Assembly (NCBI GenBank): GCA_945893045.1
Contig: CAMDEA010000017.1
Coordinates: forward strand, 1-64,000
Origin: Planctomyces sp. SH-PL62
GTDB lineage: Bacteria > Planctomycetota > Planctomycetia > Planctomycetales > Planctomycetaceae
Direction: 5' to 3'
DNA: 64,000 nucleotides
The position numbers and the translations under genes are program-made. The notes beneath the pieces are model-generated. The model had not been told where the DNA came from, did not search any database, and saw only the letters and a list, made by a program, of their open reading frames with translations. Shown piece by piece: positions 1 through 64,000 of the stretch (position 1 is the first letter of the stretch; every line of letters begins with the position of its first letter).

Positions 1-42
1 GCCCTCCCCGACACACAAAACGGAACCAGTCACGGCGGCCTG

Positions 43-60
43 AAAAAGACTCCCGACCCC
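43..60. repeat. half copy of a palindromic repeat at the window edge
   Basis: These 18 bases are identical to 40741-40758, part of the right arm of the 28-bp-arm palindrome at 40671-40759. Only this half is seen here. Bases 1-84 otherwise show no coding signal that I can support. Confidence 0.55.
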
Positions 61-84
61 TTCGCTAACGGAGACTATGAACTT

Positions 85-159
85 GTAGGGTGGGTCGAGC
101 ATCGAGACCCACCAGCCCGTATCCATCATTGGTGGGTCTCGATGCTCGACCTACCCTAC
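85..159. repeat. palindromic repeat, GTAGGGTGGGTC family
   Basis: Two 30-base arms (85-114 and 130-159) are inverted copies with one mismatch, separated by 15 bases. A shorter relative lies at 18242-18272. The open frame of the DUF167 gene extends back through this repeat, but the repeat is not expected to be part of that protein. Confidence 0.85.
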
Positions 160-173
160 CGAAGGCACCACGA

Positions 174-476
174 GTGATCGCACTGGAAGAGCATCCGCAA
201 GGAGTCATTGTGCCGGTGAAGGCTCAGCCCGGCGCACGGCGCAACGGTCTGGCGGGAGAGCACGCGGGTGCATTGAAAGTGCAGGTCACGCAAGCTCCCG
301 AAGACGGCAAAGCGAACGCAGCCGTGCTGGACCTGCTGGCTGGCGTGCTGCATGTGAAGCACTCAGAAGTGAAGTTGTTGTCGGGAGCGACCTCTCGTCA
401 GAAGCGAATCTTGGTGACAGGGCTGTCGCTTACCGAGGTCGCGAAACGATTGAAGTCGAAGTTGGAGGAAGCATGA
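174..476 (+). CDS. DUF167 / YggU family protein
   Basis: Protein of about 100 residues matching the small DUF167 (YggU) family, whose biochemical role is not established. The family signature is visible: a PGARR stretch near the N-terminus, a central PEDGKANAA segment, and a GATSRQK segment towards the end. The open frame runs back to a GTG at 90, but that part is translated palindromic repeat (85-159), so I place the start at the GTG at 174, just before the first family-like residues. The stop overlaps the start of tsaE (ATGA, 473-476), so the two are probably translationally coupled. Start choice is inference; the family call is from recognisable sequence. Confidence 0.8.
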   Translation: MIALEEHPQGVIVPVKAQPGARRNGLAGEHAGALKVQVTQAPEDGKANAAVLDLLAGVLHVKHSEVKLLSGATSRQKRILVTGLSLTEVAKRLKSKLEEA

Positions 477-958
477 ATTCGCTGTCGGATCAATCGACCG
501 AGCCGTTCGAGTACGAAGCTCACAGTGAGCCAGACACCGACGCGCTGGGTGCGATACTGGCCGATGCGGCCGAGCCGGGTCTCGTCGTGGGCTTGGTCGG
601 TCCGCTGGGAGCCGGCAAGACGCGCTTGGTCCGCGCGACAGCGACGGCGCTGGGAGCCGATCCCAGCAGCGTCAGCAGTCCGACGTTTGTGTTGATTCAA
701 GAATACCTCGGCCGGCTTCCGGTCTATCACTTCGACACCTATCGGCTGCGCGACGTGCGCGCGTTCGCGGACCTCGGTGCGGAGGAGTATTTCAGCGGCG
801 ACGGCGTCTGCTTCGTCGAGTGGGCGGACCGAGTGGCCTCGGAGTTGCCGCGTGATTTGCTGCGGATCGAAGTCAGCGTGCTCGCGCCGAACGCTCGGAG
901 ATTTCGGATATCGGCCAGCGGTCCCGTGTCACGGAGAGTGCTCGCACAGCTGAAGTAG
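473..958 (+). CDS. tsaE: tRNA threonylcarbamoyladenosine biosynthesis ATPase TsaE
   Basis: 161 residues, the usual size for TsaE (YjeE), the small P-loop ATPase that works with TsaB and TsaD to make the t6A modification on ANN-decoding tRNAs. Walker A GPLGAGKT is at residues 43-50, the switch-like SSPTF segment near 68-72, HFDTYRL at 86-92 and the conserved VEWADR at 115-120. It overlaps the DUF167 gene by four bases. Its TAG stop (956-958) is formed by the first three bases of the palindrome at 956-1035, so the repeat abuts or supplies the stop codon. TsaB and TsaD are not in the window. Confidence 0.95.
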   Translation: MNSLSDQSTEPFEYEAHSEPDTDALGAILADAAEPGLVVGLVGPLGAGKTRLVRATATALGADPSSVSSPTFVLIQEYLGRLPVYHFDTYRLRDVRAFADLGAEEYFSGDGVCFVEWADRVASELPRDLLRIEVSVLAPNARRFRISASGPVSRRVLAQLK

Positions 959-1035
959 GTCAGCCTTTCCAGGCTGACCCGATCAAGGGTGGACGCCGGA
1001 TTGCCAATTCGGGTCAGGCTGGAAAGCCTGACCTA
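956..1035. repeat. palindromic repeat between converging tsaE and mtnA
   Basis: Arms 956-980 and 1011-1035 (25 bases each, two compensating mismatches) with a 30-base spacer. Each arm itself contains a smaller palindrome around TTTCC/GGAAA. The left arm begins with the tsaE stop TAG; the right arm contains the mtnA stop TGA (1014-1016, minus strand) and codes its last residues. The same family recurs at 28207-28284. It could act as a bidirectional terminator. Confidence 0.9.
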
Positions 1036-2162
1036 CGGGCCAGCATCTCGCGAATCGCCGCTTCTGTCACCGGCCGAATGACGCCACGCTCGGTAATGAT
1101 GGCCGTGATCAGCTCGGCGGGAGTGACATCGAACGCGGGGTTGTAGACGTCGATGCCCTCCGGGGCCGTCTGCCGGCCGAAACCGTGAGTGATCTCCGCG
1201 GCCGAACGTTCTTCAATCGGAATTTGCTCGCCGTTGGACAATGACAGATCGAATGTGCTCGAAGGCGCTGCGACGTAAAACGGAATGCCGTGCGTCTTCG
1301 CCAGACACGCGACGGAATACGTTCCGATCTTGTTGGCCGTGTCGCCGTTGGCGGCGATGCGATCGGCCCCGACGATCACCGCCTGCACTTTGCGTTGCCG
1401 CATGACCGTCGCGGCCATCGAATCGCAAATCAACGTGACCGGCACACCGCGTTGCGAAAGTTCCCACGCCGTCAGCCGCGCCCCTTGCAAGAGCGGCCGA
1501 GTCTCGTCGGCGAACACGCGAATCTGCTTTCCGCCCGCGACCGCCGCGTAGATCACCGCCAGCGCCGTTCCGTCTCCGGCCGTGGCCAGCGCTCCAGCGT
1601 TGCAATGCGTCAGCACCGCGTCGCCCGTTGTCAGCAACTCCGCGCCGTGTCGGCCGATCGCGGCGCACATGGCACTGTCTTCGGTCTCGATCCCGCGAGC
1701 TTCGGTCAGTAAGGCTTTGACAACATCCTGCGGTGACGCCGTCGGCAATCGTTCGGCGACTTTGCGTTGCCGGTCCAACGCCCAGAACAGATTCACCGCC
1801 GTCGGCCGGCTCGCGGCCAGTTGTTGAATCACCACGCTCAGCCGCTCATCAAATTTCGAGCGGTCCGCACTCGCCGTTTCGCGAACGCCGATCACGACTC
1901 CGTAGGCCGCCGCCACGCCAATCGCGGGTGCGCCGCGCACTCGCAACGAGCGGATTGCCTCGGCGACTTGTTCCACAGAACGGCATTCGACCGACTTTGT
2001 TTCACACGGCAACAATGTTTGGTCGAGCAGACGCAACGCACCGTCGGTTTCGCCGAGCCATTCGAGGACCGGCGTCTGCGAATTCGCCGATGTCACCGCT
2101 TCGCTCGGTGAGGTGGCGGCATTGGCTGGCTCGGCACTGATTGGCGAAGCGATGCGGTTCAT
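1014..2162 (-). CDS. mtnA: S-methyl-5-thioribose-1-phosphate isomerase
   Basis: 382 residues. The enzyme isomerises methylthioribose-1-phosphate to methylthioribulose-1-phosphate in the methionine salvage pathway (eIF2B-alpha-like fold). Visible signatures: RVRGAPAIG near residue 75, HCNAGALAT with the catalytic Cys at about 187, ADETRPLLQGARL near 219-231, and VGADRIAANGDTANKIGTY with the catalytic Asp at about 267. There are about 30 extra residues at the N-terminus compared with the usual protein. The final residues (RSGFPA) and the stop are encoded by the palindrome at 956-1035, so the native C-terminus may have been replaced. The start overlaps the tatC stop (ATGA). Confidence 0.95.
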   Translation of the reverse strand: MNRIASPISAEPANAATSPSEAVTSANSQTPVLEWLGETDGALRLLDQTLLPCETKSVECRSVEQVAEAIRSLRVRGAPAIGVAAAYGVVIGVRETASADRSKFDERLSVVIQQLAASRPTAVNLFWALDRQRKVAERLPTASPQDVVKALLTEARGIETEDSAMCAAIGRHGAELLTTGDAVLTHCNAGALATAGDGTALAVIYAAVAGGKQIRVFADETRPLLQGARLTAWELSQRGVPVTLICDSMAATVMRQRKVQAVIVGADRIAANGDTANKIGTYSVACLAKTHGIPFYVAAPSSTFDLSLSNGEQIPIEERSAAEITHGFGRQTAPEGIDVYNPAFDVTPAELITAIITERGVIRPVTEAAIREMLARRSGFPA

Positions 2163-3313
2163 GTCGTGGCGATCGCCGTTTTTTTTTCGTCTTCTTCGTC
2201 GTCATCGAACGGCTTCGGTTTTGGGAACCAGCGGCAGATGACGATGCCGAACTCGTAGAGGATGATCATCGGAATCATCATCATCAACATGCTGTAAGGC
2301 TCGGCCGGAGTCAGGATCATCGAGATGATCGTGATAATGAAGATCGAGATGCGGCGCTTCTCTTGGAAGTCCTTGATCTCGAAGATCGACAGCCGTTCGA
2401 GGAACAGCATCACCAGCGGCAACTGGAAGCTGATGCCGAACATCAGCGGCAGCATGACGGCGAAGTCGATCCAGTCCGCGATGCGGATTTGCGTTTGTAG
2501 CTTCAACTCTTCGGAGAACTGCAACAGGAAGCCCAGCACGAACGGAAACACGCCAAAGAAACAGAACGCGGCTCCGCCGAAGAACAGAATCGAACTCATC
2601 GGCAAATAGATGTGGACGTACTTGCGTTCGTGCGGATACAGCCCGGCCGCGACGAACAGCCACCCTTGGTAGAAGACCCACGGGCTGGAAAGCACGAGGC
2701 CCGCGACGAACGAGACTTTCAGCCAGGTCATGAAACCTTCCTGCACGGTCAGCACGATGGGACGCTGCTGTTGCTCGACCGCACCGCGCCATTGCACGAA
2801 CTCTGGTGCCGTGAGCCGCAACGAGACCGGCTTTTCTTCTGCAGCGGCGGGATCTTCGCCGTCCTGCGCGTCCGGCGATTCAGACGCCGTGACCGGCTTC
2901 TCAGCAGGAGCAGGAGCGGGAAAACGCTGCGGGTCGGCTTCGTGTAATGCGGTCAGCAACTCAGAAGGGTTGATCTGAACCGTGATCGTCTTGGAATTGG
3001 TATTCGTTTCGGGGGGCGTTTCCGGTTTTGGTTCCGCCTTTCCGGTGGCCCATTTCCAAAAAGTGTCCCAGGTCTTGGCGGCATCAAACGGCTTGGCATC
3101 TTCCCCCGTGAGATTCTTGCCTCGTGCTCGGAGGGCATCTTCGATCGGCTTGCGGACGATCGCCATCACCTGGTCGCCAAAATACATCGTGACACAGGTC
3201 ACGAGCACCAAACCGACGATCGCGCGCCACAGCCGGATGCGCAGTTCTTCGAGATGTTCCCCGAAGGTCATCGTGGTGTTGTCGAACAAGTCTTTCGAGT
3301 TTTGTCGGGACAT
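2159..3313 (-). CDS. tatC: twin-arginine translocase subunit TatC with enlarged periplasmic loop
   Basis: 384 residues against about 250 for typical TatC, the core receptor of the Tat export system in the inner membrane. The conserved HLEELRIRL is at residues 20-28, followed by the first membrane helix (about 30-48). The conserved region near VQEGFMTWLKVSF starts at about 190, and LYPHERK is near 225-231; several further helices follow. The extra length is almost all in residues 60-188, a hydrophilic, Pro/Glu/Ala-rich insertion in the first periplasmic loop. It shares a four-base overlap with mtnA. No tatA or tatB is in the window. Confidence 0.93.
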   Translation of the reverse strand: MSRQNSKDLFDNTTMTFGEHLEELRIRLWRAIVGLVLVTCVTMYFGDQVMAIVRKPIEDALRARGKNLTGEDAKPFDAAKTWDTFWKWATGKAEPKPETPPETNTNSKTITVQINPSELLTALHEADPQRFPAPAPAEKPVTASESPDAQDGEDPAAAEEKPVSLRLTAPEFVQWRGAVEQQQRPIVLTVQEGFMTWLKVSFVAGLVLSSPWVFYQGWLFVAAGLYPHERKYVHIYLPMSSILFFGGAAFCFFGVFPFVLGFLLQFSEELKLQTQIRIADWIDFAVMLPLMFGISFQLPLVMLFLERLSIFEIKDFQEKRRISIFIITIISMILTPAEPYSMLMMMIPMIILYEFGIVICRWFPKPKPFDDDEEDEKKTAIATT

Positions 3314-3436
3314 GGCAACTCTCCGAAAAAGGCCGAGGAGTCACGGGGTTGCACGCGAGCGAGGCAATCATGGCAACGTCGCTTTGCGAAGCGTCGCTCG
3401 ACTTGCCAGCTCGCGGTGTGACCCGATGAACCGCAG

Positions 3437-3463
3437 GGCTGAACCACCACAGGGGGTTCAGCC
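3437..3463. terminator. hairpin in the 3314-3614 intergenic stretch
   Basis: Inverted arms GGCTGAACC (3437-3445) and GGTTCAGCC (3455-3463) with a 9-base loop, between the end of the membrane-protein gene and the start of tatC. There is no T-run, so function as a terminator is only a guess. I see nothing else in this 300-base gap. Confidence 0.4.
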
Positions 3464-3614
3464 GGATGACATCGGAGAGCCCACTCGCTTCCCCCGCTGG
3501 CAGGAGCAGGAACTTAGAGCGGCCGACGGCGGGGGATTGTATTCACGCAGTTGACGAGAGGGAAACGTGCTCAAGGCATTTCTGATCAGATCATTGAGCC
3601 AGCGCCGTCACGGC

Positions 3615-5198
3615 TCACTTCTTGGCCGCTTTGGCCATCTGTTTCATGATTTTGTCCCGTTGGGCATTGGCCGTGGCCATCATGATGCTGCCGATGATGA
3701 GTATGACGATCCCGAGGACGAAAGAACCCAGCGCGAACAACACGTAAAGATTCCCCCCCTCGTCCCCCATCATCCATTTGACGCCCCAGAGCGGCAGAGC
3801 GCAGACGATGCCTCCCGCTCCGGTTTTGATGAGCAACATCGCGGACTTCCGCTTGGAAGCGGTGGGATCGTTCGCCAGCCAAACGATATCCTTCGCCATC
3901 GTGTCGAGCTTGAGGTGCTTCTTGTAGTACAAGCCGAACAAGCCGTTGGCTCGCATGGCGAAGACCGCGCCGAAGCCGAACATCGCCTGCGACATAACGA
4001 TGCCAATGATCGGAATGATGGCACCCTTCCAGGGAAGTGGCCGAGTCTGATATTTCGGATCGTCCACCGGCACATCCTGGATCGCCTCCCCTTTCTTGGG
4101 ATTGTTCTTTTTGGCGACCACTTCGGCGAGGTCCGCGCCCAACATGGCGTTCGTCCGAGCGTTGTAGGCCATCGTCCCCATGAATTCGTTGGCCCCTTTC
4201 CAACTGATCGCGAGCGCCGCTCCCACGGGCACGAACGATGGCAACATCACCGCAAACGTGATCGCGGCCCAATACACGCTGGCTCCAAACGATTTGGCCC
4301 ATGCCTGAAATTGAATGTGCAACAGCCAGCCGCGAGTGGTGATCGGCATCACCATGTGGACCATCACCTGCGGCATCATCAACACCAAGATCAGTTCAAA
4401 GACCGCTTGAAGGGCGAAAGCCGGAATCCACATTTGGCGAGAGTGGAAGTAGCCTAAAGGCATCGTCAAGAAAAAGAGTTGCAGTCCCATCACGATTCGC
4501 CACAACACATACTTAATTCCCAACGCCACGCAGGTGAACATGTCAAAGTTCACGCGGGGCATGTTCTCCCGTTTATCCATCGTGGCTTTGATGATTTCGC
4601 TATTCAGAAACCACAACCAGCCGTTGGGGACCATGCTCGTGACGAAAAACAGGCCCAGCCAGAACATTCGCGGCGGAAAACTCACGCACCACGTGACCAT
4701 GAACAGGCAGCCGAAATTCAACACCGAATAAATCAGCGTGTAGATCCCGGTCCGAATCGCCAGCGGCTTGTTCTCCAGCAGAAACTGTTTGGAGTTCTTG
4801 ATGACTACTCGGAAAAAGAGTTTGGGATCGATCCCTTTCTGTTTCTCCTTGGTCAAGCCGGTCTCAAAGTTCAGACCGCATGCCGGGCACTCGTTGACAT
4901 CCTCCTCATAGATTTCCTGTCCACATTTCGGGCAGACGCGAGTGTTTTCATCTTCGGCACCGTCCAGGTCGAGATTCTTCAGCGCGTGCTCGTGGTCGTC
5001 GTGGTGCTCGTCCTTCTTGGCCTTGGCGGGTGCTGGCTTTTTGCCAGCCGGTTTCGCCGTCGCCCCCGACTTCGCGCCATCCCCCGCCGGCACTTTGACT
5101 TTTTCCTCGCAGCCGGGGCACTTCACCATTTTGCCGCGGGCCGCATCCGGAGCGGCAAACACTTTTTCGCAGCTTTGACAACGCACCTTGACCGGCAT
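3615..5198 (-). CDS. zinc-ribbon multi-pass membrane protein of unknown function
   Basis: 527 residues from the ATG at 5198. The frame continues 12 codons upstream, but the conserved start is MPVKVRCQSCEKVF, typical of planctomycete MJ0042-like zinc ribbons. A first ribbon (CQSC ... CPGC) fills residues 7-31, followed by a Lys/Ala/Pro and acidic-His linker, then a second ribbon (CPKC ... CPAC). After these come about eight hydrophobic segments, consistent with a multi-pass inner-membrane protein with a cytoplasmic zinc-binding head. I do not recognise a catalytic domain. It is transcribed towards tatC with 300 bases between. Confidence 0.75.
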   Translation of the reverse strand: MPVKVRCQSCEKVFAAPDAARGKMVKCPGCEEKVKVPAGDGAKSGATAKPAGKKPAPAKAKKDEHHDDHEHALKNLDLDGAEDENTRVCPKCGQEIYEEDVNECPACGLNFETGLTKEKQKGIDPKLFFRVVIKNSKQFLLENKPLAIRTGIYTLIYSVLNFGCLFMVTWCVSFPPRMFWLGLFFVTSMVPNGWLWFLNSEIIKATMDKRENMPRVNFDMFTCVALGIKYVLWRIVMGLQLFFLTMPLGYFHSRQMWIPAFALQAVFELILVLMMPQVMVHMVMPITTRGWLLHIQFQAWAKSFGASVYWAAITFAVMLPSFVPVGAALAISWKGANEFMGTMAYNARTNAMLGADLAEVVAKKNNPKKGEAIQDVPVDDPKYQTRPLPWKGAIIPIIGIVMSQAMFGFGAVFAMRANGLFGLYYKKHLKLDTMAKDIVWLANDPTASKRKSAMLLIKTGAGGIVCALPLWGVKWMMGDEGGNLYVLFALGSFVLGIVILIIGSIMMATANAQRDKIMKQMAKAAKK

Positions 5199-5298
5199 CG
5201 CAGACTCTCCGCACGCACGAACGAGGACGAACACGCCTTCACGAGCGGCACAATCTAGCGGCGGCTCCCGGCGAATTCACGGCTATTGCGGCGAATCA

Positions 5299-5356
5299 TG
5301 GGGCAGGTTGGCAACCTGCCTCGATCTGCGGACTGGCAGGTTGAAAACCTGCCCCA
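5299..5356. repeat. double hairpin repeat, GGCAGGTT family
   Basis: Two short hairpins built on GGCAGGTT/AACCTGCC lie at 5299-5320 and 5335-5356, and together they form one larger inverted repeat. It sits immediately after the DUF1501 stop codon (5359-5361, minus strand) and may serve as its terminator. Confidence 0.75.
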
Positions 5357-5358
5357 CG

Positions 5359-6651
5359 TCAGGCGATCAGCTCATTGATCCCTGAGTAGGCGGGATCGGC
5401 GATGGGCATCGGCCGGCCACCGATGTCGAATGTGCCCGACGAATCCACGCCCAAGGCTCGCAGATACGTGTGGAAGAGATGCCCGGCGGTCACTTCGCGG
5501 TCGGTGACTTGCGTGCCGTTCGCATTCGTCTTGCCGATCACCGCGCCGGGGATCACCTTCGCTCCGCCGACAAGTACCGACCAAGCCGTCCCCCAATGGT
5601 CGCGGCCAAACAGATGATTGATGTTCGGCGTGCGGCCGAACTCGCAGAGCACGACCACCAGCGTCGATTCCAGCATCCCGCGATCACCCAAATCGCCAAC
5701 CAGCGTCGCGAACGGCTGGTCCCATTCGCCGAGCTGTTCCAGATGAAAGTTAAAATTCTCATTGTGCGTGTCATAGTTCGAGTGCGTCACTTGCACGAAG
5801 GTGACACCGCGCTCCAACAACCGCCGAGCCAACAAGCAATGCCGGCCGAAATCATGCTTGCCGTAGCGAGCCTGGTCGGCGTCCGATTCCTTGGTGAGGT
5901 CGAACGCATCGCGCTGAGCCATCATTTGCTGAGCCTGATCGTAGCTCTGCACGAAGGCGTCGGTCATCGCAGTGCGACGCTTGAGATTGAACCGCTCATT
6001 GGCCTGCTTGCGGAAATCATTCCGCGAAGCATCGACCGCTTCAGCGATTGCTTCGGGACGCTCTGAATTCGCCGGCGGCTTGCCGTTGCCGAGCGCGATG
6101 CTGGCGTACTTCGGACCGAGATAGGCCGAGTCATTGCCTCGTCCACCACCGCCGCCTGGCGTGATGATGATGTGACCGGGCAGTCCCGCGCTCTCCGGCG
6201 ACAGTGATTTCGCCGCAACGGCTCCCAATTGAGGAAACGACATGCCGGGGGTTTCCTTCCGCCCGGTCAACATCATGTGCATCCCCTTGCCGTGATCGTT
6301 TTCCTTCGTGTTGATGCTGCGAATGATCGCCAGCCGGTGCATCTGCTTGGCCGTGTGCGGCAGCAGTTCGCTGATGTGGACTCCGGTCTGTGATGTCGCG
6401 ATCGCTCGGAACGGTCCGCCGGTGTCGGTCCCCGGTTTTGGATCCCAGCTTTCCAATTGACTAAGACCTCCGTGCATATTGAAGACAATCACGCGCTTCT
6501 GCTGCTTCGCGAGTTGCTCCGCCATCACCGGTTGCGTGAGCGTCCCGATCCCTCCGCCAACGACCGTTCCCACTCCGGCCGCGACGCCTCCGAGAAACTG
6601 ACGGCGACCGAGCAAGTGCTCCGGCGACTGACAGGCATACGAGCATTTCAT
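5359..6651 (-). CDS. DUF1501 family secreted protein (sulfatase-like fold)
   Basis: 430 residues. DUF1501 proteins are abundant in planctomycetes and resemble the alkaline-phosphatase/sulfatase superfamily; their substrate is unknown. The N-terminus has a twin-arginine-like signal (GRRQFLGG followed by a hydrophobic Ala/Gly stretch), fitting the tatC gene nearby. Family hallmarks include FNMHGGLSQLESWDPKPG near residue 57, the ENDHGKGMHMMLTGRK block and VVLCEFGRTPNINHLFGRDHW near the C-terminal third. It lies 68 bases downstream of the DUF1549/DUF1553 gene, the common pairing in this phylum, and is probably cotranscribed with it. Confidence 0.93.
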   Translation of the reverse strand: MKCSYACQSPEHLLGRRQFLGGVAAGVGTVVGGGIGTLTQPVMAEQLAKQQKRVIVFNMHGGLSQLESWDPKPGTDTGGPFRAIATSQTGVHISELLPHTAKQMHRLAIIRSINTKENDHGKGMHMMLTGRKETPGMSFPQLGAVAAKSLSPESAGLPGHIIITPGGGGGRGNDSAYLGPKYASIALGNGKPPANSERPEAIAEAVDASRNDFRKQANERFNLKRRTAMTDAFVQSYDQAQQMMAQRDAFDLTKESDADQARYGKHDFGRHCLLARRLLERGVTFVQVTHSNYDTHNENFNFHLEQLGEWDQPFATLVGDLGDRGMLESTLVVVLCEFGRTPNINHLFGRDHWGTAWSVLVGGAKVIPGAVIGKTNANGTQVTDREVTAGHLFHTYLRALGVDSSGTFDIGGRPMPIADPAYSGINELIA

Positions 6652-6719
6652 GGCACAGGTCTCCCAAAGTAGCCGTCACGCTCCGCGTGGCGAAATTCCG
6701 CTCGAAGTTCGAGCGTCGG

Positions 6720-9272
6720 TTAGTGATTGAAACGAAACTCCGCCGACGAGAGCAATCCCCAGACCATTTCTTGGATGGCGGGGACGCGGGCGGCGGCGCG
6801 AGATTGAAGGTACGTCGTGACCAGCGTGACCTCGTCGTCGGTCGGGCGGCGATTGAGGACGTGCAGGTACATGTCTTCGGCCAGCAGCTTCGGGTCTTGT
6901 TGCGCGTTGAGTGGAGCGGCCAGCACTCCCGCCCAATTATGGATCGTGCCGCCGTTGCCGTAGAACAATGCTTGATCGGCGGTCGCGTAGAAGACGTCCT
7001 GAGGTTGTCCGGCTCCGCCGCCGAACATCGCGACGAACGGGCCGGCATTGGCTCGGAGCAGTTTTTCAAAGATGTGTTCTTCGACCTGTCGTTCGCGTCC
7101 GCCGAGTGGCAATGGAACGGCGACAGGCGGTTTCGCGGCAGCCGCAGTTGCCGCAGCCTTGTCGATTTCTGCGTTCGCGGTCGCGGTCTGCATGCCGATG
7201 TAACCGGTCGCGCTCAGAGTGCTGGCCGTGAGTTGCTCCGGAGTCAGCGGCTTCAAGCTGGCGACGTAGAAGTGCTCGGTGCAGAACTGCGTGATCTGTT
7301 CGCGCGTCGCAGCGAGCTGGTCGGCGTCGGACTTCGCTTGCGGTTGAGTCGTCGCCAGCAGCGCTGTTACGTCGGTCACGGTCTTTTGAGCGGCAGTCTT
7401 CGCGGCTTCGTCAGTCGCTTGAGTCAGCATCTGTTGAGCGGTCGCGAGTTCGGATTGCTTCGCGACGAGCACCGCTTGCGACGCGGCAGCTTTCGCGATT
7501 TGTTCGTTGTAGCCGGCGAGCGTCTTCAGCCCGGTGATGCGTCGAGCAATGACGTTGCGGTTGGCGTTGTTGGCTCGAATCCCGACGGCGGCGGCTTCGG
7601 ACTTCTCGCGCGCGGCGTCGAGCTTCGCTTTTTCGGCGGTCCACTTCTCACGCACTGGATTGATCGCGGTCGCGGCGGTCGTGAAAGCGTCTCCCTTTGT
7701 CTTGGCAGCAACGGCTTGCGTGTCGCGAGTCTTTGTCAGCGCGACGACTTCATTGTTGAGCGCGGTCGCGCGAGCCTGAAAGAACTCGGTCGCTTTCTTC
7801 AGATCCGCGTCGTTCGGGATCTTCGCGAGAGCTTCCGCGGCTTTCGTCGCGACTTCCGTGAGCGGTTTGGCGGCGTCGGCCTTCGGAGCGATTTGTCCTT
7901 CCGTCTTCGCGACCACGTCGGCTGCGGCATCCCATTGTTTGCGAGCTTCGACGGCGGCGGCGGTCACTTTGTTGAGTTCATCTCGAACCGGCGAGACCGA
8001 CTTCTTCGCCGCATCGAACTCCAATTCGGTCGGCTTCGCGGCTTCCTTAGATTGGTCAATCGCTGCGGTGATTTCTTTCTGCTTCGCGTCGAGCGTCGCC
8101 AGCAGTGCGGTGGCTTGTTGCGACGCGGCGTTCCAATCGGCCGGGAGTTCTCCTGCTCGCTGATAGGTTTGCGTCAGCGCGATCTGGCGGAGGATTGTCT
8201 TCAGGTCGTACTTCGCGGCGATGACCTCGGCCGTCAGCAGGTCGAGCAGTTCCGGATGCGTTGGCGGGTTGTCCGAATGATTGAGGTCGAGCGGATGCAC
8301 GATGCCTCGGCCGAGCATCATCGCCCACAGCCGGTTCGCGAGGTTGCGATTGAATGGCCCGTTGTTGGTGGTCGTGATCGCCTCGGCCAGTTTCGTTCGG
8401 CGGCTGTACTTCGGGACCGGGCGAGTCTTGTCGGTCGGCTTGACGTTGTATTCCTCGCCGATCGGCAGCAACGGATCTTCGACGAACGTCCCGGCGGGGA
8501 CGCGCGGAGCGCTGACGCCCGACTCTTTCGTGAAGACCGACGTGAACGCCACATCGCCGTCGGCTTTCTCGCCCAGGAATTGTTTCTTGGCGGCCACATC
8601 GTTGAACATCACCGTGCGGACGACGAACGCCTGCACGCCGTAGTAATCGGCTTGCAGGAAGTCGTTGACTAACGGGCTGTCGTGACACTGAGCACATTGC
8701 AAATCGCGGCCGAAGAACAGCCGTCCGATGTCTCGTGTCACCAGATTCGGCTCGGCGGTGCGGTCGAGGAAAAACTTCGCGGCCGGCCGAGTTGCCGGAT
8801 CGACGCCGTCCGCCGCGACGATTTCGCGGACTAGTTGGTCGTAGGGCTTGTTGGCGAGAAACGACTCATACAAATACTTTTGCCACTCCGGCGAGGGGAC
8901 GTGCGCGTCGGCTCGGCGTTCCATCAGCATGGCGTCGAACGTGTTCGCCAGGTGCCGAGCGAATCGCGGGCTGGCCAGCAGCTTCTCGATCAGCTTCGAC
9001 CGCTTATCGGGAGCCGGGTCGTCCAGAAATGCTTTCGCCTCCGGCCCCGTCGGAGTCATCCCGTTGAGGTCGAGGCTCACTCGCCGCAGGAATTCGGAAT
9101 CGGAGCAAACGACCGCGACCGGCGCGAGTGGAGCGGCATTCACCAACTGGTCGATCCGCTGATGCAACGGCGCTGGAGCCTGAGCGAACGCAGACAAAGA
9201 CACCGCGAAAAACATCGCGGCAAACGCGACCGGTCGAACGGAAAGTAGTGACCAGGAATTTCTTGCCGGCAT
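6720..9272 (-). CDS. DUF1549/DUF1553 protein with CxxCH motif and coiled-coil insertion
   Basis: 850 residues from the ATG at 9272, chosen because GGAGG lies eight bases upstream and a signal peptide follows (VRPVAFAAMFFAVSLSAFAQ). The frame upstream of it is not supported. The DUF1549 (PSCyt2) part shows LRRVSLDLNGMTPT and a CAQCHDSP motif, a potential c-type haem site. The DUF1553 (PSD1) part begins at FNRNLANRLWAMMLGRGIVHP and ends with the usual AEDMYLHVLNRRPTDDE segment. Between the two halves of DUF1553 lies an Ala/Lys/Glu-rich stretch of about 240 residues, strongly predicted to be coiled coil, which is unusual. It forms the standard pair with the following DUF1501 gene. Molecular function is unknown. 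Confidence 0.9.
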   Translation of the reverse strand: MPARNSWSLLSVRPVAFAAMFFAVSLSAFAQAPAPLHQRIDQLVNAAPLAPVAVVCSDSEFLRRVSLDLNGMTPTGPEAKAFLDDPAPDKRSKLIEKLLASPRFARHLANTFDAMLMERRADAHVPSPEWQKYLYESFLANKPYDQLVREIVAADGVDPATRPAAKFFLDRTAEPNLVTRDIGRLFFGRDLQCAQCHDSPLVNDFLQADYYGVQAFVVRTVMFNDVAAKKQFLGEKADGDVAFTSVFTKESGVSAPRVPAGTFVEDPLLPIGEEYNVKPTDKTRPVPKYSRRTKLAEAITTTNNGPFNRNLANRLWAMMLGRGIVHPLDLNHSDNPPTHPELLDLLTAEVIAAKYDLKTILRQIALTQTYQRAGELPADWNAASQQATALLATLDAKQKEITAAIDQSKEAAKPTELEFDAAKKSVSPVRDELNKVTAAAVEARKQWDAAADVVAKTEGQIAPKADAAKPLTEVATKAAEALAKIPNDADLKKATEFFQARATALNNEVVALTKTRDTQAVAAKTKGDAFTTAATAINPVREKWTAEKAKLDAAREKSEAAAVGIRANNANRNVIARRITGLKTLAGYNEQIAKAAASQAVLVAKQSELATAQQMLTQATDEAAKTAAQKTVTDVTALLATTQPQAKSDADQLAATREQITQFCTEHFYVASLKPLTPEQLTASTLSATGYIGMQTATANAEIDKAAATAAAAKPPVAVPLPLGGRERQVEEHIFEKLLRANAGPFVAMFGGGAGQPQDVFYATADQALFYGNGGTIHNWAGVLAAPLNAQQDPKLLAEDMYLHVLNRRPTDDEVTLVTTYLQSRAAARVPAIQEMVWGLLSSAEFRFNH

Positions 9273-9534
9273 CCGGTGAGCCTCCGGCGAATCAGGTGGG
9301 AACCGAGTCAGGCGGGAGAGGCCAGCAACGGCCTCCAATTGGTATCGGCTGATGCGTACCGTAGGCCGGTCGCCAGACATCGTCAACCAGAACACCTTGC
9401 CGAGTCAGCCTCAACGGCCAGAAACTGGTCCGGTCGTGACGGTCGTAGACCTGTCACTCCGCGACAGGAAAGTTGTCGCCGCACTCACCAGACTGCGAAT
9501 GCTTCCGCGCGAAGAGACCGCGCTCTGGCGAACT

Positions 9535-9643
9535 TGTTGAAAAAGTCGGAGACATGTAACCCGAAGCGTCAGCGAGGGTCGGAATCGCCGAGAAATCACA
9601 ATTCAAACTCCCTCGCTGACGCTTCGGGTTACATTTTTCAACA
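9535..9643. repeat. long palindromic element with TGTTGAAAAA ends
   Basis: The outer ends are TGTTGAAAAA (9535) and TTTTTCAACA (to 9643). Inside are complementary arms reading TGTAACCCGAAGCGTCAGCG, then AGGG (9555-9578), and CCCTCGCTGACGCTTCGGGT, then TACA (9610-9633). The element fills most of the gap between the DUF1549/1553 gene and hrpA. The rest of 9273-9660 shows no gene; a small hairpin built on CCTGTC/GACAGG is near 9451-9470. Confidence 0.85.
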
Positions 9644-9660
9644 GGCTGTGGCGAACGGGG

Positions 9661-12600
9661 CTACCGAATTTGCTCCCATTGTTTGTCCCAGCGCTGCGGC
9701 GAGATCGGGATTGCGGTTCGCAGTTCTTGGGCGAACAGCGACACGCGTAATTCCTCCAGCATCCAGTGGCAGGTTGCGAGTTCCGGTTCGTGACAGCCGG
9801 CTTGTTTCGCGCTGTCCAGTCGCGCGAGCAGCTTGCGCCAGCGTGGTTCGATGTCGGTCATCGCGCGTTGATCGCGAGCTTGTCCGGCGGCGGCGTTTTT
9901 TTTGAGCCGTACCGCGATGCCTTGGAAGTAGCGCGGGAATTGTTGCAGCCAATCCCACGCGGTTGTGGTGAGGAAGCCCGCCTCGGTCAGTCGCGCGAGC
10001 TGTTCTCGGCAATCGGCGACGGCGGTTTGAGCGAACGGCAGCCGGCAGCCGGTGACCGCCTGGCGTGCTTCCGTGTAGGCGGCGATCAGCGGTCCGATGA
10101 GCTGCATGACCTCTTGGACGGCGGCCGGAATTTGCGCCTTCGCCGCGCGGACTCGATCCTGAAATTGCGATTTCGTTCGCGGCGTAGGATGGGCAGGAGT
10201 GCCCATCCTACTTCCAAAGAACGCCCGCTCGGCGATCAACTCGATCAGCATCTGCGACAACTGTCCTTTGTCCGGCAGAGTCGCTGTCAGCATTTGCCAT
10301 CTGCCCAGCTCGGGCAGGTGCTGCACCTGCCGCTTCAACTCTTTGGAGGCGGCGATGACAAAAAGCCGTCGCAGGCCGAGCCGCGTATCGAACGCCGCGC
10401 GTTCCGCCGAATCGGCCAAGCGCAGCGAGACGTTCTCACCACGATCGACCAGCGACGGATAGCCCTTCAAATTCAGGCCGCCATGTTCGAGATCCACCGA
10501 CGGCGGCAGCACATCGAAATCCCAATCGGTCAGTCCGTCGCGGTTCCACTGCGAGTGGTCGATCGCCGAAAAACTCGCCGACGCTTTCGCGCCGAGTTGC
10601 GTTCGCAGTTGGCTGAGGTCGCGGCTGACTCCCAACGTCTGGCCATCCGCGCCGAGCAACTTGACGCTGATCCGCAAATGCGGCGGCAAGTCTTCTTCGC
10701 GAATCTCGCCGGGATCAATCCGCTGGCCGCTCAGCTTGGTGAGCACTGCCGCGACGGCCGCGTTGACGTCTCCCTCGCCGAACTTGATCTGCTTGAGCAC
10801 TGCCTTGGCCGTCTCCGGAACGGGGACGAACAGCCGCCGCCGTTCTTTCGGCAACGATTTAATCAGCGCGATGACTTTCTCTTCGAGCAATCCCGGAACA
10901 AGCCAACCAAGACGTAGCGGATCGAGTTGATTCAATCCTTCTTGCGGCACGGTGATCGTAATCCCGTCATCCGCCTCGCCCGGTTCGAGTTTGTATTCCA
11001 GCGGGACTTGAATGTGCTGGAGCTTCAACGTCTCCGGGAAGTCCTCGGCCGAGGCGGCAGCACGCTCCGGGTTGAGTAAGTCTTCGCGTGACAAGAAGAG
11101 CGAGCGTTCGTTGGTCGTGAGTTGGTCGCCGTACCGCGACCGTGAGGGAGTGGCTACCGGTGCGATTGGCACATCTTCGCACAGGCCGCTCCCTAACGGT
11201 CGCGGTACGGCTTTGTCAGCGCTGGACCGCTGCTGGCACCACTTCAGCAGGCTCGGCCCATCGACGACGTCATTGGGAATGCGTTGCTCGTAGAACTCCA
11301 GCAGCGCGTCTTCGCCTTTCAGGAAATCCGCGCGGCGTGACTTCACTCGCAGCACTTCCAGTTCGTCGATCAGCTTCGCGTTGTGGATAAAGAACGGCGC
11401 GGTGCAGTCGAAGTCCCGTTCGACCAAACCGTGTTGAATCAACAACCGCCGTGCAGCGACGGGATCAATCCGACCTAACCGCACTTTGCGGCGTGGCACG
11501 ATCGTCAGTCCGAACAACGAGACGCGCTCGAACGCCATCGCCGAGCCTGCCGCGCGGTCCCAATGCGGCTCGCTGTGAGTCCGCGTGACGAGATGCTCGG
11601 CCAGCGATTCGATCCAGGCCGGATCGATCCGCGCGACCGTTCGCAGATACCGCTTGCTGGTCTCGATCAACTCCGCCGCCACGATCCATTTGGGCTTCGA
11701 GCCAAACGTTCCCGACCCCGGCCAGACGACTCCTTTCATTCCTCCGGCCGCCGTGTACTCGGTCGATTCGCTCTCGCGATTTGCGATGCTGGCGAGGAAC
11801 CCCGTCAGCAACGCGCGATGAATTGGCTCCTGGAGTGCGGCGGCTTGACGCCGCCCTCCATTCATTGGCACTGGCGGCGTTCGATCTCGAATCGGGGCGT
11901 CGCTCGCGCGATTGATGGAGGGCGGCGTCGAGCCGCCGCACTCCAGGGAGTCACGCCACTGACGCTGTCCGACTTTCAATCCGTTCTCTTGAGCCAGCTC
12001 GACCAACTGCCGATGCACGTCGGCCCACTCCCGCAACCGATTGAAGTTTAGAAAGTTCTGCAAGCACGCCTTTCGCACCTGACTCTTCGAAAGCGTGTCC
12101 TTCAGGTGATGGAAGAAATCCCACAGCTTCAAGAGGCTGAGGAAATCCGAATCGGGATGTTGAAACGGCTTGTGCTTCTCATCGGCCGCCTGCTGTTTGT
12201 CGAGCGGCCGTTCGCGCGGGTCTTGAGCCTCCAGCGCGGCGGCGATGATCAAGATGTCGTGCAGGCAAGCTTCATCGTGTCCCGCGACGATCAGCCGCGC
12301 GATCCGTGGATCGACCGGCAATCGCGCCAGCTTGCGGCCGAGTTCGGTGAGTTCGTTCCGCTCGTTGACCGCTCCGAGTTCAAACAGTGTTTTGTAGCCG
12401 TCGCGAATCGCCGTTGGCTTTGGCGGTTCGAGAAACGGAAAGTCTTCGATCGCTCCGAGATTGAGCGACTGCGTTTGCAGAATTACGGACGCGAGGTTCG
12501 TGCGCAGAATTTCTGGCGGAGTGAATCGCTCGCGAGTGTTGTAGTCCGCTTCGTCGAACAGCCGGATGCAGATCCCCGGCCCGATGCGTCCGCAGCGCCC

Positions 12601-13899
12601 TTTGCGTTGGTCGGCCGATGCCTGCGAGATCGGCTCGATGGGCAGCCGTTGCATCTTGCTGCGCGCCGAGTACCGGCTGATGCGCGCCGTGCCGGTGTCG
12701 ATGACCGCTCGAATCCCGGGGACGGTCAGCGAGGATTCGGCGACGTTCGTGGCGATGACGATTCTTTGCTGGCCGGCTCGCGGTTCAAAGACACGCTGCT
12801 GTTCGGCGAGCGTCAGCCGAGCATACAGCGGCAGGATCTCGACATCGGCATTGGTCCCTTTGCGTCCGCCCGTGATTTGGAACCGTGCTCGCAGCAACTT
12901 CGCTGTTTCATGAATGTCCCACTCCGTCGGCTGAAAGATCAGGATGTCCCACAAGCCTTCGGCGGCGAGTTCCTCGACCGCTGCGAGGATCGCTTGCTGC
13001 GGATCGATGTCGTCCGTTTCTTGGCGAACGGGGGGCGTCAGCCCCTTGGTTTGATCGGAGCCGCGATCGCTTTCAACCAGGGGGCTGACGCCCCCCGTTC
13101 GCCGATATTCGGCCGAACCGCGCCAGCGGGTTTCGACCGGGTACATCCGGCCGGAGACCTCCAGGATCGGAGCGGGATGACTCGGCGATCCGAAGTGCTC
13201 CGCGAAACGCGCCGCGTCGATCGTCGCCGACGTGATGATGACCTTCAGGTCCGGCCGCCTCGGTAGCAGACGCTTCAAATAGCCGAGCATGAAGTCGATG
13301 TTCAAACTTCGCTCGTGAGCTTCATCGACGATGAGCGTGTCGTACTGATCGAGGAACCGGTCGCCGCGCGTCTCGGCCAGCAGCACGCCGTCGGTCATCA
13401 GCTTGATGAGCGTGTTCGGCTGCGTCGCGTCGGTGAAGCGGATTTTGAAACCGACCGTGCTGCCGAGCGTCGTCTTCAGTTCGTCCGCCACGCGAGCGGC
13501 AATCGTCCGCGCGGCGACTCGGCGTGGCTGCGTGTGGCCGATCAAGCCGGAGACGCCGCGGCCTAATGACAGGCAGAGCTTCGGTAACTGTGTGGACTTT
13601 CCCGACCCGGTCTCGCCGCACACGATGACGACGGGATGATCGCGGATGGCCGCTTCAATCTCGGCACGTTTGGACAAGATCGGCAGCTCGGCATCGAACT
13701 CGATCTTCGGCACGCTGGCGAGTCGGCGTTCGCGTCGCTCGGCTGATCGACGGAACTCGGCTTCAAACTTGGCGAGCAACTTGTCGAACGGACGCTGTGA
13801 CTGTTGGGCCGCGCTCAACTCACGCAGCATCCGTCGGAGCCGATGCCGATCACTCTGCATGGTCTCGGCGAGACGGCGTTCCCAGTCGGAAAATGACAT
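9661..13899 (-). CDS. hrpA: ATP-dependent RNA helicase HrpA, with four repeat-encoded insertions
   Basis: 1412 residues against about 1300 for E. coli HrpA, a DEAH-box helicase that rescues stalled ribosomes. Walker A GETGSGKST is at residues 95-103 and DEAH at 192-195. SATIDAARFAEHF follows, then the helicase C domain (VIATNVAESSLTVPGI, QRKGRCGRIGPG), the HA2 and OB regions, and the DUF3418 C-terminal part (TDWDFDVLP). Four different palindromic repeats lie inside the reading frame without breaking it, at about residues 266-293, 652-690, 898-923 and 1230-1239. These account for roughly 100 of the extra residues and sit between conserved blocks. The frame is intact throughout, so I regard the gene as functional. 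Confidence 0.95.
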   Translation of the reverse strand: MSFSDWERRLAETMQSDRHRLRRMLRELSAAQQSQRPFDKLLAKFEAEFRRSAERRERRLASVPKIEFDAELPILSKRAEIEAAIRDHPVVIVCGETGSGKSTQLPKLCLSLGRGVSGLIGHTQPRRVAARTIAARVADELKTTLGSTVGFKIRFTDATQPNTLIKLMTDGVLLAETRGDRFLDQYDTLIVDEAHERSLNIDFMLGYLKRLLPRRPDLKVIITSATIDAARFAEHFGSPSHPAPILEVSGRMYPVETRWRGSAEYRRTGGVSPLVESDRGSDQTKGLTPPVRQETDDIDPQQAILAAVEELAAEGLWDILIFQPTEWDIHETAKLLRARFQITGGRKGTNADVEILPLYARLTLAEQQRVFEPRAGQQRIVIATNVAESSLTVPGIRAVIDTGTARISRYSARSKMQRLPIEPISQASADQRKGRCGRIGPGICIRLFDEADYNTRERFTPPEILRTNLASVILQTQSLNLGAIEDFPFLEPPKPTAIRDGYKTLFELGAVNERNELTELGRKLARLPVDPRIARLIVAGHDEACLHDILIIAAALEAQDPRERPLDKQQAADEKHKPFQHPDSDFLSLLKLWDFFHHLKDTLSKSQVRKACLQNFLNFNRLREWADVHRQLVELAQENGLKVGQRQWRDSLECGGSTPPSINRASDAPIRDRTPPVPMNGGRRQAAALQEPIHRALLTGFLASIANRESESTEYTAAGGMKGVVWPGSGTFGSKPKWIVAAELIETSKRYLRTVARIDPAWIESLAEHLVTRTHSEPHWDRAAGSAMAFERVSLFGLTIVPRRKVRLGRIDPVAARRLLIQHGLVERDFDCTAPFFIHNAKLIDELEVLRVKSRRADFLKGEDALLEFYEQRIPNDVVDGPSLLKWCQQRSSADKAVPRPLGSGLCEDVPIAPVATPSRSRYGDQLTTNERSLFLSREDLLNPERAAASAEDFPETLKLQHIQVPLEYKLEPGEADDGITITVPQEGLNQLDPLRLGWLVPGLLEEKVIALIKSLPKERRRLFVPVPETAKAVLKQIKFGEGDVNAAVAAVLTKLSGQRIDPGEIREEDLPPHLRISVKLLGADGQTLGVSRDLSQLRTQLGAKASASFSAIDHSQWNRDGLTDWDFDVLPPSVDLEHGGLNLKGYPSLVDRGENVSLRLADSAERAAFDTRLGLRRLFVIAASKELKRQVQHLPELGRWQMLTATLPDKGQLSQMLIELIAERAFFGSRMGTPAHPTPRTKSQFQDRVRAAKAQIPAAVQEVMQLIGPLIAAYTEARQAVTGCRLPFAQTAVADCREQLARLTEAGFLTTTAWDWLQQFPRYFQGIAVRLKKNAAAGQARDQRAMTDIEPRWRKLLARLDSAKQAGCHEPELATCHWMLEELRVSLFAQELRTAIPISPQRWDKQWEQIR
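10184..10211. repeat. palindrome inside hrpA (12-base arms)
   Basis: Perfect arms GTAGGATGGGCA (10184-10195) and TGCCCATCCTAC (10200-10211) with a 4-base loop. It is translated as part of HrpA at about residues 1230-1239. Confidence 0.9.
11131..11208. repeat. palindrome inside hrpA (21-base arms)
   Basis: Arms 11131-11151 (GTACCGCGACCGTGAGGGAG, then T) and 11188-11208 are inverted copies with one mismatch. The 36-base spacer is also in frame. It is translated as HrpA residues of about 898-923. Confidence 0.88.
11830..11946. repeat. palindrome inside hrpA (32-base arms)
   Basis: Arms 11830-11861 and 11915-11946 are near-perfect inverted copies built on CTGGAGTGCGGCGGC. They are translated on the hrpA strand as LECGGSTPPSI and its reverse partner NGGRRQAAALQEP, at about residues 652-690. 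Confidence 0.9.
13023..13103. repeat. palindrome inside hrpA (23-base arms)
   Basis: Perfect arms 13023-13045 and 13081-13103, built on GGCGAACGGGGGGCGTCAGC, then CCC. It is translated as TGGVSPL ... KGLTPPVR at about residues 266-293, between the two RecA-like domains of HrpA. Confidence 0.92.
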
Positions 13900-13951
13900 C
13901 GACGTTTCGGGCTTATGGGTGCGAGTCGAGCGGGAGGAAGAGGCTCACGCG

Positions 13952-14467
<516 letters not shown>

Positions 14468-14639
14468 GGTTGTACCTCAAAGCATTGAATGTCATGCCAT
14501 TGTTGGAATCGTCATCAGGATACCCTGTCGAGCCGGTATTTAGGGGAACTGATTTCTGAAAAAATGGAATGCGTGGTTGAAGTCCAGCGGTCAGTCCGAA
14601 ATTGTCGATTCTTGAAAGCTTGCGGTCCAAACGGGAAGT

Positions 14640-15248
14640 TCACGGGACAAGTTCCGCAACGGGAATTGTCCGTGGAGTTTCTCCCGGAATGGACAACGTG
14701 AGCGACTCCGAGCGTGAGAAGCTCTGCTCGCTGGCATAGTCGGCATCTCGCCCAGTGCCAACCGGGTCACGAAAAACTTCGATCAGGGAATCGACCAGGT
14801 TGATGATCCAATACTCGCGAATGCTCGCGCGGGCGTAGAGACGCCGCTTTTCTCGATCGGCGGCGAGAGACGTGTCGGCCACTTCAATAACCAGCGCTGC
14901 ATCAGCTCCGGTCGGATGCCGATCCGCGTAGTCCAGGATGCTCCCACGCACGATCGCCAGGTCCGGTTCCGGAACACTGTCGTCCGTCTCCAGCGAGCAT
15001 TGATTACGGCAATGCCAACCGGGAGGCAACTCGCGTTGCAGGAGAGATTGTGTCCAAGTGACGCGACTGTCGTGCGGCGGGTTCTTGGGCATCTTTTCGA
15101 CAATCCACCCTTCCAGCAATTCGAAGTTGTCGTCTTCCGCGAATCGACCAGCCTCCGTCCACCTGCGGTACTCAGCCACCGAAAACCGGCGCAACGGCCA
15201 TGCCGGTCGCTCGATCTTCGTCAGTGTTGGAGACAAAAGTGTGGACAT
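14640..15248 (-). CDS. Uma2 family (DUF820) PD-(D/E)xK nuclease-like protein
   Basis: 202 residues from the ATG at 15248. The frame continues 25 codons further upstream but with no family-like residues. Uma2/DUF820 proteins share the restriction-endonuclease fold. Visible landmarks are FELLEGWIVEKMP near the N-terminus, VPEPDLAIVRG with the acidic residue, and ALVIEVADTSLAADREKRR followed by YARASIREYWIINL, giving the D ... ExD/K-like core. Family members are numerous in planctomycetes and cyanobacteria with no established role. About 190 bases of unassigned sequence separate it from the divergent ppdK. Confidence 0.9.
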   Translation of the reverse strand: MSTLLSPTLTKIERPAWPLRRFSVAEYRRWTEAGRFAEDDNFELLEGWIVEKMPKNPPHDSRVTWTQSLLQRELPPGWHCRNQCSLETDDSVPEPDLAIVRGSILDYADRHPTGADAALVIEVADTSLAADREKRRLYARASIREYWIINLVDSLIEVFRDPVGTGRDADYASEQSFSRSESLTLSIPGETPRTIPVAELVP

Positions 15249-15513
15249 TGTGAGGCCCTGCTCATCGACGAAATCGGATTCCGCTCGCACGTCATCGACC
15301 CGGTCACTCCGACACTGTTCCACGGCACAGCCTTACTGTCAAGCAGCGGATGGGGTTGCTTGAGAAGGCCGCAGGCGGTCGCTAATTTGCCCCGCTTGCT
15401 GCGCCACGGCTGGCCTCGGTTGGGCAACGTTCGCCCCCACTTTGTGGTTGATTGACCTGGGCGGATCGTGTTTTGAGCCGGCGGTGCGGCGCTTACTTCA
15501 AGGGAAAGATTTC

Positions 15514-18237
<2,724 letters not shown>

Positions 18238-18241
18238 CCTT

Positions 18242-18272
18242 GCAGGGTGGGTCGAGTCATCGAGACCCACCA
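18242..18272. repeat. short palindromic repeat after ppdK
   Basis: GGTGGGTC and GACCCACC flank a short centre. It is the same family as 85-159 but reduced to a single hairpin. It begins five bases after the ppdK stop and may work as a terminator. Confidence 0.7.
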
Positions 18273-18420
18273 CTCAAACCAAAATCTCAAACGCCCAGCC
18301 CTTCAAACGGCTGGGCGTTTTTGTTGGAAGAGAGAAAAGTTATGGGAACACTAATCTCCACTAATCAACGCTAATCTGATTCTGTCCGAATTAGCGAAGA
18401 TTAGCGTCGATTAGTGTTCC
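18268..18420. repeat. composite repeat upstream of the GxxExxY gene (left copy)
   Basis: The first part contains a terminator-like hairpin, CGCCCAGCC/GGCTGGGCG followed by TTTTTG. The second part (18345-18420) is a palindrome: GGAACACTAATC and AACGCTAATC pair with GATTAGTGTTCC and GATTAGCGTC. A second copy over its full length is at 23619-23772, and a version of the second part lies downstream of the GxxExxY gene at 18851-18949. Confidence 0.88.
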
Positions 18421-18450
18421 AAATCATTTCTTGCATGAAGGGACGAAAGC

Positions 18451-18861
18451 ATGTTCAAAGAAGAAGGCTACAAACTGATGGGAGCCGCGTTTGAGGTTTA
18501 CAACCAGCTTGGCTACGGCATGGCGGAGGAGGTCTATCAGCAGTGCCTCGAAATCGAGTTGCAGTTGCGCGGCATTCCGTTTCGATCCAAGCACGAACTT
18601 CGTTTGATCTACAAAGAGCATCAAATCGAAACCGTCTACAAGCCCGACCTATTCGTTTACGAAGGGATCGTCGTTGAATTGAAAGCGGTCACCGAGCTGA
18701 CCTCGGATCACGAAGCCCAACTCTTCAACTACATGCGCATCGCCCGCCAGCCGGTCGGCTACCTGCTCAACTTCGGCCACAAAGGCGAGCTGCAATGGAA
18801 ACGCTTCGTCCTGTCCGATCTGCATCCGGCTCCGGCACAAGCAGGAATTTTGGAACGCTAA
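18451..18861 (+). CDS. GxxExxY family PD-(D/E)xK nuclease-like protein
   Basis: 136 residues. The name-giving motif is seen in GMAEEVY at about residues 24-30, and the nuclease-like core in KPDLFVYEGIVVELKA (Asp, then Glu-x-Lys). Family members are widely scattered among bacteria with no proven role. The gene is bracketed by related palindromic repeats (18345-18420 and 18851-18949), and its TAA stop (18859-18861) lies inside the right-hand repeat, which also codes the last residues. No clear ribosome-binding site is seen. The arrangement suggests the gene moved together with the repeat; this is inference. Confidence 0.9.
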   Translation: MFKEEGYKLMGAAFEVYNQLGYGMAEEVYQQCLEIELQLRGIPFRSKHELRLIYKEHQIETVYKPDLFVYEGIVVELKAVTELTSDHEAQLFNYMRIARQPVGYLLNFGHKGELQWKRFVLSDLHPAPAQAGILER

Positions 18862-18949
18862 TCTCCACTGATCTTCGCTAATCAAGACGGGGAACACTGT
18901 GCCTTTCCCTTTGTCCCCATCAGTGAAGATCAGCGTCGATTAGTGTTCC
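18851..18949. repeat. palindromic repeat downstream of the GxxExxY gene
   Basis: It starts GGAACGCTAATCTCCACTGA and ends CAGCGTCGATTAGTGTTCC, with inverted ends matching the repeat at 18345-18420. A middle portion contains GGGGAACA/TTCCCTTTGTCCCC-like pairing. The remainder of 18950-19116 shows no gene. Confidence 0.82.
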
Positions 18950-19116
18950 TCGCAGTCGTTCTTCATCTCCCGCCGTTGCCGAGCTTCGTCATTAGACATC
19001 TCGCCCATGCCTTTACTCAATCAGCAGACTCCGCAAACGCAAATTCAACAAGAACACTTCGGGATTTCGTTCATGCGCTCGCGCCGTGAGTGTGACCATT
19101 GAACGGGCTTGGTGAA

Positions 19117-19557
19117 TCAAGCCGCACGCACTCGCCCCGAACGGTCGGCGAGTTCAAACAGCGCTCCGACTTCATGGGACGTCAGATATCGAAAACCTTG
19201 GGGTGGATGAAAACCCGGCCAAAGATTGCGTAGAGACCACAACGAAATTGGTGACTGAAATGGTCGCACTTGGCCGACCCAAATCCCAATTCCCGTTTCG
19301 AGTCCATCGAAATAGGAATGGAATTGTTCGCGCGTCACTGCGGCAGTTCCGCGAGCGCGACGCCAAAGTGGCTCCAGTCGGGTTTCTGTGACATTCTCGA
19401 CCGTGAAGGTGCCGATGACTGCCGCAGTGGGAATTGTCGAATACACCAATACCTCATCACCTTTCGCTATTCGTGGAGCACGGCGGCGCAATTCCACCGT
19501 CTTTGTGCCAGCGAAGATCGCATCAGCGTAGCGTGGGTGAATGGAGAGCAAGAGCAT
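19117..19557 (-). CDS. ASCH domain protein (PUA-like fold)
   Basis: 146 residues from the ATG at 19557, which has a strong GAGGAG five bases upstream; a TTG four codons earlier is less likely. The N-terminus reads LLSIHPRYADAIFAGTKTVELRRR, cut here by residue limits of the motif IHPRYADAI and GTKTVELRRR, which is characteristic of ASCH domains, PUA-like modules linked to RNA. YqfB, a family member in E. coli, hydrolyses N4-acetylcytidine. The C-terminal WPGFHPPQGFRYL segment is also conserved as I recall. It overlaps the preceding gene by 35 bases, so coupled translation is likely. Association with GNAT and PIN domains upstream points to a shared RNA-directed function (inference). Confidence 0.82.
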   Translation of the reverse strand: MLLLSIHPRYADAIFAGTKTVELRRRAPRIAKGDEVLVYSTIPTAAVIGTFTVENVTETRLEPLWRRARGTAAVTREQFHSYFDGLETGIGIWVGQVRPFQSPISLWSLRNLWPGFHPPQGFRYLTSHEVGALFELADRSGRVRAA

Positions 19558-20533
19558 AAATCTCCTCAAACGCTTGAGAGGTTATTGAAGTGGGAGATTC
19601 AAGATTTGTGTTGATCCTGTTTCGCTTGAGCACTTCTTGAAACGTGTCCCAAGGAACTGGATGAGTTAGTTCGGTGTCGTGAAATCTGATTGCCATGATG
19701 TCGTTATCGAGGCTGTGTTTTGCAGTCTCGAAGACGTCCGACCATTCGTAGACCCCAAGGCGTTTGAATCGTCGAAACAATGGCTTGGGTTTATCGACGA
19801 CGACCTCGGCAATTCTGGAACAAGCTCGAATGGCCTTTCGACCTTCAAGGTTTCCTTTGTCACTGACGTACCAGAGGATTCGTCCTGGGGCTTTCACAAT
19901 TTGCGACCGTGCAGAGCGATAGTAGGCCGATTCTGGATTGAGGGCGAGGTCAATGTCTGCCCCCCACAAGGTCTGTCGAGCCAAGTGTTCGTCGAACAAG
20001 TGTTGCGCGAATTCAGGTCGGATTGGCACAATGAAATTGGATTGCTGCGCACCACTGAGCTTGACCGGCCAGAGAACGTGCTCGATTTCTGACTCAGCTT
20101 GCTGCGTCAATGGCAACCTCAGACTGGAGGCAAGTTGACCCACGATGGGATCACTTAGCCCACATTGTTCAACTCGATCGGCTAACTCGTATGGCGAATG
20201 AATCCCCGTGAAGGCCAGCTTGAACCAGCCTTCTGTTCCGGCAAGAAAACCGAGGTCGCAACACGCAGAAGCCTGGACGTCGTTGAGTTTTGGCTCTGTC
20301 ACGACGATGCCCGCTTTCCCTCGGCGGATCACGTTCTGAATCAATCCGGTGAGAATTGTCCGGGAGAGTGTCCCAGCGAGACGATGGGAACAAACTCGAA
20401 ACATCGGTAAGCGATCGAATGACTCGCGAGTATCGACCACATAAACCGCCAATGTTTTGCCGCCTTGGTCAGTGACCTGTTCACAAACAAAACGGTGTGG
20501 ATCGGCTTGAAAGGAATGAAGCAACGCCTCCAA
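19523..20533 (-). CDS. downstream part of a split gene: GNAT-like plus PUA/ASCH-like region
   Basis: 336 residues if read from the TTG at 20533, but there is no good ribosome-binding site. The frame is open and continuous back to the TAA at 20600-20602 that ends the GNAT-PIN gene, i.e. both lie in the same frame. Residues of about 25-110 look like a second acetyltransferase-type fold (TLSRTILTGLIQNVIRRGKA, then a GFLAGTEGWFKL stretch). The C-terminal half (ILWYVSDKG, FRRFKRLGVYEWSDV, IMAIRFHDTE) resembles a PUA/ASCH-like module. I believe 19523-21565 was, or is read as, one protein of about 680 residues. It could be a nonsense mutation, a sequencing error or stop readthrough. Confidence 0.65.
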   Translation of the reverse strand: MEALLHSFQADPHRFVCEQVTDQGGKTLAVYVVDTRESFDRLPMFRVCSHRLAGTLSRTILTGLIQNVIRRGKAGIVVTEPKLNDVQASACCDLGFLAGTEGWFKLAFTGIHSPYELADRVEQCGLSDPIVGQLASSLRLPLTQQAESEIEHVLWPVKLSGAQQSNFIVPIRPEFAQHLFDEHLARQTLWGADIDLALNPESAYYRSARSQIVKAPGRILWYVSDKGNLEGRKAIRACSRIAEVVVDKPKPLFRRFKRLGVYEWSDVFETAKHSLDNDIMAIRFHDTELTHPVPWDTFQEVLKRNRINTNLESPTSITSQAFEEIYALALHSPTLR

Positions 20534-20599
20534 CTCGCGCCTTGTTTCATCCGGACAACGAATCGCATTCAGAACGTCGTCGTTGGTCGTTCCGACGCG

Positions 20600-21565
20600 T
20601 TAACGCGAGATTTGTCTCGTCCCTGCGACCAAAGCTCTCTGATATTCTTCTTCTCGTACCAATTCGTCGATGCGCGCGATCAATTCAACTGGGCGCACGA
20701 TCGAAAGCCCACAAGCGTTGTAGACATCCTCGGCACGATCCAGCAGCGGACCATCGCGCGAAACAAAAACTGTGACATCAGCCGCGACTGCGCGAATCAA
20801 TTGACGGACATCGGATTCATCACGGGCCGATTTTGTGTTTGGGAACAGCGGCTTAATCAAGTTCTCGGCTCGCTGATATTCTGTCGGATGAGCCGTGAGA
20901 CGAGGAAACTCATTGGCATCGGAGAAACGTTTTAGGCGCAACGCTTCATCGGGTTGACGATGAAAGTCATTGAGCACTTCTTCTGTGATACAAAGCCGGA
21001 CTTCATCTTGTAGCCAGTCTGCTCGCAGACCGAGCGACTCGTCATTTCGTCGATCGACAATGTCAATCAAGACATTCGTGTCAATCACAACGTCGATTGC
21101 CGTCGGAGAGGCCTTGTGCGAGAACAAGGACGGCTTTCCATAGTCCATCCACCACACGGTCAACTTGCTGCCGCCAACCGCCCGACCCTCGCATTCTCGA
21201 TTTGCGAAGAAGCCAAGTTTGGGCCAGAAATCAGAGACATCGAAGTCCCTGCGGCACTTCAACTCAATGCCGCTTAGGTGGCTTGTGATCTTCACCAATT
21301 CTGCAACCAGTAGCCTCGCGATCCCCTTACCGCGTACAGCGGCTGCAGCGCATAGGTGAGTTATCTTTGCTTTCCCCTTGGCGCTCCGGAACAAGAGGTA
21401 TCCAAGAAGTTGATTCGCTTCGATAGCACCGATGATATGCCCGTCTTGAGCGTGTTCGTCGAACGCTCCCTCCGGCATCATGCCAAGCGTAGCGCTGTTG
21501 GCTCGCCAAAGTTTCTTAACTTCAGCCAAGTGGGCTGACGACGAATCGACTCTGATGATTTCCAC
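20600..21565 (-). CDS. GNAT acetyltransferase - PIN ribonuclease fusion protein
   Basis: 321 residues from the GTG at 21565, which has GAGGGAG upstream; a TTG at 21631 overlapping the previous stop is the alternative. Residues of about 1-150 form a GNAT N-acetyltransferase domain (IIGAIEANQLLGYLLF, then ITHLCAAAAVRGKGIARLLV, the acetyl-CoA loop RGKGIA). A PIN nuclease domain follows, with VVIDTNVLIDIVD (first catalytic Asp), a central acidic residue in ITEEVLNDF, and DESDVRQLIRAV then VFVSRDGPLL (further Asp residues). It ends at TAA 20600-20602, after which the same frame stays open for 359 codons. Both toxin families and RNA processing are possible roles. Confidence 0.8.
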   Translation of the reverse strand: MEIIRVDSSSAHLAEVKKLWRANSATLGMMPEGAFDEHAQDGHIIGAIEANQLLGYLLFRSAKGKAKITHLCAAAAVRGKGIARLLVAELVKITSHLSGIELKCRRDFDVSDFWPKLGFFANRECEGRAVGGSKLTVWWMDYGKPSLFSHKASPTAIDVVIDTNVLIDIVDRRNDESLGLRADWLQDEVRLCITEEVLNDFHRQPDEALRLKRFSDANEFPRLTAHPTEYQRAENLIKPLFPNTKSARDESDVRQLIRAVAADVTVFVSRDGPLLDRAEDVYNACGLSIVRPVELIARIDELVREEEYQRALVAGTRQISR

Positions 21566-21627
21566 GATGAAGGTGGCTCCCTCGTTTCCGAGAATGACTG
21601 GTCCCTGAGAGTCGTCGCGCTGGCTGA

Positions 21628-23586
21628 TCAATCGCCTCGGCTGGAGACGATCATCCGTTTGCCATCCGGGGTCCAGCAGCCGCCGACGTAATGACGGGCG
21701 GGATCCTGGCCTTTGACCAGCGTCGGCGGATCGTCGGTGTCGGGATCGAATTCATACATCTGCTGGTGATTTCGCTCGTCGCAGTGCATTCCGATGACGA
21801 TGCGGCGGCCGTTGGGATGCCAGGCGGGGTCTTCCACCATCGACTTCTTGCTGCTGGCTCGCACCTTTAGCTTGGGAGTCGCGGACGGATCGAGAATCAC
21901 CATTTCCTGAGTGGAGTCTGCCTTCAAAGCTTTCACGCAAATCCGGGAGCTGTCCGGAGACCAAGTCATGTTCCAGAAGACTTTCTGATAAGGATTCTCG
22001 TTGGCTGGCAGCAGCACTTCGATTTTTTTCGTGGCGACGTGGAACGCTTTCATCTCCAGCCCCTCGTAGTACGCGATCCGCTTGCCGTCGGGAGACCATT
22101 GGCCTCCCCAGCCCGTCGCATGGTGCTCGGCGTCGTTTTCGTCGGCGGGGTTCATCGTCCAGATTCCGTACTTGGGAGTGTTGCGATTGATCGCCAACCG
22201 CTTGCCATCGGGAGACCAGGTGGGCATCAGCCCCAAACACAGCTTGCGAGGCTTTCGTTCCTCCAAGTCCATGACGTAAACGGTGTCCCCTGCAACCGTC
22301 CCTGCAAACGAATCGAACGCCAACGTCTTGCCATCTGGCGACACCGACGGCGCGCCGACGTGATCGCGGGCACTCAGTTTGAAAAACGGTGCCCAGCCCG
22401 TGCCGTCTTCGTTCAGGACATAAAACTCGTTGGGCACTTTGACTTTGAAATAGAACTCCGTCGTCGAAAGTTGTTTATCGCCGTTCGTATCGAGCCGGCT
22501 GAAGTACAGCATCCGCAGCAACGGAAACTGCATTTGATCGAACTTGAACTCGGCGAAGGAGAGCTGGTCGTCACCGTTGGGATCGGTGAGCACCGACGTC
22601 CAAGGCATCACCATGTTGGATTGCGGAGTCAGCCGATATTCCGCCAGCGACAACAGGCCGTCCTGATTGAGATCGAAGCCGGGAAACGCATGTTCGGCGA
22701 GCCGTTTTTTCCAATCGGGCGAGCCAATCAACAGCTCATTCGGATCGAGCCGCGCGTCCAAGTTCTTGTCCATCGTCCGAAATTCCAGCACGGTATCGGC
22801 GAACCCACGCCACGGCAGACGGCAGAATTCCTCGAACGACACTACGCCGTTTTGGTCCAGATCGAGTTTCCCGAATTCTTCAGGCCCCTTGTCCCCGGCA
22901 TACGAACGTTCGAGATACTCAGTGCGGTCGAGCCGGTCATTTCGGTCGAGGTCGATGTGCAGCCACAGGTGATTGTTTGCGACATTGCCATTCGGGAACC
23001 GCATCAGTGCTCCGTCACCGCGACGAATCCCCAACTGAATCTCGACAAACCGCCGAGCCTCCGCGCGGCTCACCAGGCCATCCCCATTCGGGTCCGCTTC
23101 AAGTTGGATGGCATGCAGGGGGTTTGGTCCCATCTGCTGCATGTCCTTGGCGAATCGCGACAGGAACTGGGACCAATCCACCTTCCGCTGAGGATCCTGA
23201 TCCCAATTCCCAAACGCCTTGTCGATCGCCACGACCGACGAATCGACCGCCTTGGGCAAGTAGTCGGGCACCGCGCCCGGTTGATCAAACGCCGGAGCGG
23301 TCCGCACGCAAGCAAACTCTTCCAAACTCAGCGAGCTGTTCTCATCAACGTCGTAGAGCTTGAAGTCCCGCTTTGCGACATCGGCCGCTCCACGGCCAGC
23401 CACAAATTCTTCCAGCGATAGAGATTGATCTTCGTTGCGATCGGCCTTCTTGAACGCCGCTGACACGGCTGTGGGAATTTCCGTGGACGGGTCATCCGCG
23501 AACAATCCGCTCGCGCTGCTGATCGCCGTGACGACAACCATCGTCACACACACCAACCGCCTGACGAACCGCGTTGATCCCCGCAT
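21628..23586 (-). CDS. secreted EF-hand and WD40/TolB-like beta-propeller protein
   Basis: 652 residues from the ATG at 23586 (GGGGG upstream). An in-frame ATG at 23625 lies within the repeat at 23619-23772 and is less likely. A signal peptide of about 35 residues (RRLVCVTMVVVTAISSASGL) is followed by about nine EF-hand loops, e.g. DRNEDQSLSLEEF, DVDENSSLSLEEF, DPNGDGLVSRAEA, DLDQNGVVSFEEF, DLNQDGLLSLAEY and DTNGDKQLSTTEF. The C-terminal half has six PD40/TolB-like repeats (SPDGKTLAF, SPDGKRLAI, SPDGKRIAY, SPDSSRICV, HPNGRRIVI, TPDGKRMIV). The protein is predicted to be extracytoplasmic and calcium-binding; ligand unknown. Its stop overlaps the frame of the GNAT-PIN gene. Confidence 0.88.
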   Translation of the reverse strand: MRGSTRFVRRLVCVTMVVVTAISSASGLFADDPSTEIPTAVSAAFKKADRNEDQSLSLEEFVAGRGAADVAKRDFKLYDVDENSSLSLEEFACVRTAPAFDQPGAVPDYLPKAVDSSVVAIDKAFGNWDQDPQRKVDWSQFLSRFAKDMQQMGPNPLHAIQLEADPNGDGLVSRAEARRFVEIQLGIRRGDGALMRFPNGNVANNHLWLHIDLDRNDRLDRTEYLERSYAGDKGPEEFGKLDLDQNGVVSFEEFCRLPWRGFADTVLEFRTMDKNLDARLDPNELLIGSPDWKKRLAEHAFPGFDLNQDGLLSLAEYRLTPQSNMVMPWTSVLTDPNGDDQLSFAEFKFDQMQFPLLRMLYFSRLDTNGDKQLSTTEFYFKVKVPNEFYVLNEDGTGWAPFFKLSARDHVGAPSVSPDGKTLAFDSFAGTVAGDTVYVMDLEERKPRKLCLGLMPTWSPDGKRLAINRNTPKYGIWTMNPADENDAEHHATGWGGQWSPDGKRIAYYEGLEMKAFHVATKKIEVLLPANENPYQKVFWNMTWSPDSSRICVKALKADSTQEMVILDPSATPKLKVRASSKKSMVEDPAWHPNGRRIVIGMHCDERNHQQMYEFDPDTDDPPTLVKGQDPARHYVGGCWTPDGKRMIVSSRGD

Positions 23587-23618
23587 CACAAATCCCCCGC
23601 AAGAGTCAGAAACCGAAT

Positions 23619-23772
23619 CCACCATTCAAACCAAGACCTCGAACGCCGAGTCCTTCAAACGGCTGGGCGTTGTCGTTGGCAGTGGGAAGAGTTTAGGGAA
23701 CACTAATCTACGCTAATTCACGCTAATCTTTTTCTGTCCGGATTAGCGAAGATCAGCGTCGATGAGTGTTCC
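23619..23772. repeat. composite repeat, copy without the GxxExxY gene
   Basis: The stretch aligns along its length with 18268-18420, including CCTTCAAACGGCTGGGCGT and the palindrome between GGAACACTAATC and the degenerate end GATGAGTGTTCC. It sits between the divergent-side start of the EF-hand gene and the end of the LTxxQ gene. No GxxExxY gene follows. Confidence 0.85.
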
Positions 23773-23788
23773 TGACCGTTCGAGATTC

Positions 23789-24403
23789 CTATTTCTGCGG
23801 TTTCGGTTTCGCGGCGTTCGCCAGTTCCTCGGTCGCGGCTTTTTCCCAAGCGGCTTTTTGATTGGGGGAGAAGATGCCTTCTAGTTTGGCTTTGAAATTG
23901 GAGGAGATGCGGTCTCGCTTCTGTTGTTGCAGCGACTTTTGCAAATCATCGTTGCCTTTGGCGGACGTCAGTTGCACTGCGAATTCTTCCGCGGCGGCCT
24001 TTGAGACTTCCAGGTGAGCGGCGTTGATTTGTTCGATCAGCGTCCGCTGCTCGGCGGTCAGGATGTTGGAGACTTTCGTGCGCAGGTTGGCGTACGCCTC
24101 TTGAGTCGCCTTTTGTCGCGCTTCACGTTCGGCATCCGACACGGTGACATTGGGGTCTTTGATCTTCTTGCCCCGGAGTTGTTCGTTGTCGATCGTTTCC
24201 CGCCGAGCTTCCTGGAGCTTCACGATCTGCTCGTCGGAGAGTAGCAGCGCCGCATTCAAACCCGGTACGAGTTGATCGGCGAACTCTTGTTTCGGCACTG
24301 ACCAGAACGGGAAATTGCCGATCGCGGGTTTCTTTGCCTGAGCCTCCGCCAGCGTTGCCAGGCACAATGACGCAATGACGAGGAACGAGAGTCGTCGAAA
24401 CAT
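23789..24403 (-). CDS. secreted LTxxQ-type (Spy-like) protein
   Basis: 204 residues from the ATG at 24403, preceded by GGGGAGG; the long open frame upstream is antisense noise from the neighbouring kinase gene. A signal peptide (RRLSFLVIASLCLATLAEAQ) is followed by an all-helical, Gln/Lys/Glu-rich body. Two LTxxQ-like segments are seen: LSDEQIVKLQEARRE and ILTAEQRTLIEQIN, as in Spy/CpxP-related periplasmic proteins that bind unfolded proteins or metals. It ends in a Pro/Lys-rich tail. Function here is inferred only from helical pattern and location. The 178 bases between this gene and the kinase gene show no further gene. Confidence 0.75.
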   Translation of the reverse strand: MFRRLSFLVIASLCLATLAEAQAKKPAIGNFPFWSVPKQEFADQLVPGLNAALLLSDEQIVKLQEARRETIDNEQLRGKKIKDPNVTVSDAEREARQKATQEAYANLRTKVSNILTAEQRTLIEQINAAHLEVSKAAAEEFAVQLTSAKGNDDLQKSLQQQKRDRISSNFKAKLEGIFSPNQKAAWEKAATEELANAAKPKPQK

Positions 24404-24581
24404 GAGAGAACCTCCCCGATCGTGAGCACGCCGACGTCGCGCAGACAGTGCGCCGCGTTGGGCGTTGCTCGGGCCATGAATCCCCAAAGTCGCGGGACAT
24501 GTTACCAAGGCTTTGTCGCAGTGGCAGAGTCGGGACCACTCGCTGGCGCGTCGCGCTGGAGTCACCCCAGCAACAAGGTGG

Positions 24582-26984
24582 TTAGTTCGAGACCGGTTGC
24601 GGGCGTGCCGGCTGCAAGGCGGGTTGGTTGGGTTGCAGGTAGTCGGCGTAGTTGCCGGCGTAGGTCGTGTATTTGCCAGAGGGGTCGGTGACTCCATTGG
24701 CGACGACGCCGAACAGTTCGATGTCGTGTTGCCGGAGCAGATGGTTCGCCTGTCGTAGCGCGAGCCGCGAGTTCTTCTGCGTCCGAACGACCAGCACCAA
24801 TCCATCGGTGCGAGCGGCAACGATGCACGGATCGCTGACGACCAGCAGCGGCGGAGTATCGACCAGGACGAAGTCGAACTCGCGCCGAGCTTCCGCCAGC
24901 AAGGCATCGAAGCGAGGTGACGAGAGCGTTTCGGCGGGGTTCGACGGGCTGAAGCCAGCGGTCAGCAGCCACAGATTTGGGACCGGGCAATCTTGGACGG
25001 CATTGATGAGCTGAATCTCGCCTGACAGAACTTCGGTGGTGCCGACGTCTTGCCGCGCGTGGAACAGGCGATGAATCGTCGGGCGGCGCAGGTCGGCGTC
25101 GAGCAGCAGCACGCGCTTGCCCGATTGAGCCAGGGCGATCGCCAGATTTGAGATGAAGGTCGATTTGCCATCGCCCGGTTCGGGGCTGCTGACTTGGATC
25201 ACCTTCTGTTTCGGATTAAGGCCGACGAACAGCGCGGTGCGGACGTTGCGATACGCTTCCGCCTCGATGGAACCGGGGCGATGGAAATAGCACAGCGACG
25301 GTTGCAGCGGAACATCGGGATCGAACGGGGTGAGACCGGCGTCGAACTGTGGAACGCTGCCGAGCACCTGCGCTCCGTCGATCAGCTTGCGGACATCGGA
25401 GACCGATTTGATCGTCGTGTCGCGCCATTCGCGGAGGAAGATGATGCCCGCGAAGATCGCCAGCACGAATCCGGTCGCGGCTCCGACGATCTTGAGGTAG
25501 CGCTTCACGCTCCACTCTTCGCGCGCGGGAGCCAAGATCGTCATCGAGTAGTCCTGGCTGTCGCGCGTCATGTCCAGATTGCTGACGTTGCTGACGATCG
25601 CAGTCCATTGAGCCTTCAGCCGTTCCAATTCATCGTTGAGGTATTGGTCATCCACCAGGAACTTGGCAATGTCTTTGACCGCTTTGGTTTCTGCGTCGTA
25701 GAGCTTCGTCAGTTCGGCATCGCGGTGGTCGAGCTCTTCGAGTTGTTGTTTGAGGAACTGCATGTAGCCGGCGACGACGTCGATCTTTTCGCCTTTGCCG
25801 TTGCGACCAGTCAGCTCGGTGAGCGACACGCCGCGAGCCGCATAGAACTCCTTGAGCTTCGCGATGCTGCGACGCACGTTGACGACGTCCGGATGATCGT
25901 CGGAGTAATCGCGCAATAGTTTCTGCTCTTCGATCAGCAGCGGCAGCAGTTGAGTGGCAGCCAGCTCCGCCGGGTTCGGTCCACCGAGCAGTCCGTTGGG
26001 ACCATTGGCCGCTTGACCTCCGCCCGCCGCTTGCGAGGTCGCGATCAGCAGCCGCACGACGCTTTCGAGTTCTTCGTGCGACTGGCCTTCGTCGATTGCG
26101 TTCTGCAACGCTTGCCACTTGCCGTTGATCTCGACGCGGCGGAGCACGTTGGCGGTGCGGTCCCGTTCAATTCCGACGGCTCTCTCCTGATGCACGTTGG
26201 TGACATCGCCCGGCTGCCGCTTATCTCCTGGAGCCGTCCGCCACAGCAGCGGAGCCTCTTTGCGAAACTCCAGCAGTTCGGCCTGCTTCTGTTCGATCTT
26301 TTTGGCCAACTCGTTGTCCATCTTGGAGATTTGCCGGGACAGCTCGCTAGTGGCGCTCTGCTGCGATTCGGCGATGTAGTCGCTGTAGGCTTGGATGATG
26401 GCGTTGACGACGGCGCGCGCGTCCGCGCGTTGCTTGTTGCGGTACTTGATCTCGAAGACGTTCAGCGTCGAGTTGTCCTGGCCGGCGGTTCGTTTGACCT
26501 CCAGGCAGTCCAGAATGTCTTCGACCGGATCGTCCGACTGCTGCAAAGTTGGTAGCTCGTTGAGTCGGCCGAGTGCGATCGCTTTGTCGATGATCTTGGG
26601 ACTCTTGATGATCGCGACGTGTTCGCCGCGTCCTTCGCTGAGCAGTGTCTGATTCAATGTCTCGCGAGTTGGCACTTGAGCTTTCCGCGACACAAGAATC
26701 TGCGCGACGGCGTTGTACTCCGGCCCCAGCCGGTTGAACGCGATTTGGCCCAGCGCGAGACCGCCGAGCAGTCCCATCAGCAAGAACCACTTGTATTGGT
26801 TGGCGATCTGCACGAAGTCGAACTCGCGCGGCGGCGGTTCGTCCGACGCGGACGTGTTCATGAACTCGGATGGCTGGCCGCTGTTGCGACGGCCGGTTCG
26901 TTGCCGAGCCGGTACGTCGGTCGTTTCGGGCGGCGTGGACGGGTCCAGAAACTCAAACGGCTTGTCGGCGTTGACGGGTTTCAT
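24582..26984 (-). CDS. exopolysaccharide tyrosine autokinase (Wzc-like BY-kinase)
   Basis: About 800 residues. It is a polysaccharide co-polymerase fused to a bacterial tyrosine kinase, controlling chain length and export of exopolysaccharide at the inner membrane. A Wzz-type N-terminus with a membrane helix at about 66-83 (WFLLMGLLGGLALGQIAF) is followed by a long periplasmic coiled-coil region, and a second helix near 495-518 (YLKIVGAATGFVLAIFAG). The cytoplasmic kinase has Walker A SPEPGDGKST (about 600), Walker A' LLLDADLRRPT and Walker B FVLVDTPPL (about 705), and ends in a Tyr cluster (YTTYAGNYADY) for autophosphorylation. ATG at 26984 or 26999 may be used; no clear ribosome-binding site. 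It is upstream of nothing else in the same operon here, but a sugar-nucleotide epimerase lies 259 bases behind it on the same strand. Confidence 0.93.
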   Translation of the reverse strand: MKPVNADKPFEFLDPSTPPETTDVPARQRTGRRNSGQPSEFMNTSASDEPPPREFDFVQIANQYKWFLLMGLLGGLALGQIAFNRLGPEYNAVAQILVSRKAQVPTRETLNQTLLSEGRGEHVAIIKSPKIIDKAIALGRLNELPTLQQSDDPVEDILDCLEVKRTAGQDNSTLNVFEIKYRNKQRADARAVVNAIIQAYSDYIAESQQSATSELSRQISKMDNELAKKIEQKQAELLEFRKEAPLLWRTAPGDKRQPGDVTNVHQERAVGIERDRTANVLRRVEINGKWQALQNAIDEGQSHEELESVVRLLIATSQAAGGGQAANGPNGLLGGPNPAELAATQLLPLLIEEQKLLRDYSDDHPDVVNVRRSIAKLKEFYAARGVSLTELTGRNGKGEKIDVVAGYMQFLKQQLEELDHRDAELTKLYDAETKAVKDIAKFLVDDQYLNDELERLKAQWTAIVSNVSNLDMTRDSQDYSMTILAPAREEWSVKRYLKIVGAATGFVLAIFAGIIFLREWRDTTIKSVSDVRKLIDGAQVLGSVPQFDAGLTPFDPDVPLQPSLCYFHRPGSIEAEAYRNVRTALFVGLNPKQKVIQVSSPEPGDGKSTFISNLAIALAQSGKRVLLLDADLRRPTIHRLFHARQDVGTTEVLSGEIQLINAVQDCPVPNLWLLTAGFSPSNPAETLSSPRFDALLAEARREFDFVLVDTPPLLVVSDPCIVAARTDGLVLVVRTQKNSRLALRQANHLLRQHDIELFGVVANGVTDPSGKYTTYAGNYADYLQPNQPALQPARPQPVSN

Positions 26985-27015
26985 GATTTCAAATCTCAAA
27001 TTTCAGATTTCAAAT
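26985..27015. promoter_or_regulatory. direct repeat before the tyrosine autokinase gene
   Basis: GATTTCAAAT occurs twice (26985-26994 and 27006-27015), 21 bases apart, i.e. about two helical turns, just upstream of the start codon. It could be an operator, but AT-rich words of this kind are common in intergenic DNA; this is a weak call. Confidence 0.3.
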
Positions 27016-27036
27016 GGGCGTCATCGGCCAATCGGC

Positions 27037-27239
27037 CTTGGCCCCAACGGGGACTGACTCGATAGCCCAGGGCAACGCCCTGGGTTGGTAAATCACCAAC
27101 TGTGGTTAAGCCCCAACGGGGCGCAACTGGCATGACGTCCGTCCGAGTTACGCCCCTTCAGGGCTGAAAAGGTTCTCTCGAATGACTCACCCAGGGCGTT
27201 GCCCTGGGCTATCGAGTCACGCTCCCTTTGGGGCTGAAA
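27037..27239. repeat. about 200-bp multi-hairpin element, copy 1
   Basis: A nested set of inverted repeats. The outer part has CCCCAACGGGG, CTCGATAGCCCAGGGC and AACGCCCTGGGTT at the left, and ACCCAGGGCGTTGCCCTGGG with CTATCGAGTC at the right. The inner part has GCCCCAACGGGGCGCAACTG facing GTTACGCCCCTTCAGGGCTG. Relatives: 31098-31302, 40312-40525 and 43629-43812. It fills the gap between the kinase and epimerase genes and ends four bases from the epimerase stop codon. Confidence 0.88.
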
Positions 27240-27242
27240 TTG

Positions 27243-28184
27243 TCAGGTCGCGTACACCTTGGCGTAGTAGTCGATGGTTCGTTGCAGCCCGTCGGTCAAT
27301 GTGACCTGCGGGCGATAGCCGAGTTCTCGTTCGGTGGCGGAGATGTCCGCCCACGAATCTTGGATGTCGCCGACTCGCGGCGGAGCGAAGATTGGATCGA
27401 ACGGGACGTTGAGCCGTTCGCAGATCATGCGCAGCAGGTCGATCACGCTGAGCGATTGACCGCAGGCGACATTGAAGACTTTGCCGCTGACGTTGCTCGC
27501 CGTCGCGGCCAGCAAGTTGGCGTGGACCGCGTTGCCAACGTAAACGAAATCGCGCGACTGCGAGCCGTCGCCGAAGATCGTCGGACGTTTGCCTTGCAGC
27601 AGCGCGGAGACAAACAGCGGAATCACCGCAGAGTATGGACTGGCCGGGTCTTGTCGCTCGCCGAAGATGTTGAAGTAGCGCAGCCGCACGGTTTCGAGCG
27701 GATAGACCGCCGCGAACGATTCGCAATACAGCTCGCCGGCCAGCTTCGCGGCGGCATAGGGCGAGAGCACCTGTGGCAATTGTGATTCGCGTTTCGGCAT
27801 CACCGGATCGTTGCCATACGCGCTGCTCGATCCGGCGTAGACGACTCGTCGCACGCCGGCTTGTCGAGCGGCGTCCAGCACAGTGATGGTTCCGGTGACG
27901 CAGGCCGTGTGAACTGCAATCGGGTCTTTGACGCTCAGCGGCACGGACGCCAGCGCAGCTTGGTGGAAGATGACCTCGACTCCCTCGACCGCGCGTCGCA
28001 CCGCGATCGGATGCGAGACGTCGCCGTGCCAGAACTCATAGCCGTCCTTCAGATGGGCCAGATTCGCGCGTGAGCCGGTGCAGAGGTTGTCGAGCACTCG
28101 AACGTGATGCCCTTCCTCGACCAATCGCGTCGTGATGTGCGACCCGATGAACCCCGCGCCGCCGGTCACCAAATACGTCGTCAC
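27243..28184 (-). CDS. NAD-dependent nucleotide-sugar epimerase (UDP-GlcNAc/Glc 4-epimerase-like)
   Basis: 313 residues, extended short-chain dehydrogenase fold. The NAD-binding TGGAGFIGS is at residues 7-15, the acidic residue that binds ribose in VLDNLCTG at 30-37, the catalytic Ser in YAGSSSAYG (about 116-124) and YAAAK with Tyr143 and Lys147. [16 protein letters not shown] and [11 protein letters not shown] match the WbpP/TviC-like sub-group of 4-epimerases, which make UDP-GalNAc or UDP-Gal for surface polysaccharide. The exact substrate cannot be read from sequence alone. Its location behind the tyrosine autokinase fits exopolysaccharide synthesis. Confidence 0.93.
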
Positions 28185-28206
28185 AAAACAGACTCCCCGA
28201 CTCGTC

Positions 28207-28284
28207 GGTCAGGCTTTCCAGCCTGACCCGAACGCTCCGATCAGCATTGCTGGCCCGCCGGGTCAGCCTGGAAAGGCTGACCTA
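28207..28284. repeat. palindromic repeat, GGTCAGGCTTTCC family
   Basis: Arms 28207-28229 and 28260-28284, the same family as the repeat between tsaE and mtnA. It lies 22 bases upstream of the epimerase start codon. Confidence 0.88.
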
Positions 28285-28430
28285 CAGAAAACACGTCGGA
28301 AAACTTTAGCACCTGAATCGACCACGACGGCGACCGGTCGTGCAAGATGCGGTTGCGCGCTGCCCCGCACAATCGGCACAGCTTGTTTGATCCAACAGGT
28401 CGTTGCGACCGTGTATGAGTCACGGCGGTT

Positions 28431-28499
28431 GTGAGCGGCAAGGCGCTAGCCGCCGGTCGGTATTCGTTCAGAACCGGCGGCTAGCGCCTCGCCGCTCAC
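28431..28499. repeat. palindromic repeat with 27-base arms
   Basis: Arms 28431-28457 (GTGAGCGGCAAGGCGCTAGC, then CGCCGGT) and 28473-28499 are inverted copies with one mismatch. The gap 28185-28721 otherwise holds only the repeat at 28207-28284, a short directly repeated word GCGCGCTGCCCCGCA (28356 and 28527), and no gene that I can support. Confidence 0.88.
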
Positions 28500-28721
28500 T
28501 AAAGTTCGCGCCATTGGACTGACGCCGCGCGCTGCCCCGCAGGAAGCCACGTACTGGTTATGCCGGTTGATGAAGGAGTGCCGGTGCGAGGACTCGATCA
28601 CCAGACCGACCGACCTGCCAGACCGTCGTCATTGAATCCCCCTCTCGAAACTGTCCGAAACGAGATAACAGAATCGAGCGCTCGGCTCGTTCCACCCAAG
28701 GCTCCGAAAGGTTTCGAGATC

Positions 28722-30467
28722 ATGCCCCGTATTCAATGGCGATTCCGTTTGTTGTCCGCGTCCGCGTTGTCCGCCGCCTTGTGGTTCGTTCCGCAAGCCG
28801 GCCACACCGAGGAAGCTCCCGTGGCGGCGGTTCCTGCGGCTGAATCGGCTGCTGCGGAAGCCTCCGAGTCCAAGCTCGCACCGGCTGAGGAAACTCCGTT
28901 GACGGTGGCATTTCGCGAGCATCTCGCTGCACCGCAGTCCGGCCAGTGTGGTCGGCCCGATTGCCCGATCTGCAATCCCAAACCGGCCGCGAAACCGCCG
29001 GCACCAATCCTGCCTTGGAAGGGGCTCTATTTCGATAACGACTTCTCGTACAAGACCAAGCCCAACGCTCCGCACTTCCTCGGCGAAGAGTTGAAGAACA
29101 TTCCGCTGTTCGATTGCGACTGCGAACCGAGTGGGATCACGCTGTCCGCCGGCGGCGAGATTCGGCACCGTTATATGAACGAAGACAATCGCCTGCGGCC
29201 GGGGGGACCGGGACGTAGCGACTACGACTTGTATCGTTGGCGTCAGTATGTGGACCTCAAGTACCGGGACGAGTTCCGCGTCTACGTCGAGGGTATTGAC
29301 GCGTCGATCTTCGGAGCCGAACTGCCGATCACCGGCATCGACAAGAACCGCTGGGACATCCAAAACGCGTTCTTCGATTTGAAGGTCGGGGAACGAGACG
29401 GCAAGCCGGTTTATTTCCGCGCGGGCCGCCAAGAGTTGCTCTATGGAGCGCCGAGCGGCGTCAGCCCCGGTCAGCAAGTGATCTCGCCGCTGGATTGGGC
29501 GAACACACGCCGGAATTTCGAGGGCTTCAAGATGTTCAGCAAAGGGGAGACGTGGGATCTCGATCTGTTTGCTGTGCAACCGGTCAACACGGCCAACCCA
29601 ACCGGACCGAAAGGTGGTCGTCCAGCGGCTGGACTGACCTCGGCGGTCAACACGTGGGACCATCAATTCGATCACGCCGATGGCTCGCGTTGGTACAGCG
29701 GAGCCTACATGGTCTACAAAGGAATCAAGGACAACACGATCGAACCGTACTACGTCTGGCTGCAAACCGATCCCAGCAAGCAAGACGGCACTTGGGCCGA
29801 TGGGAATCGGCATACGCTCGGCCTGCGTTGGACCTCGACGAAGCCGATCAAAGATGAATGCGATCAACCGTGGATCGTCTTGGCCTCGGACATTGAAGGG
29901 GCGTACCAATTCGGCCGGGATAACGACGAGCGCGTGCAAGCCGGTTTCTTTACCAGCAAGCTCGGCTCGACGTTCTCACAGTTGCCGTGGACCCCGCAAT
30001 TGAGCGTCCTCTACTACTACGGCTCCGGCGACAAGACGAAGGGGGATGGCACGAACTCGACCTACGATGTCCTGGTTCCGTTGAATCATGCGTATTGGGG
30101 CATCATCGACAGTCTCGCCGGCCAGAACCTCAACGACTACGCCCTGCAAGCCACCGTGAAGCCGCACGCGAAGCTGTCCGGCCTGGCGGCGTTCCACTGG
30201 TTCAATCAAGTGTCTGGCGGTGACAACGTCTACAACGTCGCGGGTTCTCCCGTGGGTGGACTGAACACGGGCCGGAACCTCGGCCAGGAACTCGATCTGA
30301 TCACGACCTATACCTACAACCCGAACTTCGACGTGCAATTTGGGTATAGCTGGTTCTGGTACGGCTCGCACTTTAAGGACAACGGCGTGGTCAATAACGC
30401 GGTGATCAGCGGCAGGCCACTCGAAGACGCGACGCAGCTCTACATTCAGACGTCGCTGCGATACTGA
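28722..30467 (+). CDS. outer-membrane porin of the alginate-export type
   Basis: 581 residues from the ATG at 28722. The 54 codons upstream are not protein-like, and a signal peptide follows this start (RFRLLSASALSAALWFVPQA). An Ala/Glu-rich linker and a small Cys cluster (CGRPDCPIC) precede the beta-barrel. The barrel part resembles the Alginate_exp (AlgE-like) family: EIRHRYMNEDNRLRPGG, DLYRWRQYVDLKY, FRAGRQELLYG, ANTRRNFEGFKMF, ending in IQTSLRY with a C-terminal aromatic residue, as in outer-membrane proteins. Substrate is unknown. It probably delivers or releases an anionic sugar polymer, or acts as a general porin. Confidence 0.87.
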   Translation: MPRIQWRFRLLSASALSAALWFVPQAGHTEEAPVAAVPAAESAAAEASESKLAPAEETPLTVAFREHLAAPQSGQCGRPDCPICNPKPAAKPPAPILPWKGLYFDNDFSYKTKPNAPHFLGEELKNIPLFDCDCEPSGITLSAGGEIRHRYMNEDNRLRPGGPGRSDYDLYRWRQYVDLKYRDEFRVYVEGIDASIFGAELPITGIDKNRWDIQNAFFDLKVGERDGKPVYFRAGRQELLYGAPSGVSPGQQVISPLDWANTRRNFEGFKMFSKGETWDLDLFAVQPVNTANPTGPKGGRPAAGLTSAVNTWDHQFDHADGSRWYSGAYMVYKGIKDNTIEPYYVWLQTDPSKQDGTWADGNRHTLGLRWTSTKPIKDECDQPWIVLASDIEGAYQFGRDNDERVQAGFFTSKLGSTFSQLPWTPQLSVLYYYGSGDKTKGDGTNSTYDVLVPLNHAYWGIIDSLAGQNLNDYALQATVKPHAKLSGLAAFHWFNQVSGGDNVYNVAGSPVGGLNTGRNLGQELDLITTYTYNPNFDVQFGYSWFWYGSHFKDNGVVNNAVISGRPLEDATQLYIQTSLRY

Positions 30468-30508
30468 GCGACTTTGGACTTCCGCTCCGCTCGCCTGATT
30501 GACTTGTT

Positions 30509-30568
30509 GATTTGCAATCTGAAGGAAACCTGAATTCTTGGTTTTTGGTGTATCACAGATTGCAAATC
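30509..30568. promoter_or_regulatory. 13-base perfect inverted repeat between porin and small secreted protein
   Basis: GATTTGCAATCTG (30509-30521) and CAGATTGCAAATC (30556-30568) are perfect inverted copies 34 bases apart. The right arm is 21 bases before the start codon at 30590. It may be an operator or an attenuator-like hairpin; no T-run is present. Confidence 0.5.
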
Positions 30569-30589
30569 TCCTCCCTATCATCCTCCGCC

Positions 30590-30982
30590 ATGTCGCTCGC
30601 CCGAACCTATCCACTGCTCCGCATCAGCCGTTTCGCGGTTGTGGCGGCGCTGTTTGGTTTGTGGTTGGTCAGCGAACAAGCGTGTCAGGCGAGTTGCGGC
30701 GATTACTTGGTTCATCACGGCACGCAGACGCACGCGACCGATTCGTCGAACGCGCCGCACGAGATGCCCACCACGCCGTGCCGAGGAGCCAATTGCTCCC
30801 GCCGATCTGAGACCCCGCCTCTCCCGACTCGACCGACGGTCGAGACAACTTCCGTGGAGTGGCTCTGCGTGATCGAACAGATTCGTGGCCAGGACGATGA
30901 GTCCCATCGCTGGTCGCTGGAGTCTGGATCGCTCATGGCTCGGCATACGAGCCAACTGCTGGATCGCCCTCCGCGAGGGTAA
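30590..30982 (+). CDS. small secreted protein of unknown function
   Basis: 130 residues from the ATG at 30590, chosen because a signal peptide (ISRFAVVAALFGLWLVSEQA) starts shortly after. The mature part starts with CQASCGDYLVHHG and contains another Cys pair in PCRGANC, which suggests disulphides in an extracytoplasmic protein. No domain is recognised, but similar short Cys-containing proteins occur in planctomycetes. It follows the porin with the inverted repeat 30509-30568 between them. Confidence 0.6.
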   Translation: MSLARTYPLLRISRFAVVAALFGLWLVSEQACQASCGDYLVHHGTQTHATDSSNAPHEMPTTPCRGANCSRRSETPPLPTRPTVETTSVEWLCVIEQIRGQDDESHRWSLESGSLMARHTSQLLDRPPRG

Positions 30983-31097
30983 TGCCGATCCATCTGGAGT
31001 CACGCGCTGACGCTGGGCTTGTCCCTGCGCATCCTCGTCCAAGCGGCGAGATCGTGTTGCGTCGCGATCGCTGACTCACGTTTCAGACGGATCAACG

Positions 31098-31302
31098 CTC
31101 AGCCCTAAAAGGGCGTGACTCGATAGTCCAGGGCAACGCCTTGGGTGAATCAGTCGAACGAAAACCTTTAGCCCTGAGGGGCGCAACTTCCGCGGATGTC
31201 ATGCGAGTCTCGCCCCGTCGGGGCTGAACACCATTTGGTGTGGACTCACCCAGGGCGATGCCCTGGGCTATCGAGTCAGTCCCCGTTGGGGCCAAGACCG
31301 GA
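31098..31302. repeat. about 200-bp multi-hairpin element, copy 2
   Basis: Same architecture as 27037-27239: CAGCCCTAAAAGGGCG, CTCGATAGTCCAGGGCAAC, a central GCCCTGAGGGGCGCAAC facing TCTCGCCCCGTCGGGGCTGA, then ACCCAGGGCGATGCCCTGGG and CTATCGAGTC. It occupies most of the 420-base gap before the DUF1559 gene. Confidence 0.85.
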
Positions 31303-31402
31303 AGACTGATGACCCCCGATTCGTTCCATGTCCGTGCGGAAATTCCGCCGGTGTTTCGTCTCTGTGATTTTTTCTCTGGCCTTCATTTTTCGGAGAACTG
31401 TG

Positions 31403-32401
31403 ATGTCTCAATCTCTTCGTTCCCCATCGGTTCGTCGTGGTTTCACGCTGATCGAACTCTTGGTTGTCATCGCCATCATCGCCGTCCTGATCGCGCTGCT
31501 GTTGCCCGCCGTGCAGCAAGCTCGCGCGTCCGCTCAACGGGCGCAGTGCAAGAATAATCTCAAGCAACTGGGACTCGCCCTGCACGCTTACGCCAGCGAT
31601 TCCGGCTGTTTACCAATGGCCTCCGGCGCAAACGGCTTTTCGCCCCATGCGAGACTTCTCCCGTATCTCGATCAGGCGCCCTTGTTCAAAACACTGAATT
31701 TCAAAGTCAGCGTCTCAGCGACGACGATCCCCGCTGATCCCGGCAATGCCGCCGCGTGGGTCAAGACTCTGCCAGCATTCCGCTGTCCTTCGGATAACGA
31801 CACGAACGTTGGCGCTCCCAGTGTGGTGGGGGGCCGGAACAACTACTGGTCCAATTACGGCACCGGTGTCGTGGTGAGTCTCCCCGGAACGGTCGTCGGA
31901 TCGACCAACTACGGCATGCCGATGCCGAACGGGCCCATGTACCAACTCAGTCGCATTAAGATTACTGATATTCTTGACGGCACGAGTACCACGATTCTGT
32001 TTTCCGAAAAGTTGATCGGCGACGGCAGCGACGCGATCAGCACTCCGGACACGGACACTTATAAGCCCGGCTCTTACCCAGCGAACGAGAACGAAGCGTA
32101 TCAGTTCTGCGAGGCGGCGAATGTGAACGACCTGACCCAGCAGGGAAAATCTTTCAACTGTGTTTCTTGGTTGGGGGCCGGGAATCAATCGACGTTCGTC
32201 AACACGTCCATACCACCCAACAAGCGCGGGTGTATGTACCCGCCGAGCCGCATGGCGTCAGCGGTCAACAGCAGGCACACGGGTGGCGTGCATGTCCTGA
32301 TGTGCGACGGCTCGGTGAATTTCGCGTCGAACAGCATCGACGTGCTGGTTTGGCGAGCCCTCGGCACGCGAGCTGGCAAGGAGCCTGGTGCCCGATTGTA
32401 A
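31403..32401 (+). CDS. DUF1559 type II secretion pseudopilin-like protein
   Basis: 332 residues from the ATG at 31403 (GGAG eight bases upstream; 25 codons of unsupported frame precede it). The N-terminus RRGFTLIELLVVIAIIAVLI is a class III prepilin signal with the peptidase site before Phe and a following hydrophobic helix. The DUF1559 body contains the conserved CKNNLKQLGLALHAYA, and ends with the H-X9-DG signature (HTGGVHVLMCDG). Such proteins are highly expanded in planctomycetes, assumed to be exported via pseudopilus-like machinery, with unknown function. The adjacent small lipoprotein (32553) is a common partner. Confidence 0.95.
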   Translation: MSQSLRSPSVRRGFTLIELLVVIAIIAVLIALLLPAVQQARASAQRAQCKNNLKQLGLALHAYASDSGCLPMASGANGFSPHARLLPYLDQAPLFKTLNFKVSVSATTIPADPGNAAAWVKTLPAFRCPSDNDTNVGAPSVVGGRNNYWSNYGTGVVVSLPGTVVGSTNYGMPMPNGPMYQLSRIKITDILDGTSTTILFSEKLIGDGSDAISTPDTDTYKPGSYPANENEAYQFCEAANVNDLTQQGKSFNCVSWLGAGNQSTFVNTSIPPNKRGCMYPPSRMASAVNSRHTGGVHVLMCDGSVNFASNSIDVLVWRALGTRAGKEPGARL

Positions 32402-32552
32402 GGACGTGCTTCAGATCGTCGGCGCTCTTCGATTGCCGACGGCTTTGCTCTCGAAAGGTGCGCACGACGGCGTGCGCACCCCTTTTTCTGCTTCGCGCTG
32501 GCGCGAGGTTCCGCGCTTTCCTTTGAGTCCCCTTTGTGATTGAGGTTTTTCG

Positions 32553-32942
32553 ATGACAATTCGTTCGATGACAACGTGGCCGCGTCGGCTGCTGATGTTG
32601 GCTCTGCTGTGCGTGGTCTTGATTGGCTGCGGTGGACCACACGGTCAGCCCGTCAATCCCACGACGGCCAAAGACGTCTTGAAGACATTCCTTCAAGCAT
32701 GGCAGGACGGCAAGAAGGCCGAGGATCTCAAGCCGGCCATCATTGGTGCCGACCGAGAATGGAATGCCGGCAAGAAGCTCGCTGCTTTTGAAATTCTGCC
32801 CGACGAAGCTAACCAAGGAACCCGGCTGAACATGTCGGTGAATTTGACGCTGAAAGACGACAAAGGTGCTGAGTCCAAATCCACGGTGAAGTACGCCGTG
32901 AGCACCGCCCCTGTGGTCACTGTGCTTCGCGATGACGATTAA
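32553..32942 (+). CDS. small lipoprotein
   Basis: 129 residues from the ATG at 32553, supported by GAGG seven bases upstream; an ATG at 32568 is also in frame. The signal peptide ends in the lipobox LIGC (about residues 23-26), so the protein is predicted to be lipid-anchored. The mature part (AKDVLKTFLQAWQDGKKAED and a C-terminal TVKYAVSTAPVVTVLRDD) resembles small planctomycete proteins of a cystatin-like or NTF2-like type, found next to DUF1559 genes. Function unknown. It is probably cotranscribed with the DUF1559 gene, and the selenoprotein gene starts 33 bases downstream. Confidence 0.85.
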   Translation: MTIRSMTTWPRRLLMLALLCVVLIGCGGPHGQPVNPTTAKDVLKTFLQAWQDGKKAEDLKPAIIGADREWNAGKKLAAFEILPDEANQGTRLNMSVNLTLKDDKGAESKSTVKYAVSTAPVVTVLRDDD

Positions 32943-32975
32943 GCGACATCCACCATTTTCCTCAGGAGATTTTCC

Positions 32976-34430
32976 ATGCGATTTTCGACAACCGTTCTAC
33001 TTGGCGTCGCGGTGTCATCCGCGGCGCTGGCCGTCGCGGCGGATTCGGGGAATGCGCCGCTTCCCGTGCCGCTGACTCGGCCGGTCATGAAGCAGGCGCT
33101 GGAGGATATGAAGGGACGCAAGGAGCGCATCCCTCTGCCGGAATTGACCGATGCCGATAAGGAGAAACTCGGCGAACGGTCCACGAGCTATGAAAGTCGG
33201 CTGCGCTATCACTACATGCCGTACAGCGAGGGGCAAGGGTCAGGAGTCTCCAGCCGCGGAACCGGCGGCGGTGGATTCGGCCGCAGTAGCGATCCGGATA
33301 TGGGCCTTGACTATGCCTTCACGGTGGAGTTGTTCTGGCTCGTTTCACGAACCAACAACTGCCTGTATTGACTGGGTCATCAAGAATCGAAGCTCGCGGT
33401 CGCGGGCTTAAGCGAAGATCAGATCGCGTCTTTGGATGGTGATTGGGCGGAACACACACCGGCTCAGCGAGCGGCTTATGCCTTCACTCGCAAGCTGACC
33501 TACGAACCGCATCGCCTCGGCGACGCGGACATCGTCGAACTCCGCAAGCATTACTCCGACAAGCAGATTCTGGGGATCGTCTTGTCCGTTGCCGGCTACA
33601 ACTCGACGAACCGTTGGAAAGAGGGCGCGGGTATTCCGCAGTCCTCCGGCGGCGGCAACTTCGGCAGCCGACGACCTGAAGTTGCAACCGCAGGGGCCCA
33701 GAAATCTGCAGAGAAATCCGCTGAGAAGGCCGAGCGTCCGCCCGAACGAAGTCATAACTACCTGACTCCCACGTCGCCGAAATTCCAAAACGTGATCACC
33801 AAGGTTGTGCCGCTGATGATCGACGAGAAAACCGGCAAGCCATCCACGCAGACTGTCTTCCGCCGTGCTCCACTGGAATCGCGAGCGGATACGCAGAAAG
33901 CGTTGGCCGCCGCGCGGCAGCGAGCATCGCGTCTGCCGTTGGTTGACGAAGCCGCGGCGCGAGAACTCGCTCCCGAAGGTTTCCCCGAAGGAGCGTTGCC
34001 GCAGTGGGTGCGGCTGCTGTCCACGTTTCCGACGAGCGGCAAGGGCCGCATCTCCAGCATTCATTCCGCCGAAACTCGTGGCGACCTCAAGCCACTGTTG
34101 AAAGCTCAAGTCAGTTGGATCGTTGCCCGTCAGGATCGAGCTTGGTACGCACTCGGCCAAGCCCAGCGACGTCTTCACGAGTTGGGTTGGTCCGATGACC
34201 AAATCTTCAAACTCGACGGCGACTGGTCGGAGTTCACTCCGGCCGAGCGTGCTCAGTTCCGGTTGGCTCGGCAGTTGGCCGCGTCGCCGATCATGCTCAC
34301 CGACGCCGAAACGGCGGACACCGTGAAGCTGGTGGGGCCGCGCGATGTCGTGCAACTCATCAGTTACACGACCAATCGAGCGTCCTTCAACCGCATCACG
34401 GAGGCTGCCGGATTACGGGTGGAGAAGTAG
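32976..34430 (+). CDS. secreted tandem AhpD/carboxymuconolactone-decarboxylase-like selenoprotein (CxxU)
   Basis: 484 residues if the in-frame TGA at 33369-33371 is read as selenocysteine (residue 132). The ATG at 32976 has AGGAG seven bases upstream, and a signal peptide ends near residue 22. The first AhpD/CMD-like domain reads FWLVSRTNNCLY-U-LGHQESKLA, i.e. the CxxC redox pair of this family with Sec as second residue (Cys129, U132, His135). A Gln/Lys/Arg-rich linker is followed by a second copy of the domain, whose equivalent segment is ARQDRAWYALGQAQRRL; it has lost both redox residues. The flanks match: SEDQIASLDGDWAEHTPAQR and SDDQIFKLDGDWSEFTPAER. It is likely a periplasmic thiol/peroxide-active enzyme. 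A SECIS-like hairpin follows the TGA. Confidence 0.88.
33390..33409 (+). promoter_or_regulatory. bacterial SECIS-like hairpin 1
   Basis: AAGCTCGC (33390-33397) pairs with GCGGGCTT (33402-33409), one G-T wobble, around a GGTC loop, the same tetraloop described for the E. coli fdhF SECIS. It begins 18 bases after the TGA (33369-33371). The loop G-T lies 27 bases after it. It is entirely within the coding sequence, as bacterial SECIS elements are. Confidence 0.75.
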
Positions 34431-34483
34431 TGCGTCACTTTGGTTTTGGACTGGTTGAACTTCCTTGAGCATCTCAGAGAATG

Positions 34484-34543
34484 GAATCTCAGTCGCGGGA
34501 GCGACTGAGCTACGTAGGCGAGTCGCTCCTGCGACTCGCATTC
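34484..34543. repeat. palindromic repeat, AGTCGC family
   Basis: Arms 34484-34506 and 34521-34543 are inverted copies with three mismatches, and each arm contains GTCGC ... GCGAC self-pairing. It lies between the first selenoprotein gene and the epimerase lipoprotein gene. Confidence 0.8.
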
Positions 34544-34604
34544 CGAACGTTTATCGGGGTTCAATCGGGTAGATGCTCCTCGACAATTCTCAGAGACGCA
34601 GGCC

Positions 34605-35804
34605 ATGAATATGTTCTTTCGACAAATGCTGGTAGGAGCGATGCTGCTTGGCGGAGGCTTGGCCTTCATTGGTTGTGAAGGCCAAGCCGCTAAGCCGGTT
34701 CCCAATGCGACGGACGGTTCCAAGCCGCCAACTCGGAAAGTTGCCCCGCAAGACGATCAGCCCGCCGTGACAAGCGAGCTGTATGGCAAGAACGAAAAGG
34801 GTGACGACATCCTTCGATACAATTTGCGGAACAGCCACGGAATGAAAGTCAGCGTGCTCAACCTGGGCGCGATCGTCACGTCGGTTGAGGTGCCCGATCG
34901 CGACGGCAAGTTCGCAAACGTGACCTTGAACTTCCCCGATGCGGCCTCGTACCTCGTCAATGCTCCGTACTTCGGAGGCATCTGCGGGCGATATGCGAAT
35001 CGCATCGCGAAAGGCAAGTTTTCTCTCGACGGCACCGAGTACGAACTGGAGGTCAACAACGGGCCCAACCATTTGCACGGTGGCAAGCTCGGCTTGATGA
35101 AACGAATTTGGAAGTCCGAGGGGTTTCAAAACGACGAGGCCGTCGGCGTGAACCTCTGGTACATCAGCCCCGATGGCGAAGAAGGTTATCCCGGCAAGGT
35201 CAGGTTCGGCGTCGCGTATTCGCTGAACGACAAGAATGAGTTGCGGATTGAGTATCACGCTGAGACTGACAAGCCGACCGTGCTCAACGTGACGAATCAC
35301 GCCTACTGGAATCTGGCCGGAGTGCCGGACGGTTCGATCCTCGATCACGAACTGACGTTGTCTTGCTCCAAGTATCTGCCGGTGGATGAGACGTCGATCC
35401 CGACGGGCGAACTGGCGGATGTCGTGGGCACGCCGATGGACTTCCTCAAGCCGGAGAAGATCGGTTCGCGGATTGACCAGACGGTCAACGGAGGCGGCGG
35501 CTACGATCACTGCTACGTCGTGGACGGCAAGGTTGGCAAACTGCGTCCTGCCGCGAAGATTGTCGAACCGAAGTCGGGCCGCGTGATGGAGATTCTCACG
35601 ACCGAGCCGGGCATTCAGTTCTACACCGGCAACTTTCTGGAGGGCACGCCCGCCACTGGCAACGCCGCCAAGCACGGTGGGTTTTGTTTGGAAACGCAGC
35701 ACTTCCCGGACTCACCGAACCGCCCTGAGTTCCCTACCACGAGACTCAATCCCGGCGAAGCCTATACTCAGACGACGGTCCACAAGTTTTCTGTGGCCAA
35801 GTAG
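34605..35804 (+). CDS. lipoprotein aldose 1-epimerase (galactose mutarotase)
   Basis: 399 residues. A lipoprotein signal (MLLGGGLAFIGC, lipobox Cys at about 24) precedes a galactose-mutarotase domain. Family landmarks: LGAIVTSVEVPDRDG, FGGICGRYANRIAKG, NGPNHLHGGK with the first active-site His, NVTNHAYWNLAG with the second His, the acidic YDHCY region and EPGIQFYTGN, and ETQHFPDSPNRPEFP with the catalytic Glu. It interconverts alpha and beta anomers of hexoses, here anchored outside the cytoplasm. It sits between two selenoprotein genes on the same strand; functional linkage is not evident. Confidence 0.95.
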   Translation: MNMFFRQMLVGAMLLGGGLAFIGCEGQAAKPVPNATDGSKPPTRKVAPQDDQPAVTSELYGKNEKGDDILRYNLRNSHGMKVSVLNLGAIVTSVEVPDRDGKFANVTLNFPDAASYLVNAPYFGGICGRYANRIAKGKFSLDGTEYELEVNNGPNHLHGGKLGLMKRIWKSEGFQNDEAVGVNLWYISPDGEEGYPGKVRFGVAYSLNDKNELRIEYHAETDKPTVLNVTNHAYWNLAGVPDGSILDHELTLSCSKYLPVDETSIPTGELADVVGTPMDFLKPEKIGSRIDQTVNGGGGYDHCYVVDGKVGKLRPAAKIVEPKSGRVMEILTTEPGIQFYTGNFLEGTPATGNAAKHGGFCLETQHFPDSPNRPEFPTTRLNPGEAYTQTTVHKFSVAK

Positions 35805-35875
35805 CCGGGGTGGAAGATGATTCGCAAGGATGATCGCGTGAGCCTCAACAGTGCATCGCACCTGGAGTGATCCCC

Positions 35876-37342
35876 ATGAAAACAAATCCGTGGCTTCGAG
35901 TCTTCGCCTGTGGCGCGGCCGTCGGTCTCGGCGGCCTGCTGGGCGTCCCATTGTGGGGAGCGGGAGATGATCCTCCGCAGGCGAGCAACAACTCTTTGTC
36001 GGTCAAGGACGATTCAGAGCCGGCTGTGAAAACGAAACGGAAGAAGAAGTCGAAGAAGTCCGACGAAACTCCGCAGGCCGACTCCTCCGAATCGGCTCGG
36101 CTGGAGCCTCACAGCTCAAGTCCCAAGCCCGAAGCTCCTCCGTCCGAGTTTGCTCTGACCAAAGAGCTGCTGGGCAACCTCAGCGCCGAGCACATGAAGT
36201 CGCTCGGTGAGATGCTCGATCAAGATTGGAAGGATCGGCCGGAGTGGGGCGAGATGGCGGTCGCGATCCTGAAAGACGACTTCATGCGCCCCGGCTCCGG
36301 TTGGTGGAAGCCGAGTGCGAAGCGCTACGACTGGAATTGGCTGAGCGAACATTTCGATGCGAACAAAGACGGCCAGATTGATCGCGACGAGCTTCCCGGC
36401 GATGTGGCCAAGGCCGATCAATTGTTCGAGCGGTTGGATCGTGATAGCGACGGCAAACTGATGCCAGCGGATTTCGACTTCACCGATCCGAACCCGGCGA
36501 ACGTGGCCGCGATGAAGGACAGGATGTCGAACCAACTCTTCACCCGGCTCGACAAGGACGCGAACGGTCGCGTCACGATGCAGGAACTGGCCGAGTTCTT
36601 TCGCTACGGCGACAAAGAGGAACTCGAATTTCTCACCCCGGAAGACCTGCGGTTCGCGATGGAACCTCCGCCGGCCAAGAAACCTGTCAGCGAACCGGAC
36701 AACAATCCCGCGTCCGCCGGCCCGTCCACTCCCGCCGCCGCGTTCAAAATGTTTTTGCGCGGCGACATGGGTTGGCTGACCGCCGGTCCTCAACTGGGCG
36801 ATGTCGCCCCGGATTTCACGCTGCCGAAACACGATGGCACCGCTAACGTCACGCTGTCCGACTCGTTCGGAAAGCGGCCGGTGGTGCTCGTGTTCGGCAG
36901 CTTCACCTGAGGCCCCTATCGATCCCAGTCTGGGGTCATCGACAAGCTGTTCGCTCGGTTCAAAGACCAAGCTGACTTCTATTCCGTTTACATTCGCGAA
37001 GCACACCCTTCTGACGGCTGGAGCATGGCCTCCAACAAACGCGTCAACATCGACATCGCGCAGCCGAAGACCGCCACCGAACGGACTCGCGCGGCAGTGC
37101 AATGCTGCGACTCGCTCAAGATGGCGCTGCCGTTGCTGGTCGATGGCATCGACGACGCGGTCGGCCGAGCCTACAGCGGCTTTCCCGATCGTCTCTATCT
37201 GATCGACCGCGACGGCCATGTCGCCTACAAAGGGGGCCGAGGACCGTTTGGCTACAAGCCGCGCGAACTGGAACAAACCCTGATCATGCTGCTGTTGGAT
37301 GAAGCGCTGAACGCCAATCATCCATCGCGCGGCCAGAAATGA
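35876..37342 (+). CDS. EF-hand plus iodothyronine-deiodinase-like selenoprotein
   Basis: 488 residues if TGA 36908-36910 is selenocysteine (residue 345). The ATG at 35876 has GGAG eight bases upstream, better than the GTG at 35867. A signal peptide is followed by a Lys/Ser/Glu-rich linker and three EF-hand loops (DANKDGQIDRDEL, DRDSDGKLMPADF, DKDANGRVTMQEL). From about residue 295 a thioredoxin-fold domain of the T4 deiodinase family begins. VVLVFGSFT-U-GPY aligns with the deiodinase GSCT-U-PP site. YIREAHPSDGW, a later VDGIDDAVGRAY, and DRLYLIDRDGHVAYKGGRGP with GYKPREL complete the family pattern. It is predicted to be an extracytoplasmic reductase or peroxidase; a thyroid-hormone substrate is not implied. 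Confidence 0.9.
36921..36937 (+). promoter_or_regulatory. bacterial SECIS-like hairpin 2
   Basis: GATCCCA (36921-36927) pairs with TGGGGTC (36931-36937), one wobble, around GTC; opening the last pair gives an AGTCT loop. It begins 10 bases after the TGA at 36908-36910, with the loop G-T 17 bases after it, the same range as in E. coli fdhF. Confidence 0.72.
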
Positions 37343-37375
37343 ATCAGGTGAGCGGGACGTTTTCGGAGCATCGAC

Positions 37376-37921
37376 ATGGCACACATCAAACTGCCCGACG
37401 GTGAGCCAGGGATCTCTGGACTGCTGGTCGCTTATCGCGACACCGAACAGCACATCAACGGTCTTACGCAAGCCGCGATGCGCGGTCCGTCGTCGCTGAC
37501 CGAGGCGGAGCGTGAATTGATCGCGGCGTATGTCTCCGCCGGCAACGACTGTGTTTTCTGAATGCAGGCCCACGGAGCCGCGGCGCGGCAACTGCTCGGT
37601 GAGCAGTCTGATGTGGTGGCGGAAGTCTTCGCGGACGTGGACACCGCCAAGATCGACGACAAGTTGCGAGCATTGCTGGTGATTGCGGAGAAAGTCCGTA
37701 TCGACGGACGGCTGGTCACGGACAACGACGTGCGAGTTGCTCGCGAGGCGGGCGCGGACGACAAAGCGATCCACGATACCGTCCTGATCGCCGCGATGTT
37801 TTCGATGTTCAATCGGTATGTCGATGGCCTGGCGACGTGGACGCCAACCGATCCTTCGTTTTACGAAGAGACGGGGAAGCGGCTCGCGACCATGGGCTAC
37901 GGCAGCCGCTTTCGCGAATAA
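37376..37921 (+). CDS. AhpD-like peroxidase-related selenoprotein (CxxU)
   Basis: 181 residues if TGA 37559-37561 is selenocysteine (residue 62). The ATG at 37376 has GGAG seven bases upstream and the gene begins 33 bases after the deiodinase-like gene, so they are probably cotranscribed. The family is the alkylhydroperoxidase AhpD-like core. AERELIAAYVSAGNDCVF-U-MQAH matches the usual N-x-C-x-Y-C-x-x-x-H with the second Cys as Sec (Cys59, U62, His66). The C-terminal part (LRALLVIAEKV, HDTVLIAAMFSMFNRYVDGL) is typical of peroxidase-related CMD proteins. There is no signal peptide, so it is cytoplasmic, unlike the other two. Homologues with Cys in this position are common. Confidence 0.9.
37591..37607 (+). 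promoter_or_regulatory. bacterial SECIS-like hairpin 3
   Basis: ACTGCTC (37591-37597) and GAGCAGT (37601-37607) pair perfectly around GGT; opening one pair gives a CGGTG loop. It starts 29 bases after the TGA (37559-37561), with the loop G-T 37 bases after it. That is at the long end of the spacing usually accepted for bacterial SECIS elements. Confidence 0.6.
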
Positions 37922-37981
37922 AGTAGCCGAGTCACTCCGTGACTCGATTCTCGGTTCGAGTCACGGAGTGACTCGGCTACT
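37922..37981. repeat. palindromic repeat with perfect 26-base arms
   Basis: Arms 37922-37947 and 37956-37981, built on AGTAGCCGAGTCACTCCGTG then ACTCGA, with an 8-base centre. It directly follows the AhpD-like gene's TAA stop and lies five bases before the stop of the gene on the opposite strand. It could be a bidirectional terminator. Confidence 0.93.
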
Positions 37982-37986
37982 TTGTC

Positions 37987-40005
37987 TCATCGCGGCAGCG
38001 AAGCGACGTTCGGGCGGCGGAGCAGGAGTTGGAACGACTCGTAGGAATGCACGGCCATGCCGCCAAACTTCTTGTACGAGCGAAATGAGTTCTCCGCTGC
38101 TTTGACTTGTTCCAGGAACGTGTCGTAGCTGTCGTCGCCGAAAGTGATCTTCGAGAGCATCTCGCTGGTGGCTTGGAAGGCGGGGATCTCGGCTCGGCCG
38201 GGATTGGCGAGATTGCGGTTGCGGAAGTTGCCGAGTTCGGGATCGACGCGGATGGCGGTTTCCGCGGCGGCTCGCAGTTGAGCGATGGCGGTGGGCGTCA
38301 GGTTCTGGCTGACGGCACCGAATTTGTCGCTGACGGTTTTCATCGCTCGTTGAAACCGAGCCAGCTCTTCGCCATTGGGTGCGAGCGGGACTTCCAATCC
38401 GATGTGGACGTTCTCGCCGTCGTCGAGCCGCCGCACTCTGAAACCTTCGTAGCGGCACAGGTCGCCAAATTCGCGAGCATTGCCACGGATCGCAGTTTCA
38501 AAGCGCTTGCGCGGCAAGCCGACAACGAACCAAGTGTCGGTGGGTGCGGACATGGAAGTCTCGACCCCCATGAAGACCCGCGCGCCTTTTGTCTCTTCGG
38601 CATAGCGCAGGATGTCTTGGCCGTGGACGACCATGCCATCGGCTCCGTCGGCGTTGTCGCGGTAGTTCATGATGCCCACATTGTCGAGCAGATCGACGCA
38701 GTGCCAACTGGCCGGCTTCTTCTTGCCGTTAAACGAGACCTCGCCAACCGGCTTGCCGGTCTGCTTGTCGGTATGATGCCACCAGAAGGGGAGATCGATG
38801 CCAAACGCCAATCCCGATTGCGTGCGCACGCGGCGCTGGCATTCGACATGTACGTCGAGAAATTCTTTGAGCATCCTCTCGCGGCGCGTGCGGTCGCCCC
38901 AGCCGAGCAGCACGTGCGGTTCGTTATCGAAATGAATGCCGTCGAAGCGTTGCTCCGGTGGCGACGCTTGATTGAACGCGATAATCGCCTCGACCACGCC
39001 CAGCGGGATCGAGTGCTTCAAGCGGGCACAGTATTCGGGATCGCCGTCGAGCGCGTGAATTTGCAGACGAGTCTGATGCGCAGCGGCGAGAAACGTCCGC
39101 AGCTTCTCGGTGTGACGCAACTCCACGCGAGCCGGTGCGGCTTTGCCGTTCGGTTGCGCAGCCAACGTGCTCATGGCGTCGGTCTTGTAGCCGACCTGCA
39201 CCCAGAGTTGCTCGATCCCTTCGGCCGCGCACAGGTCGAAGAGGCCATCGCGCGCGGTCTCGTTGTCGAGGAACTCGCTGAGTTGCCAGAGCCACATCGT
39301 GCGCGGCGCGGCATGTCGGACGATCTGGCGTTCGGCGTTTTCTGGCGAGTTCGGATTCAACTTCGCGGCGGCGGAGGTCTTGAAGCTGATGTCGTCGATG
39401 TAGATCGTCGATTGACCGACCGAATGAAACAGCAGCGTCAGTCCGCCCAGGTTCGACAGGTCCAATGCCGCCGCGTCCTTGAGCGGAACGAGCACCTCTT
39501 GCCACTGGCGGCTGACGCCATCGGGCAGAAACCCGCGAATCTCACCCAGTTCGAGCGAGTCTTCTTTCTCATGCCACGAACGATCCGACATCTTGACCTG
39601 GAACCGTTCACCGCCGACTTGCCCGCGAATCCAGAACGAGAGATAGGCATACGGCCGCGCGTCGAGGAAGCGTTTCTTGGCCGCCTTGGCGTTGAAGAAT
39701 TGGAACCAGACGCCGCAGTAACCCTCTTCGCGTTTGTCGGCGCGGATGCGCAGGCTGGTGCCGTTGGGGCCGCCGTGGAAGAAAGACTTGTCTCGGAGGA
39801 TGTCGATCTTGCTGGCTCCGGCTTGGAACCGGCCGTGCTGACCATCCATCGCGTTGGGAGTGCCGCTCTCGAAGTCATCGACCAGCGCGACCTCCGGGAC
39901 CGCGGCCTGTGCCGTGACTGTCATCAGCGTCGCGCCGACGATCAACGTGGCGAGCGCCCACCAACCGCGGCGCGTCGTTGAGTGATTGGAATGCAGACGT
40001 TTCAC
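37987..40005 (-). CDS. secreted protein with carbohydrate-binding-like and TIM-barrel-like domains
   Basis: 672 residues. A signal peptide of about 35 residues (WWALATLIVGATLMTVTAQA) is followed by a beta-sandwich resembling CBM11/CIA30-like modules (VALVDDFESG near the start, YLSFWIRG, then STIYIDDISF at about 200-212). The larger C-terminal part looks like a TIM-barrel hydrolase-type fold: MWLWQLSEFL, LWVQVGYK, FDGIHFDNEPHVLLGW with acidic residues, and VGIMNYRDNADG. I cannot assign a glycoside hydrolase family or catalytic pair. It is probably an exported carbohydrate-active protein. Convergent with the AhpD-like gene. Confidence 0.75.
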   Translation of the reverse strand: MKRLHSNHSTTRRGWWALATLIVGATLMTVTAQAAVPEVALVDDFESGTPNAMDGQHGRFQAGASKIDILRDKSFFHGGPNGTSLRIRADKREEGYCGVWFQFFNAKAAKKRFLDARPYAYLSFWIRGQVGGERFQVKMSDRSWHEKEDSLELGEIRGFLPDGVSRQWQEVLVPLKDAAALDLSNLGGLTLLFHSVGQSTIYIDDISFKTSAAAKLNPNSPENAERQIVRHAAPRTMWLWQLSEFLDNETARDGLFDLCAAEGIEQLWVQVGYKTDAMSTLAAQPNGKAAPARVELRHTEKLRTFLAAAHQTRLQIHALDGDPEYCARLKHSIPLGVVEAIIAFNQASPPEQRFDGIHFDNEPHVLLGWGDRTRRERMLKEFLDVHVECQRRVRTQSGLAFGIDLPFWWHHTDKQTGKPVGEVSFNGKKKPASWHCVDLLDNVGIMNYRDNADGADGMVVHGQDILRYAEETKGARVFMGVETSMSAPTDTWFVVGLPRKRFETAIRGNAREFGDLCRYEGFRVRRLDDGENVHIGLEVPLAPNGEELARFQRAMKTVSDKFGAVSQNLTPTAIAQLRAAAETAIRVDPELGNFRNRNLANPGRAEIPAFQATSEMLSKITFGDDSYDTFLEQVKAAENSFRSYKKFGGMAVHSYESFQLLLRRPNVASLPR

Positions 40006-40043
40006 AGCGTCCTCGCCAGAAAAGAATCAAGTGAGTTTTAATC

Positions 40044-40283
40044 ACTCAAACTGAGCGGTGTTTGAGTCCCGCTAGGGACGTATCGAAAATAGCCCAGCAC
40101 GTCAGTGCTGGGTTTCGTGGCGACAATCCTCACAAAGTCCCGTCAGGGACGACCGAAAGCGAATCTGTTCTGTCGTCCCTGACGGGACTCAAGAGGCACG
40201 TTGAACGGTCATCCCAGCACTGACGTGCTGGGCTATTTTCGAGTGTCCCTAACGGGACAAAAACAAAACCGCTCAGTTTGAGT
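40044..40283. repeat. 240-bp multi-hairpin element with 16-base terminal inverted repeats
   Basis: The ends ACTCAAACTGAGCGGT (40044-40059) and ACCGCTCAGTTTGAGT (40268-40283) are perfect inverted copies. Inside are paired words: AGTCCCGCTAGGGAC with GTCCCTAACGGGAC, TAGCCCAGCACGTCAGTGCT with AGCACTGACGTGCTGGGCTA, and GTCCCGTCAGGGACGAC with GTCGTCCCTGACGGGAC. Only one copy is in this window. It resembles a non-autonomous mobile element in form but has no coding capacity. Confidence 0.85.
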
Positions 40284-40311
40284 AATCAGCATTCGATGTG
40301 TCACCGACCTC

Positions 40312-40525
40312 CTGGTCTTGGCCCCAACGGGGACGAACTCGATAGCCCAGGGCAACGCCCTGGGTTGGAGACACGAAAAAGATTCCTTAGCCCTGAGGGG
40401 GCGCGACAGGCATGAGTGTCATGCAAGTTGCGCCCTGTTGGGGCTACAGCATCAAATGGTGTTGCACCAACCCAGGGTGTTGCCCTGGGCTATCGAGTCG
40501 CTCCCCTTTGGGGCTGAAACCAGAG
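40312..40525. repeat. about 200-bp multi-hairpin element, copy 3
   Basis: Starts near TTGGCCCCAACGGGGAC and ACTCGATAGCCCAGGGC, includes TAGCCCTGAGGGGGCGC facing TTGCGCCCTGTTGGGGCT, and ends with CCAGGGTGTTGCCCTGGG, CTATCGAGTCG and CCCTTTGGGGCTGA. Same family as 27037-27239. Confidence 0.88.
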
Positions 40526-40670
40526 GGTCGATGGCACTCAATCCATTCTGCCCGTTGAATCCGGCGCGGCGCGAGCCGAGTCGTTGAGCCGACGAGATCA
40601 GTCCGCATTCGCGGAGGATGTTGCCGGTTGGAGAAACTCTGCGCGGCGATTCGGAGAGTTGTGGTCGCAA

Positions 40671-40759
40671 AGGGGTCGGGAGTCTTTTTCCTGCCGCACA
40701 ACACGAGTCCCACAAGCGGACATCTCTCAACTGCGGCAGGAAAAAGACTCCCGACCCCT
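40671..40759. repeat. palindromic repeat with perfect 28-base arms
   Basis: Arms 40671-40698 (AGGGGTCGGGAGTCTTTTTC, then CTGCCGCA) and 40732-40759 pair perfectly across a 33-base spacer. A half copy is at 43-60. No gene is seen in 40006-40949: this stretch holds three repeat elements and, from 40760 on, short inverted words only. Confidence 0.93.
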
Positions 40760-40949
40760 GACCAAAAAAAGAACGGCTGGTCACGAGCCACATCGCGTGC
40801 GACAGATCACACGACTGCATGCAGTCGCGTGTTCCATTCGCAGGCGGAAGAACCGCAGGGGAACGGTTCGATGGCTCGCGACCAGCCGTGAGACAGTTTG
40901 GCGAGCGGCCTCGCTCGCCTGTCTCATTCGCGGACGCAATTGTTGACCT

Positions 40950-41408
40950 TCAACGGCGCACGACTTCGACCGGATCGGAATGCGGCAGGTCCGCTGGAAT
41001 CTGTTCCAGCGTTGTGCCGGTTTCATATTGCCGCGCCGCCGACTCGTCCGCCGCCGACAGTACGACAATCTGATACCGCTGCCCCGACTCCGTCGTCTCG
41101 TTGCCGAAATGCGCACGTGCCGAATATGTCTGGGCCTCCTGCCGTTCCGCCCGTCCTTGGACCCACCAAGGGGATTGATCATTGGCGTCTCGCACCAGGA
41201 TCACCGGCCATCCCTGGCTGACTTCGCACGTCAGGTGCTCGATGCGACCGACTGGAGCCCCCGACTTGGTACTGACCGCGATCGGAGCCATAGTCGTTGT
41301 GGCCGCGAGTGCCTTTGATGGTTGGGAGTATCTCCAAACCCCGAACCCCGCCGCTCCCAAGACGGGCAGGGCGGTTGCCCAATAAATCCACTTTCGCGAG
41401 AGCTTCAT
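40950..41408 (-). CDS. membrane-anchored protein of unknown function
   Basis: 152 residues with one N-terminal membrane segment (WIYWATALPVLGAAGFGVWR, about residues 7-26) and an extracytoplasmic part of about 120 residues. The latter includes GWPVILVRDANDQSPWWVQG and YQIVVLSAADESAA, which look like a small beta-rich domain. Similar short planctomycete proteins have no assigned role. It stands alone, with repeats upstream of its end and an unassigned 250-base gap before the PfkB gene. Confidence 0.65.
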   Translation of the reverse strand: MKLSRKWIYWATALPVLGAAGFGVWRYSQPSKALAATTTMAPIAVSTKSGAPVGRIEHLTCEVSQGWPVILVRDANDQSPWWVQGRAERQEAQTYSARAHFGNETTESGQRYQIVVLSAADESAARQYETGTTLEQIPADLPHSDPVEVVRR

Positions 41409-41658
41409 GATGGTTCCTCCGACCAGATGCCGTCCGTGGCTGGCTGCCGTCGAACTCCGTCAACGGCTGACTGTCATTGAGTCTGTCGCCCAAACATACC
41501 CGCGCCGCGCCGCGACTCTTCAGCGAATTTCGTGAGTCGCGCGGCTTTCACAGAGGGACTCCGCACGTTGTGATCGGCGTGTCGATGACCGAAACTCGGC
41601 CGATCAGGAAAACTGTGTCGTTGTTTTGGTCATTAGGATTTGGAGCTTGGGATTTCTC

Positions 41659-42591
41659 ATGTCACCCCCTTTTACGATCGTCGGTTTGGGCGAGTCGCTG
41701 TTCGATGTTTTTCCCGACCGAGCCATTCTCGGTGGAGCTCCACTGAACGTCGCGCACCATGCGAATCAACTTTGTTCCGCAAGCGGCGGCCGAGGTGTCG
41801 TCGCCAGCCGCGCGGGGACCGATAAGCTCGGCCAGCGCATGTTGGAGGAACTGCGAGTCCGCAACCTCTCGGCCGAGTTCGTGCAGATCGACGCCGCGCA
41901 CCCGACCGGTCGAGTAGACATCACGCTTCGCAACGGCGAGCCGACTTATGACTTTCTGGCCGACGTCGCGTGGGATCATCTGGAATGGACACCGGAATGG
42001 CGGCGGCTGGCCGAGACCTGCGACGCGGTCGTCTTCGGCACGTTGGCTCAACGCTGCCCGACTTCGCGCGCGACAGCACAGCGCTTTGTGGAAACGGCGC
42101 GGCAGGCCGTGCGACTCTTCGACGTCAATCTGCGCGTGACGTTTTATGACGCCGACAGTTTGCGGCGCGGAGCCGAACTCGCCACCGCCATTAAGTTGAA
42201 TGAAGACGAATTGCCGATCGTGCTGAACCTGTTGGGACTCGCGGCAGACGACGAGCGATCTCGCGACGGAGCAACACGGCTTTTGCATCACTTCGCGCCG
42301 AGCGGTTTGCGATTTGTCGTGGTCACACACGGTGAGAAGGGGACAGAACTGCTGACAGGCGACACCAGTGTTCGCGGCGAGATCGCGCGGTTTGAGCGGC
42401 ATCCCAACGCCGACAACGTCGGAGCCGGTGATGCCTGTTCGGCGGGATTGCTCTGGGGCTGGCTCAACAACTGGTCGCCGGAGCAAACCGTGACACTCGC
42501 CAATCGGTTGGGAGCCTTCGTCGCCTCGCAACCAGGAGCGACACCATTGTTACCCGTCGATCTGCTGGCGAGCGGGGCGGCGTCCATGTAG
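41659..42591 (+). CDS. PfkB family sugar kinase (fructokinase-like)
   Basis: 310 residues from the ATG at 41659; the 11 codons upstream are not family-like. The ribokinase/PfkB fold is shown by the start (FTIVGLGESLFDVFP), the LGGAPLNVAHHANQL substrate-binding segment, RAGTDKLGQRMLEEL, LFDVNLR, and the C-terminal signature DNVGAGDAC with the catalytic Asp. It phosphorylates a sugar, most likely fructose or a similar hexose, with ATP in the cytoplasm. The TAG stop (42589-42591) is the first three bases of the palindrome 42589-42653. Confidence 0.93.
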   Translation: MSPPFTIVGLGESLFDVFPDRAILGGAPLNVAHHANQLCSASGGRGVVASRAGTDKLGQRMLEELRVRNLSAEFVQIDAAHPTGRVDITLRNGEPTYDFLADVAWDHLEWTPEWRRLAETCDAVVFGTLAQRCPTSRATAQRFVETARQAVRLFDVNLRVTFYDADSLRRGAELATAIKLNEDELPIVLNLLGLAADDERSRDGATRLLHHFAPSGLRFVVVTHGEKGTELLTGDTSVRGEIARFERHPNADNVGAGDACSAGLLWGWLNNWSPEQTVTLANRLGAFVASQPGATPLLPVDLLASGAASM

Positions 42592-42653
42592 CAGGCACAT
42601 TCCATGTGCCGTCAGCCTGAGAAACGCTGACGGCACATGGAATGTGCCTGCTA
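42589..42653. repeat. palindromic repeat supplying stop codons to both flanking genes
   Basis: TAGCAGGCACATTCCATGTG then CCGTCAGC (from 42589) faces an inverted copy ending in GGAATGTGCCTGCTA at 42653, around a 9-base centre. The first TAG ends the PfkB gene; the last CTA is the TAG stop of the WD40 gene on the other strand. Confidence 0.93.
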
Positions 42654-43604
42654 CCTTTCCGGCCAGTCCCACACACGCAGCATTCGGTCGAGGCTGACGG
42701 TCGCGACTCGCGGAGTTTTTGAATCACACGTCAGATCATGGATCGGCTGGCCGGTCGCGAAGGTGCGCAAGCAACGTCCCGACGACACGTCCCAGCCATG
42801 CAACGAGCCATCCCAGCTCGCGCTGACCAATTCTTTGCCGACCCAGCCCAGGCCGGAGACCGCTTCCGGCTGATGAAACTCGCGCAGCGACTGGCGTGTT
42901 GCCATGTCCCAAACCTTGAGCATCCCGTTCCAGTCGCCGCTGATGAGTTGCTGGCCATCCGCGCTCAGCAGCAACCGGCTGATTTCCGTGTCAGAAGCTC
43001 TCACGGCCTGCGTGATTTGTCGCGTCGCCGCGTCGCGCCAAATCAGTTGCCCATCCGCGCCGGCGGTGACGAGCCATTTGCCATCCGACGAATACAGTGC
43101 CTGCTTGACCGCTCCGCGATGATCCGGTTTGAACTGCTTCGAGCCGCGTCCATCCACGAAAAACAACGAACCGTCGCGCATCCCCAACACGAACTCCAAC
43201 GAATTTGCATTTGGCCGAAACGCGAGACAGATCGCCGCCGTCGGGAGTCCAGGCAGCTCGACTCGTGTGGGCTCCGGCTGATTGAACTGCCAGCCGACCA
43301 AGCCGCGATCCAAGTCCGTGACCGTCACCAATCCATCCAACGACCAGGTCAAACTGACCAGCGGCGACGTATGGCCCGACTCCAATTTGAGCGGCGGATC
43401 GCTGACATTGCGCCAGACCAACACGTCGCCGCTCGCGGAACAGGCCGCCAACTGCTGGCCGTCAGGACTGAATCGCACGAGCGAGAGTCGTTCGACATTC
43501 GTCTTTACTTCGCGCGGAGTGAGTGAAGGCACCGCAGGTTTGGTTGGACCGCAACCACTCAGAAGACAACACACGAAAAGTAGGAAGACGACACTTTCGA
43601 TCAG
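42651..43604 (-). CDS. WD40-repeat lipoprotein
   Basis: About 317 residues if started near 43604. A lipoprotein signal is visible (SVVFLLFVCCLLSGCG; lipobox Cys), but the nearest in-frame candidate is a CTG at 43604. The open frame runs upstream to 43952, but that part is translated from the repeat at 43629-43812 and is not family-like. The body is a WD40 propeller: LVRFSPDGQQLAACSASGDV, LWRNVSDPPLKLESGHTSPL, SSDGKWLVTAGADGQLIWRD, SADGQQLISGDWNGMLKVWD, VSASWDGSLHGWD and a last repeat ending LRVWDWPER. It is probably lipid-anchored; ligand unknown. The start is uncertain. Confidence 0.78.
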   Translation of the reverse strand: MIESVVFLLFVCCLLSGCGPTKPAVPSLTPREVKTNVERLSLVRFSPDGQQLAACSASGDVLVWRNVSDPPLKLESGHTSPLVSLTWSLDGLVTVTDLDRGLVGWQFNQPEPTRVELPGLPTAAICLAFRPNANSLEFVLGMRDGSLFFVDGRGSKQFKPDHRGAVKQALYSSDGKWLVTAGADGQLIWRDAATRQITQAVRASDTEISRLLLSADGQQLISGDWNGMLKVWDMATRQSLREFHQPEAVSGLGWVGKELVSASWDGSLHGWDVSSGRCLRTFATGQPIHDLTCDSKTPRVATVSLDRMLRVWDWPER

Positions 43605-43628
43605 CCTGGAATTGTTCGGTGATTCGTG

Positions 43629-43812
43629 GCCCGAAGGGTCGAAACTCGAAAGCCCAGGGCGCAGCCCTGGGAATGGTTGTCGATGAAATCCATTAGCCCT
43701 GAAGGGGCGTAACTGACCACGACGTTTCGCCCCTTCAGGGCTAGCTTCTTGGTGGCGTCCGTCGTTCCCAGGGCTGCACCCTGGGCTATCGAGTCTTACC
43801 CCGTTGGGGCAA
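43629..43812. repeat. about 200-bp multi-hairpin element, copy 4
   Basis: Contains GGCCCGAAGGGTCG, AAGCCCAGGGCGCAGCCCTG, TAGCCCTGAAGGGGCGTAAC facing TTTCGCCCCTTCAGGGCTA, then CCCAGGGCTGCACCCTGGG, CTATCGAGTC and ACCCCGTTGGGGC. It lies between the divergent WD40 and gamma-glutamyltransferase genes and partly extends the WD40 reading frame. Confidence 0.86.
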
Positions 43813-43950
43813 AGCAGCATTCCAAAACAGACTGGCTCGCATTTGGTGGCAGCGCTGAATCGCGATAGGCTGTGGGCTGTGAGCGCGGTGCAATGCCAGC
43901 CAATGTGGTTGGCGGTCGATCGCTCCGTCATGTTCGTGGGAGATGTGTCC

Positions 43951-45564
43951 ATGCCAGGAATGATAGTGGCTCCTCAGCCATTGGCTGTCGAGGAAGGTGC
44001 GAAGGTATTGGCGGCTGGCGGCAACGCGTTCGACGCGGCGTTGACGGCGGCCGTCGTGCAAGGAGTGATCGACCCGCACTCGTGCGGAGTCGGCGGGTAC
44101 TTGGTGATGACGTATCACCGCGCGGGGCAACGGTCTCCCTCGCCGATCTTCGATGCACCTGCGATTGCCGGTTCGCTGGTGAAGCCCGACATGTGGAAGG
44201 ACGCGATCCTGCGGCCGAACCCGGATGGCTGGGGCTACTTCCTGAAGAACAAGGTCAATGACGTCGGCTATCAGTCGATCTGCGTCCCCGGCATGGTCCG
44301 CGGTCTGGCCGAAATCCAGCGCCGCTTCTGCACGCGATCTTGGAGCGACTTGTTGCAGCCGGCGATTCGTGTCGCCGAAGAAGGTTGGCCGGTCAGTTCC
44401 GGCAAAGCGACGAGTTGGAAAGAGCCGGCGGCTCAACCGGAATCCGCCACCTTGCGAGACAAGCTGCACGCGACCGCCGAAACGAAACGTGTGTGGTTGA
44501 AACCGGACGGCTCGACTTATGAAGCGGGCGAGAAGTTTCGGCATCCCGATTACGCACGCACGCTGCGCCGGTTGGCCGATCGTGGAGCGGAGGATTTTTA
44601 TTCCGGCGAGTTGGCACGCGAGATCGCCGCTGACTTGCAGAAGAATGGTGCCTGGATCACCGCGGGCGACCTGGCCGAATACAAACCTCGCGAAGCACCG
44701 GCGACGGTCATCAACTATCGCGGTTATCAGATCGTCACGAATCAATCGCCGCATGGCGGCCCGACGCTCGCACAGACGTTGAAGATTCTGGAAGCGGACG
44801 ACCTGCGTTCGCTGGGGCATAACTCGGCGAAGTACATCCTGCGCGTGTCGCTGGCGATGAAGGCCGCGTTCGCGGATCGCAATCGGCAACTCGGCGATCC
44901 GGACTTCGAGCCGGATCGCGTGCATTGGATGCTCTCACCGGAACGGATCGCCGAATGGCGGCGCGTGATCGAATCCGGCCAACGCTTCGACGTGCCGCGT
45001 GGTCCGACGGAATCGAAGAACACGACGCAAGTCACCGTCACCGATCGAGCCGGGAATTGGGTCTCGCTGACGCACTCGTTGGGATCGTCATCGGGCGTGA
45101 TCTCGCCGGGCTTGGGGTTCATGTACAACAACTCGATGGTCAACTTCGATCCGCTGCCCGGCGGCCCGAACCAGATCGCCGCGCGCAAGGGACGCACGAC
45201 TGGCATGGCTCCGACCATCGTCTATCAAGGCGGCCAGCCTGTGCTGGCATTGGGGGCACCGGGAGCGACTCGGATCATCACGGCGGTGCTGCAAGTGGTG
45301 CTCAACGTGCTCGACTTCGGCATGAGCGTTTCGGATGCGGTGCTCGCGCCGCGATTCGATTGTCAGGGGGACACGATCAAGTGTCAGGCCCGCATTCCGG
45401 AACTGGTCTGTGCAGAGGTTCGTAAACAGCATCCGATTGAACGCTCGCCGAAGAGTCACGGCGGTTTCGCGCTGGTTCACGCCATCGCGTGCGATCCGCG
45501 CACCTGTCAGTTGACCGGTGCGGCCGATACCGGCGGTGAAGGCATGCCGTTGCTGGTCGAGTAA
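43951..45564 (+). CDS. ggt: gamma-glutamyltransferase family protein
   Basis: 537 residues from the ATG at 43951 (GGGAG eight bases upstream). The 49 codons upstream in frame include the repeat-derived area and lack family residues. The Ntn-hydrolase precursor pattern is clear. APQPLAVEEGAKVLAAGGNA and DPHSCGVGGYLVM open it. The self-cleavage site is in ESKNTTQVTVTDRAGNWVSL, where the Thr after Asn-Thr becomes the N-terminal nucleophile. SLGSSSGV and the oxyanion region follow. These enzymes hydrolyse or transfer gamma-glutamyl groups, or act as acylases. There is no signal peptide, unlike typical periplasmic GGT, so it may act in the cytoplasm. Confidence 0.92.
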   Translation: MPGMIVAPQPLAVEEGAKVLAAGGNAFDAALTAAVVQGVIDPHSCGVGGYLVMTYHRAGQRSPSPIFDAPAIAGSLVKPDMWKDAILRPNPDGWGYFLKNKVNDVGYQSICVPGMVRGLAEIQRRFCTRSWSDLLQPAIRVAEEGWPVSSGKATSWKEPAAQPESATLRDKLHATAETKRVWLKPDGSTYEAGEKFRHPDYARTLRRLADRGAEDFYSGELAREIAADLQKNGAWITAGDLAEYKPREAPATVINYRGYQIVTNQSPHGGPTLAQTLKILEADDLRSLGHNSAKYILRVSLAMKAAFADRNRQLGDPDFEPDRVHWMLSPERIAEWRRVIESGQRFDVPRGPTESKNTTQVTVTDRAGNWVSLTHSLGSSSGVISPGLGFMYNNSMVNFDPLPGGPNQIAARKGRTTGMAPTIVYQGGQPVLALGAPGATRIITAVLQVVLNVLDFGMSVSDAVLAPRFDCQGDTIKCQARIPELVCAEVRKQHPIERSPKSHGGFALVHAIACDPRTCQLTGAADTGGEGMPLLVE

Positions 45565-45648
45565 TTCATTTGGCCAAAGTTGTCGGCAGAGGAATGGGGG
45601 CAGAGGAATGAAGACCGGCGGTCGGAACGGTGAGGTGCGTTGATGGCC

Positions 45649-48600
45649 TCAGACGTTGCGAGTGTCTTGCGATTTTGGGGTTGAGTTCTTTTCGCTCCAG
45701 GGCAGGAACAGATGCCACCAGGGGCGTGAGGCGTTGGCTTGTCGTGAGTCGTCGTTACCGGGCCGGGAGTTCTGCGTCGTCTTGCCCTGACCTTTTCCAG
45801 CGTTCGGCTGGGCAGATGGCGGCGTCGATTGTTCGTTTTTGTTGGGTGTCGCCGGAGTGGTACGGTTGCGTTCGAAGGTCGTGGGTTTGGCTTTGGTTCC
45901 CCCACTGTTGCCCTGCGGTGGATTTTGTTCCGGAGAGCGTTGGCCGTTATTGAGCGGGACGGGCGAATTGGGTCTGGACTTGGCATTGGCTCGAATCTGA
46001 GCTTGCAGTTCCTCCAGAGTGATTTTGCCATCGCCATCTTTGTCGGATGGGAGGAGTGTTTTCCAATCGTCTTCTCCCACTTCGTCGGCCGTGATCATGT
46101 TGTCGTTGTTCTTGTCGAGCTTCTGCAACAAGTTCGCGGCACGTTCTTGAATTTCCTCTTCAGTCAGAGTCTGTGGTGGGTTCAATTCGTCGAGAAAACC
46201 GAGCGGCAGATTCTGGAAGAATTGCGCCACGAGGCTGTTGAAGTCGCGCTGGCCGAACGCACCCACCACTCCGAATCCGGCGGCGTTTCCAGAGTTCGCG
46301 GCGGCCAGTCCCAACCCGACCGGAATCGGAGAGTTGGAATTGTTGTTACCGACTTGAAGCACGACGGACGCGAGGCTGTTTTCCGACAGTGTGCCACTGA
46401 TGGGCGTGGTCGTTGTCTGCCCGCTTGTGACGACCGTGGCGGAGCCATTGAAGACGCCGTCGCCACCGACACCGCTGAGTTGCACGGTGTACGTGCCAGT
46501 GGGAGGCAAGGGCACGACCAGCACTTCGACACTGCCATTGCCAGAATAGTAGGTGCCGGGAATCTGATTCACGACGCCCGTGTTTTCCGTGAAGCCTGAA
46601 CTGCGATTCTGCGGATCGGTCAGCACGAAATCGACGGGATCGATCACGATCAGGATGTAATCGGTCAGCCCATTGGCCTCGATGAATTGCTGCGCCTGTG
46701 CGACCAGCATCGCGACCACTGCGGGGTCTTTCGCACCGTTGTTTCCACCTGGGTCATCGAACGTGTCGTTGAGCAACTCCGTCAGATCGTCGCCGTCCTC
46801 CGTGAGGATCGCCTGATCGTCGTTGCGGATCACCAATCGAACCGCCGAGTTGTCGGCGTCGATCGACACGTTGGGCTGCAAAAGCGAACTCGGCAACGAC
46901 AATTCGACGGAGAAGGTTTCGTTGTCTTCCACCGTCAGGTCGCCAATGATCGACACGAAGATCGTTTTCGTGACCGTGCCCGCGGCGATTTCCGCGAGCG
47001 TGAACACGAACGTCCCGCTAGGCGCGGTGTAATCTCCGTCGGCGCTGGACGCGGTTCCGTCCAGAGCCGTGAAATTGACCGTCACGTCGCTCACCGGTTT
47101 GCCGGCGAGCGTGACCGTCAGCGGAATTTGCATCTGGCCGGAATTGCCTTCGACGATCGGAACCAGGGGACTCGTGATCGACAGTGTCACGTTCGCGGAA
47201 TCGTCATTCAGGATGGTGCCGACCACGGTCGAACGGGCAACGCCCAGATTGATCGGATCGGTGAACTGCAGGCTGACTGTCTCATCGGGTTCGTTTGCGA
47301 GATCGCCCAGAATCGGTAGATGGACTTCGAGCCGGATGCGGCCAGTGAGGGGATCGCGGTCGGCCTCGGTGAACGTCAGTCGTTGCGTGTCCGTTCGCAT
47401 GACGCCGCCGAACTTCGTCTCGAAGGCGGTGCCGTAGTCGGTCCCACTGCTTGCGGTGTCGATAGCGTTTCCGATGCTGTAATCCACTGTTGCTTCGGTC
47501 GCCCCCAATGGTAGGTCGCCGACCAATTCGGCCGTGAAGACTAACTCGTTTGAACTGATGGGATCTCCTTCGAGCATTTCCGCATTCGAGATGAGCAACT
47601 GCGGCACGGAGTCGTCGTCCAGGATCTGGGCGATCGCGACGGATTGCTGCGTCGCGAGCGTCGCGTTGACCGGAGATTGCAGTTGGACGAAGAAGAATTC
47701 GTTCGGTTCTGCCACCGTGTCGGCATTGATTTGCACACGCACGGGGACATCGGCTTCCGTGGCTCCGGCGGGGATCGTCACCATTCCCGCGGATCGGAAG
47801 AAATCGCGGCCGGTGGCTTGATCAGTGGCGAATGCCGAATTCGCGGCGATGCCTTCCGGGACCATGAACGTCGGCTCGTCGCCGCGCCGCGTTGCGAAGT
47901 TGACGGTGACGGGTTCCGTCGTTGGCTTATTGAGCCTCACGGTGAAGTTCACGAAGTTCTGCCCAAAGTTTCCTTCGACCACGTTGACTCGGGTGGGCAG
48001 AATCGAAACCTGTGGCGGCGAGTTGTCTGGTACCTGGCTGACGTTGATGACAAAGGATTGGATCGTCGAAACGTCGCCGTCTTCATCGACCGCCTGCCCC
48101 ATGATGGTGTGCTGCGTCGCGTCGGAGAAGTTGAGCAACTGGCCGTCATTGACCGTGACGACTCCCGTGGTCGGATCGACGGTGAAACGGCCGCCAGCGT
48201 TATCGGTCAACCGATAGAAAACGGTTTCGTCTTGGAGATCATCGGCGAACAGAGTGACGCCCACGCGGCTGCCGCGCAGGGCGCGTTCGGGAGTCGTGTT
48301 GTCGTTGCCGTCGGCATCCCGCAAGTTTTGTGGTGCGTCAAGCAGCGAGGCGATCGTGAATGTCGCGCTGGATGAGAGCATGCCGTCGGACGCCTGCACG
48401 GTGATGTCGTGGCTGGATGTCAGGTCGGGATCGATCTGGCTGGCGTCCAGCAAGGTGACAACTCCGGTGATCGGGTGGATCGCGAAGCGTCCATTGGCGT
48501 CATCGGTCAGCGTGAACGTGACCATGCCGCCGTGAGCGTCGAAGCTGTCGATGTTGACTCCCACGAGCGCGCCGTTGACGTCCGTGTCGGAGACTCGATT

Positions 48601-51600
48601 GGGAGCGTTGTTCGCATCCACCGGCGTGCTGGGCGGAGCATTCAAAACTGTAATCATCACGTTCGCCGTGTCGGTCGCGCCGGCATCGTCCGTGACCTCG
48701 ACCGTCAAGTTGAACGGTGGCTGAGTTTCAAAGTCCAAAGCCAGGGCGTTGTTGACGGTGATCTGCCCGGTACTGCTGATGGCAAACGCATTGCCGACAT
48801 TGCCACCGGTGATGGCGTAGGTCACCGGCGAATTGCCGATGGGGATGACGACGATACCGCCGCCGCCAGTCAGCGAGGCTAAGTCCGCGTCCAAGTCGTT
48901 CGACAGAACAACGCTGACGAACGCTCCATTTCCGACATCCTCGCTGACCGAAAACATCTGATCGTTAACGACGGGATCGCGATTGGCGATCAACGCGACG
49001 TCGTTTCCAATCGCTCCGCCCACGGTGTCGTCGCTGTCGTGGAAATAGTTGATGTGGAACTTCTGGCCGCCGATCGTCACCAGCGCGCCTTGATCGAGTC
49101 CGGCAAACCGGCCGCTGACGTCGTCAGTGCCGTCGTTGTCGATGAGGACAATCGTGTCGCCTTGTGCCGGCGTATAACCGAGCGTCGCATTCAACGTGAC
49201 GTTCATCCCAATGGTCACGGTGCCGGTGACGTTGAGCTGATCGTGGCCCGTGCCGGGCGTTGTGCCGTTGAGTTCCACACTGAAGGTCGAACCCGATTGC
49301 AGCGTGACGTTGCCCGTATTGAGGATGCCGGGAGACGCTCCCGGAGCGACAGTACCGCCGCTCTGTACGGTCAGCGTGTTACCACTGGCGATCGTGCCGG
49401 TGCCGTTCAATGTCGTTCCGTTGCCGACCGTCGTGTTGGAGGTGATTGAGCCTTCGAGTGACAGCGAGCCGCCAGAAACCGTCGTGGTTCCGGTGTACGT
49501 GTTCGTACCCGACAGCGTCAGATTGCCGGCACCCGTCTTCGTGAGTCCCGCAGCATTCCCGGAGATGTCCGCCGCGATCGTCAGTTCGTTCGTGGCATTG
49601 CCATCGGCGACCGAGACCTTGCGTGTCGCGCCGCCCAGATTCAGCTTGCCGGTGATCGTCGCGCCGATCGCACCTTGATTGATCGTCGTCAGCGTCATGT
49701 TGCCACCGAGCGTCAGTGTGCCAGTGCCGGTCGTCACGTCGGCTCCGTTGCCCGTGCCGATCTCCAGAGTCAGCGCGGAAATCGCTTCGTCGTGATTGTT
49801 CAAATCCAGGGTTGCCTGGTGTCCGAGTGACAAACTGGTGGCGTCCGCGATCACTCCAGAACTGCTGGATTGGAAAGTCCCGCTGTTGAGTCGGACGGTT
49901 CCGGTTCCGGCGGTCAGCCCCAGCACGCTGAGCGAATTCGCTTCGCTCAAGAATTGCGAACCGTCGCCGCTGCTGGTGTCGGTTGTCAGGTCGTTGACAT
50001 TGATGCTCAATGGATTGCCGTTGGCTCCGATCCCGCCGATGCCGGACGTGATCGAAAGTGAATCCGCCAGAATGTCCGTTGCCGCGTCGCCCGAAATGAC
50101 CGTCGCCGATCCAGAACCGCTCAGTGCGATCGTCACGTCGCCGCCGTTCGCATCCAGACTCGCGCTGCTGCCGCTGAACGACAGTCCGTTGTTGACGGCG
50201 GTTGTCAACGAAATGTTGGTCGCCGCCGAGCGCGTGATCGCGTCGCTGATGAACAGACCGCCGCTGTTCGCGTTGCCGAAGCCCAGCGCTCCGGCTGTGA
50301 CGCGGTTGAGTTCCGCGTCGGAGAGCTCCAATGTGCCGGGATTTGAATCCGTGATCGACCCCAAATTGATTTGCACATCATTGGTGGCCTGCCGGATCGA
50401 GACGTTGCCCGTCCCGGCATTGATCGCGGCCGTGTTCGCGATTGCCGCGCTGTCCGCGGCAATCGAGATCGGCGAGTTGCTGGCCGAGGATTTGATTTCG
50501 GCGTCCGTGGCCAATCGCATCGCGACGCTGTTGGCATTGGTCGTCGTGGCGGTGATCGTCACGGCTCCCGCGCCGGTGGATTCAATCGCTCCCAAGCCGG
50601 CTCCGATGAGGAAGCCTTCGTCATTCGAGCCGGTCCCTTGCCCCGCGCCGGTGATCGTGACGTCCGCGTTAGCCGAGCGAATGAACGATCCGCCGCCGCT
50701 GATGCGGAAGCCCTGATTGAAGGAGGTTCCCGTGCCACCCGTGCCATTGACGGTGATCGTCGCGGCGGATGTGCCGGTCGATTCAATGAACCCGCCGAAG
50801 TCGAACAGCGCGCCGATATTGGTGCTGCCGGTGCCGTTGCCGCCTTGAGCCGTGATGCTGACCGGACCCGAACCCGATGTGACGACCGACGAGAATTGGC
50901 TGATCGCCACGCCGTAGTTCGATCCTGTGCCCGATGCTCCGGTGCCGTCGATCGTGATTGGGGCCGAGCCGGTCGAGGACAACGCTCCGTTGACCACGAC
51001 ACCTTGATTCAGCCCGGTCGTCGCCAAGCTGTTGCCGGTGATGTTGATCGCTCCGTTGACCGCTGAGACTTGCGATCCGGTGCCGACCTCGACGCCGACG
51101 TGACTGGTATTGCCCGTGCCACCCGATCCGCCGGTGCCGTCCAACGTGATCGTACCCGTGCCGGTGGTTGAAACCGCGGCTCCGGCGTTCAACAGTCGGA
51201 TGCCGCGATTGCCCGTGCCGCTGTTGCCGCCTTGTCCTGCCAGCAGAATGTCGCCGTTGGTGGAACTGATCGCGGCCGCGTTCACGTCGACACCGACAAA
51301 GTTGCCCGCCGTCGACGTTTCCTGGTTGGCTTGCAAGGTCAGATCGCCATTGACCGTCGTAAGGCTCGACCCAGCGCTCAACAGGATGTTGCGATCCGAC
51401 GTCAGGCTGATCGTGCCTGCGCCGGTGGCGGCGATCGTCGCGCCGGCCACCACTTCCAGCTCGCCGTTGCCAGTTTTGACATCGACGCTGCCGTTCGTCG
51501 CCAGCGTCAGTGAATTGAGATCGAGGGCGTTCGATTCGGTGATGAAGATTCCGCCACTGCCCGTGGCTGAGGCCGTGAGCGAATCAATCGTCGTCGAAAG

Positions 51601-54600
51601 TCGGTCAGCGGAAGTTCCGACACCGCTCACCGAGTTCAAAACAACCGCGCTCGCGACCACATCCGTCGCCGCATCGCCGCCATCGGTGATCGCGCCCGTG
51701 CGAGCCGTCAGCGTGACCGCATTCGTTCCCGCAGTCAGTTCGGTCACGGAAATCGACCCACCGACGATCGTCAGCGGATCGGTGAATGTCGAGCTATCCA
51801 CATCCACGGCCCCGGTGCCATTCGTCGTGTCGCCAATCGTGATCGAACTGAACCCGTTCGCGAGTCGGCCGAGGTCCGTATCGCCAACGTTGAACGCTCC
51901 CGTGCCGCCGCCGATGCCGATCGTCGAACCGGCGGTTGCCGGGGCGAGCGTCAGGGGACCGCTGCTGGAGAGCGTGTCGTTAAGGACCACGTCACCGGCC
52001 GTGACCGCGAGGCTGCCGCTGGTCGAGCTAATGCTGTCGAGCGTGGCCGTGCCATCGGCATCCAGCGTGATCGCGCCCGTGGCCGAGTTAATCACCCCGC
52101 TGGACGACATCGTGATCACGCCGTCGGTCGTGTCGGTGCCCGCATTCAGATCGACGGCACCCGCACCCGCAGCCGAGACCGTGCTGATGTTGAAAAAGAT
52201 GTCGTTGGCGGCATTGAGCGTGATCGTCCCGTTCCCGCCGCTGGCCGTCACATTCGCGCTCAACGTCAAGTCGTCCGTGGCAGAGCCATCGCTCCCCGCT
52301 TCCCGGCGGAACACAGCCACCGAATTGTCGTTAATCGACGCGACGTAGACGTGGCTGCCGTCCGGACTGACCGTCACGCCAAGCGCTAAGGCCAATCCAT
52401 CAACGCCACCCACACCGTCCGCCTCAAACTCGACGAACGTCAGCGCGCCGGTCGTCGCATTTCGGCTGAACACGGCCACCGCATTGTCACTTTGAGACGC
52501 GACGTAGACGTGACTGCCGTCCGGGCTGACCGTCACGCCAGACGCGGCGGCCAATCCATCGACGCCATCCACGCCGTCCGCCTCAAACTCGACGAACGTC
52601 AGCGCGCCAGTCGTCGCATTCCGGCTGAAAACGGCCACCGAAGAGTCAAATACAGACGCGACGTAGACGTGACTGCCGTCCGGGCTGACCGTCACGCCGA
52701 ACGCTCCGGCCAATCCATCGACGCCAGCCACGCCGTCCGCCTCAAACTCGACGAATGTCAGTGCGCCGGTCGTCGCATTTCGGCTGAACACGGCCACAGA
52801 AGAGTCATTTTGAGACGCAACGTAGACGTTGTTGCCATCCGGACTGATCACCACACCAGCCGCTGCGCCCAATCCATCGACGCCACCCACGCCGTCCCTC
52901 TGGACCTCGACGAAAGTGAGGGCACCGGTCGTCGCGTTCCGGCTGAACACGGCCAGTGAATTGTCTAGAAAAGATGCGACGTAGACGTGACGACCGTCCG
53001 GGCTGACTGTTACGCCGTTCGCACCGTCCAATCCATCGACACCGTTTACCCCGTCCTGCTCAAATTCGACGAACGTCAGTGCGCCCGTCGTCGCATTCCG
53101 GCCGAATACGGCCAACGAATCGTCATTTTGAGACGCAACGTAGACGTGATTGCCGTCTGGGCTGACTGTCACGCCATAGGCACCGGCCAATCCCTCGACG
53201 CCAGCCACGCCGTTCTGTTCAAACTCAACGAACGTCAGCGAGCCAGCCGCCACGACGGTTCCCGACGCCGTGAGGGTCACGTTCCCGCCGCCAGAATTGA
53301 CCACGTCCTCATTCACGGTCAGCGGACTGCTGGCCGAGATCGCAATGTCTCCACCCGTCGCCGACACGCCCACGGTCGCACCGATCCCGCCGATGGTCAG
53401 CCCGCCGGTATTCGACACAAACGCGCCGCCCGAACCGCTCGACGCTTCCAGGTTACTGACTGCTGTGCTCAGCATATTTCCGCTGGTACCGATGCCGGCC
53501 GAGCCAGCCGTGATGCTCAAGTCATCGGCCAGGATGTCGGTCGCCGCTGTTCCCGAAACCACGCCGCCCGTGCCTGCGGCGTTCAACGAGATCGAAACAT
53601 CACCGCCGTTCGCATCGAGGCTGCTCGCGCCGCTGAAGGTCAGACTGTTGTTGCCTCCGGTCGTCAGATTCACGTTCGTCGCCGACGTGTGCGTGATCGC
53701 CGCGCTGACCGTGATCTCGCCGCTGTTGGCGTCGCCGAGATTGATCGTCCCGGCAAAGACTCGGTCGAGTTCCGCGTCGGTCAGGCCGAGTACACCCGCG
53801 GCATCGGCGGCTCCCAGGTCGATCGCCGTGCTGTTGGTCAACGGCCGAAACGTCACGGCGCGGCCGTTGCCGGAGGTGATCGAATCATTGCTGCCGCCGA
53901 TGGCGATCGAATCTGCCGTCAGTGTGATCGGGGCGTTCGTCGTGCTGATTGACGTGCCAGCGTCGTTGCGGAGCGAAATGCCGCTGCTCGCGCCCACGCT
54001 GGAGGTGCCGGTCAATTGAATGGCTCCGGTGTTCGAGCGAATGTCGGAATCGAACTTCACTTCAATGCCGAAGTTTTCGTTGCCGCCGGTCCCGCGCGAC
54101 ACGCCGAGCAGCGTGACCGTGCCCGCCCCAAGTGCTTCCACGACTGAACCGCTCGTCAATTCGATACCACGTTGGAAGCCACCTGTGGAATTGCCGCTGC
54201 GGCCAACCAGCGAAATGTTGCCGGTGCCGGTTGTCCGCACCGTGGCTTGTCCCAATTCGATGCCACCGAAATTGCCGTTGGTCGTTGCGGCGGAGTTTCC
54301 ATTCAGCGTGATGTTGCCGTTGGCCGTGATCAGTTGCGCGTTCGACACAAAAACCTGCCGGCTGGCGTCGAACGAGATCGCACCGGTTCCAGAGAGCACC
54401 AAGTTGGAGTCCAGCAGGTCGATCGCACCGGCGTTGATCGTGGCATTGCCGTCGGTGGCCAACGTGTAAACCGCCGTTCCATTGAAGACGACCACTCCGT
54501 TGCGATTGGTGCCGACTGCCTCAACGGTGAAATTCCGAATGAAGTTCCCGGCCGCATCGTCGAAGCCAAACAAGTCCACCTGTCCGCCGAAGGTCGCCCC

Positions 54601-57600
54601 GACGCCGGAGCGGATATCGAGCGTTAAGTCGAATCCCGCCCCGCTGGCGGAGATCACGGCATTGCCGAAGCCGAGGAAACCCGTATCGGCGTTTCCGCCT
54701 TGCTCAAGGTCGATGGTCACGCTGTTCGCCAGCACGACCTGCGCGGCCGAGACGTTGAAGTTCGCTTCAAATCCCGTCGAGCTGTCGTCATCCAGGAAAA
54801 TGTCCCCCGCGAGAGTGACTGGGCCGCTCGTGGCCAACGTCCCGCCGTCCGAGAGCAGCAGGAGTTCATTGAGAAACGCACCGCCGTCGTTGTTGAAGGT
54901 CGGAAGGTTGATCGCTCCACCACTGGAGCCGAACGAATTGGTGCGAACGGTGAGATCAAATCCAGAGGCACTGCCCGAGACCGATCCGCCGGAGAACGTC
55001 ACCGCCCCGGCCGGAGAGTCGTGGCCTTGTTCGGTATCGATCGTGACGGTCGATCCCAGCACCGTGTTGCCGGTCAGCATTACCGCTCCACCATCTGTGA
55101 AGACGTCGGCGTTCAGTTGGATTGTCTCGGAAGTGACGCTCAGGTTGCCTGCGGATGTCCCCGAACTCAGAGTCAAGCTGGCATCCAGCGAGACGATGTC
55201 CGTCCCGGCATCGCCGTTGATCGTCAGCGAGGCGCGGTAGGCGGCATCGACCGAACTGATCGTGACTGTGTCGTTGCCCGTCCCCGCGTTGATCGTCAGC
55301 GAGTTGGTCGGATTGGCGAAGCTCACGGACTCACTCTGGTCCGAGTCGATCGTCATCATTCCGTCGCTCGCGGTTCCGTCCGCCAGCGTGATGGCTTCGG
55401 TTCCGCCATTGAACGTGAAGACGCGGTCGATCGCGCTGAGGTTGTCGGTGATCGGCTCCAGCCCGGTGTAAGTCACCGCGGTCGAGCCGTTCACGGCTAC
55501 CGAGCCGTCGCTGGCGTTGGTGAGACTGTGTGAGATCGAATTCACCGAGCCGCCCGTCAGCGTGAGGTCGTCGTCGCCCGCCGCTCCGCCGTTAAACGTC
55601 ACACCGCCGGAAGGCAGGGCGCTGCCGGACGTGAAGTCGAGGACCAACGAGTCGTTCTGATTGTCTTCGCCGTTGATCGTGACCCCGGCGATCGCCGCTG
55701 CGGGAGTTGAAGCCAGGAGCGTCGTGCCATTCAGAATCTGCACCGTGCCGCCGATCAGACGAATCGTGAAGGTGTCCGCCGCGGTGTCATTGTCGCTGAA
55801 GGTCAGCGCCCCGCCCGCCTCTGTCAGCGTCACGTCGTTGCCGTCGCCGCCATAGTACGACAGGAAGAAATCCACGCCGTTAATCTCGACCATCGCGCCG
55901 TCGGCCAGGCCGTTGAATGTTCCGCTGATCGCGTCCGTGCCGTCGTTGTTGATGAGCACAATGCTCTGACCGGACGACGTCGTAATCGTGCCGAATGCTG
56001 ACAACGTCGCTCCACCGAGCGTCACCGTGCCCATCACATTGAGGGATGAGTAGTCGGTGCCAGGTCGATTGCCGTTGACTTCAATTTCCAACGTCGAGCC
56101 GCTGACAAACGTGATGTCGCCAGTGTTGAGAATGCCGGTCCCGGAGAACGTGCCCGGAAATACTGTCACGCTGCTCTGGACGTTCACGGACGAAGTTGAT
56201 CCCGTACCCGCCAGCACGGCATCAGTGCCGATCACGGCTGGGCTGAGAATCGAACCGCTCGGCGTTGTGAAGTAAGTGTCGTCGATCAACGTGATCGTTC
56301 CGGTTCCAGCATCGAAGCCACCCGCCGCGATGGTGATGGTGTCCGATTCGGTCAGCACCTGGCTGAGGAATTGATTGCCGTCGGGCGAATTGTTGGAGTT
56401 GGTGGTCAGCGTCGCGCCGCTGATGACCAGCGGATTGCCGTTGCTGCCGATGCCTCCCGAACCGGACTTGATCGACACGTCATCCGCGCGAATGTCCGCA
56501 TCCGCGCCGCCGGAGGTGACGGCTCCGGTTCCAGTGCCGATGATCGTGATGGTCACATCGCCGCCGCCGGCATCAAGGCTGGCCGTTGCGCCGTTGAAGT
56601 TGAAGTTGCTGTCAGGCGCGGCCTGGAAGACGAGGTTGGTGGCTGACGAGCGAGTGATCGCCGCGGAGACGGTGATGTGGGCGGTATCGCTGTCGCCGAT
56701 GAATAGCGTCCCCGCCGTGATGCGATCGAGCTGCGCGTCGCTCAAGCCGAACGAAGAATCACTGCTCGTGCCGAGATTGATCGGTGCGCTGGCGCTCAGC
56801 AAGGTGACCGAGTTTCCGCTGCCGGCGGTGATGGAGGAATTGTTCGCACCCAGAGACAGAATGATGGCGTTGATTTCGATCGGAGCATTCGTCGTGCTAA
56901 TCGAGGTGCCGGCGTCGTCCCCGATCTCAACCGCTTGCGAATTCGCGCCGCCACCCGGAAATCCCTCGATGAAGATGGCTCCGGTATTACTGTGGACGTC
57001 CGAGCCGGAGAGGATTCGCACGCCGTCATTATTGGTGCCTCCAGATCCCTGCGATTGCCCCGTGAGGATGAGTTGCCCGCTGCCGGCGGCGTCGAGCAGT
57101 GCGTTATTCATCAGGACGACGCCATGTTGTTGGCTGGCCGCGTCGCCACTGCGACCATCCACGGTGATGTTTCCGCTGCCGGTCGTGGTGATCGAAGCGC
57201 CGTCCAAGACGATGCCGGAGTGGTCTCCTGAAGCACTCGCCACGGTCCACAACACGATGTTGCCGTCGGTTGACGAGATGCTCGAACCGGAACTCAGGGC
57301 AATGTTCCGATAAGAAATCAGGTTGACGAGTCCCACGCCGCTGACCGTCAGGTCTGACGACGAGCTGCTCAACGTGATCATGCCGGCATCGACACTGAGG
57401 AAGGCGTTCGTCGCGAGCGTCACTGGTCCGGTGAAATCCACGTTGCCGTCGGTGCCCGATCCCGCGACCGTGTTGATGAACAAATTCGGGACGAAGAATC
57501 CGGTGGTGTTATCGAACGTCGAAAGTGTGACATCGCCCGAATCGAACGTCCCACTGGCTTGTGTATTGATCATTAAGCTGGCATTCGAAGCGCTGGACGA

Positions 57601-60600
57601 CACGGTCGCGCCCAAGAACACGCCACCCGCATGGCCGTCGTTGCCCTGCTCCGTGTCGATCGTGAGGCTCGCCGTCAGCGCGATGTTGCCGGATTGAACC
57701 GTGAATGACCCCGCATCCGCTCCGCTGTTGTCGAGCAGCACATCACTGGACAGCGTCAACGTGCCGGGAGACTGGCCAGTGCTGAGGATCGTCAGGTCGT
57801 TGAGGAACTGATTGCCGCCGTCATTGTTGATGCGACTCAGTGTGATGTTGCCGCTCACGGGACCGGTGCCGCTGGCGGCGGTGCTGGCGTTGATCGTCAG
57901 GTCTTGGCCGGCGACTTCGCCGACGAGGCTCGACAGGATCGTCACGTCGCCGCCGGAGTTGGTGTCGCCTTGCTCGGTGTCGATCGTGATGCTGGTCTGC
58001 ACGTCGTCGCTGAGGATGACCTGGCCGCCGGTGCCCGCGTTCAACGAGATCGCTCCGTTGAGCTGGATATTGCGGAACAGTCGGATGTATTCGTCAAACG
58101 CCGCCGGGCCATCAGCCGTCACGGTCAGTCCCGTCAAGAACTGATTCGCGCCGCCGTTGTTGCCGAAGCCGCCCAGCAGCACGCGACCGCCGAAGTTGTC
58201 CGCGCCGTCCGCGTTCAGTGTCAGCGAGACGTTCGAGTTCGTGGCATAGATGTTGGCCACGGCGGCGAAGTCGATGAAACCGCCGAAACCAACGCCGCTG
58301 TTCTCGGCGTCGATCGTCAACGTGTTGGCGATCGCCAGTTTGTCCGACAGCACGAGGATGCCGCCGCGATTCAGAATGTCCTGATCGTCGGTGCTGATGT
58401 TGCCGTTGAGCGTGACGACTCCCGACGTGCCGCCGGCGGCGACCGTCGTGACCGTGATTTGATTGACGAACTGTCCCCCCGCACCGTTGAACGTCGAGAG
58501 CGACACGTTGCCGCCGGTCCCGGAAGTCGTCGCCGTGTCGAGCGTCAAATCAAACCGTGTGGACGCGGCGGACGACACGCTGCCCAAGGTGATCGAACCG
58601 CCGTCGCCATCGTTGCCCTGCTCGGTGTTGATGACCACGTCCGTGTTGAGCACGACCGATCCGGCACCGAAATTGACCGCTCCCGATCCACCAGACGAGT
58701 CCGTGAAGATGTCGCCACCGAGCATCGCCACTCCCGAACCCGTGACCGACAGTGCTTCCAGCGGCGTCGTCGTGCCGACCGCCTGCAAGGTGAGATTGCC
58801 CGTGCCGCGCACGACGGTCAGTGACTGCTGGCCGCTCGCGGCGGCGTTGAGCGTGTTGGCGAAGGCGACCGATCCGTCGCTCGAACTGGCGTCCGTGTCG
58901 ATCGTCAGGTCGTTGAAGAGCCGTACCGCTCCGTTGAACGTGACCGAGCCGGCGTCGTTGTTGGTCGTGTCGCCGTCGGTGCGGAGGCTGGTCGAGCTCA
59001 AGTTGATCGACTCGGCGGTGAGGTTGAGGTTGCCCGCGGACGTCGCGGACCCCAGCAACAGATCGGCCCCCAACGAGAGGGTGTCATCGCCACCTTGGCC
59101 GTCGATCGTCAGCGATGCGGCAAAGCCGGCATCGAAGTCGCCCGCGGAAATCTCGTCGTTGCCAGTTCCGGCATTGATCGTCAACGATTCGGTCGGGTTG
59201 TTGAACGTGACCACTTCGGCGAACTCTGAATCGACGGCCATCCGGCCGGTGCCGGAGCTGGTCACGACGATGAAATCATCCGCGCTGCTGTAGTTCAACG
59301 TGACGTTCGCCGCTGTGATCAGCGACTGGATCGGTTCGAGGCCGGAATAAGAAATGGTCGAGTTGCCAGCGATGTTGATCGTGCCGGAGTCGGCGGTGGT
59401 GAATTGGAAATCGGCCGTGGCAAACGTCCCGCCGCCCAGCAGCGCCAGCGAGTCGCCGGGACTCAGCGTTGGATCGCCGCCGAGGAACTGAATCGCGCGG
59501 TTGAAGTTGCCCGTGGTGAAGTCGATGGCCAAGCCATCGTCTCCGCCGCGCGTGTCAACGATGATGGTTCCATCGAACAACGACACTGGAACGTGGATTA
59601 AGTTGGGGCCTAAGACGATCGCGCCGGCAATGTTTGTCACGATGGGCAGCGCCGACGAAATGATGATGTCGGTGCCGTCCGTCGCGAGTGTGAACAAGTC
59701 GGGCGAGCCAGCTCCGAAGCCATCCGTGATCCGCAGGTCGTTCCCGTCCAGCGTGATGAGTGTGTCCGCGACGTTTCCGAAGTTTTGATCGAGCACGGTC
59801 TCGGCGGAGTTCACGAAGACGTAGTTCGACAAGAACGTGTTGGTCAGCAACACAATCGAGGCGTTGGCGAAAGATGTGACCGCGAGGTCCGGGTCCGCAT
59901 CCGCGTTGAGGAACAGCGGCACGACTTGTCCCGCGTCGGGAGCGGTTGGAAAGGTCAGGGCCGGCAGGAATTCCCCTGTGCCGTCGTTGAGAAACACCGT
60001 GATCATGCCATCGTCGGTGTTGGAGACCACCAAATCGAGCGAGCCGTCGCGATCGAGATCCACCGTGGTCGCGAACTCGGGACTGGCCCCCACTACGCGA
60101 AAGGCCGGGGCAAAGAACCCGCCCGCCGGATCGGCCAGCAGAATGGCGACGTTGCCGGAGTCTTGTCCCGGTATCGCCAGATCCGCGAATCCGTCCGCGT
60201 TGAAGTCGGCGGCGACAGGACGCACCGGCTTGAGGCTCGCCGCCAGCGCGAAGACATCCTCGGACGTGAAGCTGCCGCTGCCGTTATTGAGGAACAGCTC
60301 CACGTCGTGGAGAACGCCACCGGTGCGCGTCACCGCCAGATCGAGATCCGTGTCGCCATCGAAGTCGCCGACTGCGACTCCGCCCGGAGCGCTTCCGGAA
60401 TCGAGCGACACGTTCGTCGCGGTTCCGAAGGTTCCATCCCCCTGATTCAGCAGAATGGAAATGTTGTCGCTGCCATTGTTGGCCGTCACGAAGTCGAGGA
60501 ACGCATCGTTGTTGAAGTCGCCCGCTCGCAGGTCTGTCGGCGAGGCTCCCACCGCGTAGTTCGCGGGTGCCGCAAACGAGCCGACGCCGTTGTTGATCAG

Positions 60601-63600
60601 CACCGACACGCTGTTGCTGTCCCCATTCGCGACGACGAGGTCGATGTCGGTGTCGTTATCCACGTCGATGGCCACCACGGCGCTCGGACTGTTTCCGACC
60701 GCGAAGAAGTTCGGCGCGGCGTAGCTGCCGTCGGCGTTCCGCAAGAAGACGGTGACAAAATTGGCCGTTTCGTTCGGGCTGATGAGATCGACTCGACCGT
60801 CGCCATTCACATCGGCCGCCGCCAGCGACGAGGCCCCGGTGGCACCGAAGACGCCGTCATTGGCGAAATTGACCACGCGCGGTCCCGTCTGGATGTAACC
60901 GGCCGGGACGACCTCGCTGACGGTGTAACTCGCCACCGAATTGGCCACGGGCAGCACATACGAACCGTCGCTGAGCGTGACGGTCGAGACTTCGCCGGCA
61001 TCGAGCACATCGTCGTTGTCGAGATCGAGAAACACGGTCACGCCCGCGATCCCTGGCTCGCCACTATCGAAGACGCCGTTCTCGTTGAGGTCGTCGTACT
61101 TTGTGCCCCGAATCTCGCCGGGGGCCGGAGCGTTCCCGAAGTTCAGCCCGACCACCATCTCACCGGCGACCGCGTTGACCAGATAAGTGAAGGCGATGTG
61201 CGACGAACGATTCACGCTGAGACTGACGTCGCCAGTCGCCGGCAGGCTGGCAACGACGTCGAGGTTCCCGCCAGCGGCGACGTTCCCCAACGCCAGGCTG
61301 TCTTGTGGACCGGACGCGACCGCGAAGTTGGGACTCGAAAACGCCGCCCCAGAGCGTTCATAGATTGGAATGTTGTTCGCGTCCGACAGCGAGACGACAA
61401 CGTCCGCCAGAAAGTCACCGGAGAAAAAGGTGTTGCCGAGAAAACCGATTTCGATGTCGCTGGGAGTGCCTCCCACGGCGATCGCGGTTTCGGCCACGAA
61501 GGTGCCGGAGTCATTTCGCAGCACCTGAAACGTGCCGTCCCCCTTGTTCGCCACTGCCAGGTCGAGGTCGCCATCGCCGTCGATGTCGAAGCCGCGGGAC
61601 AGAGCCACCGGCTGGTCGCCGACGGTCACACTCTGCAACTGGCTGACGGCCCCGCCGCCATCGTTCCTGACGAACACGACCCGGTCGTTGTCCGTATCGA
61701 GCAACGCGTAGTCGATGCGACTATTGACGTCGTCATCGAAATCGCCAAACGCGATGTCGTCACCGGCCGAAGCAACGGCCAACATCGCGGTCCCGTTGAA
61801 GACCAGGTTGCCGGTCAGATTCGGCTCAAAAAACCGCACCGAGCCATCCGCCGTGCTGGTGATTGCCAGTTCGTTGGCCCCATCACCGTCAAAATCGAAG
61901 ACCGACAGCGTGCCGGGATCGTCCCCCGCAGCCAGCGTCGCGAGCAGACTGAATCCCGTGCTGAAGTTGGTTTCCAGGACGCTCACGGTGTCCGACCCGC
62001 GGTTAAGCACATAGATCTCGAAGGCACCGGTGCCGATGATATTTCCGATGTGGACGGCGGAGGGATTGTTGAATTCCGGGATAACACTGGCCGTGATGTC
62101 CACGCGATTGTGCGTCGCCGTGAACTGGTCGAAGAGGAAAATGCTGATCGAGTTGCTGTTGGGATTCACGCGGACGATGTCGTCGTCGCCATCCAAATCG
62201 AGATCGCCGACCGCCACCAGATCGCTGCTGGGGGACGACTGCGAACCGACTCCCGGCAGGTTCAGCGCGCCGGGGAATTGCTCGTTGAGCGGGCTGGTGG
62301 GTGCGAAGGTGCCGTCCAGCGATTCGCGGACAAGCGAATGGTCCTGGGGCAAGACGCCCGTCAGCGAATAGAACCCGCTGGCATCGGAATTCGTCTGCGG
62401 CTCGAACGGGTCCAAAACCCCGTTCAGATTGCGATCGACAAAGACCACGACATTCGACTGCCCGAGTTCGCCGGGGTCTTGGCGGCCGTTCATGTTCAAA
62501 TCCACGAACGTCATACCCTGCAATGTGGCGGACTGCACCAATCCAAAGTTGAGTCCCGTGACGAACTCACCCGGTTCGACCTCCACGAGGTGGGAATTCA
62601 GCCGAGTGAACCCCACCCGCAATTCGGCATTACCGGAGATGTCATACACAGCGACCACATCGTCGAAGGACATCCCGCCGATCGAATCGATGTTGCCCAG
62701 ATCGAACATGACATTCGACGCACCGGTGGGGGTCACGGCGATTGTTTCGGGAAACTCAAAGCTGCCGCTGGTGAAGCCGCGCAGCACGCTGATCACACCG
62801 TCGTCGCCAGCCACCACGATGTCCTGGAGGCCGTCGTGGTCGTAGTCCACCGCGGCCAGATCGACGACCTTGTTACCGACAGACGGCGACAGCAAACCGC
62901 CCACACCGAAAGTCAACGTGCCGGTTCCCACATGAATCGTGATCGAAGGATCGATCTGCGAGGCCACCACGATGTCGAGCGCCGTGCTCGCCGCCAAGTC
63001 GGCAACAAAGACTCGACCGGGCAAATCTTCGGTGGCCACTGGCGTCCCTGGGGTCAACGTCCCGCTGCCGTTGTTGCCGAAGACCGTGAACACATCATTG
63101 GCCGCATCGGTCGCCACCAGATCGAGGTCGCCATCTCCGTCGAAGTCCCCCAGCGCGAGCCCCCGGACGTCATCCCCGGCGTCCAGCGTCGTCGGAGAGT
63201 TGAACGTGAAGCCGGTGTCGTGTGTCAGAATCGTGACCGCCTCCGTGGTGCTGCGCGTGCTGACAACGACATCCGGTTCCATGTCGCCGTTGACGTCCCC
63301 GATGGCGATGTCGGTCGGCAACTCGTTGAGCGAGACGCTGCTTTCAAACGCGAACGCCGTGCGGTCGTTGCGAATGAAATCAATCGCACCATTGCCCGGG
63401 TTGGTATCGGGGTCTCGCGTGAGGACGACGTCCTGGTCACCATCGGCGTCGAAGTCGCCCAGTGCCAGCCGCAGACCGGCTCCCGCAAGACTGATGTTTG
63501 TCAACGACGAGAATGCCGATCCGGTGTTGCGGAAGACTTGGAATTCCGAAGTGCTGGTCAACCGTCGCAGCACCAGCAGGTCATTGAGGCCGTCGAGATC

Positions 63601-64000
63601 GACGTCATTCACCAGCACATCGGCCGCGTTGGCTCCGGCTTGGGCGTCAATCAACACGGAATCGACCGGGGCCACGATGGGATTGGTGAAGAGCGAACCA
63701 GCCGGCGGAATGGCGAAGACGCGGTACTTGCCGGGGATCAGATTTCGGAATTCGTAATCGCCGATGTCGCCGTCGAACTCACCGCTGGAGGTCGTCACCG
63801 TCACCGGCTCGAACGACGAGTCGAGGCGGCCGTTCCCGTTCATGTCGAGAAACACCCAAACATTCGAAAGGCCCGCTTCAGGACTAATGCTGAAGGACTG
63901 GAAGCCATCGACATTGAGGTCGTTAAACGCATTGCCGCGAATCGTCGCCAACGGCTGCACGCCAAAATCCACGTTCATGGTCGGCGCGCCGACCACTCCC
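45649..64000 (-). CDS. giant secreted repeat protein (partial; start lies beyond the window)
   Basis: The frame is open from the right window edge for 6,115 codons to the stop at 45649. Reading from the edge: an SdrD-B-like domain, then three blocks of FG-GAP/VCBS repeats separated by further SdrD-B-like domains (GMTFVDLNMNGRQDPGE, GTKYDDLNENGVFDSGEPG). Next is a very long beta-helix/haemagglutinin-like region with units such as LTINAGTGND and IDTEQGNDG. This is interrupted by a six-unit YVTN-type propeller (52300-53250) and ends with an autotransporter-associated strand (SGTNTYTGTTTVSGG). Then come three cadherin-like domains (48.0-49.0 kb), three Calx-beta domains (46.8-48.0 kb), two EF-hands (DKNNDNMITADEV, DKDGDGKITLEEL) and a Pro/Asn-rich tail. 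It is probably a cell-surface adhesion or matrix protein. No autotransporter barrel or sorting signal is seen at the C-terminus. Confidence 0.9.
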   Translation of the reverse strand, partial: GVVGAPTMNVDFGVQPLATIRGNAFNDLNVDGFQSFSISPEAGLSNVWVFLDMNGNGRLDSSFEPVTVTTSSGEFDGDIGDYEFRNLIPGKYRVFAIPPAGSLFTNPIVAPVDSVLIDAQAGANAADVLVNDVDLDGLNDLLVLRRLTSTSEFQVFRNTGSAFSSLTNISLAGAGLRLALGDFDADGDQDVVLTRDPDTNPGNGAIDFIRNDRTAFAFESSVSLNELPTDIAIGDVNGDMEPDVVVSTRSTTEAVTILTHDTGFTFNSPTTLDAGDDVRGLALGDFDGDGDLDLVATDAANDVFTVFGNNGSGTLTPGTPVATEDLPGRVFVADLAASTALDIVVASQIDPSITIHVGTGTLTFGVGGLLSPSVGNKVVDLAAVDYDHDGLQDIVVAGDDGVISVLRGFTSGSFEFPETIAVTPTGASNVMFDLGNIDSIGGMSFDDVVAVYDISGNAELRVGFTRLNSHLVEVEPGEFVTGLNFGLVQSATLQGMTFVDLNMNGRQDPGELGQSNVVVFVDRNLNGVLDPFEPQTNSDASGFYSLTGVLPQDHSLVRESLDGTFAPTSPLNEQFPGALNLPGVGSQSSPSSDLVAVGDLDLDGDDDIVRVNPNSNSISIFLFDQFTATHNRVDITASVIPEFNNPSAVHIGNIIGTGAFEIYVLNRGSDTVSVLETNFSTGFSLLATLAAGDDPGTLSVFDFDGDGANELAITSTADGSVRFFEPNLTGNLVFNGTAMLAVASAGDDIAFGDFDDDVNSRIDYALLDTDNDRVVFVRNDGGGAVSQLQSVTVGDQPVALSRGFDIDGDGDLDLAVANKGDGTFQVLRNDSGTFVAETAIAVGGTPSDIEIGFLGNTFFSGDFLADVVVSLSDANNIPIYERSGAAFSSPNFAVASGPQDSLALGNVAAGGNLDVVASLPATGDVSLSVNRSSHIAFTYLVNAVAGEMVVGLNFGNAPAPGEIRGTKYDDLNENGVFDSGEPGIAGVTVFLDLDNDDVLDAGEVSTVTLSDGSYVLPVANSVASYTVSEVVPAGYIQTGPRVVNFANDGVFGATGASSLAAADVNGDGRVDLISPNETANFVTVFLRNADGSYAAPNFFAVGNSPSAVVAIDVDNDTDIDLVVANGDSNSVSVLINNGVGSFAAPANYAVGASPTDLRAGDFNNDAFLDFVTANNGSDNISILLNQGDGTFGTATNVSLDSGSAPGGVAVGDFDGDTDLDLAVTRTGGVLHDVELFLNNGSGSFTSEDVFALAASLKPVRPVAADFNADGFADLAIPGQDSGNVAILLADPAGGFFAPAFRVVGASPEFATTVDLDRDGSLDLVVSNTDDGMITVFLNDGTGEFLPALTFPTAPDAGQVVPLFLNADADPDLAVTSFANASIVLLTNTFLSNYVFVNSAETVLDQNFGNVADTLITLDGNDLRITDGFGAGSPDLFTLATDGTDIIISSALPIVTNIAGAIVLGPNLIHVPVSLFDGTIIVDTRGGDDGLAIDFTTGNFNRAIQFLGGDPTLSPGDSLALLGGGTFATADFQFTTADSGTINIAGNSTISYSGLEPIQSLITAANVTLNYSSADDFIVVTSSGTGRMAVDSEFAEVVTFNNPTESLTINAGTGNDEISAGDFDAGFAASLTIDGQGGDDTLSLGADLLLGSATSAGNLNLTAESINLSSTSLRTDGDTTNNDAGSVTFNGAVRLFNDLTIDTDASSSDGSVAFANTLNAAASGQQSLTVVRGTGNLTLQAVGTTTPLEALSVTGSGVAMLGGDIFTDSSGGSGAVNFGAGSVVLNTDVVINTEQGNDGDGGSITLGSVSSAASTRFDLTLDTATTSGTGGNVSLSTFNGAGGQFVNQITVTTVAAGGTSGVVTLNGNISTDDQDILNRGGILVLSDKLAIANTLTIDAENSGVGFGGFIDFAAVANIYATNSNVSLTLNADGADNFGGRVLLGGFGNNGGANQFLTGLTVTADGPAAFDEYIRLFRNIQLNGAISLNAGTGGQVILSDDVQTSITIDTEQGDTNSGGDVTILSSLVGEVAGQDLTINASTAASGTGPVSGNITLSRINNDGGNQFLNDLTILSTGQSPGTLTLSSDVLLDNSGADAGSFTVQSGNIALTASLTIDTEQGNDGHAGGVFLGATVSSSASNASLMINTQASGTFDSGDVTLSTFDNTTGFFVPNLFINTVAGSGTDGNVDFTGPVTLATNAFLSVDAGMITLSSSSSDLTVSGVGLVNLISYRNIALSSGSSISSTDGNIVLWTVASASGDHSGIVLDGASITTTGSGNITVDGRSGDAASQQHGVVLMNNALLDAAGSGQLILTGQSQGSGGTNNDGVRILSGSDVHSNTGAIFIEGFPGGGANSQAVEIGDDAGTSISTTNAPIEINAIILSLGANNSSITAGSGNSVTLLSASAPINLGTSSDSSFGLSDAQLDRITAGTLFIGDSDTAHITVSAAITRSSATNLVFQAAPDSNFNFNGATASLDAGGGDVTITIIGTGTGAVTSGGADADIRADDVSIKSGSGGIGSNGNPLVISGATLTTNSNNSPDGNQFLSQVLTESDTITIAAGGFDAGTGTITLIDDTYFTTPSGSILSPAVIGTDAVLAGTGSTSSVNVQSSVTVFPGTFSGTGILNTGDITFVSGSTLEIEVNGNRPGTDYSSLNVMGTVTLGGATLSAFGTITTSSGQSIVLINNDGTDAISGTFNGLADGAMVEINGVDFFLSYYGGDGNDVTLTEAGGALTFSDNDTAADTFTIRLIGGTVQILNGTTLLASTPAAAIAGVTINGEDNQNDSLVLDFTSGSALPSGGVTFNGGAAGDDDLTLTGGSVNSISHSLTNASDGSVAVNGSTAVTYTGLEPITDNLSAIDRVFTFNGGTEAITLADGTASDGMMTIDSDQSESVSFANPTNSLTINAGTGNDTVTISSVDAAYRASLTINGDAGTDIVSLDASLTLSSGTSAGNLSVTSETIQLNADVFTDGGAVMLTGNTVLGSTVTIDTEQGHDSPAGAVTFSGGSVSGSASGFDLTVRTNSFGSSGGAINLPTFNNDGGAFLNELLLLSDGGTLATSGPVTLAGDIFLDDDSSTGFEANFNVSAAQVVLANSVTIDLEQGGNADTGFLGFGNAVISASGAGFDLTLDIRSGVGATFGGQVDLFGFDDAAGNFIRNFTVEAVGTNRNGVVVFNGTAVYTLATDGNATINAGAIDLLDSNLVLSGTGAISFDASRQVFVSNAQLITANGNITLNGNSAATTNGNFGGIELGQATVRTTGTGNISLVGRSGNSTGGFQRGIELTSGSVVEALGAGTVTLLGVSRGTGGNENFGIEVKFDSDIRSNTGAIQLTGTSSVGASSGISLRNDAGTSISTTNAPITLTADSIAIGGSNDSITSGNGRAVTFRPLTNSTAIDLGAADAAGVLGLTDAELDRVFAGTINLGDANSGEITVSAAITHTSATNVNLTTGGNNSLTFSGASSLDANGGDVSISLNAAGTGGVVSGTAATDILADDLSITAGSAGIGTSGNMLSTAVSNLEASSGSGGAFVSNTGGLTIGGIGATVGVSATGGDIAISASSPLTVNEDVVNSGGGNVTLTASGTVVAAGSLTFVEFEQNGVAGVEGLAGAYGVTVSPDGNHVYVASQNDDSLAVFGRNATTGALTFVEFEQDGVNGVDGLDGANGVTVSPDGRHVYVASFLDNSLAVFSRNATTGALTFVEVQRDGVGGVDGLGAAAGVVISPDGNNVYVASQNDSSVAVFSRNATTGALTFVEFEADGVAGVDGLAGAFGVTVSPDGSHVYVASVFDSSVAVFSRNATTGALTFVEFEADGVDGVDGLAAASGVTVSPDGSHVYVASQSDNAVAVFSRNATTGALTFVEFEADGVGGVDGLALALGVTVSPDGSHVYVASINDNSVAVFRREAGSDGSATDDLTLSANVTASGGNGTITLNAANDIFFNISTVSAAGAGAVDLNAGTDTTDGVITMSSSGVINSATGAITLDADGTATLDSISSTSGSLAVTAGDVVLNDTLSSSGPLTLAPATAGSTIGIGGGTGAFNVGDTDLGRLANGFSSITIGDTTNGTGAVDVDSSTFTDPLTIVGGSISVTELTAGTNAVTLTARTGAITDGGDAATDVVASAVVLNSVSGVGTSADRLSTTIDSLTASATGSGGIFITESNALDLNSLTLATNGSVDVKTGNGELEVVAGATIAATGAGTISLTSDRNILLSAGSSLTTVNGDLTLQANQETSTAGNFVGVDVNAAAISSTNGDILLAGQGGNSGTGNRGIRLLNAGAAVSTTGTGTITLDGTGGSGGTGNTSHVGVEVGTGSQVSAVNGAINITGNSLATTGLNQGVVVNGALSSTGSAPITIDGTGASGTGSNYGVAISQFSSVVTSGSGPVSITAQGGNGTGSTNIGALFDFGGFIESTGTSAATITVNGTGGTGTSFNQGFRISGGGSFIRSANADVTITGAGQGTGSNDEGFLIGAGLGAIESTGAGAVTITATTTNANSVAMRLATDAEIKSSASNSPISIAADSAAIANTAAINAGTGNVSIRQATNDVQINLGSITDSNPGTLELSDAELNRVTAGALGFGNANSGGLFISDAITRSAATNISLTTAVNNGLSFSGSSASLDANGGDVTIALSGSGSATVISGDAATDILADSLSITSGIGGIGANGNPLSINVNDLTTDTSSGDGSQFLSEANSLSVLGLTAGTGTVRLNSGTFQSSSSGVIADATSLSLGHQATLDLNNHDEAISALTLEIGTGNGADVTTGTGTLTLGGNMTLTTINQGAIGATITGKLNLGGATRKVSVADGNATNELTIAADISGNAAGLTKTGAGNLTLSGTNTYTGTTTVSGGSLSLEGSITSNTTVGNGTTLNGTGTIASGNTLTVQSGGTVAPGASPGILNTGNVTLQSGSTFSVELNGTTPGTGHDQLNVTGTVTIGMNVTLNATLGYTPAQGDTIVLIDNDGTDDVSGRFAGLDQGALVTIGGQKFHINYFHDSDDTVGGAIGNDVALIANRDPVVNDQMFSVSEDVGNGAFVSVVLSNDLDADLASLTGGGGIVVIPIGNSPVTYAITGGNVGNAFAISSTGQITVNNALALDFETQPPFNLTVEVTDDAGATDTANVMITVLNAPPSTPVDANNAPNRVSDTDVNGALVGVNIDSFDAHGGMVTFTLTDDANGRFAIHPITGVVTLLDASQIDPDLTSSHDITVQASDGMLSSSATFTIASLLDAPQNLRDADGNDNTTPERALRGSRVGVTLFADDLQDETVFYRLTDNAGGRFTVDPTTGVVTVNDGQLLNFSDATQHTIMGQAVDEDGDVSTIQSFVINVSQVPDNSPPQVSILPTRVNVVEGNFGQNFVNFTVRLNKPTTEPVTVNFATRRGDEPTFMVPEGIAANSAFATDQATGRDFFRSAGMVTIPAGATEADVPVRVQINADTVAEPNEFFFVQLQSPVNATLATQQSVAIAQILDDDSVPQLLISNAEMLEGDPISSNELVFTAELVGDLPLGATEATVDYSIGNAIDTASSGTDYGTAFETKFGGVMRTDTQRLTFTEADRDPLTGRIRLEVHLPILGDLANEPDETVSLQFTDPINLGVARSTVVGTILNDDSANVTLSITSPLVPIVEGNSGQMQIPLTVTLAGKPVSDVTVNFTALDGTASSADGDYTAPSGTFVFTLAEIAAGTVTKTIFVSIIGDLTVEDNETFSVELSLPSSLLQPNVSIDADNSAVRLVIRNDDQAILTEDGDDLTELLNDTFDDPGGNNGAKDPAVVAMLVAQAQQFIEANGLTDYILIVIDPVDFVLTDPQNRSSGFTENTGVVNQIPGTYYSGNGSVEVLVVPLPPTGTYTVQLSGVGGDGVFNGSATVVTSGQTTTTPISGTLSENSLASVVLQVGNNNSNSPIPVGLGLAAANSGNAAGFGVVGAFGQRDFNSLVAQFFQNLPLGFLDELNPPQTLTEEEIQERAANLLQKLDKNNDNMITADEVGEDDWKTLLPSDKDGDGKITLEELQAQIRANAKSRPNSPVPLNNGQRSPEQNPPQGNSGGTKAKPTTFERNRTTPATPNKNEQSTPPSAQPNAGKGQGKTTQNSRPGNDDSRQANASRPWWHLFLPWSEKNSTPKSQDTRNV
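52300..53250 (-). repeat. six tandem 159-bp units (53-residue propeller repeats)
   Basis: The word GCCAATCCATC (or a close variant) recurs at 52391, 52550, 52709, 52868, 53027 and 53186, exactly 159 bases apart. Each unit codes for 53 residues with GVTVSPDGSHVYVAS, SVAVFSRNATTGALTFVEF and a GVDGL segment, i.e. lactonase/YVTN-like blades. They lie within the giant gene, are in frame, and differ by scattered changes, so they are not recent identical copies. Confidence 0.95.

Follow-up and report, generated by a model that had tools for sequence, protein, structure and literature searches.

Three genes with an in-frame TGA codon

The sequence analysed here, hereafter the window, comprises positions 1–64,000 (64,000 nucleotides) of the forward strand of contig CAMDEA010000017.1 from Planctomyces sp. 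SH-PL62 (GCA_945893045.1), a draft assembly of 251 contigs. Three genes on one strand of the window each contain a single in-frame TGA, and the frame is open on either side of the codon in all of them (Table 1). A preliminary description of this DNA had placed the three TGAs at redox-active residues; their coordinates and frame were verified, the same frame continues downstream of each, and each TGA indeed occupies the redox-active position of its motif.

Table 1 Features of the locus, with predicted selenoprotein genes, candidate Sec codons and hairpins
Feature	Position	Strand	Remarks
DUF1559/H-X9-DG pseudopilin-like protein	31328..32401	+	Recurrent neighbour
Small putative lipoprotein	32553..32942	+	Recurrent, upstream of gene 1
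Gene 1, predicted selenoprotein, predicted-exported tandem AhpD-like	32976..34430	+	484 aa; CLYU in N-terminal domain
Predicted Sec-TGA of gene 1, U132	33369..33371	+	7 TGA, 23 Cys among best 30 loci
Putative bSECIS, gene 1	33390..33409	+	Stem of 8 bp; loop GGUC; 26 nt beyond TGA
Aldose 1-epimerase family protein, separating genes 1 and 2	34605..35804	+	In 2/19 relative stretches
Gene 2, predicted selenoprotein, predicted-exported EF-hand + deiodinase-family (NF038285, PF00837)	35876..37342	+	488 aa
Predicted Sec-TGA of gene 2, U345	36908..36910	+	FGSFTU; aligned with Dio3 and Dio2 catalytic Cys
Putative bSECIS, gene 2	36921..36937	+	Stem of 7 bp; loop GUC; 17 nt beyond TGA
Gene 3, predicted selenoprotein, AhpD/peroxidase-related (TIGR01926, PF02627)	37376..37921	+	181 aa
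Predicted Sec-TGA of gene 3, U62	37559..37561	+	CVFU
Alternative hairpin, gene 3	37577..37589		
Putative bSECIS, gene 3	37591..37607	+	Stem of 7 bp; loop GGU; 36 nt beyond TGA

Downstream of its TGA, gene 1 encodes the end of a first AhpD-like domain and then a second domain without a CxxC/U motif. Alignment and a Foldseek search with a structural model recover the CxxC/U column and an AhpD fold. The protein scores 56.4 bits against TIGR01926 (cut-off 81.8) and matches no Pfam family at E 0.01, and a Cys orthologue reaches PF02627 (28.5, cut-off 23). Since it lies below the TIGR01926 cut-off, gene 1 may be taken as AhpD-like in its working at most. The model also matched Sestrin2 across both halves (5dj4, 5t0n, 5cuf, 9lwf and 9lvj), with a best E of 1e-3, a probability of 1.00 and TM scores of 0.48–0.62 (target) and 0.37–0.42 (query). 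In Sestrin, the first half is active and the second half is degenerate. However, the identity to Sestrin2 is 9–12%, the global RMSD is 6–16 Å and the Pfam search was negative as above; the likeness appears to be a resemblance only.

The gene 2 protein scores 420.5 bits against NF038285 (cut-off 250) and 113.1 bits against PF00837 (cut-off 27), and has the predicted Sec at the FGSxT-U position, where the deiodinase family has Sec or Cys. Its fold gave Dio2/Dio3 and thioredoxin-like matches; AhpC/TSA, ResA and AhpE match it as well, and the iodothyronine deiodinases are its nearest counterparts in both structure and sequence. The catalytic Cys of the Dio3 and Dio2 structures is Sec in nature. 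The reading frame of gene 2 closes with a genuine TGA stop codon at 37340.

Gene 3 scores 91.4 bits against TIGR01926, above the 81.8 cut-off, with CxxU present. Its N-terminus lacks strong hydrophobicity, and N-terminal hydropathy agrees with the earlier claim of two exported products and one that is not, as a prediction of export only. Provided that the N-termini are read correctly, the gene 3 product lies in another compartment than those of genes 1 and 2.

Sec and Cys forms and selection after the TGA

Of the 71 deiodinase-family matches listed for the order, 70 reach the Sec column of gene 2 and give 13 TGA, 56 Cys and one unresolved codon; the 71st falls short of it. The gene 1 column was read in the best 30 loci of the matches listed, the lower-scoring remainder consisting largely of stop-free paralogues. 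For gene 3, all 11 loci gave 6 TGA, 4 Cys and one unresolved codon. The preliminary description would have been contradicted by homologues lacking Cys at the TGA positions; among the homologues read, no residue other than Sec or Cys occurs at the three resolved columns. Alignment A1 holds 20 rows of 30 loci, and alignment A2 holds 27 rows of 30 loci, with L058 (internal stop), L055 and L065 dropped. A scan of genome contigs found 6 close relatives only. Two genomes (G104 and G114) are near-identical in gene 1 by appearance.

Purifying selection acts on the sequence 3' of the TGA. In this part, dN/dS is 0.06–0.19 for gene 2 within the genus and 0.23–0.32 against more distant TGA relatives, 0.13–0.16 for gene 1 (same genus and G059) and 0.11–0.17 for gene 3 (same genus).

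Pseudogenes or sequencing errors, with the TGAs as nonsense mutations, might be suspected in a draft of 251 contigs, all the more as the gene 1 orthologue of the relative G106 carries an extra TAA. However, this TAA falls at an ordinary residue, as expected for a random event, whereas for each gene several genomes share TGA at the catalytic position. Together with dN/dS values well under 1 after the TGA and with hairpins that are conserved and nearly missing from Cys forms (see below), these observations make broken genes highly improbable.

Across the phylum, the Sec column of deiodinase-family matches holds 112 TGA and 12 Cys, with 2 matches not covering it (n = 126); since at most 4 candidates per genome were scored in 392 genomes, this count is a sample and not a census. 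Stop listings can contain the true terminal stop (G051, G007, G119 and G143 were flagged as TGA and read as Cys), and the phylum matches were therefore recounted codon by codon, which left the number unchanged. A tree of the Sec/Cys states requires 3 changes on 92 labelled rows, their direction not being derivable from this quick method with its several long branches.

Putative bSECIS hairpins downstream of the TGA codons

Hairpins were evaluated with the bSECIS model given in the Fig. 2A legend of PMC13188914. All three TGAs pass the strict test, against a window background of 169/2189 TGAs (7.7%). For gene 3, an energy test preferred the hairpin at 36 nt over the one at 20 nt. Among homologues, the test was passed by 7/7 TGA forms versus 0/23 Cys forms for gene 1, 12/13 versus 1/57 for gene 2 and 6/6 versus 0/4 for gene 3. 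The gene 1 hairpin is identical in 7/7 TGA forms, and its full stem occurs in 0/23 Cys forms.

The gene 2 stem shows compensatory changes in relatives. Covariation over all 28 distinct TGA rows was 0.338 versus 0.155 in shuffles (0/500), with only 66.8% of cells paired and a count of pairs with two-sided changes not above shuffles (459/500). Eight hand-picked rows, namely cluster-type and three paralogous rows with 20 of the 28 left out, gave 0.551 versus 0.215 (0/500), with two of five measures not clearly above shuffles (69/500 and 29/500). The gene 1 stem and both gene 3 stems show no covariation since they are invariant among TGA forms. The order and phylum deiodinase TGA forms were combined after dropping 7 phylum loci already present in the order set (L161–L164, L166, L169 and L171). 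A fixed-offset test found 7/7 pairs in 17 of these 35 forms, and a strict perfect-stem test was passed by 25 and failed by 10. Since the hairpin is slightly displaced in many forms and 10/35 fail, its exact geometry is not universal.

An Rfam search of 30000–40000 gave a SECIS_3 match at 39110, which was rejected at 24 bits (gathering score 63) and is remote from the TGAs, and two sub-threshold microRNA model matches on a 28-bp inverted repeat. The gene 2 hairpin pattern gave 0 matches in the viral contigs searched, and the phage records gave no match.

Sec machinery of the genome

SelA, SelB, SelD and tRNA-Sec had been predicted to be encoded elsewhere in the genome, and all four were detected on contigs other than that of the window: selA at 522 bits (cut-off 268), selB at 342 bits (cut-off 242), selD at 289 bits (cut-off 125) and, by Infernal, tRNA-Sec with a UCA anticodon at 58.4 bits (gathering score 47). 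A genome devoid of selB and selC, which would have spoken against selenoproteins, is thus not what was found. A contig end truncates the tRNA-Sec gene, and ARAGORN, which found no tRNA in the window, did not call it. Fourteen further RF01852 matches in the genome were discounted as below the gathering score; the 7 inspected are Ser, Gly and Cys tRNAs. By comparison, selB was found in 10/12 genomes with a TGA deiodinase versus 14/48 with Cys only, counts for which Fisher tests treat related genomes as independent. The selB search was negative in three TGA-carrying MAGs, G057 (95% complete), G043 (80%) and G059 (90%).

UGA recoding throughout the organism, or low-level readthrough as another amino acid, would also produce in-frame UGA in three genes. 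However, gene 2 and several neighbouring frames really do end in UGA, non-TGA homologues show Cys only at these columns, and the organism has both a dedicated Sec machinery and SECIS-type hairpins, leaving either reading hardly conceivable.

Because of the machinery, the Cys/Sec pairs, the selection after the TGA, the SECIS hairpins with compensatory changes in gene 2 and the Cys-form controls, we consider that the locus very probably encodes three genuine selenoproteins in which TGA is read as Sec at the active site, in line with the preliminary description, and not broken genes. SelB would deliver Sec-tRNA at the three UGAs. Such Sec-TGA genes are easily mistaken for fragments or pseudogenes in annotation.

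Conservation of the neighbourhood

The DUF1559 protein, the lipoprotein, gene 1 and gene 2 recur together in several genera, the Cys form included, and they are often accompanied by gene 3 or by a multi-AhpD gene of ~900 aa. The Cys-form neighbourhood is also found in a one-contig genome without detected selB. Since other genera have this cluster with Cys in place of Sec, the module seems independent of Sec as such, and since relatives carry it in Sec and Cys versions, this recurrent redox cluster offers a natural experiment on the benefit of selenium.

Adjacency by chance, with no single functional module, would fit the 174-nt gap and the epimerase gene that set genes 1 and 2 apart, the ABC-transporter genes between genes 2 and 3 in G111 (with similar frames in G112 and G105), and the relative stretches in which gene 1 or gene 3 was not seen near gene 2. 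The recurrence of the four-gene set across genera, in Cys form as well, argues against chance, which we regard as unlikely.

Proposed function

For the cluster as a functional unit, a mainly extracytoplasmic selenol/thiol redox module has, in our estimate from sequence, an even chance of being correct, and the cluster may plausibly connect peroxide or thiol metabolism inside and outside the cytoplasm. The selenolate of the deiodinase-family protein, with its thioredoxin fold and EF-hands, would reduce a peroxide, a disulfide or a halogenated substrate. The exported tandem AhpD (CxxU) would be its reductant or a parallel peroxidase, and the gene 3 CxxU protein would play the same role in the cytoplasm. 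In mycobacteria, AhpD serves AhpC.

The module might instead perform selenium-based reductive dehalogenation, with the deiodinase and Bmp8-like AhpD-fold proteins dehalogenating aromatics via selenolate/thiolate. Gene 2 is nearest to the iodothyronine deiodinases, a search with the gene 1 profile yields the debrominase Bmp8 at E 9.4e-7, which was found by fold too, and Bmp8 and deiodinase are said to have a common dehalogenation strategy. However, PA0269, 6k40 and others outscore Bmp8 as AhpD relatives, and Bmp8 is absent from the gene 3 matches at E 0.01. Thioredoxin-fold deiodinase-like proteins could also be peroxidases or disulfide reductases, as the AhpC/TSA, ResA and AhpE matches suggest, and no halogen-related family occurs among the neighbouring proteins scanned, which cover part of the neighbourhoods. 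Dehalogenation seems unlikely as the function of the module.

Comparison with known selenoproteins

The families are already known as selenoproteins. Excerpts of PMC1088965 and PMC2398784 describe bacterial deiodinase-like selenoproteins (PF00837) in the Sargasso Sea and GOS sets. Gene 2 resembles these in profile scores and in Sec at the deiodinase catalytic column; it differs in the EF-hand domains ahead of the deiodinase domain, and its relatives in the order are mostly Cys forms (56/69 resolved). AhpD-like TIGR01926 and CMD-like selenoproteins, both with CxxU, are listed in the available part of the review PMC13188914. Gene 3 is like the AhpD-like selenoproteins (TIGR01926, COG2128, PF02627) in score and motif, whereas gene 1 is under the cut-off, seemingly exported, and has a pair of AhpD-like domains sharing a single CxxU.

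Multi-selenoprotein operons, namely SAO, Tso and Prx-like/AhpD-like pairs, appear in the same portions of PMC13188914 and PMC2398784, likewise with adjacent selenoprotein genes and, in a GOS pair, an AhpD-like member; an AhpD-tandem, deiodinase and AhpD combination is not named there. None of the three proteins matched the Tso/SAO NCBIfam families at E 0.1. For the planctomycetes P1 and P2, the main text of PMC4807772, as far as available, reports Sec-insertion genes and selenoproteins, naming fdhA and fmdB; the words 'deiodinase' and 'AhpD' are absent from it. Three elements look new within the literature searched, namely the cluster, a selenoprotein built of tandem AhpD domains and the Sec pattern across the phylum, and earlier publications may cover part of this.

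A bolder proposal, to which we assign a low probability, is that Planctomycetota possess a selenium-based, largely extracytoplasmic dehalogenation/hydroperoxide system, in which deiodinase-family and exported Sestrin-like tandem-AhpD selenoproteins would form a redox pair. If this were true, the catalytic design of animal deiodinases would derive from an old bacterial selenoprotein group that is still Sec-dominated in the phylum, and few Sec-to-Cys switches would account for the Cys clusters seen in the window's order. The planctomycete predominance of Sec in the sample provides a large pool for studying the roles of deiodinase-like enzymes; thyroid hormones are not expected in the host organisms, and bacterial deiodinase-like function becomes testable in them.

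Three in-frame TGA codons and the machinery to decode them

The preliminary description had proposed three selenoprotein genes here, and re-translation of region 32400‒38600 with TGA read as U recovered all three of its in-frame TGAs on the + strand, one per gene (33369, 36908, and 37559). Genes 1 and 3 are AhpD-like, the former in tandem, and gene 2 joins EF-hands to a deiodinase-family domain. Since gene 2 terminates at an ordinary TGA stop 33 nt upstream of gene 3, TGA is not recoded in general.

Features of the region and their coordinates in the window
Feature	Coordinates	Strand	Remarks
Gene 1	32976-34430	+	Sec context ...SRTNNCLYULGHQES...
Gene 2	35876-37342	+	Sec context ...VLVFGSFTUGPYRS...
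Gene 3	37376-37921	+	Sec context ...AGNDCVFUMQAHG...
Inverted repeat, perfect 28 bp, 8-nt loop	37920-37983		Lies between two convergent genes (ends at 37921 and 37987)
Open frame, 6115 codons	45649-63996	-	Nearly reaches the end of the window

In the window's own genome (G000; 7.83 Mb, 251 contigs, 89% complete), selB, selA, and selD scored above the curated cut-offs in frames of 653, 505, and 753 codons, the last with an extra N-terminal part, and a tRNA-Sec gene with a UCA anticodon, cut by a contig end, scored 58.4 bits (over 47). They lie on contigs C205, C165, C84, and C192, respectively, and the window within C17, which agrees with the earlier remark that the window itself holds no Sec machinery; the search elsewhere in the genome that was proposed with it found every component. 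The genome therefore has what it needs to decode the three Sec-type codons, and the three genes almost certainly encode selenoproteins. By eye, the N-terminal half of the selD frame (L019) resembles an FAD/NADH dehydrogenase, and Ndh-SelD fusions are mentioned in PMC2398784.

Putative bacterial Sec-insertion hairpins follow the TGA codons

The model in the Fig. 2A legend of PMC13188914 describes the bacterial Sec-insertion hairpin (bSECIS) by a 4-16 bp stem, a loop of 3-9 nt with G among the first two bases, a UGA-to-loop distance of 16-37 nt, and an energy of <= -7.5 kcal/mol. With perfect stems additionally required, all three genes passed (-11.2, -8.1, and -8.4 kcal/mol), against a background of 169 of the 2189 TGAs in the window. 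Among homologues with TGA at the Sec column (TGA forms), 12/13 for gene 2, 7/7 for gene 1, and 6/6 for gene 3 passed, versus 1/57, 0/23, and 0/4 of those with Cys (Cys forms). At a fixed gene-2 offset, 7/7 pairs form in all 13 TGA forms and at most 5 in Cys forms.

In eight distinct TGA rows, a chosen subset of 28, the gene-2 helix has 98% paired cells and three pairs with two-sided changes, and its covariation is 0.551, compared with 0.215 when shuffled (0/500) and <=0.102 when slid; over all 28 distinct rows the covariation is weaker, with a score still above every shuffle. The gene-1 and gene-3 stems are invariant and thus provide no covariation.

TGA orthologues within the genus (plus genome G059 for gene 1) show purifying constraint on the sequence after each TGA, with dN/dS of 0.13-0.16 in gene 1, 0.06-0.19 in gene 2, and 0.11-0.17 in gene 3; more distant TGA forms of gene 2 give 0.23-0.32. 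Synonymous differences are few in the 13 codons after the gene-2 TGA (2/52 comparisons versus 261/1321 elsewhere; four orthologues, Fisher P 0.002), the pattern predicted for codons that overlap an RNA element. Since other 10-codon stretches of gene 2 are equally low, this deficit is only supporting evidence. The gene-1 orthologue of G106 (L058) has, besides its Sec-TGA, a TAA at an ordinary codon, reflecting either an assembly error or decay.

Sec and Cys alternate at the catalytic column

At set E-value limits, relatives of genes 2, 1, and 3 occur in 60, 61, and 11 of 170 genomes of the order. The Sec column holds 13 TGA, 56 Cys, and 1 unresolved codon for gene 2 (70 of 71 matches read), 7 TGA and 23 Cys for gene 1 (best 30 loci), and 6 TGA, 4 Cys, and 1 unresolved for gene 3 (all 11 loci). 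The alignment with Cys homologues suggested in the preliminary description bears out its reading: resolved columns are only TGA or Cys in all three genes, with no third residue among the codons read.

selB, detected in 63/170 genomes, accompanies the TGA forms: it is present in 10/12 genomes with a TGA form of gene 2 versus 14/48 with Cys only, in 6/7 versus 6/23 for gene 1, and in 6/6 versus 1/4 for gene 3. Exceptions run both ways, as selB was not found in three MAGs carrying TGA forms (G057, G043, and G059), and genomes such as G001, G108, and G110 have selB plus Cys forms. A second deiodinase-family gene of the window's genome (C70:26464-26955; L145, L109) also has TGA at the Sec column, with EF-hands in an upstream frame and a fully paired hairpin of different sequence.

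Across the phylum, the gene-2 profile gave 126 matches in 99/392 sampled genomes, and since some listed stops could be genuine gene ends, the Sec-column codon was read in every match. It was TGA in 112, Cys in 12, and not covered in 2 (122 matches with 111, 9, and 2, plus four from the order reading with 1 TGA and 3 Cys). Eight of the 12 Cys matches fall within the window's own family, outside which the counts are 109, 4, and 2. In an unrooted domain tree combining rows from the order and the phylum, three changes separate Sec from Cys over 92 labelled rows; one starred branch, nested in Sec-rich rows, contains 50 Cys and one unread row. On this unrooted tree, a few Sec-to-Cys changes would be the simplest fit.

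Protein families and possible function

The gene-2 product matches PF00837 (113 bits, cut-off 27) and NF038285 (420 bits, cut-off 250). In alignment, its U falls in the column of the Dio3 (4tr3) and Dio2 (9h48) catalytic residue; these two are closest to it among solved structures, both by sequence and by the fold of its AlphaFold model (pLDDT 68). Gene 3 exceeds the TIGR01926 cut-off (91.4 versus 81.8 bits) and is closest to bacterial AhpD-type structures; gene 1 falls under that cut-off (56.4 versus 81.8), and its profile matches PA0269 and 6k40, with a weaker match to the debrominase Bmp8. The gene-1 model (pLDDT 80.8) consists of two halves that are largely helical. Across an alignment of 27 sequences, the first half has invariant C129 and C/U132, and the motif is absent from the second. 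Foldseek matched this model to AhpD proteins of a single domain and also to human Sestrin2, whose alignment spans both halves (9-12% identity, best E 1e-3, prob 1.00); the latter resemblance suggests similar architecture and not membership.

Judging from the hydrophobic N-termini of genes 1 and 2, their products are probably exported and that of gene 3 cytoplasmic. The target of the gene-2 selenolate may be a peroxide, a disulfide, or a carbon-halogen bond; an AhpD-like protein with CxxU would re-reduce the gene-2 protein or act in parallel. We give a thiol/peroxide role roughly even chances and consider dehalogenation improbable. Marine metagenomes are known to contain deiodinase-like, AhpD-like, and CMD selenoproteins (PMC1088965, PMC2398784), and planctomycetes too have known selenoproteins (PMC4807772). 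In the searchable literature, incomplete for 2025, we found no description of this three-gene cluster or of a tandem-AhpD selenoprotein, and no report of Sec predominance in planctomycete deiodinases.

Gene neighborhood

Among 19 stretches from relatives, a gene order recurs across genera with variations: a DUF1559 pseudopilin-like gene, a small lipoprotein, one or two gene-1-like copies, and gene 2, after which comes either gene 3 or an AhpD/CMD-domain protein of ~900 aa. Genes 1 and 2 are in Cys form in G140, G142, G138, G145, and G146, in each of which selB was undetected, and G148 (one contig, no selB detected) has gene 3 in Cys form as well. The ~900-aa type of protein in G057 and G058 has its own CFYU TGA, a fourth Sec-type TGA in a related AhpD domain (L102 6019-7260, L110 326-1567). 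A porin lies upstream in four stretches of the genus (G113, G111, G106, and G112). Between genes 2 and 3, G111 has ABC-transporter genes identified by Pfam, and G112 and G105 have similar frames. An Rrf2-type regulator adjoins the G140 cluster.

The inverted repeat after gene 3 is likely a two-way terminator or a repeat element; its 23-base core has no other copy in the window at <=3 mismatches. The 6115-codon frame, of which 5800 codons were scanned, contains FG-GAP, SdrD_B, lactonase-type propeller, cadherin, and Calx-beta domains, and its product is a putative giant surface protein.
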